The notes beneath the pieces were generated by a model, which worked only from the letters and a program-made list of their open reading frames with translations, made no database searches and was not told the origin of the DNA. Shown here one piece after another: positions 1 through 64,000 of a stretch of DNA of 64,000 bases. A program made the translations under genes and the position numbers. The DNA is from Limibacillus halophilus (GTDB lineage Bacteria; Pseudomonadota; Alphaproteobacteria; Kiloniellales; CECT-8803): NCBI RefSeq assembly GCF_014191775.1, contig NZ_JACHXA010000011.1:1-64000 (forward strand), given 5' to 3'. The first letter of the stretch is position 1. Each line of letters opens with the position of its first letter.

Positions 1-144
1 TCTTTGTGGTTTATCGCCAATCTTCTTGTATGATTAACCATATAAATAGCGTAATATATTTATATTGTCAATTATTATTGTTTCATCAAGCAAGCAAAAG
101 TACTCGCGGCCTCTCTTCTGCGGTCGGGAGAATCAGGAAAGGGG
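1..144. other. AT-rich non-coding edge
   Basis: The first 100 bases are strongly AT-rich compared with the rest of the window. They lie downstream of the minus-strand TPR gene. No convincing gene, terminator or repeat is visible. A gene or promoter belonging to the sequence left of the window may extend into it. Confidence 0.4.
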
Positions 145-1563
145 TCAGGCGGCCATCAGGGAATGGGCGCGCGCTTCGGCGCGTTTTGCGTTGCTGTCGT
201 CGCCTAACCCTTGGAACGCCCGCGCGACATAGCGCCAGTTCAAAGGGCTGGTCGGTTTCATGGCGCTGCGCTCGTTCGCCAGCGCCAAGGCGAGATCGAA
301 CCGCCGGGCGCGGAGCGCAGCTTCCAACAGCGTCCAACCGATTACGTCGCGCTGTGCATAACTGCCACCGAGGCGATGGGTTTTGTAGCGCACCGGCAAC
401 AGGTGGTCGACGCAATCACCATAACGCTCGTCCTGGAAATCCTGCATGGCAAGGCAGAAGGGCATGCCAATCTCGCGGGTCATGGCGACGTTAGCGTCGT
501 TTGCGGTTTCCACGTAGCGCTCGTTCGCACCCAGCAAGGCGGCCTGCGCCTCGCGGCGACCATCTGATACGAAGGTCATCATGGCGTGCACGTCGTTGAA
601 AGCATAAAGGGTGTCCTGGGCGGCGGGCTCCCAGCGATCTGCGAGGGCCCGCCAGCGGTCTCCGGTCTCGACGCCGAGCAGCTTCAAGCGCCATAGCAGA
701 GCAGAGGCATCGAGTTCCTCGTAGCGATCGCCCTCATGCGCCGCCGATTGCAGGTGATTGTCGTATATCTCAAGAACGCGAGGGTGGTCCTGGAGATCGA
801 GGTGATAGAGCGACGTGTGCCACCAGAGATGATTGGAAAAATTGGACGTGCTCCAAAGATCGACGTGATCCTTCATGAACCGAATGCCGCCGGGCTGACG
901 GCCGCGCATTTCCATGACGTGGGCGACGGCATGCACCGCGTAGGGATGGTCCGGCCGCATGGCGAGCGCCCGGCGGCCCATTTCCTCGGCTTCGAAGAAG
1001 TCGCGATTCTCCTCCAGCCCGAAGGAATAGAATCCCAGCACGAACTCGTAGCCGGGCATGCTTTCGTCCCAGAGGTTGAAGACCCGGGCGACGCTGTCAC
1101 GCTGGCCGGTTACATCCCCCAACAGTACATGCGTCAAGTGCACAAGCTGCAGGGCCAGCAGATCGCGCGGGAAGTGTGTCAGAACTTCCTCCCAACACTG
1201 CGTGGCCCCGTAGAAATCGCCGCGCGCCCAAGCCTTCAAGGCAGCAAGGTAACCCAACTCGCGATCGTTCGCGCCGTCGGAAAGCCGCTCAGCCGCGCTG
1301 ATGGCCGCCAACATCTCGTCATAGACACGGGTCTCCATGGCCTGGGTCAGCCAACTTGCCTTGAAAAGGTGCCCCATGATGAAGTCCGGATGGTCGGCCA
1401 GCACGGCATCAATTTCCGCGATCGCATCCCCACGGAAAGACAGCGCACACTCCAGCGCGCGCTCCAGACCTTCGATTGCCGACGGACTGCCGCAGGACAG
1501 TGGCACGCCACGGCAATCCCTGCCCGCAGCCAACACGGTTCGTCCAGTCCCAGCGGCATTCAT
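145..1563 (-). CDS. TPR-type protein, TTC38-like
   Basis: Cytoplasmic helical-repeat protein of 472 residues. The sequence is a run of TPR-like helix pairs, and the block around HAVAHVMEMRGR followed by NHLWWHTSLYHLD resembles the tetratricopeptide repeat protein 38 family found in many alphaproteobacteria. There is no signal peptide or membrane segment. An in-frame start exists 11 codons further upstream, but the ATG at 1563 is preceded by a strong AGGGAG Shine-Dalgarno at good spacing, so I chose it. The role is probably protein-protein scaffolding, and no partner is evident. The neighbour on the other side is a divergent molybdoenzyme. Family assignment is by resemblance; the biological function is unknown. 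Confidence 0.75.
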   Translation of the reverse strand: MNAAGTGRTVLAAGRDCRGVPLSCGSPSAIEGLERALECALSFRGDAIAEIDAVLADHPDFIMGHLFKASWLTQAMETRVYDEMLAAISAAERLSDGANDRELGYLAALKAWARGDFYGATQCWEEVLTHFPRDLLALQLVHLTHVLLGDVTGQRDSVARVFNLWDESMPGYEFVLGFYSFGLEENRDFFEAEEMGRRALAMRPDHPYAVHAVAHVMEMRGRQPGGIRFMKDHVDLWSTSNFSNHLWWHTSLYHLDLQDHPRVLEIYDNHLQSAAHEGDRYEELDASALLWRLKLLGVETGDRWRALADRWEPAAQDTLYAFNDVHAMMTFVSDGRREAQAALLGANERYVETANDANVAMTREIGMPFCLAMQDFQDERYGDCVDHLLPVRYKTHRLGGSYAQRDVIGWTLLEAALRARRFDLALALANERSAMKPTSPLNWRYVARAFQGLGDDSNAKRAEARAHSLMAA

Positions 1564-1752
1564 GGTCTTCTCCCTCCCCTGTCGAATCCTTCCCATAGGC
1601 TGCCAGCCAAGCGATCCTATAGCAAGTTACCCTGCGCTACCGATAAGGCTCCAGTGGTGCCTGGAGAAACTGAAGAATTGGCCCTTCCCCTCGCCGCCCC
1701 TTTGAGTGAATTCTGGACCTCACAGAAAACCTGATGATGCGGACCGACCGAA

Positions 1753-3834
1753 ATGGCCACAAACGAAACGCCCAGCACCCTGAGCCCCAGCATCCTGAAA
1801 CCCAGCATCCTGAAACCCAGCGTCTGCCCGCTGGATTGTCCCGACACCTGCAGCCTTTCGGTGACCATTGCCGAAAACCGGGTGACCGCGGTGCGTGGAT
1901 CAAACGCCAACCCCTATACCGACGGCGTCATCTGCAACAAAGTCACCCGCTCCTATCCTGAGTTCGTCCATGGTAAGGGGCGGCTGACGCAGCCTCTCAA
2001 ACGGGTCGGGCCACGCGGTAGCGGGCGCTTTGAGCCCGTGTCTTGGGACGAGGCACTCGACCTCGTTCATACCGGCTTATCAAAAGCCATAGCGCAGCAC
2101 GGCCCGCAGTCCGTCCTGCCGTTCAACTATGCCGGACCGCACGGCGAGTTGGCCGGCGGCTCCATGGACCGGCGGTTCTTCCATAAACTCGGGGCGACCC
2201 TCCTCGACCGAGGGCCTCTGTGTGGCGCGGTGCGTGGCACGGCCTATCTCAGCCTTTATGGCCCTTGCCCCGGCATGCCCCCGGAACAAGCGCGCGAAGC
2301 CGACCTCATCGTGGTTTGGGGCAACAACATCACAGTATCAAACCTGCATATGGCGAAGGTCATCAAGGAGGCGCGGGCTCAGGGCGCCAAGCTGGTGATC
2401 ATCGACCCAAAGCGCACCCGCATCGCCGAGCAGGCAGACCTTTTCCTGCAAATAACACCCGGCAGCGATGTGGTGCTGGCTCAGGCCCTGGCGGCTGAAC
2501 TGGAACGCCGTGGCGCACTGGACCAGGATTTCATCAGCCGCTGGGTAAGCGGCTTCGAACCCTACATGACTGAGGCGCGAAAGTATGACGCCGATAGCGT
2601 CGTCGAGCTCTGTGGACTTTCGAAAGAGCAGTTCCACAGCTTTGCCGAGCACTATGCCACCGCGCAGCGGGTCGCGGTGTCGCTTGGCAACGGCATAGAG
2701 CGTGGACACAGCGGTGGCTCATCCTTGCGCGCCGCCATGGCTCTGCAAGCGCTGACCGGTAATCACGGCCGCCGTGGCGCGGGCGTTATCGCCAAGCCCG
2801 GACTCGCCTCGCCAAAGACGACTGATCGACTGCAGCGACCGGATTTGGTGCCCCCGGGCACGCGAACCTTCAACATCGTCGATGTAACCGACAAGCTATT
2901 GGACCGCGACCTCGATCCGCCGGTCAGCGCTCTTTTCATTTACAACCATAACCCGGTCTGCACGCACCCGGACCAGAACCGCTTGAAGCGCGCCCTGATG
3001 CGCGACGACCTCTTCGTCGTCGGCGCCGATATCGTGATGACGGATAGCATGGCTTTTGCAGACGTGGTTTTGCCTGCGGCCAGCCATTTCGAGTATGCCG
3101 ACGTCTACGGCGCTTACGGCCAAAACTATCTGCAGCGGGCCGAAGCGGTCATTCCGCCGGTTGGCCAATCGCTGCCGAACACAGAGATTTTCCGGCGGCT
3201 GGCCGCCCGTTTTGGCTTTGACGATCCTCTGTTCCAGGACAGCGACGACGCGTTAATGGATGCCGCCTTCGACGCGACAGACCCTCGTCTGGGCGGGTTC
3301 CGGCCGAGCCAGATTCCCCTTGATCGGGCGCTGGAGATGACGACGCCGGAGGGTGAAGAACTGATCCTTTGCAAGACCGTTCAACCTGCGACGAAATCCG
3401 GCAAGATCGAGCTTTTTTCGGAGGACCTGGAGCGGCGCTACGGTTACGGCATCCCTCGCTTCGAAGCGGTGCCGCGCGATCTGCCTTTCAACCTGATTTC
3501 ACCGTCTTCCTCGAAGCGCACTAACGCCACCTTCGGTGGTTGTGACGCCTCGCGAGGGCGCGAGCGTATCGAGATCAATCCGGCGGATGCCACTACGAAA
3601 GGGGTTTCGGACGGTGATCTGGTCCGGCTGTGGAATGCGCGCGGAGAAACCTTGCTGGTTGCGCGGGTAACGGACGCCGTACGCCCGGGCGTACTCTACA
3701 GTCCAAAAGGAACCTGGATGGCGGCAGGGGCTTCGGGTCAGACGATCAACGCCCTGATTCCCAGCGACATCAGGACCGATATAGAAAGAGGCGCCTGTTT
3801 CAACGAGACCTTCGTGGACATTGCTCGCGCCTGA
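1753..3834 (+). CDS. Molybdopterin-dependent oxidoreductase (BisC/NasA superfamily)
   Basis: Catalytic subunit of a molybdenum or tungsten bis-MGD oxidoreductase, 693 residues. The N-terminal cysteines of CPLDCPDTC and the later GVICNK form the usual binding site of one [4Fe-4S] cluster. The central MGD-binding half contains VVWGNNITVSN and IIDPKRTRIAEQAD. The C-terminal molydop-binding domain starts near SPSSSKRTNATFGG. No twin-arginine signal is present, so it is probably cytoplasmic. No electron-transfer subunit or cofactor gene lies next to it, so the substrate cannot be named. The N-terminus before the first cysteine is odd: it is encoded by a 15-bp tandem repeat giving PSTLS-PSILK-PSILK-PSVCP. 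There is no strong ribosome binding site at 1753. Confidence 0.85.
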   Translation: MATNETPSTLSPSILKPSILKPSVCPLDCPDTCSLSVTIAENRVTAVRGSNANPYTDGVICNKVTRSYPEFVHGKGRLTQPLKRVGPRGSGRFEPVSWDEALDLVHTGLSKAIAQHGPQSVLPFNYAGPHGELAGGSMDRRFFHKLGATLLDRGPLCGAVRGTAYLSLYGPCPGMPPEQAREADLIVVWGNNITVSNLHMAKVIKEARAQGAKLVIIDPKRTRIAEQADLFLQITPGSDVVLAQALAAELERRGALDQDFISRWVSGFEPYMTEARKYDADSVVELCGLSKEQFHSFAEHYATAQRVAVSLGNGIERGHSGGSSLRAAMALQALTGNHGRRGAGVIAKPGLASPKTTDRLQRPDLVPPGTRTFNIVDVTDKLLDRDLDPPVSALFIYNHNPVCTHPDQNRLKRALMRDDLFVVGADIVMTDSMAFADVVLPAASHFEYADVYGAYGQNYLQRAEAVIPPVGQSLPNTEIFRRLAARFGFDDPLFQDSDDALMDAAFDATDPRLGGFRPSQIPLDRALEMTTPEGEELILCKTVQPATKSGKIELFSEDLERRYGYGIPRFEAVPRDLPFNLISPSSSKRTNATFGGCDASRGRERIEINPADATTKGVSDGDLVRLWNARGETLLVARVTDAVRPGVLYSPKGTWMAAGASGQTINALIPSDIRTDIERGACFNETFVDIARA
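1771..1830 (+). repeat. 15-bp in-frame tandem repeat
   Basis: Four consecutive 15-bp units begin at 1771, 1786, 1801 and 1816. The second and third are identical (cccagcatcctgaaa), and the outer two are degenerate. Being a multiple of three, the units add five-residue steps to the N-terminus of the molybdoenzyme without shifting frame. Confidence 0.85.
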
Positions 3835-3847
3835 CATGAGTGCGGAA

Positions 3848-5206
3848 TTATAGATACCAGGCAAACTCGCGGGGAGACGGCTCCTCGAAAAAGGCTTCCA
3901 ACTCCGCGCTCTTAACCTCGTGATAAATTTTCAGGTAATCCGCGCCCAGGTACCCTGGCAAGACCGTGGCCTGCGCGAGTGCCGCCAGAGCATCCCAGAA
4001 CCTGAGCGGTAAGCTCGCGTCGACCTCGGAACCGGCATTGCCGCTGTGTTTCTCACCCGGATCAAGCTTGGCCATCAGGCCATGGTGGATGCCGGCCAGC
4101 ACAGCGGCGGTGACGAGATAGGGATTGGCCTCCGCCCCGGCAATCCGGTGCTCCAGACGGCGGCTTGCGCCGTCGGACGCCGGCAGGCGAAAGGCGACTG
4201 AGCGGTTGTTCTCGCCCCAATCCCTGGTCACGGGCGTGAACTCATCTGGCTTGAACCGGCGGTAGACATTGATGTTGGGTGCGAAGATAGCCATGGCCTC
4301 GTGCATCGTCGCCTGCAGACCGGCTACAGCCTGCCCGAGCCGCGTTTCGCCATCGGATCGCTCCGGGTCAAAGACGTTGTGTCCCGCCTCGTCCAACAGG
4401 CTGACATGCAAGTGCAGGCCGCTGCCCGACTGACCTGGGAAGGGCTTTGACAAGAAGGTTGCATCATAACCGAGCTCGCGGACAGTCCCCTGCACCGCGC
4501 GCCGCAGCAGGGCGGCGTGATCGGCGGCCAGCAACGGGTCGCTCTGGTGTTCCAGATTAATTTCGAATTGCCCGGCGCCATACTCGCTAATCATCGTGGT
4601 AACGGGCAGATTCTGAGTCAGGCAGGACTGTTCGATAGCCTCCAGGATCGGCTGAAACTCGTCCAGTTTGGCCAATGATAAGACTTTGCCCTGCGCTTCG
4701 GGCGCACCGGTCAAGGGCGAATGAGCGGGTAAAGGCGCGCCATTCTCGCCCCGGTCCAGATCAATCAGATAAAACTCCAGTTCCAAGGCCACGACCGGCG
4801 TCAATCCTAACTCCGAATAGCGCTCCGCGACGCCCTGCAAAACCCGGCGCGGATCGTACCAGAAGGGTTCTCCATCCCTGGCGCGAGTCAACTCACACAG
4901 GACCTGCGCGTAACTGCCGCCGGTCCAGGGCACAATCTGAATTCCACCGGGTAACGGTCGGGCGATTCCATCCGGGTCGCCGTCGGAAAAGCCATGGCCC
5001 ATGGGATCGGCGGTGTTGCCCAGCACGTCGACCAACTGCATGGCGGCGCAGATTGGTGTACCCGAACGGTAAAGGCGCTCCATTTGCGCACGCGGCAAGC
5101 GCTTGCCGATAGCCTGTCCGCACAGATCAATCACGAAGGCGTCCAGATGCGTGACCTCAGGATGGCGTGTGAGAAACTCCTTAAGCTCTTCGACGGTCGC
5201 ATACAT
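3848..5206 (-). CDS. Glutamine synthetase family protein (PuuA-like)
   Basis: ATP-dependent ligase of the GlnA superfamily, 452 residues. The beta-Grasp N-domain is short. Catalytic-domain signatures are visible: LELEFYLID and GQFEINLEH (metal and glutamate site), GSGLHLHVSL (ATP/metal), and the arginine cluster around RLEHRIAGAEANPYL. The lack of an adenylylation region and the overall pattern fit the gamma-glutamylpolyamine or gamma-glutamylamide synthetase branch rather than housekeeping GlnA. The frame extends 39 codons upstream, but the ATG at 5206 has a GGAAGG Shine-Dalgarno and begins the conserved sequence. No other putrescine-catabolism gene is adjacent, so the amine substrate is uncertain. 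Confidence 0.85.
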   Translation of the reverse strand: MYATVEELKEFLTRHPEVTHLDAFVIDLCGQAIGKRLPRAQMERLYRSGTPICAAMQLVDVLGNTADPMGHGFSDGDPDGIARPLPGGIQIVPWTGGSYAQVLCELTRARDGEPFWYDPRRVLQGVAERYSELGLTPVVALELEFYLIDLDRGENGAPLPAHSPLTGAPEAQGKVLSLAKLDEFQPILEAIEQSCLTQNLPVTTMISEYGAGQFEINLEHQSDPLLAADHAALLRRAVQGTVRELGYDATFLSKPFPGQSGSGLHLHVSLLDEAGHNVFDPERSDGETRLGQAVAGLQATMHEAMAIFAPNINVYRRFKPDEFTPVTRDWGENNRSVAFRLPASDGASRRLEHRIAGAEANPYLVTAAVLAGIHHGLMAKLDPGEKHSGNAGSEVDASLPLRFWDALAALAQATVLPGYLGADYLKIYHEVKSAELEAFFEEPSPREFAWYL

Positions 5207-5351
5207 GGCGCTTCCTTCCCCGTTGCTGCGTCGGCAGCTTAGCCAGGGAGCAACCGGACAGGCAACAATGCTGGGAATACCGGTAGAACCCAGCCGGCAT
5301 TCTCGTCTAGCATCCGACAACATGCGGAAGCCATCGGCCGGGGCTCATTTC

Positions 5352-6242
5352 ATGAAACTCGTCAGTTACAACATTCAGTACGGATTTGGTGAGGACGGGC
5401 GCTATGAGCTTGCACGCGCCGCAAAGGTTGTCGCTGGCGCGGACATTATCGCGCTTCAGGAGGTCGAGCGTTTTTGGGAACGAACGAACGAGGACGATCA
5501 ACCTGCGATTCTTTCCAGCCTACTCCCGGATTTTTATTGGGTTTACGGCCCGGCCTTCGACATGGATGCCAGTAAGCGCGGCAAGGACGGTCAAATCGTC
5601 AACCGCAGGCGGCAGTTCGGAACGATGCTGCTGTCACGTTATCCGATCGCTTGGTCGCGGCTGCATCTGCTGCCGATGCGCAAGATGCTTCATCCTCTGA
5701 ACACCCAGAACCCGGCTTTGGAGGGCTTGGTTCAAACGCCAGGCGGCCCATTGCGCATCCTCTCCCTTCATCTGGCTCATGTCGGCTCCGAGGAACGCAT
5801 GGAGCAACTTGAGTTTCTTCTGGCCCGGCACCGGCGCGTAGGCCTTGAAGGCGGGCCTTGGAGCGGTAGGGATGACGAAACGCACCGCAACTGGACCAAT
5901 TGCGAACCGGAGCCCGATTGCCCGACGGCGGCAATCTGGATGGGCGACTTCAACAGCGAGCCTGGAAGCCCGGAGTATGAGCGAGTGACGGGCAACAACC
6001 CCTATCATCCTGGCGCGTCCTACGTGGGCGGTTTCGTCGATTCAGCGGTGGCAACGGGACAAAATCCCTCGACGTTCACCAGCCATGAAGGCAAGGATGC
6101 CGAAGGACGGCTGCGGAAAAGACGGCTCGACTACTGTTTCGTCAGCGCCGAGCTCGTCGGCAATGTCAGAAGTATGTGGATCGATGAGGCAGAAACCGCT
6201 TCCGACCACAAGCCAGTCTGGACGGAGATCGACCTGACATGA
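5352..6242 (+). CDS. Endonuclease/exonuclease/phosphatase (EEP) family hydrolase
   Basis: Metal-dependent phosphohydrolase fold of 296 residues, shared by DNase I, AP endonucleases and inositol phosphatases. Visible motifs are the start MKLVSYNIQYG, the metal-binding glutamate in LQEVERF, HLAHVGSEERMEQ, WMGDFNSEP, and the terminal catalytic SDHKPVW. No signal peptide is present in this form. The open frame extends to 5103 on the other side of the divergent glutamine synthetase start, but the conserved fold begins exactly at 5352. A GGGG lies about 10 bases before it. The substrate (nucleic acid or small phosphodiester) cannot be told from sequence. Confidence 0.8.
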   Translation: MKLVSYNIQYGFGEDGRYELARAAKVVAGADIIALQEVERFWERTNEDDQPAILSSLLPDFYWVYGPAFDMDASKRGKDGQIVNRRRQFGTMLLSRYPIAWSRLHLLPMRKMLHPLNTQNPALEGLVQTPGGPLRILSLHLAHVGSEERMEQLEFLLARHRRVGLEGGPWSGRDDETHRNWTNCEPEPDCPTAAIWMGDFNSEPGSPEYERVTGNNPYHPGASYVGGFVDSAVATGQNPSTFTSHEGKDAEGRLRKRRLDYCFVSAELVGNVRSMWIDEAETASDHKPVWTEIDLT

Positions 6243-6420
6243 CTGCGGTCCAAATTCAGTTGTATGCAGGAAACAGTGGTGGAGCCAGCATTGATTCTTT
6301 ATGGGCCGATGCCGCTAAGAATTCCCTGAGAAGGGGAAAACTCCGGAACGGCAACGACCCGGCTGTTAACTAGTGCCGGCTTGAAATCTCGGCGGTTAGC
6401 CGTCAATCGGCAAAAGTGTG

Positions 6421-6426
6421 TATAAT
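6421..6426 (+). promoter_or_regulatory. Possible -10 element upstream of the FAD oxidase
   Basis: A perfect TATAAT lies 21 bases before the chosen start codon. No good -35 hexamer sits 16-18 bases upstream, so a resulting transcript would have a leader of only about 15 bases and would begin at the Shine-Dalgarno. This is suggestive only. Confidence 0.3.
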
Positions 6427-6447
6427 CTCACTGGGAGGAACCCCCTA

Positions 6448-7845
6448 ATGGAGGGCGATATGTCTACCACACGATTGAAGACTCGTGATGGTGACGCCGT
6501 GCCAACGGAGGCCATCGACGAGTTAAAGTCCCTTGTTCGTGGAGATCTGATTGTTCCCGGTAGCGAGCAGTATGAAACTGCCCGTCGAATTTGGAACGCT
6601 TTGATCGATAAACACCCCGGCGCCATTTTACGTTGCCATGGAACAGCAGATGTTTCGGCGGCCATCAAGTTCGCAAGCAAGCATGACATTTTAGTATCCG
6701 TGCGAGGCGGCGGCCATAATGTTGGCGGCCGCGCCGTCTGTGACGACGGTCTGGTGATCGACCTGTCCAGAATGCGTGCGATCTATGTGGACCCGACCAG
6801 CAGAACTGTCCGGGCCCAGGGAGGCGCGCTTCTCGGGGACGTAGATAGAGAGACGCATGTTCACGGCCTGGCTGTACCACTTGGCGTCGTTTCCATGACG
6901 GGGATTGGCGGCCTTACGACCGGGGGCGGGTTTGGATGGCTTGCCAGAAAGTACGGCCCAACTTGCGACAACGTCATCGAGGCGGAAGTTGTCACCGCCG
7001 ATGGCTCTATCAAGACCGCAAGCGCAGGACAGAACCCAGATCTTTACTGGGGTATTTGTGGCGGCAGCGGAAACTTCGGGATCGTTACATCGTTCCTCTA
7101 CAGGGCTTATCCGCTTTCCACCGTACTTGGTGGAATGATCGCCTATCCCCGCGCAGCGGCGCCCAAGATCCTGCGAGGCTATAGAGATATTATCCGCGAT
7201 GCGCCCGATGAGCTTACAGTTTACGCCGCCCTTCTCTGGGGACCCGACGGAACGCCATTAACCGCACTGGTGCCTTGTTGGATCGGAGACGATAAGGAAG
7301 TTGGAAGGCAAGCGATAAAGGCGCTAACCGAGATCGACGAACCGCTAGTCGTTGACCTTCATGAAATGCCGTTCACCGCGATGCAGTCGATGTTGGACGC
7401 CGCCTACGGCCCCGGAAGCCGGAACTACTGGAAGTCTGCCTACCTCAGCGACCTGACCGACGATGCCATCGATACGATTGTGGAACAGTCCAAGGGCATG
7501 ACGGTACCCGGCTCAGGTATCCTGATAGAGCACTGCACCGGCGCGACAAAATCAAAGGCGATGGGAGAGAACGCCTTCGCGCAAAGAGGCCAAGACTACT
7601 TGATCGCCCTTTTACCTCTATGGACTCGCCCTGCAGATGATAAGGCCCAGATTGCGTGGGCCAAAGCGGCTCATGATGCACTCGCGCCATTCGCGGCGGG
7701 CGGCACATATCTGAATTACATCGGTGCCGATGAGGACACGACGGTGATCGCGGCATTTGGTGAGAATCTGGGTAGGCTGAGGGAAATCAAAAGGACCTAT
7801 GATCCGACCAACTTCTTCAGAGCGAACGCCAACATCGCGCCCTAA
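6448..7845 (+). CDS. FAD-binding oxidoreductase, berberine-bridge (BBE) type
   Basis: Flavin-linked oxidase or dehydrogenase of the PCMH/VAO fold, 465 residues. The FAD-binding half contains SVRGGGHNVGGRAV, whose histidine is the usual 8-alpha-histidyl FAD attachment site, followed by GGLTTGGGFGWLARKYG. The C-terminus carries a BBE domain ending in YDPTNFFRANANI. No secretion signal is visible. Family members oxidise sugars, alkaloids or other alcohols, and the substrate here is unknown. ATG 6448 follows GGGAGGAA at good spacing. A second in-frame ATG at 6460 with its own GAGGG could also be used. The gene stands alone between a phosphohydrolase and a tRNA. Confidence 0.85.
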   Translation: MEGDMSTTRLKTRDGDAVPTEAIDELKSLVRGDLIVPGSEQYETARRIWNALIDKHPGAILRCHGTADVSAAIKFASKHDILVSVRGGGHNVGGRAVCDDGLVIDLSRMRAIYVDPTSRTVRAQGGALLGDVDRETHVHGLAVPLGVVSMTGIGGLTTGGGFGWLARKYGPTCDNVIEAEVVTADGSIKTASAGQNPDLYWGICGGSGNFGIVTSFLYRAYPLSTVLGGMIAYPRAAAPKILRGYRDIIRDAPDELTVYAALLWGPDGTPLTALVPCWIGDDKEVGRQAIKALTEIDEPLVVDLHEMPFTAMQSMLDAAYGPGSRNYWKSAYLSDLTDDAIDTIVEQSKGMTVPGSGILIEHCTGATKSKAMGENAFAQRGQDYLIALLPLWTRPADDKAQIAWAKAAHDALAPFAAGGTYLNYIGADEDTTVIAAFGENLGRLREIKRTYDPTNFFRANANIAP

Positions 7846-7926
7846 GAAGTGCGGGAACATGCATCTCCCGAAATTCCGCACGCCCAATCACTGTCGTCCG
7901 TGGCGAGATAAGGCAGGGAGGGAAGG

Positions 7927-8002
7927 TGGTGGGCCCGGCAGGATTCGAACCTGCGACAACACCGTTATGAGCGGCGCGTTCTGACCACTGAACTACGGGC
8001 CC
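7927..8002 (-). tRNA. tRNA with CAT anticodon, probably tRNA-Ile2
   Basis: The minus strand folds into a full cloverleaf of 76 bases with encoded CCA. The acceptor arm is GGGCCCG/CGGGCCC. The anticodon stem is CGCCG/CGGTG around the loop CTCATAA. The T arm is GCAGG-TTCGAAT-CCTGC. CAT can be elongator Met or the lysidine-modified Ile2 species. C4-G69 and C5-G68 in the acceptor stem are known TilS-positive determinants, so I favour Ile2. There is no initiator-type 1-72 mismatch. Confidence 0.9.
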
Positions 8003-8050
8003 TTCCCCAGGGATTGAACTGCGCCTTCTTGGCGCAGGCAGGCGGCAGCG

Positions 8051-8938
8051 TCAAGTGCGCGTGATCAGCGGAAAGCTCATACGCGCCTGCCCGTAGGACA
8101 GGACACCGGCCTGTAAGTCAAAGCTCATAAGGTCTTCGCCCACAATGACAGGCCCTGAAAAATCCGCTTTCACCTGATCGAGAACAGCATCCCGGTCGCA
8201 AGACGGCGGCACGAAATGGGTCAAGACCAGACACCCGACACCAGCCTCGCCGGCGATCTTGCCGACGTCGCTGGAAAGCGTGTGGTAGGAGGCAACGTTG
8301 GATACGGTCCGTTCGGTTCGCAGACCTGGGATGACCGGCAACTCGTAATGAATAAATACCTCGTGCAGCAGGAGGTCGACACCCCGTGCCGCATCAATAA
8401 GTGTCTGACAGCGCCTGGTATCCCCCGATATTGCCAACCGGCGTCCGCCGCCGGCAAAGATGAAGCCGAAGGCGTGGCGCACAGGCTTGTGGTCGACCTC
8501 GACGACCTCGACCGAAAGTCCACCGAACTGGTGAACCTCGCCGGGTGAAAGTTCAATAACCTCCACCTCCAAGCCTTCGGTGGAGTCTCTTTCTTCGTGA
8601 GCGATACGCAAGGTCCGTTCCGGCTCCCACAGCTTCATCAGACCATCGACGTAGCGCTTGGTCCCCGGCGGGCCAAAGATCCGTTGCGGCCACTCCCGCC
8701 CCTGGTGCCAGGAGGAAATGATGAGTTGGTAAAGATCGACGATATGGTCGCTGTGAAGATGAGTCAGAAAGAGAGCATCCACATCCCGGCCCGAGCTGCC
8801 GGCGGCGATGAGACGCTGAGTGACGCCCGATCCGCAGTCAACCAGGATCGTCTGCCCGGCATGGTGAACCAAGGCGGCAGGGCCATAGCGCTCCAGGTGG
8901 GCGGAAGGACAGCCAGTACCAAGCAGGGTCAGTTCCAT
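8051..8938 (-). CDS. MBL-fold metallo-hydrolase, RNase Z/arylsulfatase-like
   Basis: Metallo-beta-lactamase fold hydrolase of 295 residues. It opens with [21 protein letters not shown], and the metal site [14 protein letters not shown] sits near residue 60. Further metal ligands are in [12 protein letters not shown] and LVLTHFVPP. The arrangement matches the ElaC/RNase Z-like branch, which includes tRNA 3-prime processing enzymes and phosphodiesterases. The long flexible arm of true RNase Z is not obvious, so the substrate is open. It lies 29 bases downstream of rpoD on the same strand and is followed by a tRNA gene, so it could be cotranscribed with rpoD. Confidence 0.8.
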
Positions 8939-8967
8939 CGGGTCCGTTTCCGCCCTACGCCAACCGA

Positions 8968-11055
8968 TCAGGTGTCAAGGAAGCTACGCAGTTTCCGACT
9001 ACGGCTGGGATGCTTCAGCTTGCGCAAGGCCTTGGCCTCGATCTGTCGGATACGTTCGCGTGTCACCGAGAACTGCTGGCCGACTTCCTCCAGGGTGTGG
9101 TCGGTGTTCATGCCGATACCAAAGCGCATGCGCAAGACCCGCTCTTCACGCGGGGTGAGCGTCGCAAGCACCCTGGTCGTGGTGTTGCGCAAATTGGATT
9201 GGATCGCGGCATCCAAGGGAATGACAGCGTTCTTGTCTTCGATGAAATCGCCCAAATGTGAATCTTCCTCGTCGCCGATCGGCGTTTCCAGGGAGATCGG
9301 CTCCTTGGCGATCTTCATCACCTTGCGCACCTTCTCCAGCGGCATGACAAGGCGCTCGGCCAATTCCTCGGGCGTCGGCTCGCGGCCAATTTCGTGCAAC
9401 ATCTGACGGCTTGTACGAACCAGCTTGTTGATCGTCTCGATCATATGAACCGGGATACGGATCGTGCGTGCCTGATCGGCGATGGAGCGGGTTATCGCCT
9501 GCCTGATCCACCAAGTCGCATAGGTGGAGAACTTGTAACCACGGCGATACTCGAATTTATCGACCGCCTTCATGAGGCCGATGTTGCCTTCCTGAATAAG
9601 GTCCAGGAACTGCAGCCCTCGGTTCGTGTATTTCTTGGCGATAGAGATAACCAGGCGCAGGTTGGCCTCGACCATCTCGGTCTTGGCCTTGCTGGCCTCC
9701 TTTTCCCCGGTTCGCACCGTGTTGACGATCCGGCGGAACTCAGAAATCGGCAGACCGCTTTCGGCGGCGACGATAGCGATCTCATGGCGAATGGACGTGA
9801 TTTTGTCAGGGTTGTTGGTGGCGAAGTCCTTCCAGCCCTTCCCTTTCAGGGTGGCGACTTCCTCTAGCCAATTAGGATCGAGTTCCTTGCCATAGTAGTG
9901 CTTGAGGAAGTCTGCACGATCGACCTTTGACTTCTCGGCATGGCGCAACAGCTCGCCTTCGAGATTCATCAGACGCTTGTTGATGCCATATAGCTGCTCG
10001 AGTAACTGGTCGATACGTGCGTTGTTCAGATGGACCTGGTCCATTAACTCAACCAGCTCGTCCTTGAGCTTCTCGTACCGCTTTTCGGTTGCCGGCGGCA
10101 CCTTCTCGCCCTGGGACAAGAGGTCCAGCCGTTTTTCCTGAACCTTGGAGATCTTCTTGTAGGTCGCGGAAATCTGATCGAAATTCTCGACAACCTGCGG
10201 CAGCAGTGCCGCTTCCATGGCGGCAAGAGAGAGGTTGCTTTCCTCTTCCTCTTCTTCGTCGTCGCCTTCGCTTGTTTCGGCGCCCTCTTCCTTATCGTCG
10301 GAATCGGAATCGTCGTCGTCGCTCTTGGTTCGCACGCCATTGAGCTTGCCGTTGCCGGACGAGGCGCTTTCGTCCTCGCCGTCAGTCTCCTCGGCGCTCA
10401 GGGACGAGTCATCGGCATCCTCGGCATCGTCCGACTCATTGTCGTTTGCATTCGCTTCCGGGTCGTTTGCATTCGCTTCCGGCGCATCCGGACCGGCGCC
10501 ATAGGTTGCGTCCAGGTCGATAATGTCACGCAGCAGGATGTCGCCGTTCTGAAGAGCTTCACGCCAATATAGCAGGGCTTCGATCGTCAGAGGGCTTTCG
10601 CAGATTCCGCCGATCATCTTCTCGCGACCGGCTTCGATACGCTTGGCAATCGCGATTTCGCCTTCGCGGGACAGGAGCTCCACCGAGCCCATCTCGCGCA
10701 GGTACATGCGCACAGGATCGTCGGTCCGGCCGATATCCTCGTCGTCTACGTTCCCACCGGCGCGGCTGCTGCTCGCTTCCTCCTCGTTGTCGGAGGATTC
10801 GCTGTCTTCGTTGTCTTCGCTCTCGATAACGGTCACGCCCATTTCAGATAACAGGGACATAACGTCCTCGATCTGCTCGGAAGAAACCTGGTCCGGAGGC
10901 AGAACCTGATTGAGCTCGTCGTAGGTGATGAAGCCGCGCTCCTTCGCGCGCGCCACCATTTTCTTGACCGCGGCGGCAGTGACATCGCCCAGTGGGCCAT
11001 CAGCACCTTCCTCACGGTTCTCGGTTGCGTCTTTCTCGTTTGCCTGCTTTGCCAT
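8968..11055 (-). CDS. rpoD: RNA polymerase primary sigma factor RpoD
   Basis: Housekeeping sigma-70, 695 residues. Region 1.1 spans about residues 20-75. Region 1.2 contains [21 protein letters not shown]. Regions 2.1-2.4 include [20 protein letters not shown] and [18 protein letters not shown]. Region 3 begins at [14 protein letters not shown], and the region 4.2 helix-turn-helix is [20 protein letters not shown]. The non-conserved region carries an extreme acidic, Ser/Asp/Glu-rich stretch at about residues 190-272, starting with a duplicated PEANAND unit. dnaG lies 82 bases upstream on the same strand, as in the classical macromolecular synthesis operon. Confidence 0.97.
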
Positions 11056-11137
11056 GCTGAATTAACCCGACTTTCCCAATTCGTACATTTGTACGAGAGC
11101 CATGAGCGCTCCGCTGTTGCCTGCCGCCCGATTACCT

Positions 11138-13012
11138 CTATACGCCATCACCCGACCGCGAGGCGCTCAACTGCGCAAGATTCTCTTCCGTTGGTTCTTC
11201 CGCCCACCGCCTCTCGGCTTCATCGCGTTCGCGCTGCAAACGTTCGCTCTGAACATGAGCAAATACGTCCTGCCAACCGCTTCCAGCCTGATCCAAGGCG
11301 GCCTCCGGCCGGGCAAAACTGCCATGCACATAAACGTCTCGGCTCAATAATCGTTCCAAAAGACCGGAATAACCCGCTTCGCAGAGGTGGCATTGAAGCG
11401 CCTCTCTGTCAAGTCCTGGGTGGCTTGCTTGGCTGTCCAAAAGGGCTGCGCGCAGACGGATCAGATCAGGACTGCCCAGCGGCGCCTCGGCCAACTGTTC
11501 GGCGCGGTCTTCGATCAAGGCCGGATGATTGATCAAGGTGGCGAGCAGCAGTTCCTCGCTGCGCCGCCGAAGTAACTCGGGTGGTTGGCGCAACAAGGTC
11601 GCTGCCTGCGCGCCCGATCCAAGCATCGACGCTGCATGCCGCCCTCTCCTGCGCTTGTCGCCCGGGCCAAGCCCGTGGCCGTAGCTCCGGCCGAAACCGC
11701 CCTGGCGACGATCCCGCGCCGTCGATTGCGTTTGCGGATTGAACAAGTGTTCCAACCGTTTGCGAAACTCCTGCGCATAGGCTTCACGCACATCGTTATC
11801 CGAAATACTGGACGAAAGATGCCGCAAGGCTTCGCGAAGAGCGGCGCGTTCTTCAGGTGTGGTCAGGGCTCGTCCGTCCAACGCCTGGCGCCACAAGAGT
11901 TCGTCCAAGGGGATGGCCTTATCCAGAATGCTTGCCAAGGCAGCGGGACCCTGGGTCCGCACCAAACTGTCCGGGTCTTCGCCGGAGGGAAGAAATGCAA
12001 AACGCAAAGAACGTCCGGGCCGCAGCAACGGTAGGGCGCGCTCAGCGGCCCGACTGGCTGCCCGCAGTCCAGCGGCATCCCCATCCAAACAGAGTAACGG
12101 TGTGTCGGCCAGACGCCAGAGTTCGCGTATTTGATCTTCCGTCACGGCCGTTCCCAGCGGCGCTACAGCGGCCGGAAATCCGTTCTCGGCCAGGGCGATG
12201 ACATCCATGTAACCCTCGACCACGACCAGACGCGCCGCTTCTACACCGCTGCGCGCGCTCAAGGCCTGTCGGGCGCCCGCGAGGTTATAAAGAATCCTGC
12301 CCTTATGAAACAGGTCACCGTCGGGAGAGTTGAGATACTTTGCAGGCGAATCCCCCAGTGCACGTCCACCAAAGGCTATGATGCGACCACGGCGGTCGGT
12401 GATGGGAATCATCACACGGTCAAAGAAATAGTCGCGCAGACTGCCATCATCGGCACGCTTTAGCAGTCCGGCTGCAACCAACTTGTCGTCATGAATGCCT
12501 TTGGCGTTTAGCGCCTTACGCAGCGATCCGCGCTGGTTCGGCGCATAGCCAATGCGGAAGCGCCTCAATACCGGACCGACGAGTCCCCTGCCGTCCAGGT
12601 AATCGCGCGCCGATTTTCCGGCGGCGCCTCCCAACTGCTCCTCAAACCACAGACAGGCCGTTTCCACAACGTCATGCAGGCTTGCGACCCGTTCGGCACG
12701 TTGCCGTTCTTCCGGCGATTCTCGAGGCACTTCAAGACCTGCCTCCGCCGCTAGCCTTTCAATGGCTTCGGGGAACGAAAGCCCCTCGGTATCCTGCGCA
12801 AACTTGATGACATCACCATGCGCACCGCAGCCAAAGCAATGGTAGAACCCCTTGTCGTCACTAACCGTGAAGGACGGTGATTTTTCATTGTGGAACGGGC
12901 AAAGACCGCTGTGCTCCCGGCCGCGCTTGACCAGGCGCACGCGGCGGCCGACGACGTCGGACAGCGGCAGGCGCTGGCGCAACTCATCGAGGAAGGCAAC
13001 AGGAAAAGCCAT
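11138..13012 (-). CDS. dnaG: DNA primase DnaG
   Basis: Makes RNA primers at the replication fork, 624 residues. The N-terminal CHC2 zinc-binding domain shows CPFHNEKSPSF and HCFGCGAHGD. The TOPRIM core shows VVEGYMDVIAL and LLCLDGDAAGLRAA with the PSGEDPDSLV acidic site. The C-terminal helicase-binding domain is less conserved. The frame extends 32 codons further upstream, but conserved primase sequence starts at MAFPVAFLDELRQRLP, so I use the ATG at 13012 despite a modest GGAA-type ribosome site. Order yqeY-dnaG-rpoD on the minus strand is typical of alphaproteobacteria. Confidence 0.96.
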   Translation of the reverse strand: MAFPVAFLDELRQRLPLSDVVGRRVRLVKRGREHSGLCPFHNEKSPSFTVSDDKGFYHCFGCGAHGDVIKFAQDTEGLSFPEAIERLAAEAGLEVPRESPEERQRAERVASLHDVVETACLWFEEQLGGAAGKSARDYLDGRGLVGPVLRRFRIGYAPNQRGSLRKALNAKGIHDDKLVAAGLLKRADDGSLRDYFFDRVMIPITDRRGRIIAFGGRALGDSPAKYLNSPDGDLFHKGRILYNLAGARQALSARSGVEAARLVVVEGYMDVIALAENGFPAAVAPLGTAVTEDQIRELWRLADTPLLCLDGDAAGLRAASRAAERALPLLRPGRSLRFAFLPSGEDPDSLVRTQGPAALASILDKAIPLDELLWRQALDGRALTTPEERAALREALRHLSSSISDNDVREAYAQEFRKRLEHLFNPQTQSTARDRRQGGFGRSYGHGLGPGDKRRRGRHAASMLGSGAQAATLLRQPPELLRRRSEELLLATLINHPALIEDRAEQLAEAPLGSPDLIRLRAALLDSQASHPGLDREALQCHLCEAGYSGLLERLLSRDVYVHGSFARPEAALDQAGSGWQDVFAHVQSERLQRERDEAERRWAEEPTEENLAQLSASRSGDGV

Positions 13013-13247
13013 CAGTTCATTCCGAGTCCAAGAGAGCCCCCCACGGAGGGGAGGTGCGTCCAGGGCTGATGCCCTAAAGGACTGTCCAAGGGGAACGCAT
13101 TGTAACAAAAAGCACGGCAGAACCCACCCGCCGCGGACGGCGTCTTCGGTTTCGTTATCAGAAAGTTCGGGATGGTTCTGTGGTTAACCTGTGGATGGAA
13201 CGCGTCCGGCGCGATTATCCTGTGCGCAGGCTTCAATTGCCAAGACC

Positions 13248-13703
13248 TCAGGCAAGCCGTTCCTTTACCAATCGACTGGCCAGCGAAAAATCCATGCGCC
13301 CGGGATAGCGTTCCTTCAGCAACGCCATGACGCGCCCCATGTCCTTGATGCTTGCCGCTTCCAGTTCTGCGATCGTTTCGTCGATCACGGTTTGCGATTC
13401 AGCCTCGGAAAGTCCTTGGGGCAGGAAACGACGAATGACCTCTATCTCGGCGCGTTCCTTTTCCACCAGATCCGGACGGCCGCCCTTGTCGAATGCTGCG
13501 ATGGACTCTTCACGCTGCTTGATCATCTTCTGCAGCATTTCCAGAATCTCGGCCTCTTCGATGCCTTCCATCTGCCCCTTGCTTCGCGCGGCGATGTCCC
13601 GGTCCTTGAGCGCCGCGAGGATAAGACGCAGCGTCGAGGTGGCCGTTTGCTCTTTTTGTTTAAGCGCCTGCTTAAGCGCCTCGCTCAAATCGCTTCGCAA
13701 CAT
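13248..13703 (-). CDS. GatB/YqeY domain protein
   Basis: Small helical protein of 151 residues with homology to the tail domain of the GatB amidotransferase subunit, which binds tRNA. The sequence starts MLRSDLSEALKQALK and includes RLILAALKDRDIAARSKG and the C-terminal DMGRVMALLKERYPGRMDF. YqeY proteins are widespread, stand-alone, and of uncertain function, perhaps in tRNA-dependent amidation. ATG 13703 is preceded by AGGAG at seven bases, so the longer frame to 13787 is not needed. It lies upstream of dnaG with a 235-base gap and is divergent from carA. Confidence 0.9.
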   Translation of the reverse strand: MLRSDLSEALKQALKQKEQTATSTLRLILAALKDRDIAARSKGQMEGIEEAEILEMLQKMIKQREESIAAFDKGGRPDLVEKERAEIEVIRRFLPQGLSEAESQTVIDETIAELEAASIKDMGRVMALLKERYPGRMDFSLASRLVKERLA

Positions 13704-14028
13704 GGGCGAACTCCTGAGTTCTTTTTGCTCAAAAACAACCGGTCTTCGAAGGCGGCGGAGACTAACGCAAAGGCCGAAAGAAGGCAAATTCTTGAATGAA
13801 TTTTTAACTTATTGATTTTGCTATATTTTTTTCCCGGAACTTACCTTGACCTAGCGGCTCCCATCTTCTATCAAAGCGGCTTAGCAGCAAGTTTTGATTG
13901 CGTGACTGGCCAGGATGCGCAGTCGCGAGCCGGGCGTCGCGGGAAAATCGCAAGATGGACCCTTGGGACATCCGGCGCTTTTGTGCGCGTAATGGCTGGA
14001 AACCAATCCCAGGTGAGACGAGGAAGCA
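13704..14028. promoter_or_regulatory. Divergent yqeY/carA intergenic region
   Basis: This 325-base gap should carry the promoters of both yqeY (minus) and carA (plus). The part at 13790-13835 is markedly AT-rich and contains a TATATT -10-like box at 13822-13827 on the plus strand, but no convincing -35. The remaining 190 bases would be a long carA leader. I see no clear attenuator or open frame with a good ribosome site in it. Confidence 0.4.
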
Positions 14029-15222
14029 ATGCCCGTGACCATAGAAACCCCACCCAAATCGTCCACCTCGGGAAAGGTGCCAGAAGGCTGTACAGCAGTT
14101 CTGGTTCTGGCCGACGGCAACGTATTCTGGGGGCAAGGAATAGGCGCCCAGGGTGACACTGTAGGCGAGGTCTGCTTCAACACCTCGATGACAGGTTACC
14201 AGGAAATCCTGACTGATCCTTCCTACGCCGGGCAGATCATCACCTTCACCTTTCCGCACATCGGCAACGTCGGGGCCAATCTGGAAGATCTCGAAACAAC
14301 GACACCCTCTGCACGCGGTTTAATTCTGCGCGCCGATATCACCGACCCGTCCAACTGGCGCTCCGTTCAGCATCTCGACGCCTGGCTCAAGAGCAACGGC
14401 CTAACCGGCATCGCCGGTCTGGATACGCGCGCCATGACCCGCCACATCCGCGATTCCGGCGCGCCGCACGGCTGTATCGCCCATAATCTGGAAGGCCAGT
14501 TCGATATCGAAGCCCTCCGCGCCAAGGCCAAGGCCTTTGCCGGGTTGGAAGGTATGGATTTGGCCAAGGACGTGACCTGCCGCCAGACCTACCATTGGGA
14601 CGAGACGCCCTGGACGCTGGAAGCAGGCTATGGCAAAGCGGAAGCGCCGCGACACAAGGTCGTGGCCGTCGACTATGGCGCCAAGCGCAACATTTTGCGC
14701 AATCTGGCGGGTTTGGATTGCGCGGTGACCGTGGTGCCCGCCGAGGCAACCCTGGAGGATATCCTGGTACATCAACCCGATGGGATTTTCCTGTCGAACG
14801 GCCCCGGCGACCCGGCGGCAACCGGTGCTTATGCCGTCCCCGTCGTCCGAGGTTTGGTGGAGAAAGGGCTACCGATCTTCGGTATTTGCCTGGGCCACCA
14901 GATACTGGCATTGGCCTTGGGCGCAAAAACGGAGAAAATGCATCTGGGGCATCGCGGCGCCAATCATCCGGTCAAAGACCTGGAGACGGGCCGCGTCGAG
15001 ATCACCAGCCAGAACCACGGTTTCGTCGTCCTTGACGAGAGCTTGCCCGAAGGCGTGGAGCCTAGCCACGTCAGCCTGTTCGACGGGTCAAATGAGGGAC
15101 TGCGCGTTATCGGCAAGCCGATCTTCTCGGTGCAGTATCACCCGGAAGCCAGCCCCGGACCGCATGACAGCCACTATCTCTTCAAGCGCTTTATCGCCAA
15201 CATCGAGAAAGCGAAGGCCTAG
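14029..15222 (+). CDS. carA: Carbamoyl-phosphate synthase small subunit
   Basis: Glutaminase subunit of carbamoyl-phosphate synthetase, supplying ammonia for pyrimidine and arginine synthesis, 397 residues. The N-terminal CPSase_sm domain includes GDTVGEVCFNTSMTGYQE. The C-terminal class I amidotransferase shows the nucleophile in FGICLGHQILALALG and the His/Glu pair in QYHPEASPGPHDS. The start has GAGGAAG immediately upstream. Its partner carB lies 2 kb downstream on the same strand, separated by three genes on the opposite strand, so the two subunits need separate promoters or a long read-through transcript. Confidence 0.97.
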   Translation: MPVTIETPPKSSTSGKVPEGCTAVLVLADGNVFWGQGIGAQGDTVGEVCFNTSMTGYQEILTDPSYAGQIITFTFPHIGNVGANLEDLETTTPSARGLILRADITDPSNWRSVQHLDAWLKSNGLTGIAGLDTRAMTRHIRDSGAPHGCIAHNLEGQFDIEALRAKAKAFAGLEGMDLAKDVTCRQTYHWDETPWTLEAGYGKAEAPRHKVVAVDYGAKRNILRNLAGLDCAVTVVPAEATLEDILVHQPDGIFLSNGPGDPAATGAYAVPVVRGLVEKGLPIFGICLGHQILALALGAKTEKMHLGHRGANHPVKDLETGRVEITSQNHGFVVLDESLPEGVEPSHVSLFDGSNEGLRVIGKPIFSVQYHPEASPGPHDSHYLFKRFIANIEKAKA

Positions 15223-15229
15223 CTCCCGC

Positions 15230-15886
15230 CTAACCCTGAGGCGCCCCTAGATAAGCCGCGATGATTTCCGCCATGCGCGATGCGGAAAGTATCGGCGGAA
15301 GAAGGGTCAGAAACTCACCCTTCGATCCCATCAGGTAGAGATAGGAGTCGTGTGCAAAAACGGTTTGTTCGGTCAGGATACTGGGCGGCAACTTTTTTGT
15401 GTTCACGTGGTAGGCTTTCCGGACGGACGCCAAGGATTCCGCCGTGCCGGTCAAGGCCGTCAAACGCGGGTCCAGCTCTGCAGCAAAGGCCGCAAGGACC
15501 TCCGGCGTATCATGGTCGGGATCGACGGTGATCATCACAGGTTGAAGGGCCGCCCCGCGCGCGCCAAGGTGATCCAACGCCTCCAGCATGACCTGCAGTC
15601 CGACCGGACAGAAATCCTCGCAGTTGCTGTACCCAAAGAAGACCAGGAAAGGCCGCCCAAGGAAATCCGCTTCCGTCACCGTCCTGCCGTTCTGATCGAT
15701 GAGCGAAAAGGGTCCGCCGACGGTAAAAGGCAGATCATCCCCGCCGATTGCCACGGGTTGGGTGTCTCCCGGTGTTACGGAAGGCGTCAACGGATTGTGC
15801 TTGTGCTTTTCATGCGCCAACAGCGGTTGGCTGGACAAACCCAGTCCCAGAGCCACTAGCCAGCCCAGGAAAGCCGCCCGCATCAT
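15230..15886 (-). CDS. SCO1/SenC family copper/thiol protein
   Basis: Periplasmic thioredoxin-fold protein of 218 residues, related to SCO proteins that deliver copper to or reduce the CuA site of cytochrome oxidase. An N-terminal hydrophobic signal (about residues 1-24, ending LLAHE) is followed by a HEKHKH histidine cluster. The metal/thiol site CEDFCP fits CxxxCP, and the distal ligand histidine is in FAHDSYLYLM. It overlaps the upstream reading frame by four bases (ATGA), so it is the last gene of a three-gene exported-protein operon. The gene ends 7 bases from carA on the opposite strand. Confidence 0.88.
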   Translation of the reverse strand: MMRAAFLGWLVALGLGLSSQPLLAHEKHKHNPLTPSVTPGDTQPVAIGGDDLPFTVGGPFSLIDQNGRTVTEADFLGRPFLVFFGYSNCEDFCPVGLQVMLEALDHLGARGAALQPVMITVDPDHDTPEVLAAFAAELDPRLTALTGTAESLASVRKAYHVNTKKLPPSILTEQTVFAHDSYLYLMGSKGEFLTLLPPILSASRMAEIIAAYLGAPQG

Positions 15887-16437
15887 TCTTTCAGGAAAGC
15901 CTCGTCGGCTTCCTTGCCAACACCCAGGAAGCCGTCCTTACCAAGGGCCTCCAGTATGCGTTTATCGTTATCGAACCACCGGTTGCTCTCCGGCCCATCG
16001 GCCTTATACCCGTTGGCCTCGGCCCACCCCGCCTTGCTCCACTGTCCGATGCTGCGCTTGGTAGAACGCCATTCGCCGCCCTTGGGGCGCACGAACTGAA
16101 CCACCATGAACGTCGTCCCAGAGTGGCCGGTCATCAGGCCGTCGACCGTAACCTCCTGGCCACAGAATTCGGCGAGTTCATGAGTGGTGCCGGTAAAGTT
16201 GAGGCTATTCTTGCCGGTCAGCACCAACGCGCCATCCGCCTTGAGAATTCCGATTTGACGGTGACCCCCGCCACAATCCGATGAGGGCTCACCCGTCAAG
16301 GTCGCCAGCACGTCCACGACCGTGCCGTCGAAGCGCACGACCTCTTCGTTCGTCAGCCCCCACTCGTTGGCTGCCATCGATGGGCCGGAAAATCCGTAGA
16401 CCGCCGTTATTGTCAAAGCTGCTATCAACGTTTTCAT
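15883..16437 (-). CDS. Exported protein of unknown function
   Basis: I do not recognise this protein. It has 184 residues with a classical signal peptide (MKTLIAALTITAVYGFSGPSMA then AN). The mature part contains two cysteines: one in a DCGGGH motif near residue 58, and one in EFCGQEVTVDG. It then has a GTTFMVVQFVRPKGGEW strand and a charged C-terminal half. ATG 16437 has GGAG eight bases upstream. A GTG at 16443 overlapping the previous stop (TAGTG) is an alternative. Tight coupling to the SCO gene suggests a shared periplasmic metal or redox role, which is inference. Confidence 0.7.
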   Translation of the reverse strand: MKTLIAALTITAVYGFSGPSMAANEWGLTNEEVVRFDGTVVDVLATLTGEPSSDCGGGHRQIGILKADGALVLTGKNSLNFTGTTHELAEFCGQEVTVDGLMTGHSGTTFMVVQFVRPKGGEWRSTKRSIGQWSKAGWAEANGYKADGPESNRWFDNDKRILEALGKDGFLGVGKEADEAFLKE

Positions 16438-16442
16438 GGTCA

Positions 16443-16934
16443 CTACTCCGCCGGCAGGGCAAAGGGAGGCACAACGCCAAAATCCTCATGCGTCATGTTC
16501 ACGATGCCCGCGTCGCTGGATAGATTGCGGATGATGAGATAATTGATTCCGTCCCGTCGGTAGACCTCGCCATCGACGGTGACCTTATGGCTCATCTTAG
16601 GAAAGAGCGACGGCGGCGGCGCTGCGGAGGAATCCCCTTCCACCTGCAAGATCATATAAACCGTGCCGTCTTCCGATAGCAGCCCAACAGGGATGCCGCC
16701 GGCGGCGCACCAGAGAGCGCACTTGTGATGCGCGGTGCCGACAACAGCTTCCGGTCCGCCCATCACGCCCGACAAGTAACAGAAGGAATCGATCAATTCA
16801 CCGGTGAGTGTGACCGCCTCAGGCTTGGCGGCTTTAGCTTGCCCGGCAGGCATTGTGATGATTGTCCCAAAGCTGGCGCTCATGAACAGTCCCAGCGCCA
16901 TAGCGGATTGGAGGATTTGACGGGAAACAGACAT
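16443..16934 (-). CDS. Exported Cys/His-motif protein of unknown function
   Basis: First gene of the SCO operon, 163 residues. A signal peptide covers about residues 1-35 (hydrophobic core MALGLFMSASFGTIIT, cleavage near AKA-A). The mature protein has GELIDSFCYLSG followed by HHKCALWCAAGGIPVGLL, a Cys/His pattern suggestive of metal or haem binding, then beta strands with a DGTVYMILQ turn. I recall similar CALxCAxxGIPxGLL sequences in uncharacterised exported proteins but cannot name the family. ATG 16934 was chosen over a start 12 codons earlier because it directly precedes the signal peptide. Confidence 0.7.
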   Translation of the reverse strand: MSVSRQILQSAMALGLFMSASFGTIITMPAGQAKAAKPEAVTLTGELIDSFCYLSGVMGGPEAVVGTAHHKCALWCAAGGIPVGLLSEDGTVYMILQVEGDSSAAPPPSLFPKMSHKVTVDGEVYRRDGINYLIIRNLSSDAGIVNMTHEDFGVVPPFALPAE

Positions 16935-17238
16935 TTTCCGGACCTTTCCTGTTCCGGGCCGTGTCGGCACGACCTTGACCGCGGCCTTTTTTAAGTCGCC
17001 TTTGCACGTCCCTCACCGTCCATCATTGCTTAATCGAGAATAGAATCCGAAACACCTTGCTTGACAGTTTCGTGAGGCAATCGGGACGGCAAAGGACAGA
17101 ATCGCCCCTGGCAGGCCAGAATATCCTTTTCATGGCGGCGATGGCATGGCAGAAGTCCGACTTTAGCAATAGGCCCTTTGGTTTTTCCCTGCGCGTTCGG
17201 CCGCGAATGGCCAGAATGCGCCTATTTAGAGCGCGTGC
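16935..17238. promoter_or_regulatory. Divergent SCO-operon/carB intergenic region
   Basis: 304 bases that must carry promoters for the exported-protein operon (minus) and for carB (plus). Short G+C dyads occur around 17190-17215 just before carB, but I cannot identify a convincing promoter or known riboswitch. No small gene with a good ribosome site was seen. Confidence 0.35.
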
Positions 17239-20200
17239 ATGCCCAAACGGACAGACATCAAATCGATCATGATCATCGGCGCCGGCCCCATCGTTATCGG
17301 GCAGGCTTGTGAGTTCGATTACTCAGGCGTCCAGGCCTGCAAAGCGCTGCGCGAAGAGGGCTACCGGGTCATTCTCGTGAACTCCAATCCGGCGACAATC
17401 ATGACCGATCCCGGGCTGGCCGATGCGACTTACATCGAACCAATCACACCTGAGGTCGTTACCAAGATTTTGGAAAAAGAGCGCCCGGATGCGCTTTTGC
17501 CGACCATGGGCGGACAGACCGCGCTCAACACCGGTTTGACGCTCGCCAACGAGGGCGTGCTTGAGCGCTTGGGTGTGGAGCTCATCGGCGCCAGGGCCGA
17601 CGTCATCGAGAAAGCCGAGGACCGCCAATTGTTCCGCGAGGCCATGGACAAGATCGGCCTGAAGTCGCCGACCTCGCGATTGGTCAAAACCTACAACGAA
17701 GCGATTGCGGCGCTGGAAATCGTCGGTTTGCCCGCCATTATCCGGCCATCCTTTACATTGGGCGGCACCGGCGGCGGCATCGCCTACAACGCCGAGGAGT
17801 TCCAGGAGATCGTGACCGGCGGCCTCCGCGCCTCGCCGGTTCATCAGGTGTTGATCGAACAGTCCGTTCTGGGCTGGAAGGAATATGAAATGGAAGTCGT
17901 GCGCGACGGCGCCGACAACTGCATCATCATCTGCTCCATCGAGAACGTAGACCCGATGGGCATCCACACCGGAGACAGCGTCACGGTCGCACCGGCCCTG
18001 ACCCTGACCGACAAGGAATATCAAATTATGCGCGACGCCTCGATCGCCTGTTTGCGCGAGATCGGCGTCGATACCGGCGGGTCGAACGTGCAGTTCGCGG
18101 TCAACCCCGACAGCGGCGAACTGGTGGTGATCGAGATGAACCCGCGGGTGTCGCGCTCCTCTGCCTTGGCCTCCAAGGCAACCGGTTTTCCCATTGCCAA
18201 GGTTGCCGCCAAGCTGGCTGTCGGCTACCGCCTCGACGAACTTGATAACGACATCACCAAGGTGACGCCCGCGTCGTTCGAGCCGACCATCGACTATGTC
18301 GTCACCAAAATGCCGCGCTTTACTTTCGAGAAATTTAAGGGCGCCCAGCCCTATCTGACCACGGCCATGAAGTCGGTTGGCGAGGCGATGTCGATCGGCC
18401 GTAGTTTCCAGGAATCCCTGCAAAAGGCTTTGCGGTCGATGGAAACCGGCCTCAACGGATTGAACGAAGTCGAGATTCCGGGCGCGCTGGACGCCAAAGG
18501 CGTCGTCGACAAGGATGCGATCCGGACCGAGTTGGCAAAACCCAAGCCAGATCGGATTTTGACCATAGCCCAGGCGTTGCGTCACGGCATGACGGTGGCG
18601 GAAATCCAGAACGCCACGAAGTACGACCCCTGGTTCCTGGAGCAGATTGCCGGGCTCGTCAGCGCCGAGGAACGGCTTCGCAAACAAGGCCTTCCGGAAA
18701 GTCGGTTGGCTTGGCTCAAGGTCAAGAAGATGGGCTTCTCCGACGCGCGCCTTGGCGAGTTGACCGGCCACGATGAAGACGCGGTATCGAAGATTCGCCG
18801 CGCGGCGGGCGCTCTACCTGTCTACAAGCGGATTGATACCTGCGCGGGCGAATTCCCCTCCCCCACGCCCTACATGTATGCCTGCTACGAAGGCGACGCC
18901 AGCGGCCAAAGCGAGTGCGAAGCCGACCCCAGCGATCGGCAGAAGGTTATGATCCTGGGTGGCGGGCCCAATCGGATCGGGCAGGGCATCGAATTCGACT
19001 ACTGCTGTGTTCACGCCGCCTACGCACTTAAGGAGGCCGGGATTGAGACCATCATGGTCAACTGCAATCCCGAAACCGTGTCGACCGACTACGATACTTC
19101 CGACCGGCTGTACTTCGAGCCGCTGACCGCTGAAGACGTGATCGAGATCGCCCGCAAAGAGCAGAGCAAGGGTCAGTTGCTGGGCGTTATCGTTCAGTTC
19201 GGCGGCCAAACGCCACTGAAGCTTGCAGAAGCGCTGCAGCGTGCCGATGTGCCGATCCTAGGGACGCCTCCGGACGCCATTGATCTGGCTGAAGACCGGG
19301 AGCGCTTTCAGGCTCTGCTGAACAAGCTCAACCTCAAGCAACCCGCCAACGGCATTGCCCGCTCGAAAGACGAGGCAAAGCGCGCCGCCGAAAGTATCGG
19401 CTATCCGGTTTTGCTGCGTCCCTCCTACGTCCTGGGGGGTCGCGCTATGGAGATCGTGTACAGCGAAGCCGAACTGGAACGCTACATCGACACCGCCGTG
19501 AAGGTATCCGGACGCAACCCGGTGCTTGTCGACAACTACCTGCGTGACGCTACCGAAGTCGACGTAGACGTCCTTTGCGATGGCGCTCAGGTTCATGTCG
19601 CCGGAATTATGGAGCATATTGAAGAAGCCGGAATTCACTCTGGCGATTCCGCCTGCAGCCTGCCTCCGCACAGCCTGTCTGCCGCAATCATCGAAGAGAT
19701 CGAGCGCCAATCGAAGCAACTGGCTCTGGCGCTGGGTGTCGTCGGGTTGATGAATGTGCAGTTCGCTATTGTCGGTGAGGATATCTACATCCTGGAGGTT
19801 AATCCGCGCGCCAGCCGCACGGTCCCCTTCGTCGCCAAGGCCACCGGTCTTCCTGTCGCGAAGATTGCCGCCCGCATCATGGCAGGGGCAAAGCTATCGT
19901 CCTTCCAGCTTGACCGCGCCCGCTCGCAGCATGTCGCCGTGAAGGAAGCCGTATTCCCCTTCGCCCGCTTCCCGGGTGTCGATGTGATCCTGGGTCCTGA
20001 GATGAAGTCGACCGGTGAAGTCATGGGCATCGACAAGGACTTCGCCCATGCTTTCGCCAAGTCGCAATTGGGTGCGGGCGTAAAGCTGCCGACCGAAGGA
20101 TCGGTCTTCCTGTCGGTCAAGGATGCGGACAAGGCAAAAATGGCGGTCGTTGCGCGAGAGTTGGTTGATATGGGCTTCGAGGTAGTCTGCACGGTGGGAA

Positions 20201-20499
20201 CCGCCGATTATATGCGGGCCCAGGGGCTTGAGGTTTCCCTCATCAACAAAGTTCGCGAAGGCCGGCCCCATGTGGTTGATTCCATGAAGAACGGCAGCAT
20301 CGCGCTGGTCTTTAATACAACCGAAGGCGCCAAGGCCATCCAGGATTCCTTTGAAATCCGCCAAACGGCCTTAAACGCCGGTATACCGTACTACACGACC
20401 GTCGCCGGAAGCCTCGCTGCGACCAAGGCAATCCGCGCTTTGAAAACCGGACAGCTTGAAGTTGCGCCGCTGCAGGCTTATTTTAGCGGTTCGTTCTAA
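17239..20499 (+). CDS. carB: Carbamoyl-phosphate synthase large subunit
   Basis: Synthetase subunit using bicarbonate, two ATP and ammonia, 1086 residues, full length. Two homologous ATP-grasp halves are visible. The first starts [22 protein letters not shown] and holds [16 protein letters not shown]. The second starts near [19 protein letters not shown] and holds [16 protein letters not shown]. The C-terminal MGS-like allosteric domain follows from about residue 940. The ribosome site before the ATG is weak (AGAGCG). It is followed by greA after 110 bases. Confidence 0.98.
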
Positions 20500-20609
20500 G
20501 TTTCGCTCCGCTGAGCTGTCGTTCGGCGGGGTGTTTTTCTTTTACTCTCGTTCGGGTAATCGGGGGGGTCCCGATGACCCGCGAAGGCAGACTCTGGGGA
20601 TAGCAATTA

Positions 20610-21086
20610 ATGACCGCCAAACTGCCCATGACCGCCAGTGGCTATGAACAGCTCCAGGAAGAGCTGAGGCACCTGCGTTCGGTCGAGCGTCCCGCTGTAA
20701 TCAAGGCAATCGCCGCCGCGCGCGAGCATGGCGATCTTTCCGAGAACGCCGAGTATCATGCAGCGCGGGAACGCCAAAGCTTTATCGAGGGCCGCGTTGC
20801 CGAGTTGGAAGACAAGGTTTCGCGCGCCGAGGTTATCGACGTCTCGAAGCTGTCCGGGGACACCGTTAAATTCGGCGCGACCGTCACTCTGGTCGACGAA
20901 GACACAGACGAGGAGATGACCTATCAGCTCGTGGGCGAGGACGAAGCCGACGTAAAGCAAGGGCGCATCGGCATCACATCGCCGATCGCGCGCGCGATCA
21001 TCGGCAAGTCCGTCGGGGATTCGGTCGAGGTCGATACCCCGCGCGGCGCCAAACAGTATGAAATTCTGGGCGTCACCTGGGTCTGA
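20610..21086 (+). CDS. greA: Transcription elongation factor GreA
   Basis: Rescues backtracked RNA polymerase by stimulating transcript cleavage, 158 residues. The N-terminal coiled coil contains [16 protein letters not shown] and the tip acidic residues in [18 protein letters not shown]. The C-terminal FKBP-like domain ends [16 protein letters not shown]. The gene probably continues the carB transcript and is closed by a strong terminator just downstream. Confidence 0.97.
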
Positions 21087-21112
21087 ACAAGCCCTTTAGC
21101 CCGCAACAATGG

Positions 21113-21140
21113 AAAAGGGCCGCATAAGCGGCCCTTTTTG
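21113..21140 (+). terminator. Rho-independent terminator after greA
   Basis: AAAGGGCCGC, a four-base ATAA loop, then GCGGCCCTTTTT. The 10-bp stem with its following T run lies 27 bases after the greA stop. Confidence 0.9.
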
Positions 21141-21172
21141 TTTTCGGCGTGCAGATGCTTAAATTCTTTCGA

Positions 21173-21658
21173 TCAATCCTCGTCCGGCGTTGAGGGCACT
21201 GGCACACCCGGCTTGTCCTTGGAAGTCTTGATGACTTGGATGGTCCGCACCGTGGCCACATTCGGCGCGGAAGTCAGTTTTTCAGTTAGCTCGTTCTCGT
21301 GCGCCGTATTACGAGCCACGAGCTTCAAAACGAAATCATCCGCTCCGCGCGCCATATGACACTCACGCACCTCGGGCCAATTGGCGATTTGTGCCTGGAA
21401 GGCGGACAGCACCGCCTCGCTCTGTCCATTGAGGCCGACAAGGGCAAAAAACACCACCTCGTAGCCAAGAGCCTCCGAATCCAGATCCGCGTGATAGCCC
21501 TTGATAAACCCGCCTTCCTCAAGCGCACGCACCCGACGCAAGCAAGGCGGCGCGGAGATACCCGCGCGCTTTGCAAGGTCCACATTGGTCATGCGTCCAT
21601 CAGCTTGAAGGTCCTTCAGGATGCGCAGATCAATGCCGTCGAGCTTCACTCGCCGCAT
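21173..21658 (-). CDS. Lrp/AsnC family transcriptional regulator
   Basis: Leucine-responsive-type regulator of 161 residues. The N-terminal winged helix shows LDGIDLRILKDLQADGRM and the recognition helix in LAKRAGISAPPCLRRVRALE. The RAM/effector domain follows with the GADDFVLKLVARN core. The family typically senses amino acids and often autoregulates. The gene is divergent from an ELM1-family gene, and a TTCAC-N7-GTGAA dyad lies in the gap, a candidate site for autoregulation. Confidence 0.92.
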   Translation of the reverse strand: MRRVKLDGIDLRILKDLQADGRMTNVDLAKRAGISAPPCLRRVRALEEGGFIKGYHADLDSEALGYEVVFFALVGLNGQSEAVLSAFQAQIANWPEVRECHMARGADDFVLKLVARNTAHENELTEKLTSAPNVATVRTIQVIKTSKDKPGVPVPSTPDED

Positions 21659-21699
21659 GTATTAAGACTCCAAGTAAATTCTTTCCTGCGCAATAATAT

Positions 21700-21716
21700 T
21701 TCACGATCGTTGTGAA
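21700..21716. promoter_or_regulatory. Dyad TTCAC-N7-GTGAA, candidate operator
   Basis: Perfect 5-bp arms separated by seven bases in the divergent gap between the Lrp-type regulator and the ELM1 gene, next to an AATAATATT segment. Position and symmetry suggest a regulator binding site. The link to the Lrp protein is inference. Confidence 0.35.
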
Positions 21717-21791
21717 CTTCAAGGGCCAACTTTGACCGGCCAGGAGATTTTTGGCATTGCGCCGCAATAATTACCGGGGTTTCTTTCGGGC

Positions 21792-22793
21792 ATGAACAAG
21801 GAATTCACTGAGCGCACGCGCTGCTGGGTGCTGAGCGACGGTCGTCCCGGAATGGAAACTCAATGCCTTGGCTTGGCTGAGCGGCTCGGTATGGCACCGA
21901 CGATCAAACGCATCGACCTCCGCGCGCCCTGGCGCTGGTTGCCGCCGATCCTACAGCCACTGCCTTTCGCAAGCCTCAGCCCAACGGGCGATAATCTTGA
22001 ACCGCCCTGGCCTGAGGTACTGATCGCCACCGGCCGCAAAACCGCTGCCCTGGCAGCGGCCATTCGCAAAACGTCGGGCGGCGGCTGCTACACCGTGCAG
22101 ATTCAAAACCCAACACTGCCAACGGATCGTTTCGATGCTGTAATCCTGCCGGATCACGACGGCCAGGGAGCAAGAGACGGAGTTATCACAACCACGGGGG
22201 CCCTCGGTCGCGTGACGCCGACAGCGTTGACACAGGCCGCAGCGCAGGCAGCACCCTACCTGCAAAACCTCCCACACCCCCGCGTTGCCGTCCTGATCGG
22301 CGGTCCCAACGGCGTCTACACTATGCCCACTGCCGTTATCGAGGAACACCTCACCGCCGCAATCGACGCAAGCAAGGCCCTGCACGGCAGCCTCATGATT
22401 TCCGCGTCCAATCGTACGCCGGATGTCATCAAGGCGCGGCTTCGCCATGCGGGCGAACAACTGGGTTGTCCGGTATGGGGCGATGCCGGTGACGGCGAGA
22501 ATCCCTACCTGAGCTACCTGGCGCTGGCGGATTACCTGTTGGTCACAGCTGACAGCGTGAACATGCTCTGCGAGGCGGCGGCCACCGGAAAGCCCCTGAT
22601 GGTGCTCAATTTACCTGGCGGATCGCGCAAGTTTACGCGGTTTCACAAAAACCTCCGGGACAGGGGAATTACGCGCGTCTTTTCTGGACGGCTAGAGAAC
22701 TGGCACTATGAACCCTTGCAAGAAGCGCAGCGTGTTGCCGCGATTCTGGCAACCCGGATCGCGGATCATTTAGGCCGTCGCGCCGACTCCTGA
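21792..22793 (+). CDS. ELM1/GtrOC1 family protein (DUF1022)
   Basis: Protein of 333 residues, recognised from the opening CWVLSDGRPGMETQCLGLAE and the later GGPNGVYTMP and LLVTADSVNMLCEAAATGKP blocks. In plants ELM1 recruits the fission dynamin to mitochondria. Bacterial homologues have a glycosyltransferase-B-like fold and are thought to act in cell-envelope glycan or lipid A-core modification, but function is unproven. It is cytosolic with no membrane helix. The following genes (2OG oxygenase and a large orphan) are co-directional and may belong to the same pathway. Confidence 0.8.
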   Translation: MNKEFTERTRCWVLSDGRPGMETQCLGLAERLGMAPTIKRIDLRAPWRWLPPILQPLPFASLSPTGDNLEPPWPEVLIATGRKTAALAAAIRKTSGGGCYTVQIQNPTLPTDRFDAVILPDHDGQGARDGVITTTGALGRVTPTALTQAAAQAAPYLQNLPHPRVAVLIGGPNGVYTMPTAVIEEHLTAAIDASKALHGSLMISASNRTPDVIKARLRHAGEQLGCPVWGDAGDGENPYLSYLALADYLLVTADSVNMLCEAAATGKPLMVLNLPGGSRKFTRFHKNLRDRGITRVFSGRLENWHYEPLQEAQRVAAILATRIADHLGRRADS

Positions 22794-22923
22794 TGGTTGC
22801 CCAGCGAAGGGTGGCGGTTGCGGGATCATGGGCAAGTGGATAATGATCCTCCAGAAGCAGGCGGCGCCCGATTTGGAACTATGAGGCAGGGGGAATGGGC
22901 GTAATGACAAAGAAGGCGGCGAA

Positions 22924-23580
22924 ATGCCTCTCTCGCGACAACAAGAAACTCCAATGCTGAACCTCGACGCTCTGGAAGGTGCGCCGTTGGTCGCCCAGCC
23001 GTTCGACCACTGCATCGTGTCTGGCTTCCTGGCGCCCGCTGACGTCCAGGCGGTGCTTCAGGATTTTCCCGCGGTTGCCAAGGGCGGCAGCTTTCCGCTC
23101 TCCAGCCTGCCGTGCGGACCGGCGCTTACGCGCCTGGCAGAGCAGCTGCAAGGGTCTCAGGTTGCCATCGCCCTCGGCCGTAAGTTCGGGCTCGATTTGT
23201 CCAAGCATCCGACCTTGATGACACTGCGCGCCCGGAGCCGAGCCAAAGACGGCCGCATCCATCGGGACTCCGACGATAAGCTGCTAACCGCCCTTCTCTA
23301 CCTGAACGACGACTGGTCCGATGACAATGGCCGCTTGCGCCTTTTGAAGGGACCGGCGGACATCGAAGACTATGCCGTCGAAGTAGAGCCGCAAGCCGGC
23401 ACCCTATTGGTCTTTCGCTGCACGGCCAGGTCATGGCACGGGCATAAGCCATACGAGGGCGTTCGACAGGTCCTGCAAATCAACTGGGTGACCGACGCAG
23501 CGGTCGTCAGACGCGAGCAGTGGCGCCATGGGTTTTCTGCGAGGATAAAGACTTTGTTCTCCAAGGTTCGGCCAACATGA
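22924..23580 (+). CDS. 2OG-Fe(II) dioxygenase superfamily protein
   Basis: Likely non-haem iron, 2-oxoglutarate-dependent oxygenase of 218 residues. The facial triad can be read as HRDSDDK (His and Asp), then the distal His in SWHGHKPYEG, with a downstream Arg in VRQVLQINWV for the cosubstrate. The double-stranded beta helix strand LLTALLYLNDDWSDDNGRLRLL supports this. The substrate is unknown. An in-frame ATG at 22954 is an alternative start, but 22924 has AAGGCGG upstream. It lies between the ELM1 and orphan genes on one strand. Confidence 0.8.
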   Translation: MPLSRQQETPMLNLDALEGAPLVAQPFDHCIVSGFLAPADVQAVLQDFPAVAKGGSFPLSSLPCGPALTRLAEQLQGSQVAIALGRKFGLDLSKHPTLMTLRARSRAKDGRIHRDSDDKLLTALLYLNDDWSDDNGRLRLLKGPADIEDYAVEVEPQAGTLLVFRCTARSWHGHKPYEGVRQVLQINWVTDAAVVRREQWRHGFSARIKTLFSKVRPT

Positions 23581-23653
23581 AGCACCAACTGCGGGTACAC
23601 CTGATGCCATACCGGCCCGGGATAGAGTTTCGGAACGTGAGCAGGGGAATGAT

Positions 23654-25603
23654 ATGGCGCTGAATTTGGAGACTTTCAGTAGCCGAAAGGGGGGTAACAC
23701 TTTCTATAAGGCGATCAGCCATCCTCTCGTAGCACGTGATGCCGAAGCTTTCCTGGAGCGCTTGAGCAATCGCAAAGTCGCGCTCTACGACCCTCTTGAT
23801 CTGCTATCCACGTTCCATCAGATCCATGACCTTTCCGGCTTGAAGATCTCGGGGCTTTACGTGCAAGACCTTGGCGACGTCGGCAAGACCTTGTGCGGTC
23901 AAACCACGCGACCGGTGACGGAGTTGCCGCGATGCGACGCCGACTGTGTTTTGCTGATCGCCTACGATGCGGACAGGCTCAAGGAACACATCCGCCATCT
24001 GCTTCCCGAGACCGCCGAACTGGTTAGTCTGGATGACGGTTTACGGTTGCCGGACGGCTTCCTGACGGACCGGAACAGCTATCTGGCTCCACTTAATTTT
24101 GCCACCAACTTCGCCTTTTTCCGGGATGATGGCGGGCTACACACACGCCTGACGACGACGAATTATTGGTCCGGTTACGGCGCCGAGGCGCCGCAGATAT
24201 GGTGCTGCCTTTTCGACCAGCAGGGGCGCGTCCTGGCTCAGTGGAACGAGGAGCCGGCCGACTCCTATGCAGCCATCGCAATCGAAAGCGAGACGGTGCG
24301 TGAACGCTTCGGGCTGGCAGGCTTCACCGGGCAGTTGTTTTTGCACGTGATCGGCTCGGCCGGACACGATGTGGTCAAGTATGCGCTGGAAACCTATGGC
24401 GATTTGGATAACGTCCTGTCGGCAACCCACGATGCCAATGCTTGGCCGGCCGATCGATACGCTGGCCTGCCCGCACCGGCGGCGGGCGAGGAGGTGCTGC
24501 TCTGGGTTCAGAACAGCCATCCCTGCCCCATCCCCGCCGGGGCCATCGGACTCAGCCGTATGGGTGATGAGCGTATCGTTACGCTGGATGAACAGGTTCC
24601 CGCCTTCGCCACGCTGCCGCTCGATACCAAACGGCTACTGCCTGAGGTCCGATGGCCGGCACAGATAGAGATTCACGCGGGCAAGCACATGGTTCGCCCC
24701 CGCTACGAGGTTTTGTGGCGGGTCGAGGCAGACGGGCCCAAAGCGCCCTTCCGGCGCCGGATCGCGCATCCGAACGTCGAAAGGTCGGATTTGACCCTCG
24801 ACCCGGCCATTCGCAAGGCCATGCCTGCGCTTGGCAAGGGGTATTTGCTCCCGGCGCCGATCCTCCCGATCAAACGTTATCGCAGCTTGGCGCTTGCGAC
24901 ACCTATGTCCAGTGCGCAAACAAGCCTGCCGTTGGCCGTTGCCCTCTACGACCCGCAGGGAAAGGAACTGCTCCGTCAGCCTCTGGGCCTACTACCGCGT
25001 GACCATGCGTTGGAGCTCGACATGGATGCACTCCTGCCAGATGGATTAGCCGGGGAAGAGCATCCGGAGTCCGGCGGCTGGGGCCATATGGAACTCTTCT
25101 ACGACTTTAGCGACGGTGGCGAAGCAGACGGGTGGCTGCATGCCCTGTTCCGCTATCACGACCGCCAATCGGGCCATGCGGCGGACACCTCCTTTGGGGC
25201 GCATATCTTCAACAGCGTGATAACGTTCAAAGGCGAGCCGCAATCCTATGCGGGACATCCGCCGGGCCTGTCGACGCGGCTGTATCTGCCCGTGGCTCCC
25301 CTGCCCTGGCGGACTTTTTGCCATTTGATCTACCCCGCTTCGACCCCCTGGCACCCACACAGCCAAACCACATTGACGCTGCACGATGGCACCGGCAGAC
25401 CGGTTGCAAGCGAGAACCTAGAGATTGCCTGTAGCGGCTCTCGACTTTGGGACCCCGCCACGTTGTACGGTTCCGAGACCTTGGAATCTGCGGGGCCAAA
25501 CGCCTATGTGATCATCCGCGACTCCAGCTGCCGCCTTTTTGGGTATCACGGCGTCGAGCGAGGCAGCGACGCCTTCAGCCTGGACCACATGTTTGGCTTC
25601 TAG
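23654..25603 (+). CDS. Large protein of unknown function
   Basis: I do not recognise this 649-residue protein. It has no signal peptide and no membrane helices, so it is probably soluble and cytosolic. The composition is rich in aromatic and proline residues, with long beta-like stretches and repeated motifs of the form LYDPxGxxL/ALYDPQGKELL suggestive of beta-sandwich modules. The last third contains GHMELFYDFSDGG, HIFNSVITFKG and the C-terminal SLDHMFGF. A good AGGGGA ribosome site precedes the ATG. It follows the 2OG oxygenase after 73 bases and may be its cotranscribed partner. Confidence 0.65.
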   Translation: MALNLETFSSRKGGNTFYKAISHPLVARDAEAFLERLSNRKVALYDPLDLLSTFHQIHDLSGLKISGLYVQDLGDVGKTLCGQTTRPVTELPRCDADCVLLIAYDADRLKEHIRHLLPETAELVSLDDGLRLPDGFLTDRNSYLAPLNFATNFAFFRDDGGLHTRLTTTNYWSGYGAEAPQIWCCLFDQQGRVLAQWNEEPADSYAAIAIESETVRERFGLAGFTGQLFLHVIGSAGHDVVKYALETYGDLDNVLSATHDANAWPADRYAGLPAPAAGEEVLLWVQNSHPCPIPAGAIGLSRMGDERIVTLDEQVPAFATLPLDTKRLLPEVRWPAQIEIHAGKHMVRPRYEVLWRVEADGPKAPFRRRIAHPNVERSDLTLDPAIRKAMPALGKGYLLPAPILPIKRYRSLALATPMSSAQTSLPLAVALYDPQGKELLRQPLGLLPRDHALELDMDALLPDGLAGEEHPESGGWGHMELFYDFSDGGEADGWLHALFRYHDRQSGHAADTSFGAHIFNSVITFKGEPQSYAGHPPGLSTRLYLPVAPLPWRTFCHLIYPASTPWHPHSQTTLTLHDGTGRPVASENLEIACSGSRLWDPATLYGSETLESAGPNAYVIIRDSSCRLFGYHGVERGSDAFSLDHMFGF

Positions 25604-25713
25604 GGCGGCGGCAACGACGCCAGCGCGCACTAGGCCGGCAAAGCGCGTTCCCCGGGGTTGCAGCAGGCGCATCGGCTTCCTATCTTTGACCGCTAAGTTT
25701 CATAGAGGACAGC

Positions 25714-26688
25714 ATGAGCGATTCGACGAGCAGCAGCGACCACAGCAAGGTCTTGATCCTGGGCTCCGGCCCGGCCGGATACACCGCGGCAATCTATGCC
25801 GCGCGCGCAAACCTTCAGCCGCGTCTGATCTCGGGACTGCAGCCCGGCGGCCAGCTCTCCATCACGACAGATGTCGAGAACTACCCGGGATTCGCCGAGA
25901 CAATTCAAGGTCCCTGGTTGATGGAGCAGATGCAAGCGCAGGCTGTTCATGTCGGCACCGATTTCGTGACCGATACCATCCTGGAGGTCGATTTCAGCAA
26001 GCGCCCTTATCTTCTGAAAGGCGATTCCGGCAGAAACTATAGCTGCGACGTTCTAATCATCGCCACCGGCGCCACAGCGCGCTGGCTCGGCCTGGAGAGC
26101 GAAGAAAAGTTCCGTGGCTTCGGCGTGTCGGCCTGTGCGACTTGCGATGGCTTCTTTTATCGCGGCAAGGAAGTGGCAGTGGTTGGCGGCGGCAACACTG
26201 CCGTCGAGGAAGCGCTCTTTCTGACCAACTTTGCAACCAAGGTGACGCTGATCCACCGGCGCGATGAACTGCGCGCCGAAAAGGTGACGCAAGACCGGCT
26301 TTTCAAGCATCCCAAGATCGAGGTTATTTGGAACCATGTCGTCGAAGACGTGATCGGCGACGAAGATCCCTTGGGCGTTACCGGCGTCTCGTTGAAGAGC
26401 ACCGTCGATGGCAGTACCCGCCAGATTCCCGCCGACGGCCTGTTCATCGCCATCGGGCACGATCCGGCGACGGTTCTGTTCAAGGGCAAGCTCGATCTCG
26501 ACCACGAGGGTTACATCGTGACCGCCCCGGATTCAACGGCGACCAGCTTGCCGGGCGTCTATGCCGCCGGCGACGTCAAGGACAAGATTTACCGTCAGGC
26601 CGTGACGGCGGCCGGTATGGGCTGCATGGCGGCGCTCGAGGCCGAGCGTTTCCTGGCCGAGAACGAGGTGGCCGCAGCAGCCGAATAG
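25714..26688 (+). CDS. trxB: Thioredoxin-disulfide reductase
   Basis: NADPH-dependent flavoprotein that keeps thioredoxin reduced, 324 residues. The FAD-binding GSGPAGYTAAIYAAR is near residue 16. The redox-active disulfide is CATCDGFFYRG, the NADPH-binding site is VVGGGNTAVEEALFL, and the second FAD segment is GVYAAGDVKDKIYRQ. Start 25714 follows GAGGA. The gene converges on the acyltransferase downstream (10-base gap). Confidence 0.96.
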   Translation: MSDSTSSSDHSKVLILGSGPAGYTAAIYAARANLQPRLISGLQPGGQLSITTDVENYPGFAETIQGPWLMEQMQAQAVHVGTDFVTDTILEVDFSKRPYLLKGDSGRNYSCDVLIIATGATARWLGLESEEKFRGFGVSACATCDGFFYRGKEVAVVGGGNTAVEEALFLTNFATKVTLIHRRDELRAEKVTQDRLFKHPKIEVIWNHVVEDVIGDEDPLGVTGVSLKSTVDGSTRQIPADGLFIAIGHDPATVLFKGKLDLDHEGYIVTAPDSTATSLPGVYAAGDVKDKIYRQAVTAAGMGCMAALEAERFLAENEVAAAAE

Positions 26689-26697
26689 CAACAGGCG

Positions 26698-28644
26698 CTA
26701 CTTCAGCGTTGCAAAGGCGTATGCGATCACGTCGTCCAACGAGGTGAAACGCCGTCGTAGTATTTTGCCGAGTTGGGAAATCCCGGCCGGGGTCATGTGA
26801 CGGTGATCCAGAAAGTAGGCTTCGGCCTGTGCATTGGCGAGTTCGCAGGTTTCCAACGGACAGAACAGGGTGCTGCGCGATAGGTAGGGAAGCCCCGATT
26901 TCCTGGCCTTGGCGGCCAGGCGTCCGTTTTCCGCTGCGGACATGTCGGACACCTTGCCACCCGTTTTTCTGACCAGAGCTTCAACCGAGCCGAGCTGAAT
27001 AGCTGTCGGCATCACCCGAAAGGGCAGATAGGGAGGGGCGCCGACCAGCACCACCGGGACGCCCTTTTTCTGCAAAAGAAGCGCCCAATCGAGGTGGAAA
27101 TGATGGGTAGCATCCCGGTATGCACCCGTGACGAAAACCGTATCGATCTGGTCCTTGTGGGCAAGGATGAACGTCTCCGCCGCGCGGTACAGGAAGGCGC
27201 AATGCGCTTTCTCATTACGGACACAACCGTTTCCGGTAAACTGCAGAACCTCGACCTGATAAGCCTCCCGCAGCGCCCGCCAGAAATCCGCAGCCGTACT
27301 GTCGCCGACAACCATCGTGTAGCTTCGGCCCGGCGACACAGGATTGCAGGATTCGAATGCCACGCTGTAGTACCTCTTCCAGTCGTCGACCCTGAAATCC
27401 ATGTGGCATTCGGGAAATCTGATGCTCCTGCGGCGAAGACGGGAAATGTCCACGCGGTGCGCCTCCAAGGCCCGGGATTGCTCAGCAAGGCGGTCATAGA
27501 GCCCACCGCTTTGCCATAGGATTGCACACGCCACGGCAATCACGCCCGCAAAGCCGCCGAGTCCAGCCAGGAATCGCTTAGAGCCGGTGTTTGTTGCCAC
27601 GATACTCCGGGCTCTGAAGGGCTGCTCGATCCAATGGTGGATGCCCCACGCCGACAGCACCGACAGCAAGAACATCGCAAGGCCGTCCAGGAAAGGATTT
27701 GGCAGCAAGGACCATAGGCCGAAGAACACGATGACCGGAAAATGGATGAGATAGAGCGAGTAGGAAATTCGACCGATCCAACGCAATGGCCGATTGCCGA
27801 GTGGCATCCTGAGCACACTTGGATCGCCAGCGGCAATGATTAGAACCGCCCCCATCGCCGGCACCAGGGATGATAGCCCCGGGAAGCGCATTTCCACGCT
27901 GTAGCGCAGTGCCGCAAACAGAATGCTCCCCAACCCGCAAACCACCATGGCGTTCCTGATCACCACCGGAATCCGAATGGGTTGGCGCGAGAAGAAAACC
28001 AGCAAAGCGCCCGCAGCGAACTCGGCAGCGCGAAAGGGTGTAAGAAAGAAGACCGCCGAGGCGTCTCGGTCAAGCCAGTATTCGCTTAGGGCCAAGCTCC
28101 CCGCCGCTGCGGCAATCAAAAACGCCGACATGGCGGGGAGAAACCGGCGCCCAGCAAAAGCACCGCTTCCGGAAAGCAACACCAGAACCGCTGGCCAGAT
28201 TAGATAGAACTGCTCCTCGACACCCAGGGACCAGGTATGCAAAAGGGCGAGCCCGCCCGGCTCTTGCAAGTAATCCGTTTGGATCCAGAAAAAAATGTTC
28301 GACAGGCCCAAAAGGGCCCAAAGCGTTGCCAGAATATGATCGAGAAGCCGACCGCCGGACAGACTTAGAGCAGCCAAAAACAAGCTCACCGCAAGCGTAA
28401 AGAGCAGAGCCGGTCCAAGCCGCCTTAAGCGGCGAAGGTAGAAGGCGCGGAAGGTGAATGTTCCGGCGGAAATGTCGTCAATAATCAGCCGGGTGATCAG
28501 AAATCCGCTGATGACAAAGAAAACATCGACGCCGATGAAGCCGCCTGGAAGCAGTGAAACCTCCAGGTGGTAAAACACGATCAGAAGTACGGAAAGGCCG
28601 CGGAGCCCTTCAATATCCGGCCTGAATACACGCTCAGAGCGCAT
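26698..28644 (-). CDS. OatA-like membrane acyltransferase with SGNH domain
   Basis: Integral inner-membrane O-acyltransferase of 648 residues. The N-terminal acyltransferase-3 half has about ten membrane segments and starts RPDIEGLRGLSVLLIVFYH, with the catalytic-type His in that helix. The C-terminal extracytoplasmic SGNH hydrolase-like domain shows the nucleophile in VVGDSTAADFW and the Asp/His pair in FLDHRHMTPAG. Family members O-acetylate peptidoglycan, lipopolysaccharide O-antigen or exopolysaccharide. The target glycan here is unknown. A GGGGGG-type ribosome site precedes the ATG. Confidence 0.9.
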   Translation of the reverse strand: MRSERVFRPDIEGLRGLSVLLIVFYHLEVSLLPGGFIGVDVFFVISGFLITRLIIDDISAGTFTFRAFYLRRLRRLGPALLFTLAVSLFLAALSLSGGRLLDHILATLWALLGLSNIFFWIQTDYLQEPGGLALLHTWSLGVEEQFYLIWPAVLVLLSGSGAFAGRRFLPAMSAFLIAAAAGSLALSEYWLDRDASAVFFLTPFRAAEFAAGALLVFFSRQPIRIPVVIRNAMVVCGLGSILFAALRYSVEMRFPGLSSLVPAMGAVLIIAAGDPSVLRMPLGNRPLRWIGRISYSLYLIHFPVIVFFGLWSLLPNPFLDGLAMFLLSVLSAWGIHHWIEQPFRARSIVATNTGSKRFLAGLGGFAGVIAVACAILWQSGGLYDRLAEQSRALEAHRVDISRLRRRSIRFPECHMDFRVDDWKRYYSVAFESCNPVSPGRSYTMVVGDSTAADFWRALREAYQVEVLQFTGNGCVRNEKAHCAFLYRAAETFILAHKDQIDTVFVTGAYRDATHHFHLDWALLLQKKGVPVVLVGAPPYLPFRVMPTAIQLGSVEALVRKTGGKVSDMSAAENGRLAAKARKSGLPYLSRSTLFCPLETCELANAQAEAYFLDHRHMTPAGISQLGKILRRRFTSLDDVIAYAFATLK

Positions 28645-28720
28645 TCACCCCCCAGAGCCCCTTTTTTATGGGCTTTTATCTTCCCTGCATCACCGCACAG
28701 GTCGGTTCTCTTTTCCCAGA

Positions 28721-30346
28721 TTATGATTCGGACCGCAAACGCAACCGCAGTTCGAACTTCTGGATTTTACCCGTTGAGGTCTTGGGCAAAGGGCCAAAGA
28801 CCACATTGCGCGGTGCCTTGAAGCGCGCCATGCGTTCGCGGCAAAACGCGATCAGTTCCTCGGCATCGACCTCGGCGCCCGGGACCAATTCCACGAAGGC
28901 GCAGGGCGTCTCGCCCCATTTCTCATCGGGTTTCGCCACCACCGCAACCGCTGCCACCGCAACGTGCCGATAGAGCACGTTTTCGACCTCGATCGAGGAG
29001 ATGTTCTCGCCACCCGAAATGATGATGTCCTTCGAACGATCTTTCAGTTCGATATAGCCATCCGGATGCATGACGCCGAGATCACCGCTGTGGAACCACC
29101 CGCCAGCGAACGCTTCTTCCGTCGCCTCGGCGTTCTTCAGATATCCCTTCATCGTGATATTGCCGCGCAAGAAAACCTCGCCAATGGTCTCACCGTCGCG
29201 CGGCACCGGCTCAAGAGTTTGCGGATCCGCCACCATCAAGGCCTCCTGGACGGGATAGGTAACCCCTTGGCGTGATTTCAGCGCGGCCTGCTGGTCTAGC
29301 GGAAGGTCGTCCCAGCGTGGGTCCCACTCGCATACGACCGCCGGGCCGTAAACTTCCGTCAGACCATAGACATGCGTAACCTCCACACCGATCTGGGCCA
29401 TGCGCGCTAGAACGCTCGCCGGCGGCGGTGCGGCGGCGGTCATGAATTTGACCTTCTGATCGAATTCACGGCTCTCGTCGGGTCCAACGTTCACCAGCAT
29501 CTGCATGACGATCGGCGCACCGCACAGATGGGTTACGCCTTCCTCCGCCAAGGCCTTATAAATCAAGCCAGCTTCGACCCGCCGCAAGCAAACGTGGGTC
29601 CCGGCCTTGGCCGTGATGGTCCAAGGGAAACACCAGCCATTGCAATGAAACATCGGCAAGGTCCAGAGATAGACGGGGAACTGGGGCAAGGACCAAGTGA
29701 GCGCATTACCTACCGCATTGAGATAGGCACCGCGGTGGTGATAGACGACGCCCTTCGGATCACCGGTCGTGCCGGAAGTGTAATTGAGCGAGATGGCATC
29801 CCACTCGTCGACCGGCGGCTGCCAATCGAAGTGCGATTCGCCTTCCGACAGGAAACTCTCGTAATCCAGACTGCCCAACCGCTCACCGCCAGGCCCTTCG
29901 CTGTCCTCTACGTCGATCACCAGAATTGGCTGCGATACCTGCGCCAGCGCATCACGCATCAAGGGCGCGTATTCACTGTCTGTAATCAAGACCTTGGCTT
30001 CGCCATGCTTCAAGATGAAGGCGACGGAAGCCGCGTCGAGACGATAGTTGATAGCGTTGAGCACGGCGCCGGTCATGGGGACGCCCTGGTGCGCCTCGAA
30101 CATTTCCGGAATATTGGGCAAAAAGGCCGCTACGGTATCGCCCTTACCAATTCCTCGCTTGGTTAAAGCAGATGCAAGCCTACAGCAGCGCTCCTTTGTC
30201 TGCGTCCAAGTGTAGCGGCGGCGGCCATGCGCGACAGCCAAGCGGTCCGGAAAAACCTCGGCAGTCCTGAATAAAAAGCTTATTGGCGAAAGCGGGACAT
30301 AGTTTGCAGCATTGCTGCCAAGGCCGGATTCGTAAGCTGCGGTCAT
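28721..30346 (-). CDS. Acyl-CoA synthetase (AMP-binding), DmdB/fatty acyl-CoA ligase-like
   Basis: ANL-superfamily ligase of 541 residues that adenylates a carboxylic acid and transfers it to CoA. The phosphate-binding P-loop is YTSGTTGDPKGVVYHHRG. Adenylate-binding HVYGLTEVYGPAVVCEW and the hinge GWFHSGDLGVMHPDGYIELKD are followed by the catalytic lysine in KTSTGKIQKFELR. The pattern is close to medium/long-chain ligases that include 3-methylthiopropionyl-CoA ligase of DMSP breakdown, but no other DMSP gene is here. ATG 30346 has AGGAG at seven bases and is preferred to upstream starts. It is divergent from prpE. Confidence 0.88.
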   Translation of the reverse strand: MTAAYESGLGSNAANYVPLSPISFLFRTAEVFPDRLAVAHGRRRYTWTQTKERCCRLASALTKRGIGKGDTVAAFLPNIPEMFEAHQGVPMTGAVLNAINYRLDAASVAFILKHGEAKVLITDSEYAPLMRDALAQVSQPILVIDVEDSEGPGGERLGSLDYESFLSEGESHFDWQPPVDEWDAISLNYTSGTTGDPKGVVYHHRGAYLNAVGNALTWSLPQFPVYLWTLPMFHCNGWCFPWTITAKAGTHVCLRRVEAGLIYKALAEEGVTHLCGAPIVMQMLVNVGPDESREFDQKVKFMTAAAPPPASVLARMAQIGVEVTHVYGLTEVYGPAVVCEWDPRWDDLPLDQQAALKSRQGVTYPVQEALMVADPQTLEPVPRDGETIGEVFLRGNITMKGYLKNAEATEEAFAGGWFHSGDLGVMHPDGYIELKDRSKDIIISGGENISSIEVENVLYRHVAVAAVAVVAKPDEKWGETPCAFVELVPGAEVDAEELIAFCRERMARFKAPRNVVFGPLPKTSTGKIQKFELRLRLRSES

Positions 30347-30510
30347 AGACATTCTCCTGCAATCAACCCTAACTTTTAAAAGCCGTCCTTGCAGATGCAA
30401 TATAAAACTGCGGCAGGTCGGCGATTGCTCAACCCTTTCGCCGAAGGCCAGAGCGTCTTAGAGTCCTTAGGCAAAAGGATAAGAAACCTTAAGCGGGGAG
30501 GAAACGATTG

Positions 30511-32406
30511 ATGGCGAAGTACGACGCACTCTACAAGCGTTCCATCGACGATAAAGAAGGGTTTTGGGCCGAGGCCGCGGAAGCTCTGCATTGGGATCGA
30601 AAATGGGACAAGGTGCTCGACGATAGCAACGCGCCTTATAGTCGCTGGTTTGCCGGTGGCATGCTGAACACCTGCTACAACGCTCTTGATCGTCACGTTG
30701 AAAATGGTCGAGCCGATCAATTGGCTCTCATTCACGACTCGCCCCTGACCGAAAGCCAGCAGCGCTTCACTTACCGCGAACTGCGCGATGCCGTGGCGCG
30801 GTTTGCCGGTTTGCTGGCTAAGAACGGTGTGGCCAAAGGCGATCGCGTCATCATCTATATGCCGATGGTGCCCGAGGCGGCCATTGCCATGCTCGCCTGC
30901 GCGCGTCTTGGTGCCATTCACTCCGTGGTGTTCGGCGGATTTGCTTCCAACGAGTTGGCCACACGCATCAATGACGCCAAACCCAAGGCCATCGTGACAG
31001 CATCCTGCGGAATCGAGCCGGGCCGGGTGATTGCCTACAAGCCGCTGTTGGATGGTGCCATCGATCTGGCTGATCATAAGCCTTCATTCTGCGTAATCCT
31101 GCAACGCCCCCAATCGCCCGCGCCGCTTACCGCCGGACGCGATCTCGACTGGCAGGCGGCGATGGAGGACGTTTCACCGCACCCTTGCGTCAGCGTTGCA
31201 GCCACCGACCCGCTCTACATCCTCTATACTTCCGGCACCACCGGCCAGCCCAAAGGAATCGTGCGCGACAACGGCGGTCATGCTGTCGCCCTGCACTGGT
31301 CGATGAAAAATATCTATGACGTGGAGCCAGGCGAAGTTTATTGGGCGGCGTCGGATGTCGGATGGGTCGTCGGACATTCCTACATCGTCTACGCCCCGCT
31401 CTTGAACGGCAATACCACGGTCATGTACGAGGGCAAGCCGGTCGGCACGCCCGACGCCGGCGCCTTTTGGCGCGTCATCGCCGAACACAAGGTTACAACG
31501 CTTTTTACCGCACCGACGGCTTTTCGCGCCATTCGGCAACAGGACCCTGAAGGCAAACTGCTGGCCAACTATGATCTCACTCATTACCGCGCCCTGTTCC
31601 TGGCGGGAGAGCGCTGTGATCCGGACACGCTTGTATGGGCACAGGAGAAACTCAAGGTGCCGGTGATCGATCACTGGTGGCAAACCGAAACCGGTTGGTC
31701 GATTGCCGCCAATCCCATGGGCGTCGAGCCGTTACCTGTCAAACCCGGCTCGCCCACTGTGGCGGCCCCCGGATGGGATATTCGGGTTCTTGACGGAGAC
31801 GGACACGAGGTGGCGCCCGGCACCATTGGCGCCATCGTCTGCAAGCTGCCGCTTCCGCCTGCCAGCCTGCCGACGTTATGGCAAGCGCAGGATCGCTTCC
31901 ACGAAGCCTACCTCGCTGAATATCCCGGTTTCTATAAAACCGGTGATGCGGGGTACATCGACGAGGACGGCTATATCTTCGTTATGGCCCGGACTGACGA
32001 CATCATCAACGTCGCCGGACATCGCCTGTCCACAGGCGGCATGGAGGAAGTCCTGGCGAGCCATCCGGACGTCGCGGAGTGCGCTGTTATCGGCGTGGCT
32101 GACAGCTTGAAAGGACAGGTGCCGCTTGGGTTCGTGGTTTTGAATGCCGGCTGCCAGCGCGTGGATTCTGAAATTCAGGCGGAGCTGGTGAAGCTGGTGC
32201 GGGAAAAGATTGGCCCGGTAGCGGCTTTTAAGCTGGTCGCCGTGATCAAACGACTGCCCAAGACCCGTAGCGGAAAGATCCTGCGGCGCACCATGCGGCA
32301 GATCGCCGATGGCGAGAGCTTCAAGCCACCGGCAACCATCGACGATCCGGCCATTCTCGATGAAATAGCCGCGGCGCTTTCGGGCCTGGGCTACGCTCGC
32401 AGATAG
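30511..32406 (+). CDS. prpE: Propionyl-CoA synthetase
   Basis: Activates propionate (and less well acetate) to the CoA thioester, 631 residues. It has the typical PrpE opening KYDALYKRSIDDKEGFWAEAA, the P-loop YTSGTTGQPKGIVRDNGGHA, the substrate-pocket segment DHWWQTETGWSIAANP and the terminal catalytic KRLPKTRSGKILRRTMRQIA. ATG 30511 follows GGGGAGGAA. A TTG one codon earlier is possible. No methylcitrate-cycle genes are adjacent, so propionyl-CoA probably feeds pathways encoded elsewhere. Confidence 0.93.
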   Translation: MAKYDALYKRSIDDKEGFWAEAAEALHWDRKWDKVLDDSNAPYSRWFAGGMLNTCYNALDRHVENGRADQLALIHDSPLTESQQRFTYRELRDAVARFAGLLAKNGVAKGDRVIIYMPMVPEAAIAMLACARLGAIHSVVFGGFASNELATRINDAKPKAIVTASCGIEPGRVIAYKPLLDGAIDLADHKPSFCVILQRPQSPAPLTAGRDLDWQAAMEDVSPHPCVSVAATDPLYILYTSGTTGQPKGIVRDNGGHAVALHWSMKNIYDVEPGEVYWAASDVGWVVGHSYIVYAPLLNGNTTVMYEGKPVGTPDAGAFWRVIAEHKVTTLFTAPTAFRAIRQQDPEGKLLANYDLTHYRALFLAGERCDPDTLVWAQEKLKVPVIDHWWQTETGWSIAANPMGVEPLPVKPGSPTVAAPGWDIRVLDGDGHEVAPGTIGAIVCKLPLPPASLPTLWQAQDRFHEAYLAEYPGFYKTGDAGYIDEDGYIFVMARTDDIINVAGHRLSTGGMEEVLASHPDVAECAVIGVADSLKGQVPLGFVVLNAGCQRVDSEIQAELVKLVREKIGPVAAFKLVAVIKRLPKTRSGKILRRTMRQIADGESFKPPATIDDPAILDEIAAALSGLGYARR

Positions 32407-32509
32407 ATAACTTTGATCAAAGGTCGCCGCTTTGCCGGTCTGCCCTCTTGCAGCCCTCTCCCGGCACCGATAGAACCAGTAGCGACGAGTATGCTGGAGG
32501 GAGAAGAAT

Positions 32510-33286
32510 ATGCGTCTGAAAGATCAGGTTGCGGTCATCACCGGCGGCGCGGCCGGCATCGGTAAGGCCTGCGCCAAACGATTTGCCGAGGAAGGCGCCA
32601 AGGTCGTTCTGGCCGATGTCAACGTCGCCCGCGGCGAGGAAGCAGTCGAGGAGATTCAAGCTTCTGGCGGTGAAGCGCTGTTCGTGTCCTGCGATGTCGG
32701 CAGCAAAGCAGAGGTGGACAGCCTCATTGCCGCCACCGTGGCAGGCTACGGGCGCATCGACTGTGCCATCGCGAATGCCGGGATCGTCCATGCGGCGAGC
32801 TTTCTCGACCTGGACGAAGCCGACTTCGACCGCGTCTTGCGCGTCAACCTGAAAGGGGTTTTTCTCACCGGACAGGCCGCAGCCCGTCAGATGGTCAAGC
32901 AAGGCGGCGGTGGCACGATCATCAACATGTCGTCCGTGAACGCCGTCATGGCCATCCCAGCCATCACCCCTTACGTGGTCTCCAAGGGCGGCGTGATGCA
33001 GTTGACCAAGGTGATGGCCCTGTCCTTGACCGAGCACGATATACGCGTCAACGCGATCGGCCCGGGTTCCATCCGTACCGAGGTGTTCGAGCAGGTCGCA
33101 AACGATCCGGAAAAAATACGCGGCATTCTCTCGCGTACGCCAATGGGCCGCGTCGGTGAGCCTGAAGAAATCGCTAGCGTGGCGCTTTTCCTGGCCAGCA
33201 AGGATTCGAGCTATATAACCGGCCAGACGATCTATCCGGACGGCGGACGGATGGCCTTGAATTACACCGTACCGGTCAAGGCCTGA
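32510..33286 (+). CDS. SDR family oxidoreductase
   Basis: Classical short-chain dehydrogenase/reductase of 258 residues. The cofactor motif is ITGGAAGIGKAC (TGxxxGxG), with NAG in IANAGIVHA, the catalytic Ser in NMSSVNAV and YxxxK in YVVSKGG. The aspartate after beta-2 (LADVN) points to NAD(H) preference. The C-terminus ITGQTIYPDGGRMALNYTV is typical of alcohol or 3-oxoacyl substrates. Located 103 bases after prpE, it may share its promoter. The substrate is not determinable. Confidence 0.9.
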   Translation: MRLKDQVAVITGGAAGIGKACAKRFAEEGAKVVLADVNVARGEEAVEEIQASGGEALFVSCDVGSKAEVDSLIAATVAGYGRIDCAIANAGIVHAASFLDLDEADFDRVLRVNLKGVFLTGQAAARQMVKQGGGGTIINMSSVNAVMAIPAITPYVVSKGGVMQLTKVMALSLTEHDIRVNAIGPGSIRTEVFEQVANDPEKIRGILSRTPMGRVGEPEEIASVALFLASKDSSYITGQTIYPDGGRMALNYTVPVKA

Positions 33287-33389
33287 CGTCAAAACCTGAA
33301 CACACCCCGCCGCCGCGTATTGCCGATGAACCAAAGGCTACACGGCGACGGGAAGCGCTTGATCAACCCGCTTTTTGACGCCAGGGATC

Positions 33390-33423
33390 AAAAAAGCCGT
33401 CGGAACCTAATGTTCCAAACGGC
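33390..33423 (-). terminator. Terminator overlapping the YdcH-like stop codon
   Basis: On the minus strand GCCGT(TT)GGAAC, loop ATTAG, GTTCC(G)ACGGC and then TTTTTT. The outer and inner 5-bp stems are separated by a small internal bulge. The TAG stop of the small protein (33407-33409) lies within the loop, so termination and the end of translation overlap. Confidence 0.8.
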
Positions 33424-33571
33424 TGATCTCGTCTTTTAACTGAAGCTTTTTCTTCTTAAGCTCCGCGATTCTGACATCGTCAGGATGCGGGCGTTGGTTC
33501 TCGGTATTAATTCGACGTTCCAGGGTGGAGTGCTTTTCGCGAAGAGCCTGCACGTGCTCTGGATTAACCAT
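33407..33571 (-). CDS. YdcH-like DUF465 mini-protein, copy 1
   Basis: A 54-residue protein, almost wholly one charged coiled-coil hairpin, with the family pattern LREKHSTLERRI then IAELKKKKLQLKDEISRLEH. DUF465/YdcH proteins are widespread in proteobacteria and have no established function. ATG 33571 has a perfect AGGAGG upstream, so the frame to 33607 is not used. It sits between an SDR gene and ubiX. A paralogue lies 1.3 kb away at 34852. Confidence 0.88.
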   Translation of the reverse strand: MVNPEHVQALREKHSTLERRINTENQRPHPDDVRIAELKKKKLQLKDEISRLEH

Positions 33572-33678
33572 GCTTGAGCCTCCTTTGCTAATTGCTACTT
33601 TATGCACTTGGTATCGTAGCGCCTTTGGTTCAAGTTTGTGAAGGCACTCGCCGTGCAGTGCGGCAAAGGAAATTTCAT

Positions 33679-34272
33679 ATGGCCGAACAACAGCGCCTCA
33701 TCGTAGGCATCTCGGGCGCCAGCGGCGTGATCTACGGCATACGCTTGCTGGAAATCCTGAAGCCCTTGCCGGTGGAGACCCATCTCGTGATGAGCCGCTC
33801 CGCCGAAGTGACGCTGGCGTACGAAACGGACCGGAAAGTTGCTGCCGTCCGTGCCCTAGCCGATGCCGTGCACGGTGCGGAGGACATGGGTGCGGCCATT
33901 TCCAGCGGCTCCTATAAGACCTTGGGGATGGTGGTCGCGCCCTGCTCCGTCAAATCTCTGGCCGAGATTGCCAGCGGCGTAACCACGACATTGTTGACGC
34001 GCGCCGCCGACGTCGTGCTGAAAGAACGCCGCCGTCTCGTCTTGATGGTACGGGAAACGCCTCTTCATGCCGGTCACCTGAAGAACATGCTGGCGGCTAC
34101 CGAGATGGGCGCCATCATTGCGCCGCCGGTTCCCGCTTTCTATGCGCGACCGGGTAATCTTGAAGAGATGGTTGATCAAACGCTGGGACGCGTTCTTGAC
34201 CTCTTCGACCTCGATTCAGGCACCGTTGCGCGCTGGCAGGGGCAGGGCAAGCGGCGGCCCGGCAAGTCCTGA
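33679..34272 (+). CDS. ubiX: Flavin prenyltransferase UbiX
   Basis: Makes prenylated FMN, the cofactor of UbiD-type decarboxylases in ubiquinone synthesis, 197 residues. The flavodoxin-like start is LIVGISGASGVIYGIRLLE, followed by VVAPCSVKSLAEIASG and the C-terminal PVPAFYARPGNLEEMVDQTLGR with its conserved tyrosine/arginine. The open frame begins at 33592, but the conserved start and AAAGGA site point to 33679. No ubiD is in the window. It converges on a TIGR02444 gene. Confidence 0.93.
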   Translation: MAEQQRLIVGISGASGVIYGIRLLEILKPLPVETHLVMSRSAEVTLAYETDRKVAAVRALADAVHGAEDMGAAISSGSYKTLGMVVAPCSVKSLAEIASGVTTTLLTRAADVVLKERRRLVLMVRETPLHAGHLKNMLAATEMGAIIAPPVPAFYARPGNLEEMVDQTLGRVLDLFDLDSGTVARWQGQGKRRPGKS

Positions 34273-34301
34273 TGGCGCCGACGAGTCGACGCGAGCCGAT
34301 A

Positions 34302-34778
34302 TTACCCAAGCGATTGAAGCAACGGATCAAGGTTCACCGTAGGACAAGCCGAGAATTCCAGGTACTGCCGCAAATTGGCCTCGGCTAACGTGAGCCAACT
34401 GCAATCCGCGACCGATACATCAAGTGGCAGCACTGCGTGGAGTTGATCTTGCTGCAATCGTTCTGCTTCAAGCTCCTGCCGCTTGATCGCGGCCCGGAAG
34501 CGGGTTACCTGTTCATCGACTTCCCGGGTCTTCAGCCAGCGCCGCAGTTCGCGCAAGGGCAAAACCACATGCCGCCGCCAAGGTGATGAAAGCCCGTCCA
34601 ATCGTTCCAGGTCTTCCTGCGACAAGCGGCGACCATTGCGCGCCGCCCAACAGCAGAAAAGCAGCAAGTTCACGTCCAGGCCATATTTGTCCTGCAATGC
34701 CAAACAAGCCTCTGCAACGCCGGGTTTGGCGTAAGTCTCAAGGGAGAAGCTCCAAAATGGGTTGTTCGTTTGTCGCAT
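34302..34778 (-). CDS. TIGR02444 family protein
   Basis: Protein of 158 residues matching a proteobacterial family known only as TIGR02444. Diagnostic parts are NPFWSFSLETY at the start, DVNLLLFCCWAARNGRRLS and SPWRRHVVLPLRELRRWLK. It is predicted all-helical and soluble. The ATG at 34778 directly precedes the conserved NPFW motif. An extra 18 codons upstream are open but look unconserved. It is divergent from the second YdcH-like gene. Function unknown. Confidence 0.8.
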   Translation of the reverse strand: MRQTNNPFWSFSLETYAKPGVAEACLALQDKYGLDVNLLLFCCWAARNGRRLSQEDLERLDGLSSPWRRHVVLPLRELRRWLKTREVDEQVTRFRAAIKRQELEAERLQQDQLHAVLPLDVSVADCSWLTLAEANLRQYLEFSACPTVNLDPLLQSLG

Positions 34779-34851
34779 CAGTGCCGGTTGGACTCCAATC
34801 CGCTGCTGGCCTCGTCTATAATGGCAACCCAATCAGTCAACGGGTCAAGGC

Positions 34852-35061
34852 ATGGTAGAATCACAAGAGCAGGAGATCATCAGACAACGGCTCCTGGAAC
34901 TGGAAACCGAGCATCGTGACCTCGATGACGTCATTGAGCGCCTCTCCGATAACTCGGTGGTAGATCAGATTCAGATTCGGAGGCTGAAAAAGAGAAAGCT
35001 GCAACTCAAGGACCAGATTTCCCGGCTGCAATCTCGCCTTTATCCAAACATCATTGCCTGA
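34852..35061 (+). CDS. YdcH-like DUF465 mini-protein, copy 2
   Basis: Coiled-coil mini-protein of 69 residues. It shares with copy 1 the C-terminal pattern RRLKKRKLQLKDQISRLQ, preceded by a distinct N-terminal half (LLELETEHRDLDDVIERL). It stands upstream of purE on the same strand. The ribosome site is poor (CAAGGCATG). Two divergent paralogues this close suggest either old duplication or different partners. Function unknown. Confidence 0.82.
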   Translation: MVESQEQEIIRQRLLELETEHRDLDDVIERLSDNSVVDQIQIRRLKKRKLQLKDQISRLQSRLYPNIIA

Positions 35062-35152
35062 TGGAACCCCGAATGCTTCTGCAACGACTTGCCAGGATTG
35101 GCGCGACTCCCAATAATCCGCGCTCACTCCGTTACCTTTGGGGGAACGAACG

Positions 35153-35653
35153 ATGAGCGATCAGCAAGCCCTGGTGGGCGTTATCATGGGCAGCCAATCG
35201 GACTGGGCGATCATGACCCATGCCTGCGAGACCTTGACGGCGCTGGGTATCGCCCACGAAACCCGTATCGTATCCGCCCACCGGACACCTGATCGCCTGG
35301 TAAGCTACGCGACTTCCGCACGCGAACGAGGTTTGAAGGTCGTGATCGCCGGCGCCGGGGGTGCGGCGCATCTGCCCGGTATGACGGCGGCGATGACTCC
35401 CTTGCCGGTTTTTGGTGTGCCTATCGAGAGCAAAAGCTTGAAGGGCCTGGATTCCCTTTTGTCCATTGTCCAGATGCCTGGTGGCGTTCCGGTCGGTACG
35501 GTGGCGATCGGAAAAGCCGGTGCCATCAATGCGGCCCTCCTAGCCGCGGCGGTTATCGCGTTGGAAGACAAGGCCGTCAGCGAAGCTCTGGATGCTTGGC
35601 GAGCCCGGCAGACAGCCGCCGTCGCCGAACAACCCAGCGACGGCACAGCCTGA
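35153..35653 (+). CDS. purE: N5-CAIR mutase PurE
   Basis: Converts N5-carboxyaminoimidazole ribonucleotide to CAIR in purine synthesis, 166 residues. The active-site loop [14 protein letters not shown] is at the start, then [14 protein letters not shown] and [18 protein letters not shown], all characteristic of class I PurE. ATG 35153 follows GGGGGAACGA. The TTG five codons upstream is less likely. purK follows after 31 bases with its own GAGAGGAAG site. Confidence 0.97.
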
Positions 35654-35684
35654 TATTTACGATGAGAGAGGAAGATTCCAGCAG

Positions 35685-36782
35685 ATGGCGAAGAAGCGGC
35701 AGGCCCTACCTCCAGGTTCGGTAATCGGCATACTAGGCGGCGGCCAGCTTGGCCGCATGACGGCCCTGGCCGCCGCCAATCTGGGCTATCGCAGCCATAT
35801 TTTCTGCCCCGACGCCGACGCACCTGCAACACAGGTCACCTCGCTCTCGACGATCGCAGCCTATGACGATGAAGCCGCCTTGACACGCTTCGCAGAGGCT
35901 GTCGATGTCGTCACCTTCGAATTTGAGAATGTGCCCTCGAAAACCGGTGAAATTCTCTCGCGCATCAAGCCTGTCCGCCCGAATCCGCAAGCGCTGCATA
36001 CCTGCCAGAACAGATTGCGGGAGAAAGATTTCTGCGCCTCCAAAGGGATTCCGACGACGCGCTATGCCGAGGTGACCAGTCAGGAGAGCCTGGCGCGCTC
36101 CCTGCGCGAGATCGGCATGCCGGCGGTGCTGAAAACCGCGGAATTCGGTTACGACGGCAAAGGTCAGGTGACCATCCAGAATGAGCGGGATGCACAGCAA
36201 GCCTGGGCGCGCATGACCGGCGGCGCGACCGGTGTCTCCGGTATCCTGGAAGGGTTCGTTGATTTCGACTTGGAAATCTCGGTTATCGTCGCCAGGGGAC
36301 TCGACGGCGCGACCGCCACCTATGTCCCGGTCGAGAATCAACATCGTAATCATATTCTTGACCAAACCATTGCGCCCGCCCGTATCGCACAGGATGTTGC
36401 CGAACGTGCCGAAGTCATTGCTCGACGCTTGGCCGATGCATTCGATTACGTCGGACTGCTGGCGGTAGAGATGTTTGTGACCGGCAAAGGCGAGGTGCTG
36501 GTCAACGAGATGGCGCCACGTCCTCATAACTCGGGACACTGGACGATGGACGCCTGTCTCACCTCCCAATTCGAGCAATTTGTGCGCGCCGTTGCGGGGC
36601 TGCCATTGGGCTCTACCGAGAGGCACTCAAATGCAGTGATGCGCAACCTACTAGGAGATGAGGCCAATACCTGGGAGAAAATATTGGGTGATCCCACGGC
36701 GCGCCTGCATCTCTACGGCAAGGCCGAAGCCAGACCCGGACGCAAGATGGGGCACGTCAATCGTTTGCTCCCCAAAGAGTAA
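35685..36782 (+). CDS. purK: N5-CAIR synthetase PurK
   Basis: ATP-grasp ligase that carboxylates AIR to N5-CAIR, 365 residues, partner of PurE. It starts with GSVIGILGGGQLGRMTALAAA. The ATP-grasp core includes LKTAEFGYDGKGQV and EGFVDFDLEISVIVARG, with the metal-binding segment LVNEMAPRPHNSGHWTMD near the end. The longer frame that overlaps purE is discounted because the conserved start and ribosome site lie at 35685. Confidence 0.97.
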   Translation: MAKKRQALPPGSVIGILGGGQLGRMTALAAANLGYRSHIFCPDADAPATQVTSLSTIAAYDDEAALTRFAEAVDVVTFEFENVPSKTGEILSRIKPVRPNPQALHTCQNRLREKDFCASKGIPTTRYAEVTSQESLARSLREIGMPAVLKTAEFGYDGKGQVTIQNERDAQQAWARMTGGATGVSGILEGFVDFDLEISVIVARGLDGATATYVPVENQHRNHILDQTIAPARIAQDVAERAEVIARRLADAFDYVGLLAVEMFVTGKGEVLVNEMAPRPHNSGHWTMDACLTSQFEQFVRAVAGLPLGSTERHSNAVMRNLLGDEANTWEKILGDPTARLHLYGKAEARPGRKMGHVNRLLPKE

Positions 36783-36816
36783 ACAAGAGTATCAGGGTAA
36801 CGGTAAGGCGCTCCGG

Positions 36817-37515
36817 TTATCGGCGCGGCGACTTGAAACCGGCGGCCCGCGCGCGCGACACAAGGCCACCTGACCGCCGGTCAAACATCCGCTCGGGTAA
36901 ATCCAGGAGCGCTTTCATGCCACGACCGAATTTACCACCGATCATGAGAACATTATCGATTCGCCGCTCCAGAAATGCCCAGGTGCGCACCTTGTCCTGG
37001 GTGCCGTCGTCGAGCCAAACCAACAGGGTCGAACTATAAACACCCGCCAGCAGCAAACGCTTGCTGTAGAAGTTGTAGTCGGTGGAGCGATCGCCAGCCG
37101 CCAACCACATCGCGTCTACGGTCCGATAAAGCAACCGGGTTGCCAGCGCGGCATGCTGCGGCATGGCGAGATAACTCAGTCCCCGGCGCACGGCCTCCAG
37201 ATCTGGTTCGTTCTGGGTCAGGCGCGTGCGGACCGCCAGAGCGATCCGTTCGCGCACTTTAAGAGCTGCCATATCCTCGCGCTCCAATGCTTCGAGCATG
37301 CGGGCATCAGCCTCGGCGCTATGAAAGGCGATCATCTCCGCCGCGCCGCCTGGAAAAGCATTCAAGGCTTGCGGCGCGGGAACACCGATGGCCGCCGCCG
37401 CCTGTAACAGCGCGCGCTCGCTCCAACCCTCGAAAGGGACGATGGGTAGCAATGCTGCCAGCAACTGTTGGCGCAGATCGATACCGGTATCGGCTTTGCG
37501 TTTCTTTGTGCTCAT
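36817..37515 (-). CDS. COQ9 family protein
   Basis: Ubiquinone-biosynthesis accessory protein with a TetR-like helical fold that binds isoprenoid lipids, 232 residues. Signatures are LLPIVPFEGWSERALLQAA near the start and the C-terminal helix WLDDGTQDKVRTWAFLERRI with DNVLMIGGKFG. In eukaryotes COQ9 delivers intermediates to COQ7, and alphaproteobacterial homologues keep this fold. A Lys/Arg-rich start (MSTKKRKAD) defines the ATG at 37515. It converges on purK. Confidence 0.88.
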   Translation of the reverse strand: MSTKKRKADTGIDLRQQLLAALLPIVPFEGWSERALLQAAAAIGVPAPQALNAFPGGAAEMIAFHSAEADARMLEALEREDMAALKVRERIALAVRTRLTQNEPDLEAVRRGLSYLAMPQHAALATRLLYRTVDAMWLAAGDRSTDYNFYSKRLLLAGVYSSTLLVWLDDGTQDKVRTWAFLERRIDNVLMIGGKFGRGMKALLDLPERMFDRRSGGLVSRARAAGFKSPRR

Positions 37516-37635
37516 GTTAGCAATATGGCGTGAAGGCGCGGCGGTTTCCAGCGATCTGAATCCAGAATCCACAAGCACGGTTTTCTGCCGCTTTCCCCTT
37601 CACAAAGCCTGCAGCTTGTGATACCAAACTGCACC

Positions 37636-37713
37636 GGCGCCGAAAGGCGCCTGTTTCGCTTTCTTGTGCAGCAAGACACAACGAGCCGCTTTCGAGGGGC
37701 TCGGCGGGTTGCC
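37636..37713 (+). promoter_or_regulatory. Structured leader upstream of rpsU
   Basis: Two hairpins lie in the 257-base gap before rpsU: GGCGCC-GAAA-GGCGCC with a GNRA-type loop (37636-37651), and GAGCC...GGCTC near 37693-37713. Both could form in the S21 mRNA leader. No known riboswitch or ribosomal-protein site is recognised. Confidence 0.4.
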
Positions 37714-37772
37714 AAGTGAGCGGAAAAGGATTTTGGATCAACCTACTGGCCTGGAAGGAGTGTGACGAAACC

Positions 37773-37976
37773 GTGCACGTAACTGTTCGCGACAACAACG
37801 TTGATCAGGCCCTGCGCGCGCTTAAGAAAAAGCTGCAGCGCGAGGGTGTGTTCCGCGAGATGAAGCTTCGACGTAACTACGAGAAACCCTCGGAGAAACG
37901 CAAGCGCGAGCGTGCCGAAGCCGTTCGGCGGCATCGCAAGCTTATGCGCAAGCGCATGGAACGCGAAGGCTTCTAA
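37773..37976 (+). CDS. rpsU: 30S ribosomal protein S21
   Basis: Small-subunit protein of 67 residues at the mRNA exit channel. The family sequence begins [23 protein letters not shown] and continues with the basic [19 protein letters not shown] tail. No ATG lies at the conserved start. The reading frame is open from an ATG at 37716, but homology begins at a GTG at 37773 preceded by AAGGAG at about 12 bases, so I call a GTG start. A bidirectional terminator follows. Confidence 0.93.
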
Positions 37977-38005
37977 GCCAGTTCACGTCTTTACGGACGT
38001 CAAAG

Positions 38006-38043
38006 AAAAACCCGCCGCAGCGATCAGCACGGCGGGTTTTTTC
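38006..38043. terminator. Bidirectional terminator between rpsU and pntB
   Basis: CCCGCCG (38011-38017) pairs with CGGCGGG (38030-38036), flanked by an A run on the left and six T on the right. It can end rpsU on the plus strand and the pnt operon on the minus strand. Confidence 0.88.
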
Positions 38044-38095
38044 GTTTGCTAAAACCAAGCCCACATAGGGGACTTGCCGGAAGGCGAGTTCGCGC

Positions 38096-39496
38096 CTACG
38101 CCTCCAGCGCCTTGACGATCTGCTCACACATCTTTTTGGCGTCATCCAGCAGCATCATGGTCTGATCCATGTAGAACAGCGGATTGTCGACGCCTGCATA
38201 GCCCGAACTCATGGAACGCTTTACGAAGAGGACGTTCTGCGCCTTCTCGACGTCGAGCACCGGCATACCGAAGATCGGCGAAGTCTTGTCGGTTTTCGCC
38301 GCCGGGTTCGTGACGTCGTTGGCGCCGATGACAAAAGCCACGTCGGTCTCACCGAACTCGCGATTGATCTCGTCCATCTCGAAGACTTCGTCATAAGGCA
38401 CGTTTGCCTCGGCCAAAAGAACGTTCATGTGGCCCGGCATACGGCCCGCAACCGGGTGAATGGCGTACTTGACCTCGACGCCTTCGGCCTTCAGCAGATC
38501 GGCCATCTCGCGAAGCACGTGCTGGGCTTGCGCGACCGCCATACCGTAACCCGGCACGATGATCACCCGGTCGGAGTTCTTCATCAGGAAGGCCGCGTCC
38601 GCTGCCGCGCCCGCACGGTAGGTCTTGTCACCACCATCATCGCCACCCGAACCCCCGGCTGCCGTCTCACCGCCGAAGCCACCCAGGATGACCGAGAAGA
38701 AGGAGCGGTTCATGCCTTTGCACATGATATAGCTGAGGATGGCACCAGAAGAGCCGACCAGGGCACCCGCCACGATCAGCAGCGTGTTCTCCAGCGTGAA
38801 GCCAATGCCGCAAGCCGCCCAGCCCGAATAGCTGTTCAGCATCGAAATCACCACCGGCATGTCGGCGCCGCCGATCGGGATGATGATAAGAATACCGAGC
38901 GCCAAGGACAGCAGAACCAAAAGCCAGAAGGCCGCCGCCGACTGGTCTGCGACGAACCAGGAAACCACCAGGATCGCAAGGATGCCGAGACCAAGGTTCA
39001 GCCAGTGCTGCATGGGGAAGATAACCGGCTTGCCGGAAATCAAGCCTTGCAGCTTGCCAAACGCGATGATTGAGCCGGTGAAGGTAATGGCGCCGATAGC
39101 GGTGCCGACAGCCATCTCAACCAGACTGTTGGTATGAATCTCGCCTGCGTTGCCGATGCCGTAAGCTTCCGGCGAGTAGAACGCCGCAGCCGCCACGAAG
39201 ACCGCCGCCAGACCGACCAGACTATGAAAGGCAGCCACAAGCTGGGGCAAGGCCGTCATCTTGATCTTGAGCGCGGTCACCGTACCGATGGACCCGCCGA
39301 TCAAGATGCCCGCCAGGATAATCCAGTAGGACTGCACCGCGGGCAGCGACAGAGTGGTTATGACGGCAATCGCCATACCGGCGATGCCGAACATGTTGCC
39401 CTGACGTGCCGTTTCCGGGTGCGACAGACCGCGTAATGCCAGAATGAAGCAGACCGAAGCAACGAGATAGAGAAGTGCCGAAAGATCGTGACCCAT
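38096..39496 (-). CDS. pntB: NAD(P) transhydrogenase beta subunit
   Basis: Membrane subunit with the NADP(H)-binding domain III, 466 residues. It has about nine membrane helices in the first 280 residues (start LSALLYLVASVCFILALRGL). After a Gly-rich linker (GGFGGETAAGGSGGDDGG) comes domain III with IIVPGYGMAVAQAQHVLREM, HPVAGRMPGHMNVLLAEANV and FVIGANDVTNPAAKTDKTSP. The enzyme couples hydride transfer from NADH to NADP+ with proton import. Last gene of the three-gene pnt operon. Confidence 0.95.
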   Translation of the reverse strand: MGHDLSALLYLVASVCFILALRGLSHPETARQGNMFGIAGMAIAVITTLSLPAVQSYWIILAGILIGGSIGTVTALKIKMTALPQLVAAFHSLVGLAAVFVAAAAFYSPEAYGIGNAGEIHTNSLVEMAVGTAIGAITFTGSIIAFGKLQGLISGKPVIFPMQHWLNLGLGILAILVVSWFVADQSAAAFWLLVLLSLALGILIIIPIGGADMPVVISMLNSYSGWAACGIGFTLENTLLIVAGALVGSSGAILSYIMCKGMNRSFFSVILGGFGGETAAGGSGGDDGGDKTYRAGAAADAAFLMKNSDRVIIVPGYGMAVAQAQHVLREMADLLKAEGVEVKYAIHPVAGRMPGHMNVLLAEANVPYDEVFEMDEINREFGETDVAFVIGANDVTNPAAKTDKTSPIFGMPVLDVEKAQNVLFVKRSMSSGYAGVDNPLFYMDQTMMLLDDAKKMCEQIVKALEA

Positions 39497-39507
39497 GATT
39501 TGTTTCC

Positions 39508-39927
39508 TTACCGCTGCTTCTTCTTGAACATGGAGAGCATTCGCTGGGTCACGATGAAGCCGCCAAAGATATTGACGGAAGCCAAAGTAACGGCGAGGAA
39601 ACCCATGACCTGACTGAAGTTGAATTCTGCAGGACCGGCAGCGATAAGAGCGCCGACAATGATCACAGAGGAGATCGCGTTGGTAACGCCCATGAGCGGC
39701 GAGTGCAGCGCCGGCGTCACGCGCCAGACCACGTGGTAGCCGACAAAGACCGCCAGCACCAGGACCGTTAGCCCAAGTACCAGCATGGAAGGGCCACTCG
39801 CGGCGCCCCCGGTGCCCTCGAGAGCCAGACGGCTGCTTTCCATCGCCAGGCTGGAAGCATCACTGGAGAGCTGTGCGGCTTTGTCGGCCAGTTCCCCGGC
39901 CTTTGACTGGAAACTTTGCGGATCCAT
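39508..39927 (-). CDS. pntAB: NAD(P) transhydrogenase alpha-2 subunit
   Basis: Small membrane subunit of the three-polypeptide transhydrogenase type known from Rhodospirillum, 139 residues. Three or four helices lie at about residues 45-130 ([53 protein letters not shown]). The N-terminal 45 residues are a Ser/Ala-rich soluble helix unusual for the family minimum. ATG 39927 has AGGAG upstream, and a GTG one codon earlier is possible. It sits 11 bases before pntB. Confidence 0.92.
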
Positions 39928-39939
39928 CACTGCTTCTCC

Positions 39940-41232
39940 TTAACTCTTTTGCTTGTCCGATTGGGCGGGCTTCTTGACCGCCGGCGCTTTCTTGGCGCTT
40001 CCGCCGGCAGCCGCTTTGGCGCCGCTTGACGGCTTCGCCTTGCGCGCAGCAGGCTTTTTGGGCGCCGGGCGACCGGTCTTGCCCGCGATTTCCTTCAATC
40101 CTTCATGGACGATCTTGCCGCCATGCGTAATGCAGGTCGCCTTGATCAGTTCATCCTCCCAATCGAGCTTCAAGGACTTGCTTTCCTTGTCGATCATCAA
40201 TTGCAGGAAATTGAACAGGTTACGGGCGAAAAGCTCCGAGGCGTCACGCGCAAGACGAGACGGCACGTTGCGATGCGCCAAGATCGTCACGCCATGTTTT
40301 TGTACCACGGTGCCAGGCTCCGACAGCTCACAATTGCCGCCGTTGTCGCCGGCCAGATCGACGATCACCGAGCCTGTCTTCATCGACTTGACCATTTCCT
40401 CGGTCACCAACTTTGGCGCCGGACGTCCGGGAATGAGAGCCGTGGTGATCACCATGTCTTGCTTCTTGAGCGTTTCGGCAACCAAAGCCGCCTGCTTCTT
40501 TTTGTACGCGTCGCTCATTTCCTTCGCGTAACCGCCGGCGGTCTCGGCCTGCTTGAACTCTTCATCCTCAACAGCGATGAACTTCGCCCCAAGGCTTTCA
40601 ACCTGTTCCTTTGCCGCAGGTCGAACGTCGGTTGCAGAGACTACCGCACCCAAACGACGGGCGGTCGCGATGGCCTGCAATCCCGCGACACCGGCACCCA
40701 TTACGAAGACGTTGGCCGGGGATATCTTGCCCGCAGCCGTCATCATCATCGGAAATGCGCGGGTGAAGACTTCGGTCCCGTCGAGAACCGCTTTGTACCC
40801 AGCAAGGTTGGCCTGAGAGGACAAAATGTCCATCGATTGCGCGCGGGTGATGCGGGGCATCAACTCCATGGCAAAAGCCGTCACACCAGCCTCGGCAGCG
40901 CGATTCAGGCCTGCGCCCGCCCGGAAGGGGTCGAAGCCGCTGATAAGAACGGCTCCCTTCTGCAGTAGTGCGAACTCGTCCTCGCCCTCCGACTTATCCA
41001 AAGGCCGACTGACCTTCAACACAATCTGTGCAGCGGTGAGAGCTTCCTTGGCGGTTTTTGCAATGGTGGCCCCTGCTTCGCTGTAGGCGGAATCGGTTAT
41101 GGAGGCAGCTAGTCCAGCGCCTGCTTCAACCGTGACCTCCAACCCAAGGCCGATCATCTTCTTTACCGTCTCCGGCGAGGCGGCAACACGGCGCTCGTCA
41201 GCGCGCCGTTCCTTCGGGATCGCGACTTTCAT
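39940..41232 (-). CDS. pntA: NAD(P) transhydrogenase alpha-1 subunit
   Basis: Soluble NAD(H)-binding domain I of the transhydrogenase, 430 residues, resembling alanine dehydrogenase. It starts MKVAIPKERRADERRVAASPE. The dinucleotide fold is VFVMGAGVAGLQAIATARRLGA, followed by TALIPGRPAPKLVTEEMV and VDLAGDNGGNCELSEPG. The last about 44 residues form a Lys/Ala/Pro-rich basic tail (PKKPAARKAKPSSGAK and onward) that ordinary PntA lacks. First gene of the operon, 12 bases from the next. Confidence 0.94.
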   Translation of the reverse strand: MKVAIPKERRADERRVAASPETVKKMIGLGLEVTVEAGAGLAASITDSAYSEAGATIAKTAKEALTAAQIVLKVSRPLDKSEGEDEFALLQKGAVLISGFDPFRAGAGLNRAAEAGVTAFAMELMPRITRAQSMDILSSQANLAGYKAVLDGTEVFTRAFPMMMTAAGKISPANVFVMGAGVAGLQAIATARRLGAVVSATDVRPAAKEQVESLGAKFIAVEDEEFKQAETAGGYAKEMSDAYKKKQAALVAETLKKQDMVITTALIPGRPAPKLVTEEMVKSMKTGSVIVDLAGDNGGNCELSEPGTVVQKHGVTILAHRNVPSRLARDASELFARNLFNFLQLMIDKESKSLKLDWEDELIKATCITHGGKIVHEGLKEIAGKTGRPAPKKPAARKAKPSSGAKAAAGGSAKKAPAVKKPAQSDKQKS

Positions 41233-41351
41233 CGTCGTAGACTTCCCCTTTGTGAGCTTATGTTAGTCGATGCAAGAGAATGGCGACTGCGGCGGCATTT
41301 GTGAAGGGCTCGCCGTTATTTAAACGTGATTTGATCATCATTCAGGCTGAA

Positions 41352-42365
41352 TCACACCCAATTCAACCTCTTGAACAACCAAATCTCGAAGACCACCAGC
41401 ACACCCAACAGCCCGCATACAGCCCAAAAGGCCCAGGGCGTTTCCGCCCCCGGCATGCCAGCGACGTTGATTCCCAACAGCCCGGTCAAGAGCCCCAAGG
41501 GCAGGAAAATCCCGGCGACGATCGAAAGCAGGTAGATACGGCGGTTGGCCATTTCGCCAATGCGGTTAGCCATCTCGTCCTGCACCACGGCGGTACGGTC
41601 CCGTGCGGCCTCCAACGCCTCGACATAGCGCGTGACCTGATCAAGCGCATGGCGCAACCGATTTCGGTCATCCTTGGAGAACCAGGATGGCGGACCTTCG
41701 AGAAGCTGCTTCAAGGCGTCACGCTGGGGGGCGACGTAGCGTCGCAAGCGCACGATCTGAGTTCGCAGCCCATAAAGTTTTTGCCGGATATCGGGGGTCT
41801 CTTCCTCGAGGGTCTCCACCTCCACATCGTCGATGGCTTCCTGCAGGCTTTGTATCGTTGGCTCCATGCGTTGCAGCAAGCCACCGATAACCTGAGTGAC
41901 GACGCCGCCGATGGTCGAGGGTCCCTGCCCTTTCTCCAACTGATCGCGAACATCCTGAACGGCCATGATGCGAAAGCGACGCAGGCTGATGACCCGCTTT
42001 TCCTCGGCCCAGATGCGCAGGGTGATCATGTCTTCGGGATCGGCCCCCGGGTTGAGGTTGACGCCGCGCAAAATGAGGAGCAGTCCGCCCCCATCGAAGG
42101 ACTCAAGGCGCGGACGAGTCTCTTCGGCCAGGATGGCGTGCAATGCGGCTGAGGGCAGGCCACTTTCCCTGACCAACCAGTTCTGCGCATCGCTCTCACT
42201 GCGATCCAGATGCGCCCAGTAAGGCGGCTTGTCCTCTGCCGTGCCAAGGTCCGCCAAGCCGCAGTCCTTGATGGTGCCACCGCCCAGATATCCTGCAAAA
42301 ATAACGCCCTTGGAAACCGCCCCTGCTGTTGCGGGCTGGTTCACATCTGAAGGCTTGCCAGTCAT
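41352..42365 (-). CDS. CorA/ZntB-like divalent cation transporter
   Basis: Pentameric inner-membrane channel or transporter family, 337 residues. A long cytoplasmic N-domain and the stalk helix (RLRRYVAPQRDALKQLLEG region) precede two C-terminal membrane helices. The signature at the end of the first helix is LLGINVAGMPGAETPW, a GIN variant of the GMN filter of CorA, as seen in the ZntB zinc-transport branch. The gene starts within the stop of the TerC gene (TAATG), with GGGAGGA before it, so translation is coupled. Zinc is a more likely substrate than magnesium, by motif only. Confidence 0.87.
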   Translation of the reverse strand: MTGKPSDVNQPATAGAVSKGVIFAGYLGGGTIKDCGLADLGTAEDKPPYWAHLDRSESDAQNWLVRESGLPSAALHAILAEETRPRLESFDGGGLLLILRGVNLNPGADPEDMITLRIWAEEKRVISLRRFRIMAVQDVRDQLEKGQGPSTIGGVVTQVIGGLLQRMEPTIQSLQEAIDDVEVETLEEETPDIRQKLYGLRTQIVRLRRYVAPQRDALKQLLEGPPSWFSKDDRNRLRHALDQVTRYVEALEAARDRTAVVQDEMANRIGEMANRRIYLLSIVAGIFLPLGLLTGLLGINVAGMPGAETPWAFWAVCGLLGVLVVFEIWLFKRLNWV

Positions 42366-43093
42366 TAGCGGTCCTCCCGAACTCCATGGCGTTTGTTGCG
42401 CAACAGGTTAAGGCTTTCAACCAGGATAGAGAAGGCAACGCCGAAGTACAGATAGCCCTTCGGAATATGAAAATGCAGACCATCGGCAATCAACGCCATG
42501 CCAATCATCAGCAAAAAGGACAAGGCCAGCATCTTGACTGTCGGATGACGCTCCACGAAGGCGCTGACCGGTTCGGCGGCGAACAGCATGACGACCATGG
42601 CGGCGACGATCGCCGCCACCATTACCGGCACCTCGTCGACCATTCCAACGGCGGTCAGAACCGAATCAAGAGAGAATACGATATCGAGGATACCGATTTG
42701 CAGAACCACCAGGGCAAAGCCCTGCGCCACAGCCTTGCCAACCGGCACAACCCGGGGACCGCCCTCCACCTCATGATGAATTTCTGAGGTTGCCTTGTAG
42801 ATCAGGAAAAGGCCGCCAGCAGCCAGAAAGATGTCGCGCCAGGACCAAGGCTCGCCAAACGCCATGAACAGCGGCGCCGTCAGGCCTATGATCCAGGCCA
42901 GCGTTAGCAGGAGAAGAAGGCGTGTAACAAGGGCGGCGACAAGCCCGAAACGGCGGGCCAGGGGCTGTTGATTCGCCGGTAAGCGCTGGCTGATGATCGA
43001 CAGGAAGATCAGGTTGTCGATGCCCAGCACGATTTCCAAAGTCGCCAGCGTGATGAAGGCGATCCAGATTTGCGGATCGAGCAGCAGTTCCAT
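42365..43093 (-). CDS. TerC family membrane protein
   Basis: Multi-pass membrane protein of 242 residues. Family hallmarks are IWIAFITLATLEIVLGIDNLIFLSII at the start, with its Glu/Asp membrane residues, and the partner motif LQIGILDIVFSLDSVLTAVGM. About seven helices are predicted. TerC-type proteins are linked to manganese or other metal export, often for exported metalloproteins. Coupling to a ZntB-like gene strengthens a metal-homeostasis role, which is inference. Confidence 0.9.
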   Translation of the reverse strand: MELLLDPQIWIAFITLATLEIVLGIDNLIFLSIISQRLPANQQPLARRFGLVAALVTRLLLLLTLAWIIGLTAPLFMAFGEPWSWRDIFLAAGGLFLIYKATSEIHHEVEGGPRVVPVGKAVAQGFALVVLQIGILDIVFSLDSVLTAVGMVDEVPVMVAAIVAAMVVMLFAAEPVSAFVERHPTVKMLALSFLLMIGMALIADGLHFHIPKGYLYFGVAFSILVESLNLLRNKRHGVREDR

Positions 43094-43159
43094 GGCGCAA
43101 TCACTCCGAAAACAGCGTGGGTGGCAGGACTCGACCGGACAGTCCGATTATCGCTGGAT

Positions 43160-44551
43160 TCAGGTCTCTTCGGAAAGTCCGATTGCCTTCAATGCTTTCT
43201 CTTGCCGACGGCCGAGCGCTGCGGCATCGAAATCATCGATCAGTCCCCGGAAAGTCCGATGCCAATTCACATTCGCCTTTAGGTGCATGAAGACCGAGCC
43301 AAGGCCGATTGCCGCGCGATCCATCAGGACGAATTCACGCGGCGGCTTCACGCCGCCCAAGCGGCGCAGCTCCTTGTGAACCCGGCCCGCCACCTCGGCG
43401 CCGTAGATACCGCTCTGCCCCGCCATGATCGGTTGAGCTTTGTCTTCCAGAAGTGGCGCGTATAGGAACCCTGCCCAGATATTCAGCACCTCAAGCAGTT
43501 CGCGATTGATCGTGTTGAATCCCCAACTCCGGTACGCCTCGACCGCCAGATCCTCGTCATCGTTCTCCAGGGCGTGATAAAGGTCGATGACGCCCTTCAC
43601 GAAGGCTGGCGGGAAGATACGGATGCAGCCGAAGTCCAATAGGTTGATAAGGCCCGCCTCGGTGATCGAATAATTGCCAAGATGCGGATCGCCGTGAATG
43701 ACACCATACCGATAAAATGGCACGTACCAGGCCCGGAACATGTTGATTGCCACCCGGTCGCGCATGGCTTGATCGTCCCGGTGGCGGTCGATGAAGCGCA
43801 GCAGTCCGTCGCCATCGAGCCAGGTCATGGTCAGGAGCCGACGCGTGGTAAGCGGGTCTTCCACCTCCGGCACACGAACCCCCGGCTCCTCCGCCAGCAT
43901 CCGCTCGTAAAGCTTCATGTGGCGCGCCTCGCGCTCGTAGTCCAGCTCCTCTCGCAGGCGGTCGGATAGCTCATGAAAGACATCGCTGGTGTCGATGGCC
44001 CGGTCATATCGCCGATAGAGCGACAGCACCATTTTCAACTGCTTCAGGTCCGCTTCCACTGCGGAGCTCATGTCGGGATACTGCAGCTTGCAGGCCAGCT
44101 GCCGACCCGCCTCGTCTTCTGCTCTATGTACCTGACCCAACGAGGCCGCCGCGGCGGCCTCACGCCCAAAGCTGGCAAAACGCGACTCCCAAGCCGGTCC
44201 CAGTTCGGTGCGCATCCGACGGCGCACGAAATGCCAACCCATCGACGGCGCGTTGGACTGAAGCTGCTGAAGCTGCTCCGCGTACTCGCGCGGCAAGGCA
44301 TCGGGAATGGTCGCCAGAATCTGCGCCGCCTTCATGAGCGGACCCTTCAGACCGCCAAGTGCCGTTTTCAACTCTTCGGAATGCTGAGCCCGATTGAGTT
44401 TTCGGCCAAGCATGCGCGATCCCAGGAACTGCGCCGCCAGCCCGCCGACCGATGTCCCGACCTGGGCATAGCGCTGCACCCGGCGTCCCACACGGGAATC
44501 CTCGCCTTGAAAGCTTTTCGTCTTATCGTCGGGAGTCTCTGGCTTGGCCAT
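43160..44551 (-). CDS. ABC1/UbiB-family atypical kinase
   Basis: Protein kinase-like ATPase related to UbiB/COQ8, 463 residues. The N-terminal KxGQ-like motif is altered to PLMKAAQILATIPD. The Ala-rich loop AAAASLGQVHRAE is followed by the ATP lysine in LACKLQYPDM. Catalytic loop VIHGDPHLGNY and metal motif LLDFGCIRIF are intact. There is no C-terminal membrane helix as in UbiB. Members support ubiquinone synthesis or lipid homeostasis. ATG 44551 precedes MAKPETPDDK. The remaining upstream frame looks like leader. Confidence 0.88.
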   Translation of the reverse strand: MAKPETPDDKTKSFQGEDSRVGRRVQRYAQVGTSVGGLAAQFLGSRMLGRKLNRAQHSEELKTALGGLKGPLMKAAQILATIPDALPREYAEQLQQLQSNAPSMGWHFVRRRMRTELGPAWESRFASFGREAAAAASLGQVHRAEDEAGRQLACKLQYPDMSSAVEADLKQLKMVLSLYRRYDRAIDTSDVFHELSDRLREELDYEREARHMKLYERMLAEEPGVRVPEVEDPLTTRRLLTMTWLDGDGLLRFIDRHRDDQAMRDRVAINMFRAWYVPFYRYGVIHGDPHLGNYSITEAGLINLLDFGCIRIFPPAFVKGVIDLYHALENDDEDLAVEAYRSWGFNTINRELLEVLNIWAGFLYAPLLEDKAQPIMAGQSGIYGAEVAGRVHKELRRLGGVKPPREFVLMDRAAIGLGSVFMHLKANVNWHRTFRGLIDDFDAAALGRRQEKALKAIGLSEET

Positions 44552-44620
44552 GATGCCTTCTTGTTCCGCTGCAATGAAATTACTGCAGCAAGATGTAGGG
44601 CGGGCCAACAACCTTTCCAG

Positions 44621-45550
44621 CTATGCCGCCCCCAAACGCCCCCCGGCAAGCGGCTCTAACGCATCAACGACCTTGCTGCTGACGGGTGTTGGCACCCCCG
44701 CCTGTTGTCCCAAGCGGACCACAGCGCCGGATAGCCAGGGAAGCTCCAGTGCGTTGCCGCGCTCAAGATCCACCAGCATGGAAGGCTTCATCTCCGGCGG
44801 AAGCTGCTCCACGTTATCCAATCGCTGCGCAACGACTTCCTCGGTCAGTTTGACGCCTCGCGCCCGGCCTACCGCTACCGCTTCTTCCATCAACGCCTGG
44901 AACAGCGCCTTGCCTTCAGGATCGCTGCGCAAAACGCCGATGGCCTCGCGCCGGTAACAGCATGCCCCCGAAAAAGCCGTCAGCATGATAAACTTCAGCC
45001 ACAGCTGAAGTTCCATCTCGCCCGACAATTCGCTGTCAAACTTCGCTGTCTGAAACAGTGACAGAACCGCACGCGCCCGATCGCTTACGCCTTCCTCCAA
45101 TTCACCAAAGGTCAGCTTGGCGCGTTGACCGACATGCTCGATGACGCCGGGCGCAACGATATGGGCGGAAATATAGGCGATTCCCGCAAGGACGGCTTCG
45201 CGCCCCAGAACATCGGCCAGCATCGATTCCGCCTCGACGCCGTTCTGGAGCGAAATGCAGAGCCCCTTGGGCGCCAACAGCGGCTTCACCAACTCCGCCG
45301 CCTCGGTCGTGTCCTTTAGCTTGACGCAAATCAGCGCCAGATCGAAGCGCCCCGGTTCGTCCAGGCGATCCAGGAGGACCACCGGTTTCAGATGCAAATC
45401 GCCGGCGTTGGAACGAATTTTGAGCCCGGCTGTCGCCATGGCGTCCGCATGACGCCCGCGGGCCACAAACACAACCGAATGCCCGGCTTCTGCAAGACGA
45501 CCGCCGAAATAGCCCCCGACGCCGCCCGCACCTACCACCAGAACGCGCAT
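44621..45550 (-). CDS. panE: 2-dehydropantoate 2-reductase
   Basis: NADPH-dependent ketopantoate reductase of pantothenate and CoA synthesis, or a close family member, 309 residues. It starts MRVLVVGAGGVGGYFGGRLAEAGH (Rossmann GxGxxG), with ALICVKLKDTTEAAELV, QNGVEAESML (family QNG) and the catalytic Lys/Asn region LWLKFIMLTAFSGACC, and a C-terminal helical half with EMKPSMLVDLERG. GGAGGTGG precedes the ATG. The aminotransferase gene ends 18 bases upstream on the same strand. Confidence 0.88.
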   Translation of the reverse strand: MRVLVVGAGGVGGYFGGRLAEAGHSVVFVARGRHADAMATAGLKIRSNAGDLHLKPVVLLDRLDEPGRFDLALICVKLKDTTEAAELVKPLLAPKGLCISLQNGVEAESMLADVLGREAVLAGIAYISAHIVAPGVIEHVGQRAKLTFGELEEGVSDRARAVLSLFQTAKFDSELSGEMELQLWLKFIMLTAFSGACCYRREAIGVLRSDPEGKALFQALMEEAVAVGRARGVKLTEEVVAQRLDNVEQLPPEMKPSMLVDLERGNALELPWLSGAVVRLGQQAGVPTPVSSKVVDALEPLAGGRLGAA

Positions 45551-45568
45551 GACACCACCTCCGCCGAC

Positions 45569-46786
<1,218 letters not shown>

Positions 46787-47038
46787 TCAAGGTATCGTAA
46801 AGTGAGATTAAGCGGCGCCAGGCAGCCGCAACACCGCCGAAGCTATCGAACGCAGGTTTGCAAGGCAAGCCGCATGACGACCATTTTTCGCCGATTCGCC
46901 CGATCTCTATGCGGAGCCTCCATGCCTCGCTTTTGCCACTAAGTCCCGCCAGATCGCCGCTTTTCGGTCCAAAGCACGCCCCTTGGCTGCTGTTTCATCG
47001 AAGCGTTCTAGAAGCGATGAGAACAGGGGACTAAAGCG

Positions 47039-49351
47039 ATGTTTGAGCCAAACAGTAATCTCACCTACCGGCAGGTTATCCCGCAACGCCAGCAAGCGTT
47101 CCTCAAGCAGATGAGCACGACGCTTATTTTGGTGTTGCTTTGGATGGCCATCATGACGGCCCTCATGATCCTGACCGGTCCCAACACGCTGCGCGCCCAT
47201 GCAAGTGAAGCGCCGCCCGCCGGGCTGTTCTTCCAGGGTGGCGAAAGCGGTAAGGCCTATGCGGCGCCGCTGCTCAAAAGCGATGTGGTTATCGACCTGG
47301 AAGGCCCCGTGGCGCGCGTCACCTTGCGCCAGCGCTTTCGCAACCCGAGCAAGCGCTGGCTGGAAGGCGTTTACGTCTTTCCGCTGCCCGAAGGCTCGGC
47401 GGTCGATCGCCTGACACTGCTGGTCGGCGAGCGCAGGATCGAAGGCGAAATCCTCCCCAAAGCGGAAGCGCGTAAGGTCTATAACGAGGCCGCCAGCCAG
47501 GGCCGCAAGGCGAGCCTGCTGGAAAGCGAGCGCCCGAATGTTTTCGCCACCGCCGTCGCAAACATCGCGCCCGGCGAGGAGATCGCCGTCGAGATCGGAT
47601 ACCAGGATCGCGCCGACTTTCGCGAAGGGCAGTACAGCTATCGCTTCCCGATGGTCGTCGCACCTCGCTACACACCGGCCAGCCAACCGACTGCCAATCT
47701 GGTCGGGAGCGGCCTGCCGCAGAGCCAAGGCGACCTGTTCGGACCCGTTTCGCGAAACAGCGATACACCCGGCAATCGCCTCAGTTTGGTGGTCAGGCTC
47801 AACGCAGGATTGCCGCTGGATCAGATCCAAAGCCTCAACCACCCGGTGCGCATCGACGATATGGGTCTTGGCAAACGTGTGATCACGCTGTCCGAGAAAA
47901 GCGTCGCGCCAAACAGTGATTTCGTTCTCACCTGGCGACCGGTGCCCTCAGCCCTGCCCAACGCCTCGCTTTTCGGTGAGCAGCGCGACGGCGATTCCTA
48001 TCTGATGGTGGACCTGTTGCCCCCGGGTTTGCCCGATAGGAAAAAGCTGGATTTGCCGCGCGATCTGATTTTGGTGGTAGACACCTCCGGCTCTATGTCC
48101 GGGCCATCAATTCGCCAAGCCAAGGCCGCCCTGAAGGCAAGCCTGGATCGACTGACGCCGCAGGATCGCTTCAACGTTCTACGCTTTTCTCACGACTTCT
48201 CTCAACTCTACGCCAGCGCCCAGCCGGCGACGCCCAGCAACTTAACTTACGCGCGCAAGGCGGTTGATAGCCTGACGGCTGACGGCGGCACCGAGATGCG
48301 CCCTGCCTTGGAAGCTGCGCTCGCGGAACGTCCGGCTACCGGTCGCCTGCGGCAGGTCGTCTTCGTGACCGATGGCGCCGTTGGCAACGAGTACGAGCTG
48401 TTCCAGGTCATTGCGCGCCGTCTTGGTGGAAACCGGCTGTTCACCGTCGGCATCGGATCCGCTCCAAATGGCTTCTTCATGCGCAAGGCCGCCGAGGTTG
48501 GCCGCGGGAGCTTCACTTGGATCGGTAAGGTCGAAGAGGTCGAGGCGAAGGTCGCGGGGCTTCTCAGTCAACTTTCAAACCCGGCTATGACGAACCTCTC
48601 CCTTGCCTTACCCAACCACTTGCGAAAAGACGCCGAGGTTTATCCAAAGGTGCTGCCTGACCTCTATGCCGGTGAGCCGCTGCGCTTCACGGTCAAGCTG
48701 CCGGGCGCCCGTCTTGCGGACCTGCGTGGCAGTCTCCTTCTGAGCGGTGGCCTAGGCGGAGAGGCCTGGAGCGCCGTCCTCCCGATGGAGGTCGTCAACC
48801 CTGGTCGCGGTCTTGCCGCCCTTTGGGCGCGCGACAAGATCGAGGAGATCGAGGACCAGGCGTACCAACCCGGCTTCAGCGGCGACCAGGAAGCCCTGCG
48901 GAGCGCGGCCACCGAGGTGGCCCTGGCCCACGAGCTGGTGACTCGCTACACAAGCCTGGTCGCTGTCGATGACTCAGAGATCGCCCGTCCCAAGGACGAT
49001 GGCCTCGTGAGCGGTGACGTCGAGCGCCCCCTGCCAAAAGGTTGGGAGGCCGACAAGGTCTTCGGCCCGGACAGCGGACTGGACAGCGACCCGACGGGAG
49101 CGCCCGACGACGGTTTGCTGCGGAAGTCCTTCCTGCCGTCCCAGGAAGCAGAACGTCTACAGCTTGTCGAAGTGGTTCTGCCTCAGGCCAGCCAGACCGC
49201 AGGCAAGACGCTGGGCTTGCCCCAAACGGCCTCGCCAGCGCTCCAAAAATTCCTCGCAGGCGTCCTTTTGCTAGGGGTGGGCCTCACCCTCTTGCTCCTG
49301 GCGCTCAGGATGCCTCGCCCCCGGCGGCGCCTGGTGCCCGATGTCGGCTAA
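47039..49351 (+). CDS. Marine proteobacterial sortase target protein (VIT and vWFA domains)
   Basis: Exported surface protein of 770 residues. An N-terminal membrane/signal helix (STTLILVLLWMAIMTALMIL) is followed by a VIT domain (about residues 70-200, with RWLEGVYVFPLPEGSAVDRL) and a vWFA domain from about residue 340 with an intact MIDAS start VVDTSGSMSGPS. The C-terminus has a sorting signal: LPQTA at about residues 726-730, a hydrophobic helix, then RPRRR. This matches the known target family TIGR03788. The stop overlaps the start of the sortase gene by 11 bases, so the two are translationally coupled. Confidence 0.93.
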   Translation: MFEPNSNLTYRQVIPQRQQAFLKQMSTTLILVLLWMAIMTALMILTGPNTLRAHASEAPPAGLFFQGGESGKAYAAPLLKSDVVIDLEGPVARVTLRQRFRNPSKRWLEGVYVFPLPEGSAVDRLTLLVGERRIEGEILPKAEARKVYNEAASQGRKASLLESERPNVFATAVANIAPGEEIAVEIGYQDRADFREGQYSYRFPMVVAPRYTPASQPTANLVGSGLPQSQGDLFGPVSRNSDTPGNRLSLVVRLNAGLPLDQIQSLNHPVRIDDMGLGKRVITLSEKSVAPNSDFVLTWRPVPSALPNASLFGEQRDGDSYLMVDLLPPGLPDRKKLDLPRDLILVVDTSGSMSGPSIRQAKAALKASLDRLTPQDRFNVLRFSHDFSQLYASAQPATPSNLTYARKAVDSLTADGGTEMRPALEAALAERPATGRLRQVVFVTDGAVGNEYELFQVIARRLGGNRLFTVGIGSAPNGFFMRKAAEVGRGSFTWIGKVEEVEAKVAGLLSQLSNPAMTNLSLALPNHLRKDAEVYPKVLPDLYAGEPLRFTVKLPGARLADLRGSLLLSGGLGGEAWSAVLPMEVVNPGRGLAALWARDKIEEIEDQAYQPGFSGDQEALRSAATEVALAHELVTRYTSLVAVDDSEIARPKDDGLVSGDVERPLPKGWEADKVFGPDSGLDSDPTGAPDDGLLRKSFLPSQEAERLQLVEVVLPQASQTAGKTLGLPQTASPALQKFLAGVLLLGVGLTLLLLALRMPRPRRRLVPDVG

Positions 49352-49937
49352 CCTTCCCCGACAGCGGGCCCGGCTGCTGCTGCCCGCCGCCTTGCTGCTG
49401 GTCCTCGCGGGCTGGCAGCTCGGCGGCGCGGCCCTTCTCCAAGCCAAAGCCTGGCTGGCACCGCTCCTGATCGCGGAAGCCTGGGAGGAGAGTCTGGAAA
49501 GCCAATCACCGGTACCGCCCTGGCCCTGGTCGGATACCTATCCGGTCGCCAGGCTCGACATACCGAGTCTCGGGATCAGCCGCTATGTGCTGGCTGGCAC
49601 CGGTGGCGACAGCCTGGCTTTCGGCCCTGGCCACCTGACAGGAAGCGCCCTGCCCGGCAGCTCGGGGCACAGCGTCCTCGCCGCGCACCGGGACAGCCAT
49701 TTCGCTTTCCTGAAGGACCTAAAGCCCGGCGACAGACTTCGCCTGCAAGGCCCCGATGGGGGTTGGCATACTTACGAGATGGAAGCCGGCAGGCTGATCG
49801 ACACACGCCGCGAGCTGTTCCGCTTCGATCCCGACCGACCGGCCCTGACATTGGTCACCTGCTACCCCTTCGACGGTTTTGATCCGAACACGCCTTTGCG
49901 CTACCTCGTGCGTGCCAGACAAGTTGCCGCGAACTAG
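49341..49937 (+). CDS. Class GN sortase
   Basis: Transpeptidase of 198 residues that cleaves its partner at the LPxTA-type signal and joins it to an amine acceptor. N-terminal signal-anchor helix ([22 protein letters not shown]), then the sortase barrel beginning [18 protein letters not shown]. Catalytic triad: His116 in LAAHRDSHF, Cys174 in LVTCYPF, Arg187 in LRYLVRAR. Dedicated one-target sortases of this type are known from marine Gram-negative bacteria. The attachment site in a cell with an outer membrane is unclear. Confidence 0.93.
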
Positions 49938-49984
49938 GCCCCGCCGCCTTTCCTTCCCGGGCCGGGCGCACTACATTGTCGGCC

Positions 49985-52156
49985 ATGCAGGAAAGCAGTC
50001 CCGTCCCTCTCGATCTCGTCCCCGCAACCTTTGAAAAACAGGATTCGCGGCCTCTGCGCGTGGTTTCCGAGTATGAACCTGCGGGCGATCAGCCGCGCGC
50101 CATCGACGAGTTGACCCAAGGACTGGTTCAAGGCGAGCGGGATCAGGTGCTGCTGGGGGTTACCGGTTCGGGCAAGACCTTCACCATGGCCAAGATCATC
50201 GCCAACACCCAACGGCCCTCTTTGATCCTGGCGCCCAACAAAACGCTCGCCGCCCAGCTTTACGCTGAGATGAAAAGCTTTTTTCCGGATAATGCGGTCG
50301 AGTACTTTGTTTCCTACTACGACTATTACCAGCCGGAAGCCTATGTGCCGCGCAGCGACACCTACGTGGAAAAGGAATCTTCCATCAACGAACAAATCGA
50401 CCGCATGCGGCACTCCGCCACCCGCGCCCTGTTCGAGCGCGAGGATGTCGTGATCGTTGCCTCGGTATCCTGCATCTATGGTATCGGCTCGCCGGAAACC
50501 TATTCAAAAATGATCGTCGATTTGAAAGTCGGCCAGCAGATCGAGCCCAAGGCGATCATGAAGGCCCTGGTCGAGCAGCAATACAAACGCAACGACGTGG
50601 CATTCCAGCGCGGCGCCTTCAGGGTGCGTGGTGACACGCTGGAGATCTTCCCCGCCCACTATGAGGACCGGGCCTGGCGTTTGTCTTTCTTCGGCGACGA
50701 GATCGAGGCGATTCACGAGATCGACCCTCTGACCGGCGAGAAGATCGAGCCACTGGAAAAGGTGCGCGTCTACGCCAACAGTCACTACGTGACGCCGCGC
50801 CCGACGCTGCAACAGGCCGCTAAGCTCATTCGCATCGAATTGAAGGCGCGCCTCGAGGAACTGCGTTCCGCTGGCCGCCTTCTGGAGGCCGAACGTCTGG
50901 AGCAGCGCACGACCTTCGATCTGGAGATGATCGAAGCCACTGGCGCTTGTGCCGGGATCGAGAACTATTCGCGGTTCTTGACCGGGCGCGCGCCGGGCGA
51001 GCCACCGCCGACGCTATTCGAGTACCTGCCAGACAACGCGCTTCTGTTCGTGGACGAAAGTCACGTCACCATCGGCCAGCTCAATGGCATGTTCCGGGGT
51101 GACTTCGCCCGAAAATCAACCCTCGCGGAGTACGGATTCCGGCTACCTTCTTGCATCGATAACCGCCCGCTCAAGTTCGAGGAGTGGGAGGCCATGCGCC
51201 CGGCGACCGTTTACGTGTCGGCTACGCCAGGTAAGTGGGAGCTACAGCAGACCGGCGGCGCTTTCTCGGAACAGGTCATCCGGCCCACCGGTCTGATCGA
51301 TCCTGTTTGTATCATCAGACCGACCGAAACCCAGGTCGACGATGTCATCGCCGAGTGCCGAGACACCGTTGAAAAGGGCTTCAGGGTGCTGGTGACGACC
51401 CTCACCAAACGCATGGCCGAGGACCTGACGGAATACATGCACGAGGCCGGGTTGAAGGTTCGCTACATTCATTCCGATGTCGAAACGTTGGAGCGCATCG
51501 AGATTATTCGTGACCTGCGACTAGGCGTCTTCGACGTTCTCGTCGGCATCAACCTCCTGCGGGAAGGGCTCGACATTCCCGAATGCGCCTTGGTTTGCAT
51601 CCTGGACGCGGACAAGGAGGGGTTCTTGCGCTCGACCACCTCCCTGATCCAGACCATCGGCCGCGCTGCGCGCAACGTCGAGGGCCGGGTGATACTCTAT
51701 GCCGACCACGAAACCGACAGCATGAAGGCCGCTCTTGGCGAAACGCAGCGGCGTCGCGAAAAGCAGATGGCCTTCAACCAGGAACACGGCATCACGCCGG
51801 AAACCATCAAGAAGCAGATTTCCGATATACTGCGGTCCGTCTACGAGCGGGATCATGTGACCGTCGATACCGGCGACGAAGGCACCCAGCATCTGGTCGG
51901 CCACAATCTGAAGGCTCACATCGCCGATCTAGAGAAGCGCATGCGCGACGCCGCCGCCAATCTTGAGTTTGAGGAGGCCGCGAAACTGCGCGATGAGATC
52001 AAGCGCCTGGAGAACCAGGAGCTTGAACTGCCGCCAGGCAGTCCAACCGGATTGGTCGACCGCATCGCGCGCGCAGATGCCCTTTCCAAGGCTCGTAGAT
52101 CCGGCGACGCGAAAAGCGGCAAGCCTAGAGGCCGTCGCAACCGCCAGACTCGCTAA
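49985..52156 (+). CDS. uvrB: Excinuclease ABC subunit B
   Basis: Damage-verifying helicase-like subunit of nucleotide excision repair, 723 residues. Walker A is [15 protein letters not shown]. The DNA-inserting beta-hairpin is [20 protein letters not shown], followed by helicase motif [13 protein letters not shown] and later [11 protein letters not shown] and [12 protein letters not shown]. The C-terminal UVR motif that binds UvrC is [19 protein letters not shown], with a short basic tail after it. The start is ATG 49985 rather than a TTG three codons earlier. No SOS box is obvious in the overlapping upstream region. Confidence 0.97.
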
Positions 52157-52223
52157 CTTTCCTCTCTCACTGCATCTCCGACGGGGCCGCTCAAGGTCTT
52201 GTGAGGTGATTTTTCGTCCATGC

Positions 52224-52239
52224 CCTGTAGAACTACAGG
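52224..52239. promoter_or_regulatory. Dyad CCTGTAG-AA-CTACAGG
   Basis: A perfect 7-bp inverted repeat with two central bases, 32 bases before the start of the DUF3105 gene. It has no T run, so it is not a terminator, and could be an operator or a small mRNA hairpin with a GAAC loop. Confidence 0.35.
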
Positions 52240-52270
52240 CAAGTAGAGCCAAAAAAATGTGGGGGACAAA

Positions 52271-52900
52271 ATGGCCAACAAGAAAAAGCAAGGAAGAACA
52301 CGGAGCTCCAACGGACGCGGTCTGAACTGGGGAGGCCCCAAGAAAAAAGCCAGCCGGTGGGAACCTCTTGCCATCGTGGCGTTAATGCTTGCAGGCGTGG
52401 GATACTTTATCTGGTCATGGTCAGCGGACCAGAAACTGGAGGAAACGCTTCTCGCCCTGGCCGCTGAAGGCGAGCCTTTGCTGGAAGAACGATTGGAGCG
52501 CCATCGGGATAACGGGCGACGCCATCTGGGCCTCGGTGAGATTTTTCAGTACGGCGACCGCTATCCGACAAGCGGGCCCCACAGTTCCATCTGGACCCGC
52601 ACCGGCGTCCACGACAGCCCGCAACCGAGTATCAATCTCGTACATGCGCTCGAGCACGGTAATGTTGTCATCTATATTGACCAGCCTGCCGCCGATGTAC
52701 GTAAAACCATCGAAGAATGGGCAGGGCTCTACACAGGGCAATGGGATGGAATTGTCGTGACCGCCGACCCGGGATTGGGCGAAGGAATGGTGCTCTCTGC
52801 GTGGCGACACCGGATTCAGCTGGAACGCTTCGAGCCGGAGATCGTTGCTGCCTTCATCGATCGTTTTAGAGGGCGGGGACCCGAACAGGCCGTGCGTTGA
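52271..52900 (+). CDS. DUF3105 family membrane-anchored protein
   Basis: Protein of 209 residues with a basic N-terminus (MANKKKQGRTRSSNGRG), one membrane helix (WEPLAIVALMLAGVGYFIW) and an extracytoplasmic domain of the DUF3105 type: YPTSGPHSSIWTRTGVHDSP then VHALEHGNVVIYIDQP. The repeated His/Trp pattern hints at a metal or small-ligand pocket, but the function is unknown. ATG 52271 has GGGGGA before it. A GTG four codons earlier is possible. The next gene lies 22 bases downstream. Confidence 0.8.
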   Translation: MANKKKQGRTRSSNGRGLNWGGPKKKASRWEPLAIVALMLAGVGYFIWSWSADQKLEETLLALAAEGEPLLEERLERHRDNGRRHLGLGEIFQYGDRYPTSGPHSSIWTRTGVHDSPQPSINLVHALEHGNVVIYIDQPAADVRKTIEEWAGLYTGQWDGIVVTADPGLGEGMVLSAWRHRIQLERFEPEIVAAFIDRFRGRGPEQAVR

Positions 52901-52922
52901 ATGATTTGACGATCACAGGGCC

Positions 52923-54278
52923 ATGCAAATGGCAGGACCCGACGATCTGACAGAAAAAGGGGCTTACGTTGCAAGTCAGCAGATTAAGCTGGCCGCCGTC
53001 TTTGCAACATTCCTCGTCATCTTCCTACGCGATCCCGAGATACTCATCCTTGGCCGCTTCTGGGCCGAGGAAGGTGTTGTTTATTTCTCTCTCGTTTGGA
53101 ACGAAGGATTCTGGGCCCAGGCATTGCTGCCCTTCAACGGCTACTATTCGCTGTTCGTCTGGTTGGCGGTAGGGCTGGCAACGCTGGTACCGCTCGACTA
53201 CGCCCCTCTCGCGACAGGGTACGCAACCTTGCTGGTCATGATGACCGGACCACTCCTGATTCTCTACGCTCCGCTTAGCTTTGAGCTTTCATCCGGACGC
53301 AGGGCCCTATGCGCGATCTTTCTCACGCTGCCCTACGTCAACACGGGCGTCTGGTTGAACAGCATCAACGCGCAGTTCTTTTTTGCGATGGCCACGGCCC
53401 TGTTGCTGATTTGTGATCTCTCCAGCCGCCGCTTTCTCATGATCGCCGCCTTGCTCGTATTGCTTGCCGGGCTGACGGGCCCTGTTTCGGTCTTCCTGAC
53501 GCCTCTTTTTCTAGTGCGGGCCGTTATAAGCCGAGAAAGGAACTGGTGGTTTCTGGCGCTCCTTCTAACGCTTTGCGCGGCATTGCAAAGTTGGTTCATG
53601 GTGACGGCCTTACTCGAAGGGCTGCGTAGTACAGGGGGGGTGGAACTACTGGGGCCCCGCCTCGCAGGGTTCCTCCTCAAACTCCTGCTCTATCCCTTTA
53701 TGTTGGATGGCGCGCGGCATGTCGCCGACGCCGTCGAGCAGGGAGGGCTCAATACGATCATCCCCCATCTTCTGGCAGGCCTTGCCTTGGCTTCATTTCT
53801 TCTGCATTTGGCCTGGCATAGCCCTCGCAAGACCGGCTTGTGGCTTTATGCGGCCTTATTACTGGGCTCCGCCTTGAGCTTCGCGGGGTCCTTGCAAGTC
53901 GAAGCGCCGTCACTGGAGCAGATCTTCCATCACAAGAATGGCGGCCGTTACTTTGTAATGGGTAATCTGCTTCTCGCCCCGCTTCTCCTATTGCCTTACC
54001 GCGGGCCCCATACCTGGTTGGCGCAAGTGCGTTACCCGCTGACGGTTCTGTTGCTGGCTACCGTCGCATACTCCTATCAAACGCAAAAACTCCAGGGCGC
54101 AATCTGGCCGGATGAGGTTCGCCAATGGCGCGAAAACTCCAACTATTGTTTGCAAATTTGGCCGGGGAATCCGCAGGTGGGCATCCACAGTTGGAAAATG
54201 CGATTGCTTCCCGATCAGGAGAGAGGCGTCCGGGCCGTTCCCTACATGGACTGCATGCCCCAACTCCAAAGTAACTAA
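52923..54278 (+). CDS. Multi-pass membrane protein, GT-C-like, unknown
   Basis: Polytopic membrane protein of 451 residues with about ten hydrophobic helices. Its layout recalls GT-C glycosyltransferases. An acidic pair follows the first helix (RFWAEEGVVYFSLVWNEG), where GT-C enzymes keep catalytic acids. A long multi-helix body and a C-terminal soluble tail of about 60 residues with cysteines (NSNYCLQIWP, PYMDCMPQ) follow. I do not recognise a family. Probably cotranscribed with the DUF3105 gene (22 bases). Converges on the histidine kinase gene. Confidence 0.7.
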   Translation: MQMAGPDDLTEKGAYVASQQIKLAAVFATFLVIFLRDPEILILGRFWAEEGVVYFSLVWNEGFWAQALLPFNGYYSLFVWLAVGLATLVPLDYAPLATGYATLLVMMTGPLLILYAPLSFELSSGRRALCAIFLTLPYVNTGVWLNSINAQFFFAMATALLLICDLSSRRFLMIAALLVLLAGLTGPVSVFLTPLFLVRAVISRERNWWFLALLLTLCAALQSWFMVTALLEGLRSTGGVELLGPRLAGFLLKLLLYPFMLDGARHVADAVEQGGLNTIIPHLLAGLALASFLLHLAWHSPRKTGLWLYAALLLGSALSFAGSLQVEAPSLEQIFHHKNGGRYFVMGNLLLAPLLLLPYRGPHTWLAQVRYPLTVLLLATVAYSYQTQKLQGAIWPDEVRQWRENSNYCLQIWPGNPQVGIHSWKMRLLPDQERGVRAVPYMDCMPQLQSN

Positions 54279-54294
54279 GCGCCCGTCCTAGATC

Positions 54295-55737
54295 CTACAC
54301 CGGGACCCGCAGACGCACCCGGAGACCACCAAGGGGCGACGCCTCCAACCGCACATCGCCGCCATGGCTGCGCACGGCGTCGCGGGCAATTGTAAGGCCC
54401 AGGCCCGTGCCGCCGGTTTCCGGATTACGCGAGGTATCAAGCCTGAAGAAAGGCTTGAAGACGTCCTCGCGCATCTCCTCGGGAATGCCAGGGCCGTCAT
54501 CATCAATGACAAGAACGACGTGCGGCCCTTCGCGCCCCAGGCGAATCGAAACGTTGTCGCCATAGCGCAGAGCGTTACTGACCAGATTTTGAAGGCAGCG
54601 GCGCATGGAGTTGCGCCGCAACGGCAGAGAAACCTGCTCCTCGATATGGACGTCCAGGGTTTTACCCTGTTGATTCGCAAGCTCACGCTGGGTCTGCTCA
54701 ACGACCTCGCTTAGCAGATCGCCAAGCGACGTCGGGCGCATGGCCTCGCTTCCCTCGCCTCGCGCAAAGGCCAGATACCCCTCGATCATACGCTCCATCT
54801 CCACGAGATCGGATCGCAACTCCTTCAACTCGGGACCATCACCGATCAAGGCAAGGCTCAGCTTCATGCGTGTTAGCGGTGTGCGCAGGTCGTGGCTGAC
54901 ACCAGCCAGCATTTCCGTGCGCTGTCGCATCTGTCGCCGGATACGGTCGCGCATCTGAATGAAGGCCGCAGCGGCCTGGCGTACTTCGGTGGCCCCTTCC
55001 GGCGTGAAGGACGGCGTATCACGTCCCTTGCCAAAGCGTTCGGCGGCGCGCGCCAAGCGCCGGATCGGCCGCACCTGATTACGCATGAACATCGTGGCGA
55101 CGCCAAAAAACAAGATCGAGCTGCCGACCATCCAGATTACGAAGAGATCGGATGTCGAATTGAACAGACGTTCGCGGTGTATCTCCGCCCGAAGCACACC
55201 GTCGAGCATCTGCACAAAGACCACCACATTCTGGCCGGCTTGTTCGCTGTCGATGGAGACATTGAAGGAAACGCGGCGGTTCAACGCCCGGCGCAGCTTT
55301 CTGACCATGTAGCCTTTCCGCGTGGCGTGGTCGGGTGGCAGCGTCTCGTGCTGCTTGAAGGAGAGCTTCATCCATAAGAGGTTGCCATGCAGGTTGAAGA
55401 TTTCCTGACGCTTGGCTGGGTCTTCCTCACGCAGCAGATGCTCGGTCACGACCGCGATTTCGCTGGCGAGCGCGCGCGCGAGGTTATCGGTGATGTAGTC
55501 GAAGTGGCGGTCGTAGAAGACCCAAGCGGTTATAATCTGCACGAGAATTAGTGGCATCACCATGATCAGCAACGCACGACCGAGCAGCGAACGGGGCAAA
55601 ATATGCTTTATCCTTTTGCCCAACCGCCAGGGATCGCGCCAATCGAAACCGCGCGAGTCGCTGATGCCCTCGCCTCGGCCCATAGCCTTGGCAGGACGTT
55701 CGGCGCCGGTGTTTTCCGTAGGGTTACCAACCGTCAT
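54295..55737 (-). CDS. EnvZ-like sensor histidine kinase
   Basis: Inner-membrane sensor of 480 residues. Membrane helices lie at about residues 50-72 and 205-225, enclosing a periplasmic sensor domain. HAMP follows, then the HisKA phosphoacceptor in LAGVSHDLRTPLTRMKL and HATPase boxes N (RCLQNLVSNALRYG), G1 (VIDDDGPGIPEE) and G2 (TGGTGLGLTIARDAV). The H-box SHDLRTPLTR is EnvZ-type. It is 75 bases downstream of the response regulator on the same strand and is its likely partner. Confidence 0.92.
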   Translation of the reverse strand: MTVGNPTENTGAERPAKAMGRGEGISDSRGFDWRDPWRLGKRIKHILPRSLLGRALLIMVMPLILVQIITAWVFYDRHFDYITDNLARALASEIAVVTEHLLREEDPAKRQEIFNLHGNLLWMKLSFKQHETLPPDHATRKGYMVRKLRRALNRRVSFNVSIDSEQAGQNVVVFVQMLDGVLRAEIHRERLFNSTSDLFVIWMVGSSILFFGVATMFMRNQVRPIRRLARAAERFGKGRDTPSFTPEGATEVRQAAAAFIQMRDRIRRQMRQRTEMLAGVSHDLRTPLTRMKLSLALIGDGPELKELRSDLVEMERMIEGYLAFARGEGSEAMRPTSLGDLLSEVVEQTQRELANQQGKTLDVHIEEQVSLPLRRNSMRRCLQNLVSNALRYGDNVSIRLGREGPHVVLVIDDDGPGIPEEMREDVFKPFFRLDTSRNPETGGTGLGLTIARDAVRSHGGDVRLEASPLGGLRVRLRVPV

Positions 55738-55812
55738 CGCGCTTCGCCCTTATCGCCGCGCCAATAATTGGCCGGCTGTGTCGACCTGCAAACTTGTAGC
55801 CTAACGGCGGGG

Positions 55813-56502
55813 CTAGACCCGGTCCACCATCAGTACATATCCGATTCCTCGAGACGTCTGTAGATGCCGAGGGAACCGCGGGTCGTCTTCAATCTTGCGA
55901 CGCAGGCGGGTGATCTGTACATCGACGGTGCGCGCACCGGACCCCGCGGCGGTGTCTTCACCCAGAACCTCGCGGCTGACCACCTGTCCTGGCCGACGGG
56001 CCAAAGCTCTCAGAAGCTGAGCCTCACTCGACGTCAAGTGCACGAAGGCATCGCCTCGACGGAGCTCCCCGCGATTGAGATCGAAGGTGAATTCCCCGAA
56101 ACAGACCTCATCTTCAACCTCGATCTCCTGCGGGCGACGACGCAGAATCGCTTTCAGTCGAAGAACTAGCTCTCGCGGCTCGAAGGGCTTTGAAAGATAG
56201 TCATCGGCCCCGGCCTCCAGGCCTTCGATCCTGTCTGCGACATCATCGCGCGCCGTTAGCAGTAAAATGGGAACATCGTTTTGGCGCCGCAAATCTGAAG
56301 CCAGATCGAGGCCGCTTTCGCCGGGCATCATGATGTCGAGTATCAGTATATCAAACGACAGACCGCGCAGCCTTTCACGCGCCTCCGCCCCATCGGCAGC
56401 CGTCGTGACACGGAATCCTTGCTCGCTCAAAAACTTGCGCAAGAGACTCCGCAACCGTGTGTCGTCATCAACAATCAGGATATGTGGTGTGTCGTCCATC
56501 AT
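55813..56502 (-). CDS. OmpR-family response regulator
   Basis: DNA-binding response regulator of 229 residues. Receiver domain with acidic pocket DDDTRLR, phosphoacceptor Asp in ILILDIMMPGESG, conserved Thr in LLTARDD and Lys in DDYLSKPFEP. The winged-helix output domain has FVHLTSSEAQLLRALARRPGQVVSRE and RTVDVQITRLRRKIEDDP. There is no good ribosome site at the ATG pair 56499/56502, and the frame is open to 56550. The layout with the upstream MarR gene recalls petP-petR of Rhodobacter, where PetR supports respiratory and photosynthetic electron transport. Confidence 0.93.
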   Translation of the reverse strand: MMDDTPHILIVDDDTRLRSLLRKFLSEQGFRVTTAADGAEARERLRGLSFDILILDIMMPGESGLDLASDLRRQNDVPILLLTARDDVADRIEGLEAGADDYLSKPFEPRELVLRLKAILRRRPQEIEVEDEVCFGEFTFDLNRGELRRGDAFVHLTSSEAQLLRALARRPGQVVSREVLGEDTAAGSGARTVDVQITRLRRKIEDDPRFPRHLQTSRGIGYVLMVDRV

Positions 56503-56565
56503 CGCAGCATCATACCGCATCCTGAAACTCACGGCAGCACCCCCCGGCACGCCGACTTATCGAGG

Positions 56566-56589
56566 CGGCCATCGGGGCGGCCATCGGGG
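56566..56589 (+). repeat. 12-bp tandem duplication
   Basis: CGGCCATCGGGG occurs twice in immediate succession in the 89-base gap between the MarR gene and the response regulator. It does not overlap either gene. Confidence 0.7.
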
Positions 56590-56591
56590 CG

Positions 56592-57068
56592 TCAATCCAG
56601 GAAACGGCGGTTCTGCTCATCGATGATTTCTTCCAGCACCTTGCTGAACCCTGCTACCGCATCCGGACCGGCTGCACGATAAGCTCGGGCGATCCGCGCC
56701 GCTTGGCGCTCCGTCAAACTACGCTCTAGCATCCGCCCCTTATCGGTCAGTGTGAGGAGACGGCGGCGGCGGTCGGAGTCATCCTGCTCCTGCACAATAA
56801 AGCCTTCCGCGACCAATTGACCCAGAACGCGCGACAGCGACTGCTTTGTGATCTTCAGAATGCGCAGCAAATCGCTCACGCTGATTCCGTCGTTGCGGCC
56901 CACGAAGTAGATGACGCGATGATGAGCGCGGCCAAAACCGTACTTGGCCAGAATGCGATCCGGTTCACCGGTGAAATCGCGATAAGCGAAAAACAACAGC
57001 TCAATCGCTCGCCGAAGTTCCTCCTCGCGAAGAAAGAGTGGATTGGGGCCTGCTTTTACGTCAGCCAT
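56592..57068 (-). CDS. MarR family regulator (PetP-like)
   Basis: Winged-helix regulator of 158 residues. The N-terminal dimer helix LRRAIELLFFAYRDFTG is followed by YGFGRAHHRVIYFVGRNDG, the DNA-reading helix in LLRILKITKQSLSRVLGQL and the wing with DDSDRRRRLLTLTDKGR. It is the first gene of a MarR-OmpR-EnvZ set on the minus strand, divergent from ilvE. No clear Shine-Dalgarno precedes the ATG. A GTTGAC...GTCAAC inverted pair in the divergent gap is a possible operator. Confidence 0.9.
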   Translation of the reverse strand: MADVKAGPNPLFLREEELRRAIELLFFAYRDFTGEPDRILAKYGFGRAHHRVIYFVGRNDGISVSDLLRILKITKQSLSRVLGQLVAEGFIVQEQDDSDRRRRLLTLTDKGRMLERSLTERQAARIARAYRAAGPDAVAGFSKVLEEIIDEQNRRFLD

Positions 57069-57106
57069 GTTGACATATTTTCTTCAAGATGTTACCTGTC
57101 GTCAAC
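57069..57106. promoter_or_regulatory. Inverted GTTGAC/GTCAAC pair in the marR-ilvE gap
   Basis: GTTGAC at 57069-57074 and GTCAAC at 57101-57106 are inverted repeats 26 bases apart. The first also forms a perfect TTGACA -35 (57070-57075) reading toward ilvE, although no good -10 follows at standard spacing. It may be a promoter-operator for ilvE or marR. Confidence 0.35.
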
Positions 57107-57254
57107 TCTTTGGGTAAGAAAGTAACTCTTCTGCCCCTGTTTTGGACAGGATAGTAGCTTTCGTCACCGAGGATTGATGTGCTTATAAAAGGAACCCACG
57201 GGCACGGCAAGTGATCATGCCGGGCCTTTCTATCAAGGAATGAGGCAACGAGCC

Positions 57255-58154
57255 ATGGCAATGCTCCCATTTGACGACCGCGACGGAAAAATATGGCAGA
57301 ACGGGCAACTGGTGCCCTGGAGAGACGCGAAGGTGCATGTTCTCACGCACGGCCTTCATTATGCCTCCTGCGTCTTTGAAGGGGAACGCGTCTACGGCGG
57401 CAACATCTTCAAGATGACCGAGCACCATCAACGGCTGCAAACTTCCGCGGAAATCCTGGGCTTCAAACTTCCCTACAGCGTAGCAGAACTCGACGAAGCG
57501 GCCCGCGAAGTAGTTCAGGCCAACAATATCACGGATGGCTATGTCCGCCCGGTTGCCTGGCGCGGCAGTGAGATGATGGGTGTATCCGCCCAGAACAACT
57601 CGATCAACGTCGCAATCGCAGCTTGGGAATGGCCCGCTTACTTCTCACCGGAAGCCCGCCTCAAGGGAATTCGCATGACGGTCTCCCCGTGGCGTCGACC
57701 GGCACCGGACACCGCACCCACGAAATCGAAGGCCGCGGGTCTTTACATGATCTGCACGCTGTCGAAGCATCAGGCTGAGGGCAAAGGCTACAACGATGCT
57801 CTGATGCTGGACTACCGCGGTCGTATCGCGGAGGCCACCGGCGCTAACGTCTTCCTGGTGCAGGACGGTGTCATACATACACCCACCCCTGATTGCTTCC
57901 TGGACGGAATCACACGCCGCACGGTCATCCAGCTTGCACGGGAGAAAGGCTACGAGATCGTTGAGCGCCCGATTATGCCGGAGGAATTGGCCAAGACCCA
58001 GGAAGTGTTCCTCACCGGTACGGCCGTCGAAGTCACTCCGGTTGCCGAAATCGACGACTATCGCTTCACACCCGGAGAGATCACGAAGCAGTTGTTGACC
58101 GGGTACGATGAACTCGTGCGACGTCCGGCAACGGCCGCCGCCAGCGCCGCATAA
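57255..58154 (+). CDS. ilvE: Branched-chain amino acid aminotransferase
   Basis: Fold-type IV PLP enzyme that makes valine, leucine and isoleucine from their oxoacids, 299 residues. Signatures are HVLTHGLHYASCVFEGERVY, RPVAWRGSEMMG, SKAAGLYMICTLSKHQAEG (PLP lysine), MLDYRGRIAEATGANVFLV and the C-terminal EVFLTGTAVEVTPVAEID. ATG 57255 has GAGG nine bases before it. The ATG five codons earlier abuts its own AAGGA and is less likely. It is followed by a bidirectional terminator. Confidence 0.95.
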   Translation: MAMLPFDDRDGKIWQNGQLVPWRDAKVHVLTHGLHYASCVFEGERVYGGNIFKMTEHHQRLQTSAEILGFKLPYSVAELDEAAREVVQANNITDGYVRPVAWRGSEMMGVSAQNNSINVAIAAWEWPAYFSPEARLKGIRMTVSPWRRPAPDTAPTKSKAAGLYMICTLSKHQAEGKGYNDALMLDYRGRIAEATGANVFLVQDGVIHTPTPDCFLDGITRRTVIQLAREKGYEIVERPIMPEELAKTQEVFLTGTAVEVTPVAEIDDYRFTPGEITKQLLTGYDELVRRPATAAASAA

Positions 58155-58203
58155 TTTACGCAAGCGCCTGCCACCGACGGTGGTTTGGGCCTTCGGATAC
58201 AAA

Positions 58204-58240
58204 AACGGCTCCCCTAATCCTGGGGAGCCGTTTTCTTTTC
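58204..58240. terminator. Bidirectional terminator between ilvE and the BCCT gene
   Basis: AACGGCTCCCC, a short TAATCCT loop and GGGGAGCCGTT, with an A run before it and TTTTCTTTT after it. Serves ilvE (plus) and probably the BCCT transporter gene (minus), which ends 14 bases to the right. Confidence 0.9.
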
Positions 58241-58253
58241 CCGCCGACAAAGG

Positions 58254-59867
58254 TTATCGCGGCTCGCTCATCAACCCTCTGACGATCGCATAGCAACCGC
58301 CCAAGAGGACCAGAGTGAAAGGCAATCCGGTCGAAACCGCCATGGCCTGAAGCGATCCAAGACCGCCTCCGAGCAGGAGAGCGATTGCAACCAAGCCCTC
58401 GAACACGCACCAGAACACACGTTGCGGCAGGGGCGCGTCGACTTTACCGCCCGCCGTGATGGTGTCGATCACTAGGGAGCCGGAATCCGACGAGGTGACG
58501 AAAAACACGATAACCAGGACGATTCCAATGAACGAGGTGATTCCCGCCAATGGCAGCGGCTCAAGCATGACAAAGAGCTTCAGTTCGAGTGATGCCTCCG
58601 CAACCGCCGTGTAGCTGTCGTTGACGATCTGGCTGATAGCCGTACCGCCAAATGCCGTCATCCAAAGCACGCTGACCACCGAGGGGATCAGCAACACGCA
58701 GATGATGAACTCCCGCACGGTGCGGCCACGGCTGACCCTGGCGATGAACATGCCGACGAAGGGCGACCAGGAAATCCACCAAGCCCAATAGAAGGACGTC
58801 CAGCCCTGGCTGAAGTTGCCATCCTCGCGTCCCACCGGATTGGATAGTGCCGGCAGGTATTCGACATAGGCTGCAAGATTCTTGAAGAACCCACTGACGA
58901 TCGCGAGCGTTGGGCCGACAAAGATGACGAAAACCAATAACAGGAATGCGAGCACCATGTTGATTTCCGATAACCGCTTGACGCCCGCGTCCATACCGGC
59001 AACGACGGAAGCCAGGGCAACGGCGGTGATCGCTGTGATCAGAATGACTTTCGAGAAATCTGTAGCCTCTATGCCAAACAGATAGTCCAAGCCACCACTC
59101 GCTTGCTCTGCCCCAAAGCCCAACGATGTGGCCAGCCCAAACAGCGTCGCAAAGACAGCCAGCACATCGATGATGTGCCCAGGCCACCCCCAAACCCGCT
59201 CTCCGAAAATGGGATAGAAAATCGACCGCATGGTCAGCGGCAGCCCCTTGTTGAAGCTGAAAAGCGCCAAGGCCAAGGCCACAATTGCATAAATTGCCCA
59301 GGGATGCAGACCCCAGTGAAAGATGGTGGCAGCCATGCCAAGCCGCCGAGCTTCTTCGGCGTTGCCCGCTGCGCCAGCCAAGGGCGCCCAGCTATCGGGC
59401 GTGCCCGCATCTGCGGCAAGAGAAGACGTGAAATGCGAGATCGGCTCCGAAACGCCATAGAACATCAACCCGATGCCCATGCCGGCTGCAAAAAGCATCG
59501 CAAACCAGCTCGCGTAGGAATAATCCGGTGTCGCATCCATGCCACCCAGCCGAACTTTCCCCAACGGCGATATGATCAGGAAAAGGCAAAGCAGCACGAA
59601 GATATTGGCCGCGCCGATAAAAAACCAATCCAAGGAAGAAGTCAGCCAAACCCTAATATCATTGAAAATCGGCCCGACACTGTTCTGGAAGGCCAGCGTG
59701 ATAAACACGAAGGCAACGATTGTCAGCCCTGAGATAGCAAAAACCGGGTTGTGGATATCCAACCCGAAGGGCCCAACGCTGGCGGTGATATTGTCCTGGC
59801 CTATCTCATATTCGGTTTCAATTACATCCGCTGCCCCATCGGGGCCTGCGCCTAGATCATTTGTCAT
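58254..59867 (-). CDS. BCCT family transporter
   Basis: Sodium- or proton-coupled secondary transporter for glycine betaine, choline or carnitine-type osmolytes, 537 residues. Twelve membrane helices with the BCCT signatures GMGIGLMFYGVSEPISHF, WGLHPWAIYAIVALALALF, SLGFGAEQASGGLDYLFG and the tryptophan box YWAWWISWSPFVGMFIARVSRGRT. The N-terminal about 35 residues are acidic and cytosolic. Substrate cannot be decided, though it is likely an osmoprotectant uptake system. AGAGGG precedes the ATG. Confidence 0.94.
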   Translation of the reverse strand: MTNDLGAGPDGAADVIETEYEIGQDNITASVGPFGLDIHNPVFAISGLTIVAFVFITLAFQNSVGPIFNDIRVWLTSSLDWFFIGAANIFVLLCLFLIISPLGKVRLGGMDATPDYSYASWFAMLFAAGMGIGLMFYGVSEPISHFTSSLAADAGTPDSWAPLAGAAGNAEEARRLGMAATIFHWGLHPWAIYAIVALALALFSFNKGLPLTMRSIFYPIFGERVWGWPGHIIDVLAVFATLFGLATSLGFGAEQASGGLDYLFGIEATDFSKVILITAITAVALASVVAGMDAGVKRLSEINMVLAFLLLVFVIFVGPTLAIVSGFFKNLAAYVEYLPALSNPVGREDGNFSQGWTSFYWAWWISWSPFVGMFIARVSRGRTVREFIICVLLIPSVVSVLWMTAFGGTAISQIVNDSYTAVAEASLELKLFVMLEPLPLAGITSFIGIVLVIVFFVTSSDSGSLVIDTITAGGKVDAPLPQRVFWCVFEGLVAIALLLGGGLGSLQAMAVSTGLPFTLVLLGGCYAIVRGLMSEPR

Positions 59868-60321
59868 TGTTCCCTCTCTTTGGTTCGCTGGGAGTCCCGA
59901 CCGCCGACGAGGCGGTTACTTTCAATGAACCACAGGGGGCCATTTAGCCTCCCGCCCAATAGTTTCCAGGCCTATTTCGTGCCTAGAAATTCGACAATTC
60001 CAAATATACCCAAGTTACTTACAAGGTATATCGGTCGCCAATTTCAGTATCTCCTTATATGCGGCACCTCGAATTAATATCTAAGAGCGAATAATCATCG
60101 CCCATGATCATAATAATTGGCTTATTCGACGGATTAATTTTCAAACAGCGCCTCATATTTTCATATTCGAACCGATTCTGCCATGGTCGCTCGAAAAGAA
60201 AGGCGGCTTAGAAAATGGCTTTGGACGCAAAAAAGGCCCGCAACAATGCGAGCCTTTTTTTAATCAATCGGTAGCGCTAAAGGTTAGTGAACCAATCGCA
60301 ATCTTTGGTTACTCAACCTGA
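59868..60321. promoter_or_regulatory. Long AT-rich upstream region of the BCCT gene
   Basis: 454 bases without a convincing gene. Adjacent to the BCCT start is a hairpin ACCGCC-GACGA-GGCGGT near 59900, within the likely mRNA leader. From about 59980 to 60180 the base composition becomes distinctly AT-rich with many TATA-like steps, suitable for promoters, but no pair of hexamers stands out. A terminator sits at 60229-60261. Upstream of it are two micro-ORFs. Possible readings in the plus strand lack ribosome sites. Confidence 0.5.
60229..60261 (-). terminator. Terminator after the micro-ORF pair
   Basis: AAAAAGGC-C-CGC, loop AACAAT, GCG-A-GCCTTTTTT. The stem has one internal mismatch and flanking A and T runs, so it works in both directions. 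It lies 61 bases after the second micro-ORF on the minus strand. Confidence 0.75.
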
Positions 60322-60447
60322 TCAGCTCAGGCCGAGTCCGCGCAACATCAACGGGTTCACGGAAATTTTCTCAGCCAAGGCAACCTTCGAAAACGGCTTT
60401 TCGACTGTGCTATGCCGGAAGAACCCAAAAAGCTTCAAGATCGACAT
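60322..60447 (-). CDS. Micro-ORF B, 41-residue protein of unknown function
   Basis: Short gene not recognisable from any family I know. The predicted product starts MSILKLFGFFRHSTVEKPFS, has an alanine/lysine middle (KVALAEKIS), and ends with VNPLMLRGLGLS before TGA. It has a basic, partly hydrophobic character and no signal peptide. The case for translation rests on a perfect AAGGAG Shine-Dalgarno six bases before the ATG, a position 62 bases downstream of micro-ORF A on the same strand, and a terminator right after. Alternative: a structural RNA that happens to contain an open frame. Confidence 0.5.
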   Translation of the reverse strand: MSILKLFGFFRHSTVEKPFSKVALAEKISVNPLMLRGLGLS

Positions 60448-60509
60448 TTTTCTCTCCTTGGCCATAAAGACCGCTTTTCTGGCCCAAAAGGACCATTCAT
60501 CCTAACGTT

Positions 60510-60623
60510 TCAACGAGCCCGACGGTCGTTGCGCGCCATCGGCGCGTAGGGATTGAGTACCAGACCGAAATCAATGCTGTCGGCGACCCGAAGCAACGCA
60601 GAAAAGAAACCTTTCACCGACAT
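60510..60623 (-). CDS. Micro-ORF A, 37-residue protein of unknown function
   Basis: Short gene whose product begins MSVKGFFSALLRVADSIDFG, continues LVLNPYAPMARNDRRAR and ends at TGA. The N-terminal half could form an amphipathic helix, and the tail is Arg-rich. GGAGG lies five bases before the ATG, better than many housekeeping genes in this window. It precedes micro-ORF B and follows the ion-channel gene, all on the minus strand. Both products start MS[IV] with aromatic residues and contain an Asn-Pro in the second half, which hints at a related pair. No homologue is known to me. Confidence 0.5.
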   Translation of the reverse strand: MSVKGFFSALLRVADSIDFGLVLNPYAPMARNDRRAR

Positions 60624-60787
60624 GGCGACCTCCATATGCAATACGACCTCTAGTGGTCTGATTAATCCTTAACCTGACTCAGGAGATAGGCGCTTATCCG
60701 CGGCTGCACAAATGCAGTTCTTGCGCCTGAGCTATGTCATTTCTGCAGGATGCTGCACCGCAATATAAGCGACCGCCGATCTGGCCT

Positions 60788-61546
60788 TCATGCACCCTCT
60801 GTTCGAATATGGATTGTCTCGCCACAGTGCTTACAATGCACGGCATCCGGTTCATGGCGTTCCAAGCCGCATGACGAGCAAACGTGCTGCACCTTTGCGG
60901 GCCTGAAAATCGTCTGCGCCAGACGTAAGAATAATGCCACGCCGAAGATCATGATTACGATCGTCAAAAGGCGGCCCAGGGTGTCGGTCATGATGATGTC
61001 GCCATAACCGGTCGTCGTTAGCGTTGTAACCGTGAAATAAAGTGCATCCAGGAAATTGGTGACATCGGGATTTCGGCGCCCTTCCAGCACGTAGACCACG
61101 GAGGCGACGAAAAAAACGAACACGAACAAATTGACCGAGGAGCGCAAAACCTCCTCGTGCAGGCGAAACCAGCGCGAATGCTCACGCAGTTCCTTCAACA
61201 AGTGATAGGATCGCAGGAGGCGCAGCATTCGCAGCACCCGAAGAAATGCCAGGTTTTCGAAGAGCAACGGCGCAAGCAGTGAAATAACCACCACCAGATC
61301 CACGATGTTGCCTGGTTGTACAAGCGCGCTGGCCGGGCGATGGGCCGTGGCGACTCGTGCTGCAAGATCCAGGGCTACCAACACTGCGATCAGGTAGTCC
61401 AAGCCGTAGAGAGAAGCCTCGGTCGGCAGGACCGTGGTCACGATGAAAAACCCGATGGTGAGTATATCGAAGCCGATCAACGCAAACCGAAACCGCTGCG
61501 AGGTTTCGCTGGTGCCGTAATAGAGCTCTCTCAACCGCGCGCGCAA
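60788..61546 (-). CDS. Voltage-gated-type potassium channel with C-terminal zinc ribbon
   Basis: Six-helix ion channel of 252 residues. The voltage-sensor S4-like helix shows regularly spaced arginines in LAFLRVLRMLRLLRSYHLL. The pore helix and filter are FTVTTLTTTGYGDI, the K+-selective TxGYG signature, followed by S6 (LLTIVIMIFGVALFLRLAQTI). The last 40 residues are a predicted zinc ribbon, CSSCGLERHEPDAVHCKHCG, instead of a cyclic-nucleotide or RCK domain. The channel may respond to voltage, metals or redox. The micro-ORFs lie downstream on the same strand. Confidence 0.9.
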   Translation of the reverse strand: MRARLRELYYGTSETSQRFRFALIGFDILTIGFFIVTTVLPTEASLYGLDYLIAVLVALDLAARVATAHRPASALVQPGNIVDLVVVISLLAPLLFENLAFLRVLRMLRLLRSYHLLKELREHSRWFRLHEEVLRSSVNLFVFVFFVASVVYVLEGRRNPDVTNFLDALYFTVTTLTTTGYGDIIMTDTLGRLLTIVIMIFGVALFLRLAQTIFRPAKVQHVCSSCGLERHEPDAVHCKHCGETIHIRTEGA

Positions 61547-61672
61547 TCTGCCCTCCTCTAGAAGCGTTATCGATGCATCTTTTCGGGGTGCCTGTCACCG
61601 GGGATTTGTCTTGCCCGGCCCAACCCACCGGTCCAGTCAAGGCCAGCCACACAAAACAAAGCAGACGCAAAA

Positions 61673-61701
61673 TTGCAATAATTTATAGTTTTTTGTAATA
61701 A
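61673..61701 (+). promoter_or_regulatory. Candidate promoter of the subtilase-like gene
   Basis: TTGCAA (61673-61678), exactly 17 bases, then TAATAA (61696-61701), inside the only AT-rich segment of the 206-base gap. Both boxes are imperfect. The start codon is about 50 bases downstream, with GGGAG ten bases before it. Confidence 0.35.
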
Positions 61702-61752
61702 ATGACATGTTTATCGCAATCTGCTAACCTTCCTAAGGGAAGGGAGTTGGCT

Positions 61753-64000
61753 ATGAATAACCTGTCCGTGCTTCGAACGGCAGTCCTCGCTATTATCGTG
61801 CTTGCAAGCGCGTCTATCGCGCAGGCTGCGGAAATCGTCCCCTACAGTGGCCCCAACGGCAATCGGCCGGCGATGGCGACGGGCCCAGATTTAGCCCGAA
61901 CCGGGTCCGCTCTCCGCAGGCTCCTGGGCGAGTTTCAGGCTAACCAGGCCACAGCACCCGCCCCGCCGTTCATTGCCAGTGACCGTAGCCTTCTAGTCTC
62001 CAACGGCCACGTTCTGGTGAATGCCGTCGCCGCCGGCACAGGCGCAGCCCTGGAATCGGATTTGCGCGGCCTAGGCCTCAAGGACCATGCCAGATACGGG
62101 CGCATGGTTTCCGGCTATCTGCCAATAGGCCAGATCGCCCGTGCCGCGGCCCTAGGGTCGCTGGGGTCGCTGCAAGCCGCCCGCGAACCACTGGCATTGC
62201 AAGCCAATTACGGCGAGGTGGTCGGGCAGGCTATCCCCGCACTCCGCGCCGACGAAGTGCATGCCGTCGGCATCCTCGGCACCGGTACCGTGGTCGGCAT
62301 TCTTTCCGACAGTTTCGACGCAGACTCGGATGCGCCGCGCTCGATGGCGCAAGACATCGCAACCGGGGACCTTCCGGACGCCGCCGACATCAATATCCTG
62401 CTGGATGGTAACAGTTTCTGCGGCGCGAATTGTATCGACGAGGGGCGCGGCATGGCCCAACTTGTGCATGACGTGGCGCCGGGCGCAGCCATCGCCTTCC
62501 ATACCGCCTGGAACGGCCAAGCCGGATTTGCCGCCGGCATCGAAGCCCTTGCCGCACTCAACCCGGCCCCCGATGTTATTGTCGACGATATCATCTATTT
62601 CGATGAGCCCTGGTTCCAGGACGGTGTCATCGCGCAAGCGGCCGACGCGGCCAAAGCACAGGGCATCCCTTACTTTTCCTCAGCCGCCAACAGCGCCCAG
62701 AAGGCATATGACTGCCGCTTCACTGCGTCGGGAGAGCCTTTCAATGGCAGCGCCGGAGATGGCTCTCTACATAACTTCGCCGTCAATTGCGATACCGGCG
62801 CCCCCACTGGACCCAGCGACTATGGAATGGCGATAGAGGTGCCGCTCGGCACGGTGGTAACCATCGCGATACAGTGGAAGGACCCCTACCGAAGCGCCTG
62901 CCCGGAGGGCACTGTCGGTTGCGCCGAGGCCAGTATCGACCTGGATGCCTACTTGGTGGGAAGCCACGCAATACTCGGTTCGCCAGTGGGGGCCGCCACG
63001 GCGGTGGACAACAACACCGGCCCCACAGGGACCGGCGACCCGGTCGAGGTTCTATCCTTCCCCAACATCGATTTCTGGTTTGATGAAACCTTTGAAATCT
63101 GGATCGTTGCGCGCGGTCCCACGAACCTTCCGGCTGGGGCTACGCTAACCGACGTGAACGGCAACCCGCTTGAATTCAAGATGATCGTCTACAGGGGAAA
63201 TACGCCGAGCGAACATTTCCCCGGTGCACCGACCATCGTGGGCCATATGAATGCCGAAGGCGCCGAGGCGGTTGGGGCGGCCTATCACCTCAATTCGCCC
63301 TACAACGGTGTCGACCCCGCGCTGCTGGAAAGCTTTTCCTCCTGGGGCGTGACGCCGGTTCTGTTCAACTACGACGGCTCCAGCAAGCCGGAGGCGGAGT
63401 GGTATCGCCTCAAACCCGGAATCACCGCGGTTGATGGAACCGACACGACCTTCTTCCCCGGGTTTGTCGGAGATAGCGATGGCGATGGCTTCGTGGACAG
63501 TGACGTCGACCAGAACGGTTACCCCAACTTCTTCGGCACTTCCGCCTCCGCACCGCACGCGGCAGCAGTGGCGGCTTTAATGTTGGAGGCAAACGCAAGT
63601 CTGCTGCCCGACGATGTGTACAGCCTCTTGCGTAGCACCGCGCGTGATATGTGCGACAGCGATCCGGCCACGCACGATTGGTGCCCCTCGTCCGGCTACG
63701 GTCTCATCGACGCTTGGGAGGCCGTCCAAGCCGCATCGGGCGGTACGATCAATGCGCCTCCGACCACGGCCGATGATTCCTACAATGGACTCGAGGACCA
63801 GCAGATCGCCGTCGCGGCGCCCGGCGTACTGGGCAATGACAGCGACCCGGAGGGATCCGCCATCACGGCGGTTTTGGGCAGCGGCCCGGCGGCGGGTAGT
63901 TTGTTGCTCAACGCGGACGGAAGTTTCACCTATGACCCGAACCCGGACTGGAACGGTATTGATAGCTTCACCTATAGAGCGCGCGACACCGAGGGTCGGG
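61753..64000 (+). CDS. Secreted subtilase-like S8 protein with cadherin-like domain (partial)
   Basis: The window ends inside this gene, and 749 residues are visible. Signal peptide of about 25 residues (LAIIVLASASIAQA then AE). The S8-like domain shows the Asp region VVGILSDSFD (Asp186), DEGRGMAQLVHDVAPGA (Glu230, His239) and the nucleophile motif GTSASAPHAAAVAALML (Ser597). A canonical HGT histidine motif is not seen. A calcium-loop-like DSDGDGFVDSDVDQ precedes the Ser motif. From about residue 670 a tandem-95/cadherin-like domain starts (DDSYNGLEDQQIAVAAPGVL). The protein is probably an exported or surface protease or adhesin, perhaps continuing for many repeats. Confidence 0.85.
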   Translation, partial: MNNLSVLRTAVLAIIVLASASIAQAAEIVPYSGPNGNRPAMATGPDLARTGSALRRLLGEFQANQATAPAPPFIASDRSLLVSNGHVLVNAVAAGTGAALESDLRGLGLKDHARYGRMVSGYLPIGQIARAAALGSLGSLQAAREPLALQANYGEVVGQAIPALRADEVHAVGILGTGTVVGILSDSFDADSDAPRSMAQDIATGDLPDAADINILLDGNSFCGANCIDEGRGMAQLVHDVAPGAAIAFHTAWNGQAGFAAGIEALAALNPAPDVIVDDIIYFDEPWFQDGVIAQAADAAKAQGIPYFSSAANSAQKAYDCRFTASGEPFNGSAGDGSLHNFAVNCDTGAPTGPSDYGMAIEVPLGTVVTIAIQWKDPYRSACPEGTVGCAEASIDLDAYLVGSHAILGSPVGAATAVDNNTGPTGTGDPVEVLSFPNIDFWFDETFEIWIVARGPTNLPAGATLTDVNGNPLEFKMIVYRGNTPSEHFPGAPTIVGHMNAEGAEAVGAAYHLNSPYNGVDPALLESFSSWGVTPVLFNYDGSSKPEAEWYRLKPGITAVDGTDTTFFPGFVGDSDGDGFVDSDVDQNGYPNFFGTSASAPHAAAVAALMLEANASLLPDDVYSLLRSTARDMCDSDPATHDWCPSSGYGLIDAWEAVQAASGGTINAPPTTADDSYNGLEDQQIAVAAPGVLGNDSDPEGSAITAVLGSGPAAGSLLLNADGSFTYDPNPDWNGIDSFTYRARDTEGR

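Follow-up and report, generated by a model that had tools for sequence, protein, structure and literature searches.

Between an ion channel gene (60788–61546) and a BCCT transporter gene (58254–59867) of the 64,000-nt stretch of Limibacillus halophilus DNA analysed here (the window) lies a space of 921 nt with two very short reading frames, which raises the question of whether these frames are genes and what their products might do. The upstream frame, uORF1 (60510–60623, minus strand), specifies a peptide of 37 aa, MSVKGFFSALLRVADSIDFGLVLNPYAPMARNDRRAR, and has the Shine-Dalgarno sequence GGAGG (60629–60633, minus strand) 5 nt before its ATG. After a gap of 62 nt follows uORF2 (60322–60447, minus strand), which specifies 41 aa, MSILKLFGFFRHSTVEKPFSKVALAEKISVNPLMLRGLGLS, behind the Shine-Dalgarno sequence AAGGAG (60454–60459, minus strand; 6 nt before the ATG). 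Folding predicts an intrinsic terminator at 60229–60261 on the minus strand, a 14-bp hairpin with A/T arms (A/U in the transcript; -22.7 kcal/mol, z -4.44) that may act in both directions. The BCCT gene lies on the same strand as the micro-ORFs, 455 nt downstream. An earlier note had described both minus-strand frames with their lengths, spacing, ribosome sites and hairpin, and all of these agree with the coordinates and the sequence. The two frames are the only ATG ORFs of 35–60 codons with a strong Shine-Dalgarno sequence in the 921 nt, while dinucleotide shuffles of the same space gave a mean of 0.057 such ORFs and at least two in 5 of 2000 cases.

The search for relatives and the comparison of synonymous sites, both asked for by the earlier note, found the frame of uORF2 conserved. 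Among 58 related genomes there was one clear relative, in G001, which belongs to a different genus and is the only other genome of the same family among those searched. The homologue, MSMMKLFRALTVRVAREAICKVALTTPSQVNPLMLKGLNIG, also has 41 aa and aligns with uORF2 without gaps from the same start to the same stop, with 17 of 41 residues identical. Different, synonymous codons are used at 9 of these 17 residues, and the differences fall on codon positions 1, 2 and 3 in the ratio 22/13/24, lowest at position 2. The BLOSUM62 score is 74 in frame; the other frames give no more than 46, and none of 100,000 shuffles reached the observed score. The G001 micro-ORF has its own Shine-Dalgarno sequence (GAGGAG) and its own terminator. 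Judged from this comparison uORF2 is a real, conserved coding gene, because a frame that is kept while synonymous codons change is the pattern left by protein-level selection.

A third member of the uORF2 family is probably encoded in G012, from another family of the same order. Its peptide, MKFAKVLVDLFKMPAERAFSKVALAPVIDLPHPPQTAVNPLQLLGLYRD (49 aa, behind GGAG), lies between a LysE-type and a glycerol-kinase-type gene, as named by reading the translations. When its 8-residue insert is left out, the alignment score against uORF2 was reached by 0 of 100,000 shuffles; the candidate was, though, chosen out of many weak profile matches (E 0.125), so we call its membership only probable. In the window, G001 and G012 peptides alike, KVAL follows exactly 20 residues from the start, and VNPLxLxGL is followed by exactly 3 residues and the stop, giving the family signature KVAL...VNPLxLxGL. 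A further ORF, in G239 (L031:1501–1689, MPLLNHFRLFTIRANAQAMEKVSVASKFSVTPFILPPGL..., beginning MPLLNHFRLF, E 0.001), has a KVAL-like motif at the same distance of 20 residues, with a longer C-terminal tail and no clear ribosome site; it is a possible distant relative.

Wider searches returned little. Among 384 genomes of the class, uORF2 relatives were confined to three, with no further member, and the family thus appears to be sparse or too diverged for the searches used. Scanning GTDB contigs with a two-sequence profile gave 26 pattern matches, none of them confirmed, and the same kind of scan on viral contigs confirmed no uORF2 relative. Plasmids searched by tblastn gave marginal matches only, and 80 BCCT loci had no relative by tblastn or profile. 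Weak profile matches in G021, G049, G056, G351, G372 and others turned out to be other frames or long ORFs on frame-by-frame reading. The window peptides have no match in Pfam, NCBIfam or PHROGs, in line with the earlier note, which knew of no family for them, and the uORF2 family is previously unnamed.

Upstream of uORF1 lies an element that is absent from the earlier description of the locus. This is a PhaR-type operator box, TGCTGCACCGCAATA (TATTGCGGTGCAGCA on the minus strand), an exact pattern match at 60751–60765 with no strand assigned. A box of this type, TGYTGCRNYGCA, is found at both the window and the G001 locus (C33:20338–20352 in the latter), 106–128 nt upstream of the first micro-ORF, and the upstream regions of both share TTGC-N3-GCAGCATCCTGCA, the core of which resembles the PhaR box. 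The 13-mer ATGCTGCACCGCA of the window box recurs in the box ahead of a phasin gene in G000, and the window box lines up with the boxes of phasin genes, phaC and ppa, although one of its arms is degenerate (AATA). At both loci the promoter region thus has the core YGCRNYGCR of the PhaR operator. Given about 20 places in 3.1–3.5 Mb, the chance that one of them falls in the 150 nt before a given gene is about 0.001 per genome. A possible -10 element, TATATT (60762–60767, minus strand), runs into the box; a sigma-70 consensus scan gave no full promoter match. No box lies near the G012 relative. Box and micro-ORF occur together in two genomes only, and the other loci screened for the combination had none. 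A box-like stretch upstream in G017 (L024) did not match the operator pattern.

The same boxes stand in front of genes of PHB metabolism elsewhere in the two genomes. The pattern TGYTGCRNYGCANNA has 24 matches in G000 (3 for the reversed control) and 31 in G001 (1 for the control), corresponding to 19 and 22 distinct places, counts that are weakened for the two micro-ORF sites, known before the pattern was written, but not for the regulon. Adjacent to boxes are both phasin genes of each genome, phaC (in G001) and genes for citrate synthase, malate dehydrogenase, inorganic pyrophosphatase, a methylmalonyl-CoA-mutase-type enzyme, HpcH/HpaI aldolases, an enoyl-CoA hydratase/patatin pair and a CitMHS-type transporter. 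Phasin genes (PF09361) were located in four genomes, most with TGYTGCRNYGCA-type boxes upstream, and PhaR itself (PF07879) scores over the cut-off in G000, G001 and G012. The boxes fit the published PhaR motif of Sinorhizobium meliloti, which has the core YGCRNYGCR and targets that include phaP1, phaP2, gltA and ppa (PMC12542648). The best reading of the predicted operator is that the uORF2 gene belongs to the PhaR regulon.

Some other loci of these genomes deserve mention. In G000 (L228, contig C9) phaR points away from an ORF behind which comes a PhaC-like reading frame; reading by eye also showed stretches rich in TGC upstream of phaR, and autoregulation is possible. Each of the two genomes has a ParA-like ATPase gene that starts 27–28 nt from a box of the PhaR type (L202:212–880 and L224:1327–1993), and a link of this gene to granule partitioning is conceivable. 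In G001 a 61-aa ORF with a strong Shine-Dalgarno sequence and no Pfam match starts 44 nt after a PhaR-type box (L221:2071–2256), possibly another small protein of the regulon. PhaR-type boxes also lie about 75 nt upstream of SorX-like sRNA candidates (RF02784) followed by terminators, at L199:1948–2109 (G000:C3:423647) and L212:2055–2231 (G001:C1:91554); the matches (E 0.002 and 0.22) are below the gathering score, and the arrangement calls to mind MmgR of S. meliloti, which is under PhaR control.

Gene order indicates which gene the box serves. The window has box, uORF1, uORF2 and terminator in this order, and in G001 the BCCT gene and its terminator are followed by the box, the micro-ORF, a terminator and an aminotransferase gene that is encoded on the opposite strand and converges on the micro-ORF. 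Since the micro-ORF stands alone between box and terminator, it is the only evident target of the box in G001. The channel homologue of G001 is encoded on a different contig and lacks a nearby box, and the BCCT gene lies upstream of the micro-ORF, cut off by its own terminator; the ion channel and the osmolyte transporter, which the earlier note had named as neighbours, therefore look incidental rather than like functional partners. Its proposal of a membrane-modulating or signalling role finds no support. What the PhaR-type boxes of the two loci suggest is a role in PHB carbon storage.

The evidence on uORF1 is of another kind. No homologue turned up in G001. Compared with the uORF2 family as a possible paralogue, uORF1 showed no significant overall resemblance in global-alignment shuffles (p 0.25 for uORF2, 0.04 for the G001 peptide and 0.46 for the G012 peptide). 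It is the first cistron after the box, at a distance of 128 nt that comes close to the 106 nt of the G001 micro-ORF, and its N-terminus is amphipathic by its hydrophobic moment (p 0.015). From this place, the amphipathic N-terminus and a GGAGG at 5 nt, we consider uORF1 likely to be translated, but with its case resting on signals and position it is less certain than uORF2. Of the two-gene micropeptide unit proposed in the earlier note, the uORF2 part is supported, with conserved frame, start and stop and synonymous change in another genus; the counterpart found in G001 is of uORF2 only.

These elements would form a small transcription unit made up of PhaR box, uORF1, uORF2 and terminator. PhaR binds PHB and, as long as it is free, keeps promoters such as those of phasin genes repressed (PMC12542648; PMC5658603). 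By analogy, this PHB-sensing repressor would keep the unit off when there is no PHB; as the polymer builds up, PhaR would be titrated to it and the unit would be expressed alongside phasins and other PHB genes. We regard it as rather probable that the locus holds such a micro-protein gene, repressed by PhaR and induced by PHB accumulation, with a product that serves in PHB storage. The uORF2 micro-protein would then most likely bind the granule surface or a granule enzyme such as synthase, depolymerase or PhaR, although action at the surface or on a granule or PHB enzyme can only be suggested tentatively, and some other PHB- or carbon-related role is a weaker possibility. We do not favour a simple coat of the phasin kind for uORF2, because AlphaFold gives it only a short helix at residues 4–14 with low confidence (pLDDT 59) and its hydrophobic moment is not amphipathic (p 0.90); the moment is also weak for the G012 and G001 peptides. 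More speculatively, and in our opinion rather unlikely, the products of uORF1 and uORF2 might together coat or regulate the PHB granule as a micro-protein system of two components. Such "micro-phasins", PhaR-controlled and fast-diverging, might then have been missed by annotation across the Alphaproteobacteria, a suggestion that is equally speculative. If true, they would be a class of granule proteins several times smaller than the known phasins.

A PhaR-controlled micro-protein could also work away from the granule, for example on a membrane protein or on central carbon enzymes. The regulon does reach beyond PHB genes, with citrate synthase, malate dehydrogenase, pyrophosphatase, the ParA-like ATPase and the CitMHS-type transporter, and the non-amphipathic uORF2 would suit such a role; with no visible partner and a channel/transporter arrangement that is not kept, we nevertheless think it less likely. 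That the transcript is mainly a PhaR-regulated sRNA like S. meliloti mmgR, its ORFs being incidental or part of a dual-function RNA, seems improbable: PhaR does repress the sRNA MmgR in that species (PMC12542648), and SorX-like candidates lie behind PhaR boxes in G000 and G001, yet uORF2 bears protein-level constraint with synonymous change and the window stretch has no Rfam match.

Chance ORFs in non-coding DNA are a very improbable explanation of the locus as a whole. The missing G001 homologue of uORF1 and the restriction of uORF2 relatives to 3 of 384 genomes would fit it, but not the homology and synonymous change of uORF2, the Shine-Dalgarno sequence, terminator and box recurring in a second genus, or the rarity of two such ORFs among the shuffles. 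For uORF1 taken alone chance carries more weight, though we still think it rather unlikely. Hardly credible is a set of leader peptides or an attenuator for the downstream BCCT gene. The shared strand and the distance of 455 nt would allow it, but a strong terminator stands between the micro-ORFs and that gene, and the order in G001, with the micro-ORF downstream of BCCT behind its terminator and facing the aminotransferase gene, contradicts it.

Micro-proteins are difficult to detect, and giving them a role is harder still. In this case a box common to phasins and phaC gives a conserved micro-protein without a family a testable context, PHB storage, and uORF2 is probably a small component of carbon storage that has gone unnoticed. 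If this is confirmed, the PHB granule or the system controlling it would gain a further, very small member, with relevance to bioplastic production, and regulon boxes could suggest functions for micro-ORFs beyond the reach of sequence searches.

The sRNAs of the MmgR/SorX type are likewise short PhaR-box transcripts with terminators, but the predicted window transcript differs from them in that it has no RNA family match and encodes a conserved peptide. With the PhaR (AniA) regulon of Alphaproteobacteria such as S. meliloti (PMC12542648) and Bradyrhizobium diazoefficiens (PMC10888616), the locus has the operator core YGCRNYGCR in common, and the genes with boxes found here include target types of that regulon (phasins, gltA and ppa). 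In S. meliloti the SMa1961 promoter has its PhaR site between the -10 element and the transcription start (PMC12542648), a placement resembled by the window TATATT that runs into the box, if this is indeed a -10 element. The S. meliloti regulon also includes the uncharacterised small proteins SMc03998 and SMc02051 (PMC12542648), whereas a micro-protein of 37–41 aa with the window sequence is not described in the available parts of PMC12542648 and PMC10888616. Phasins (PF09361 Phasin_2 and others) have the same type of box in the same genome, and uORF1 resembles them in its predicted amphipathic N-terminus, while uORF2 is unlike them in this respect. The micro-ORF products would also be only about 4–5 kDa, compared with 12 kDa or more for phasins (available text of the review PMC5658603), and neither the window peptides nor their relatives gave a Pfam match to phasin profiles at E 1. 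On sequence grounds the micro-protein is thus not a member of the phasin family, though it is found in the phasins' regulatory setting.
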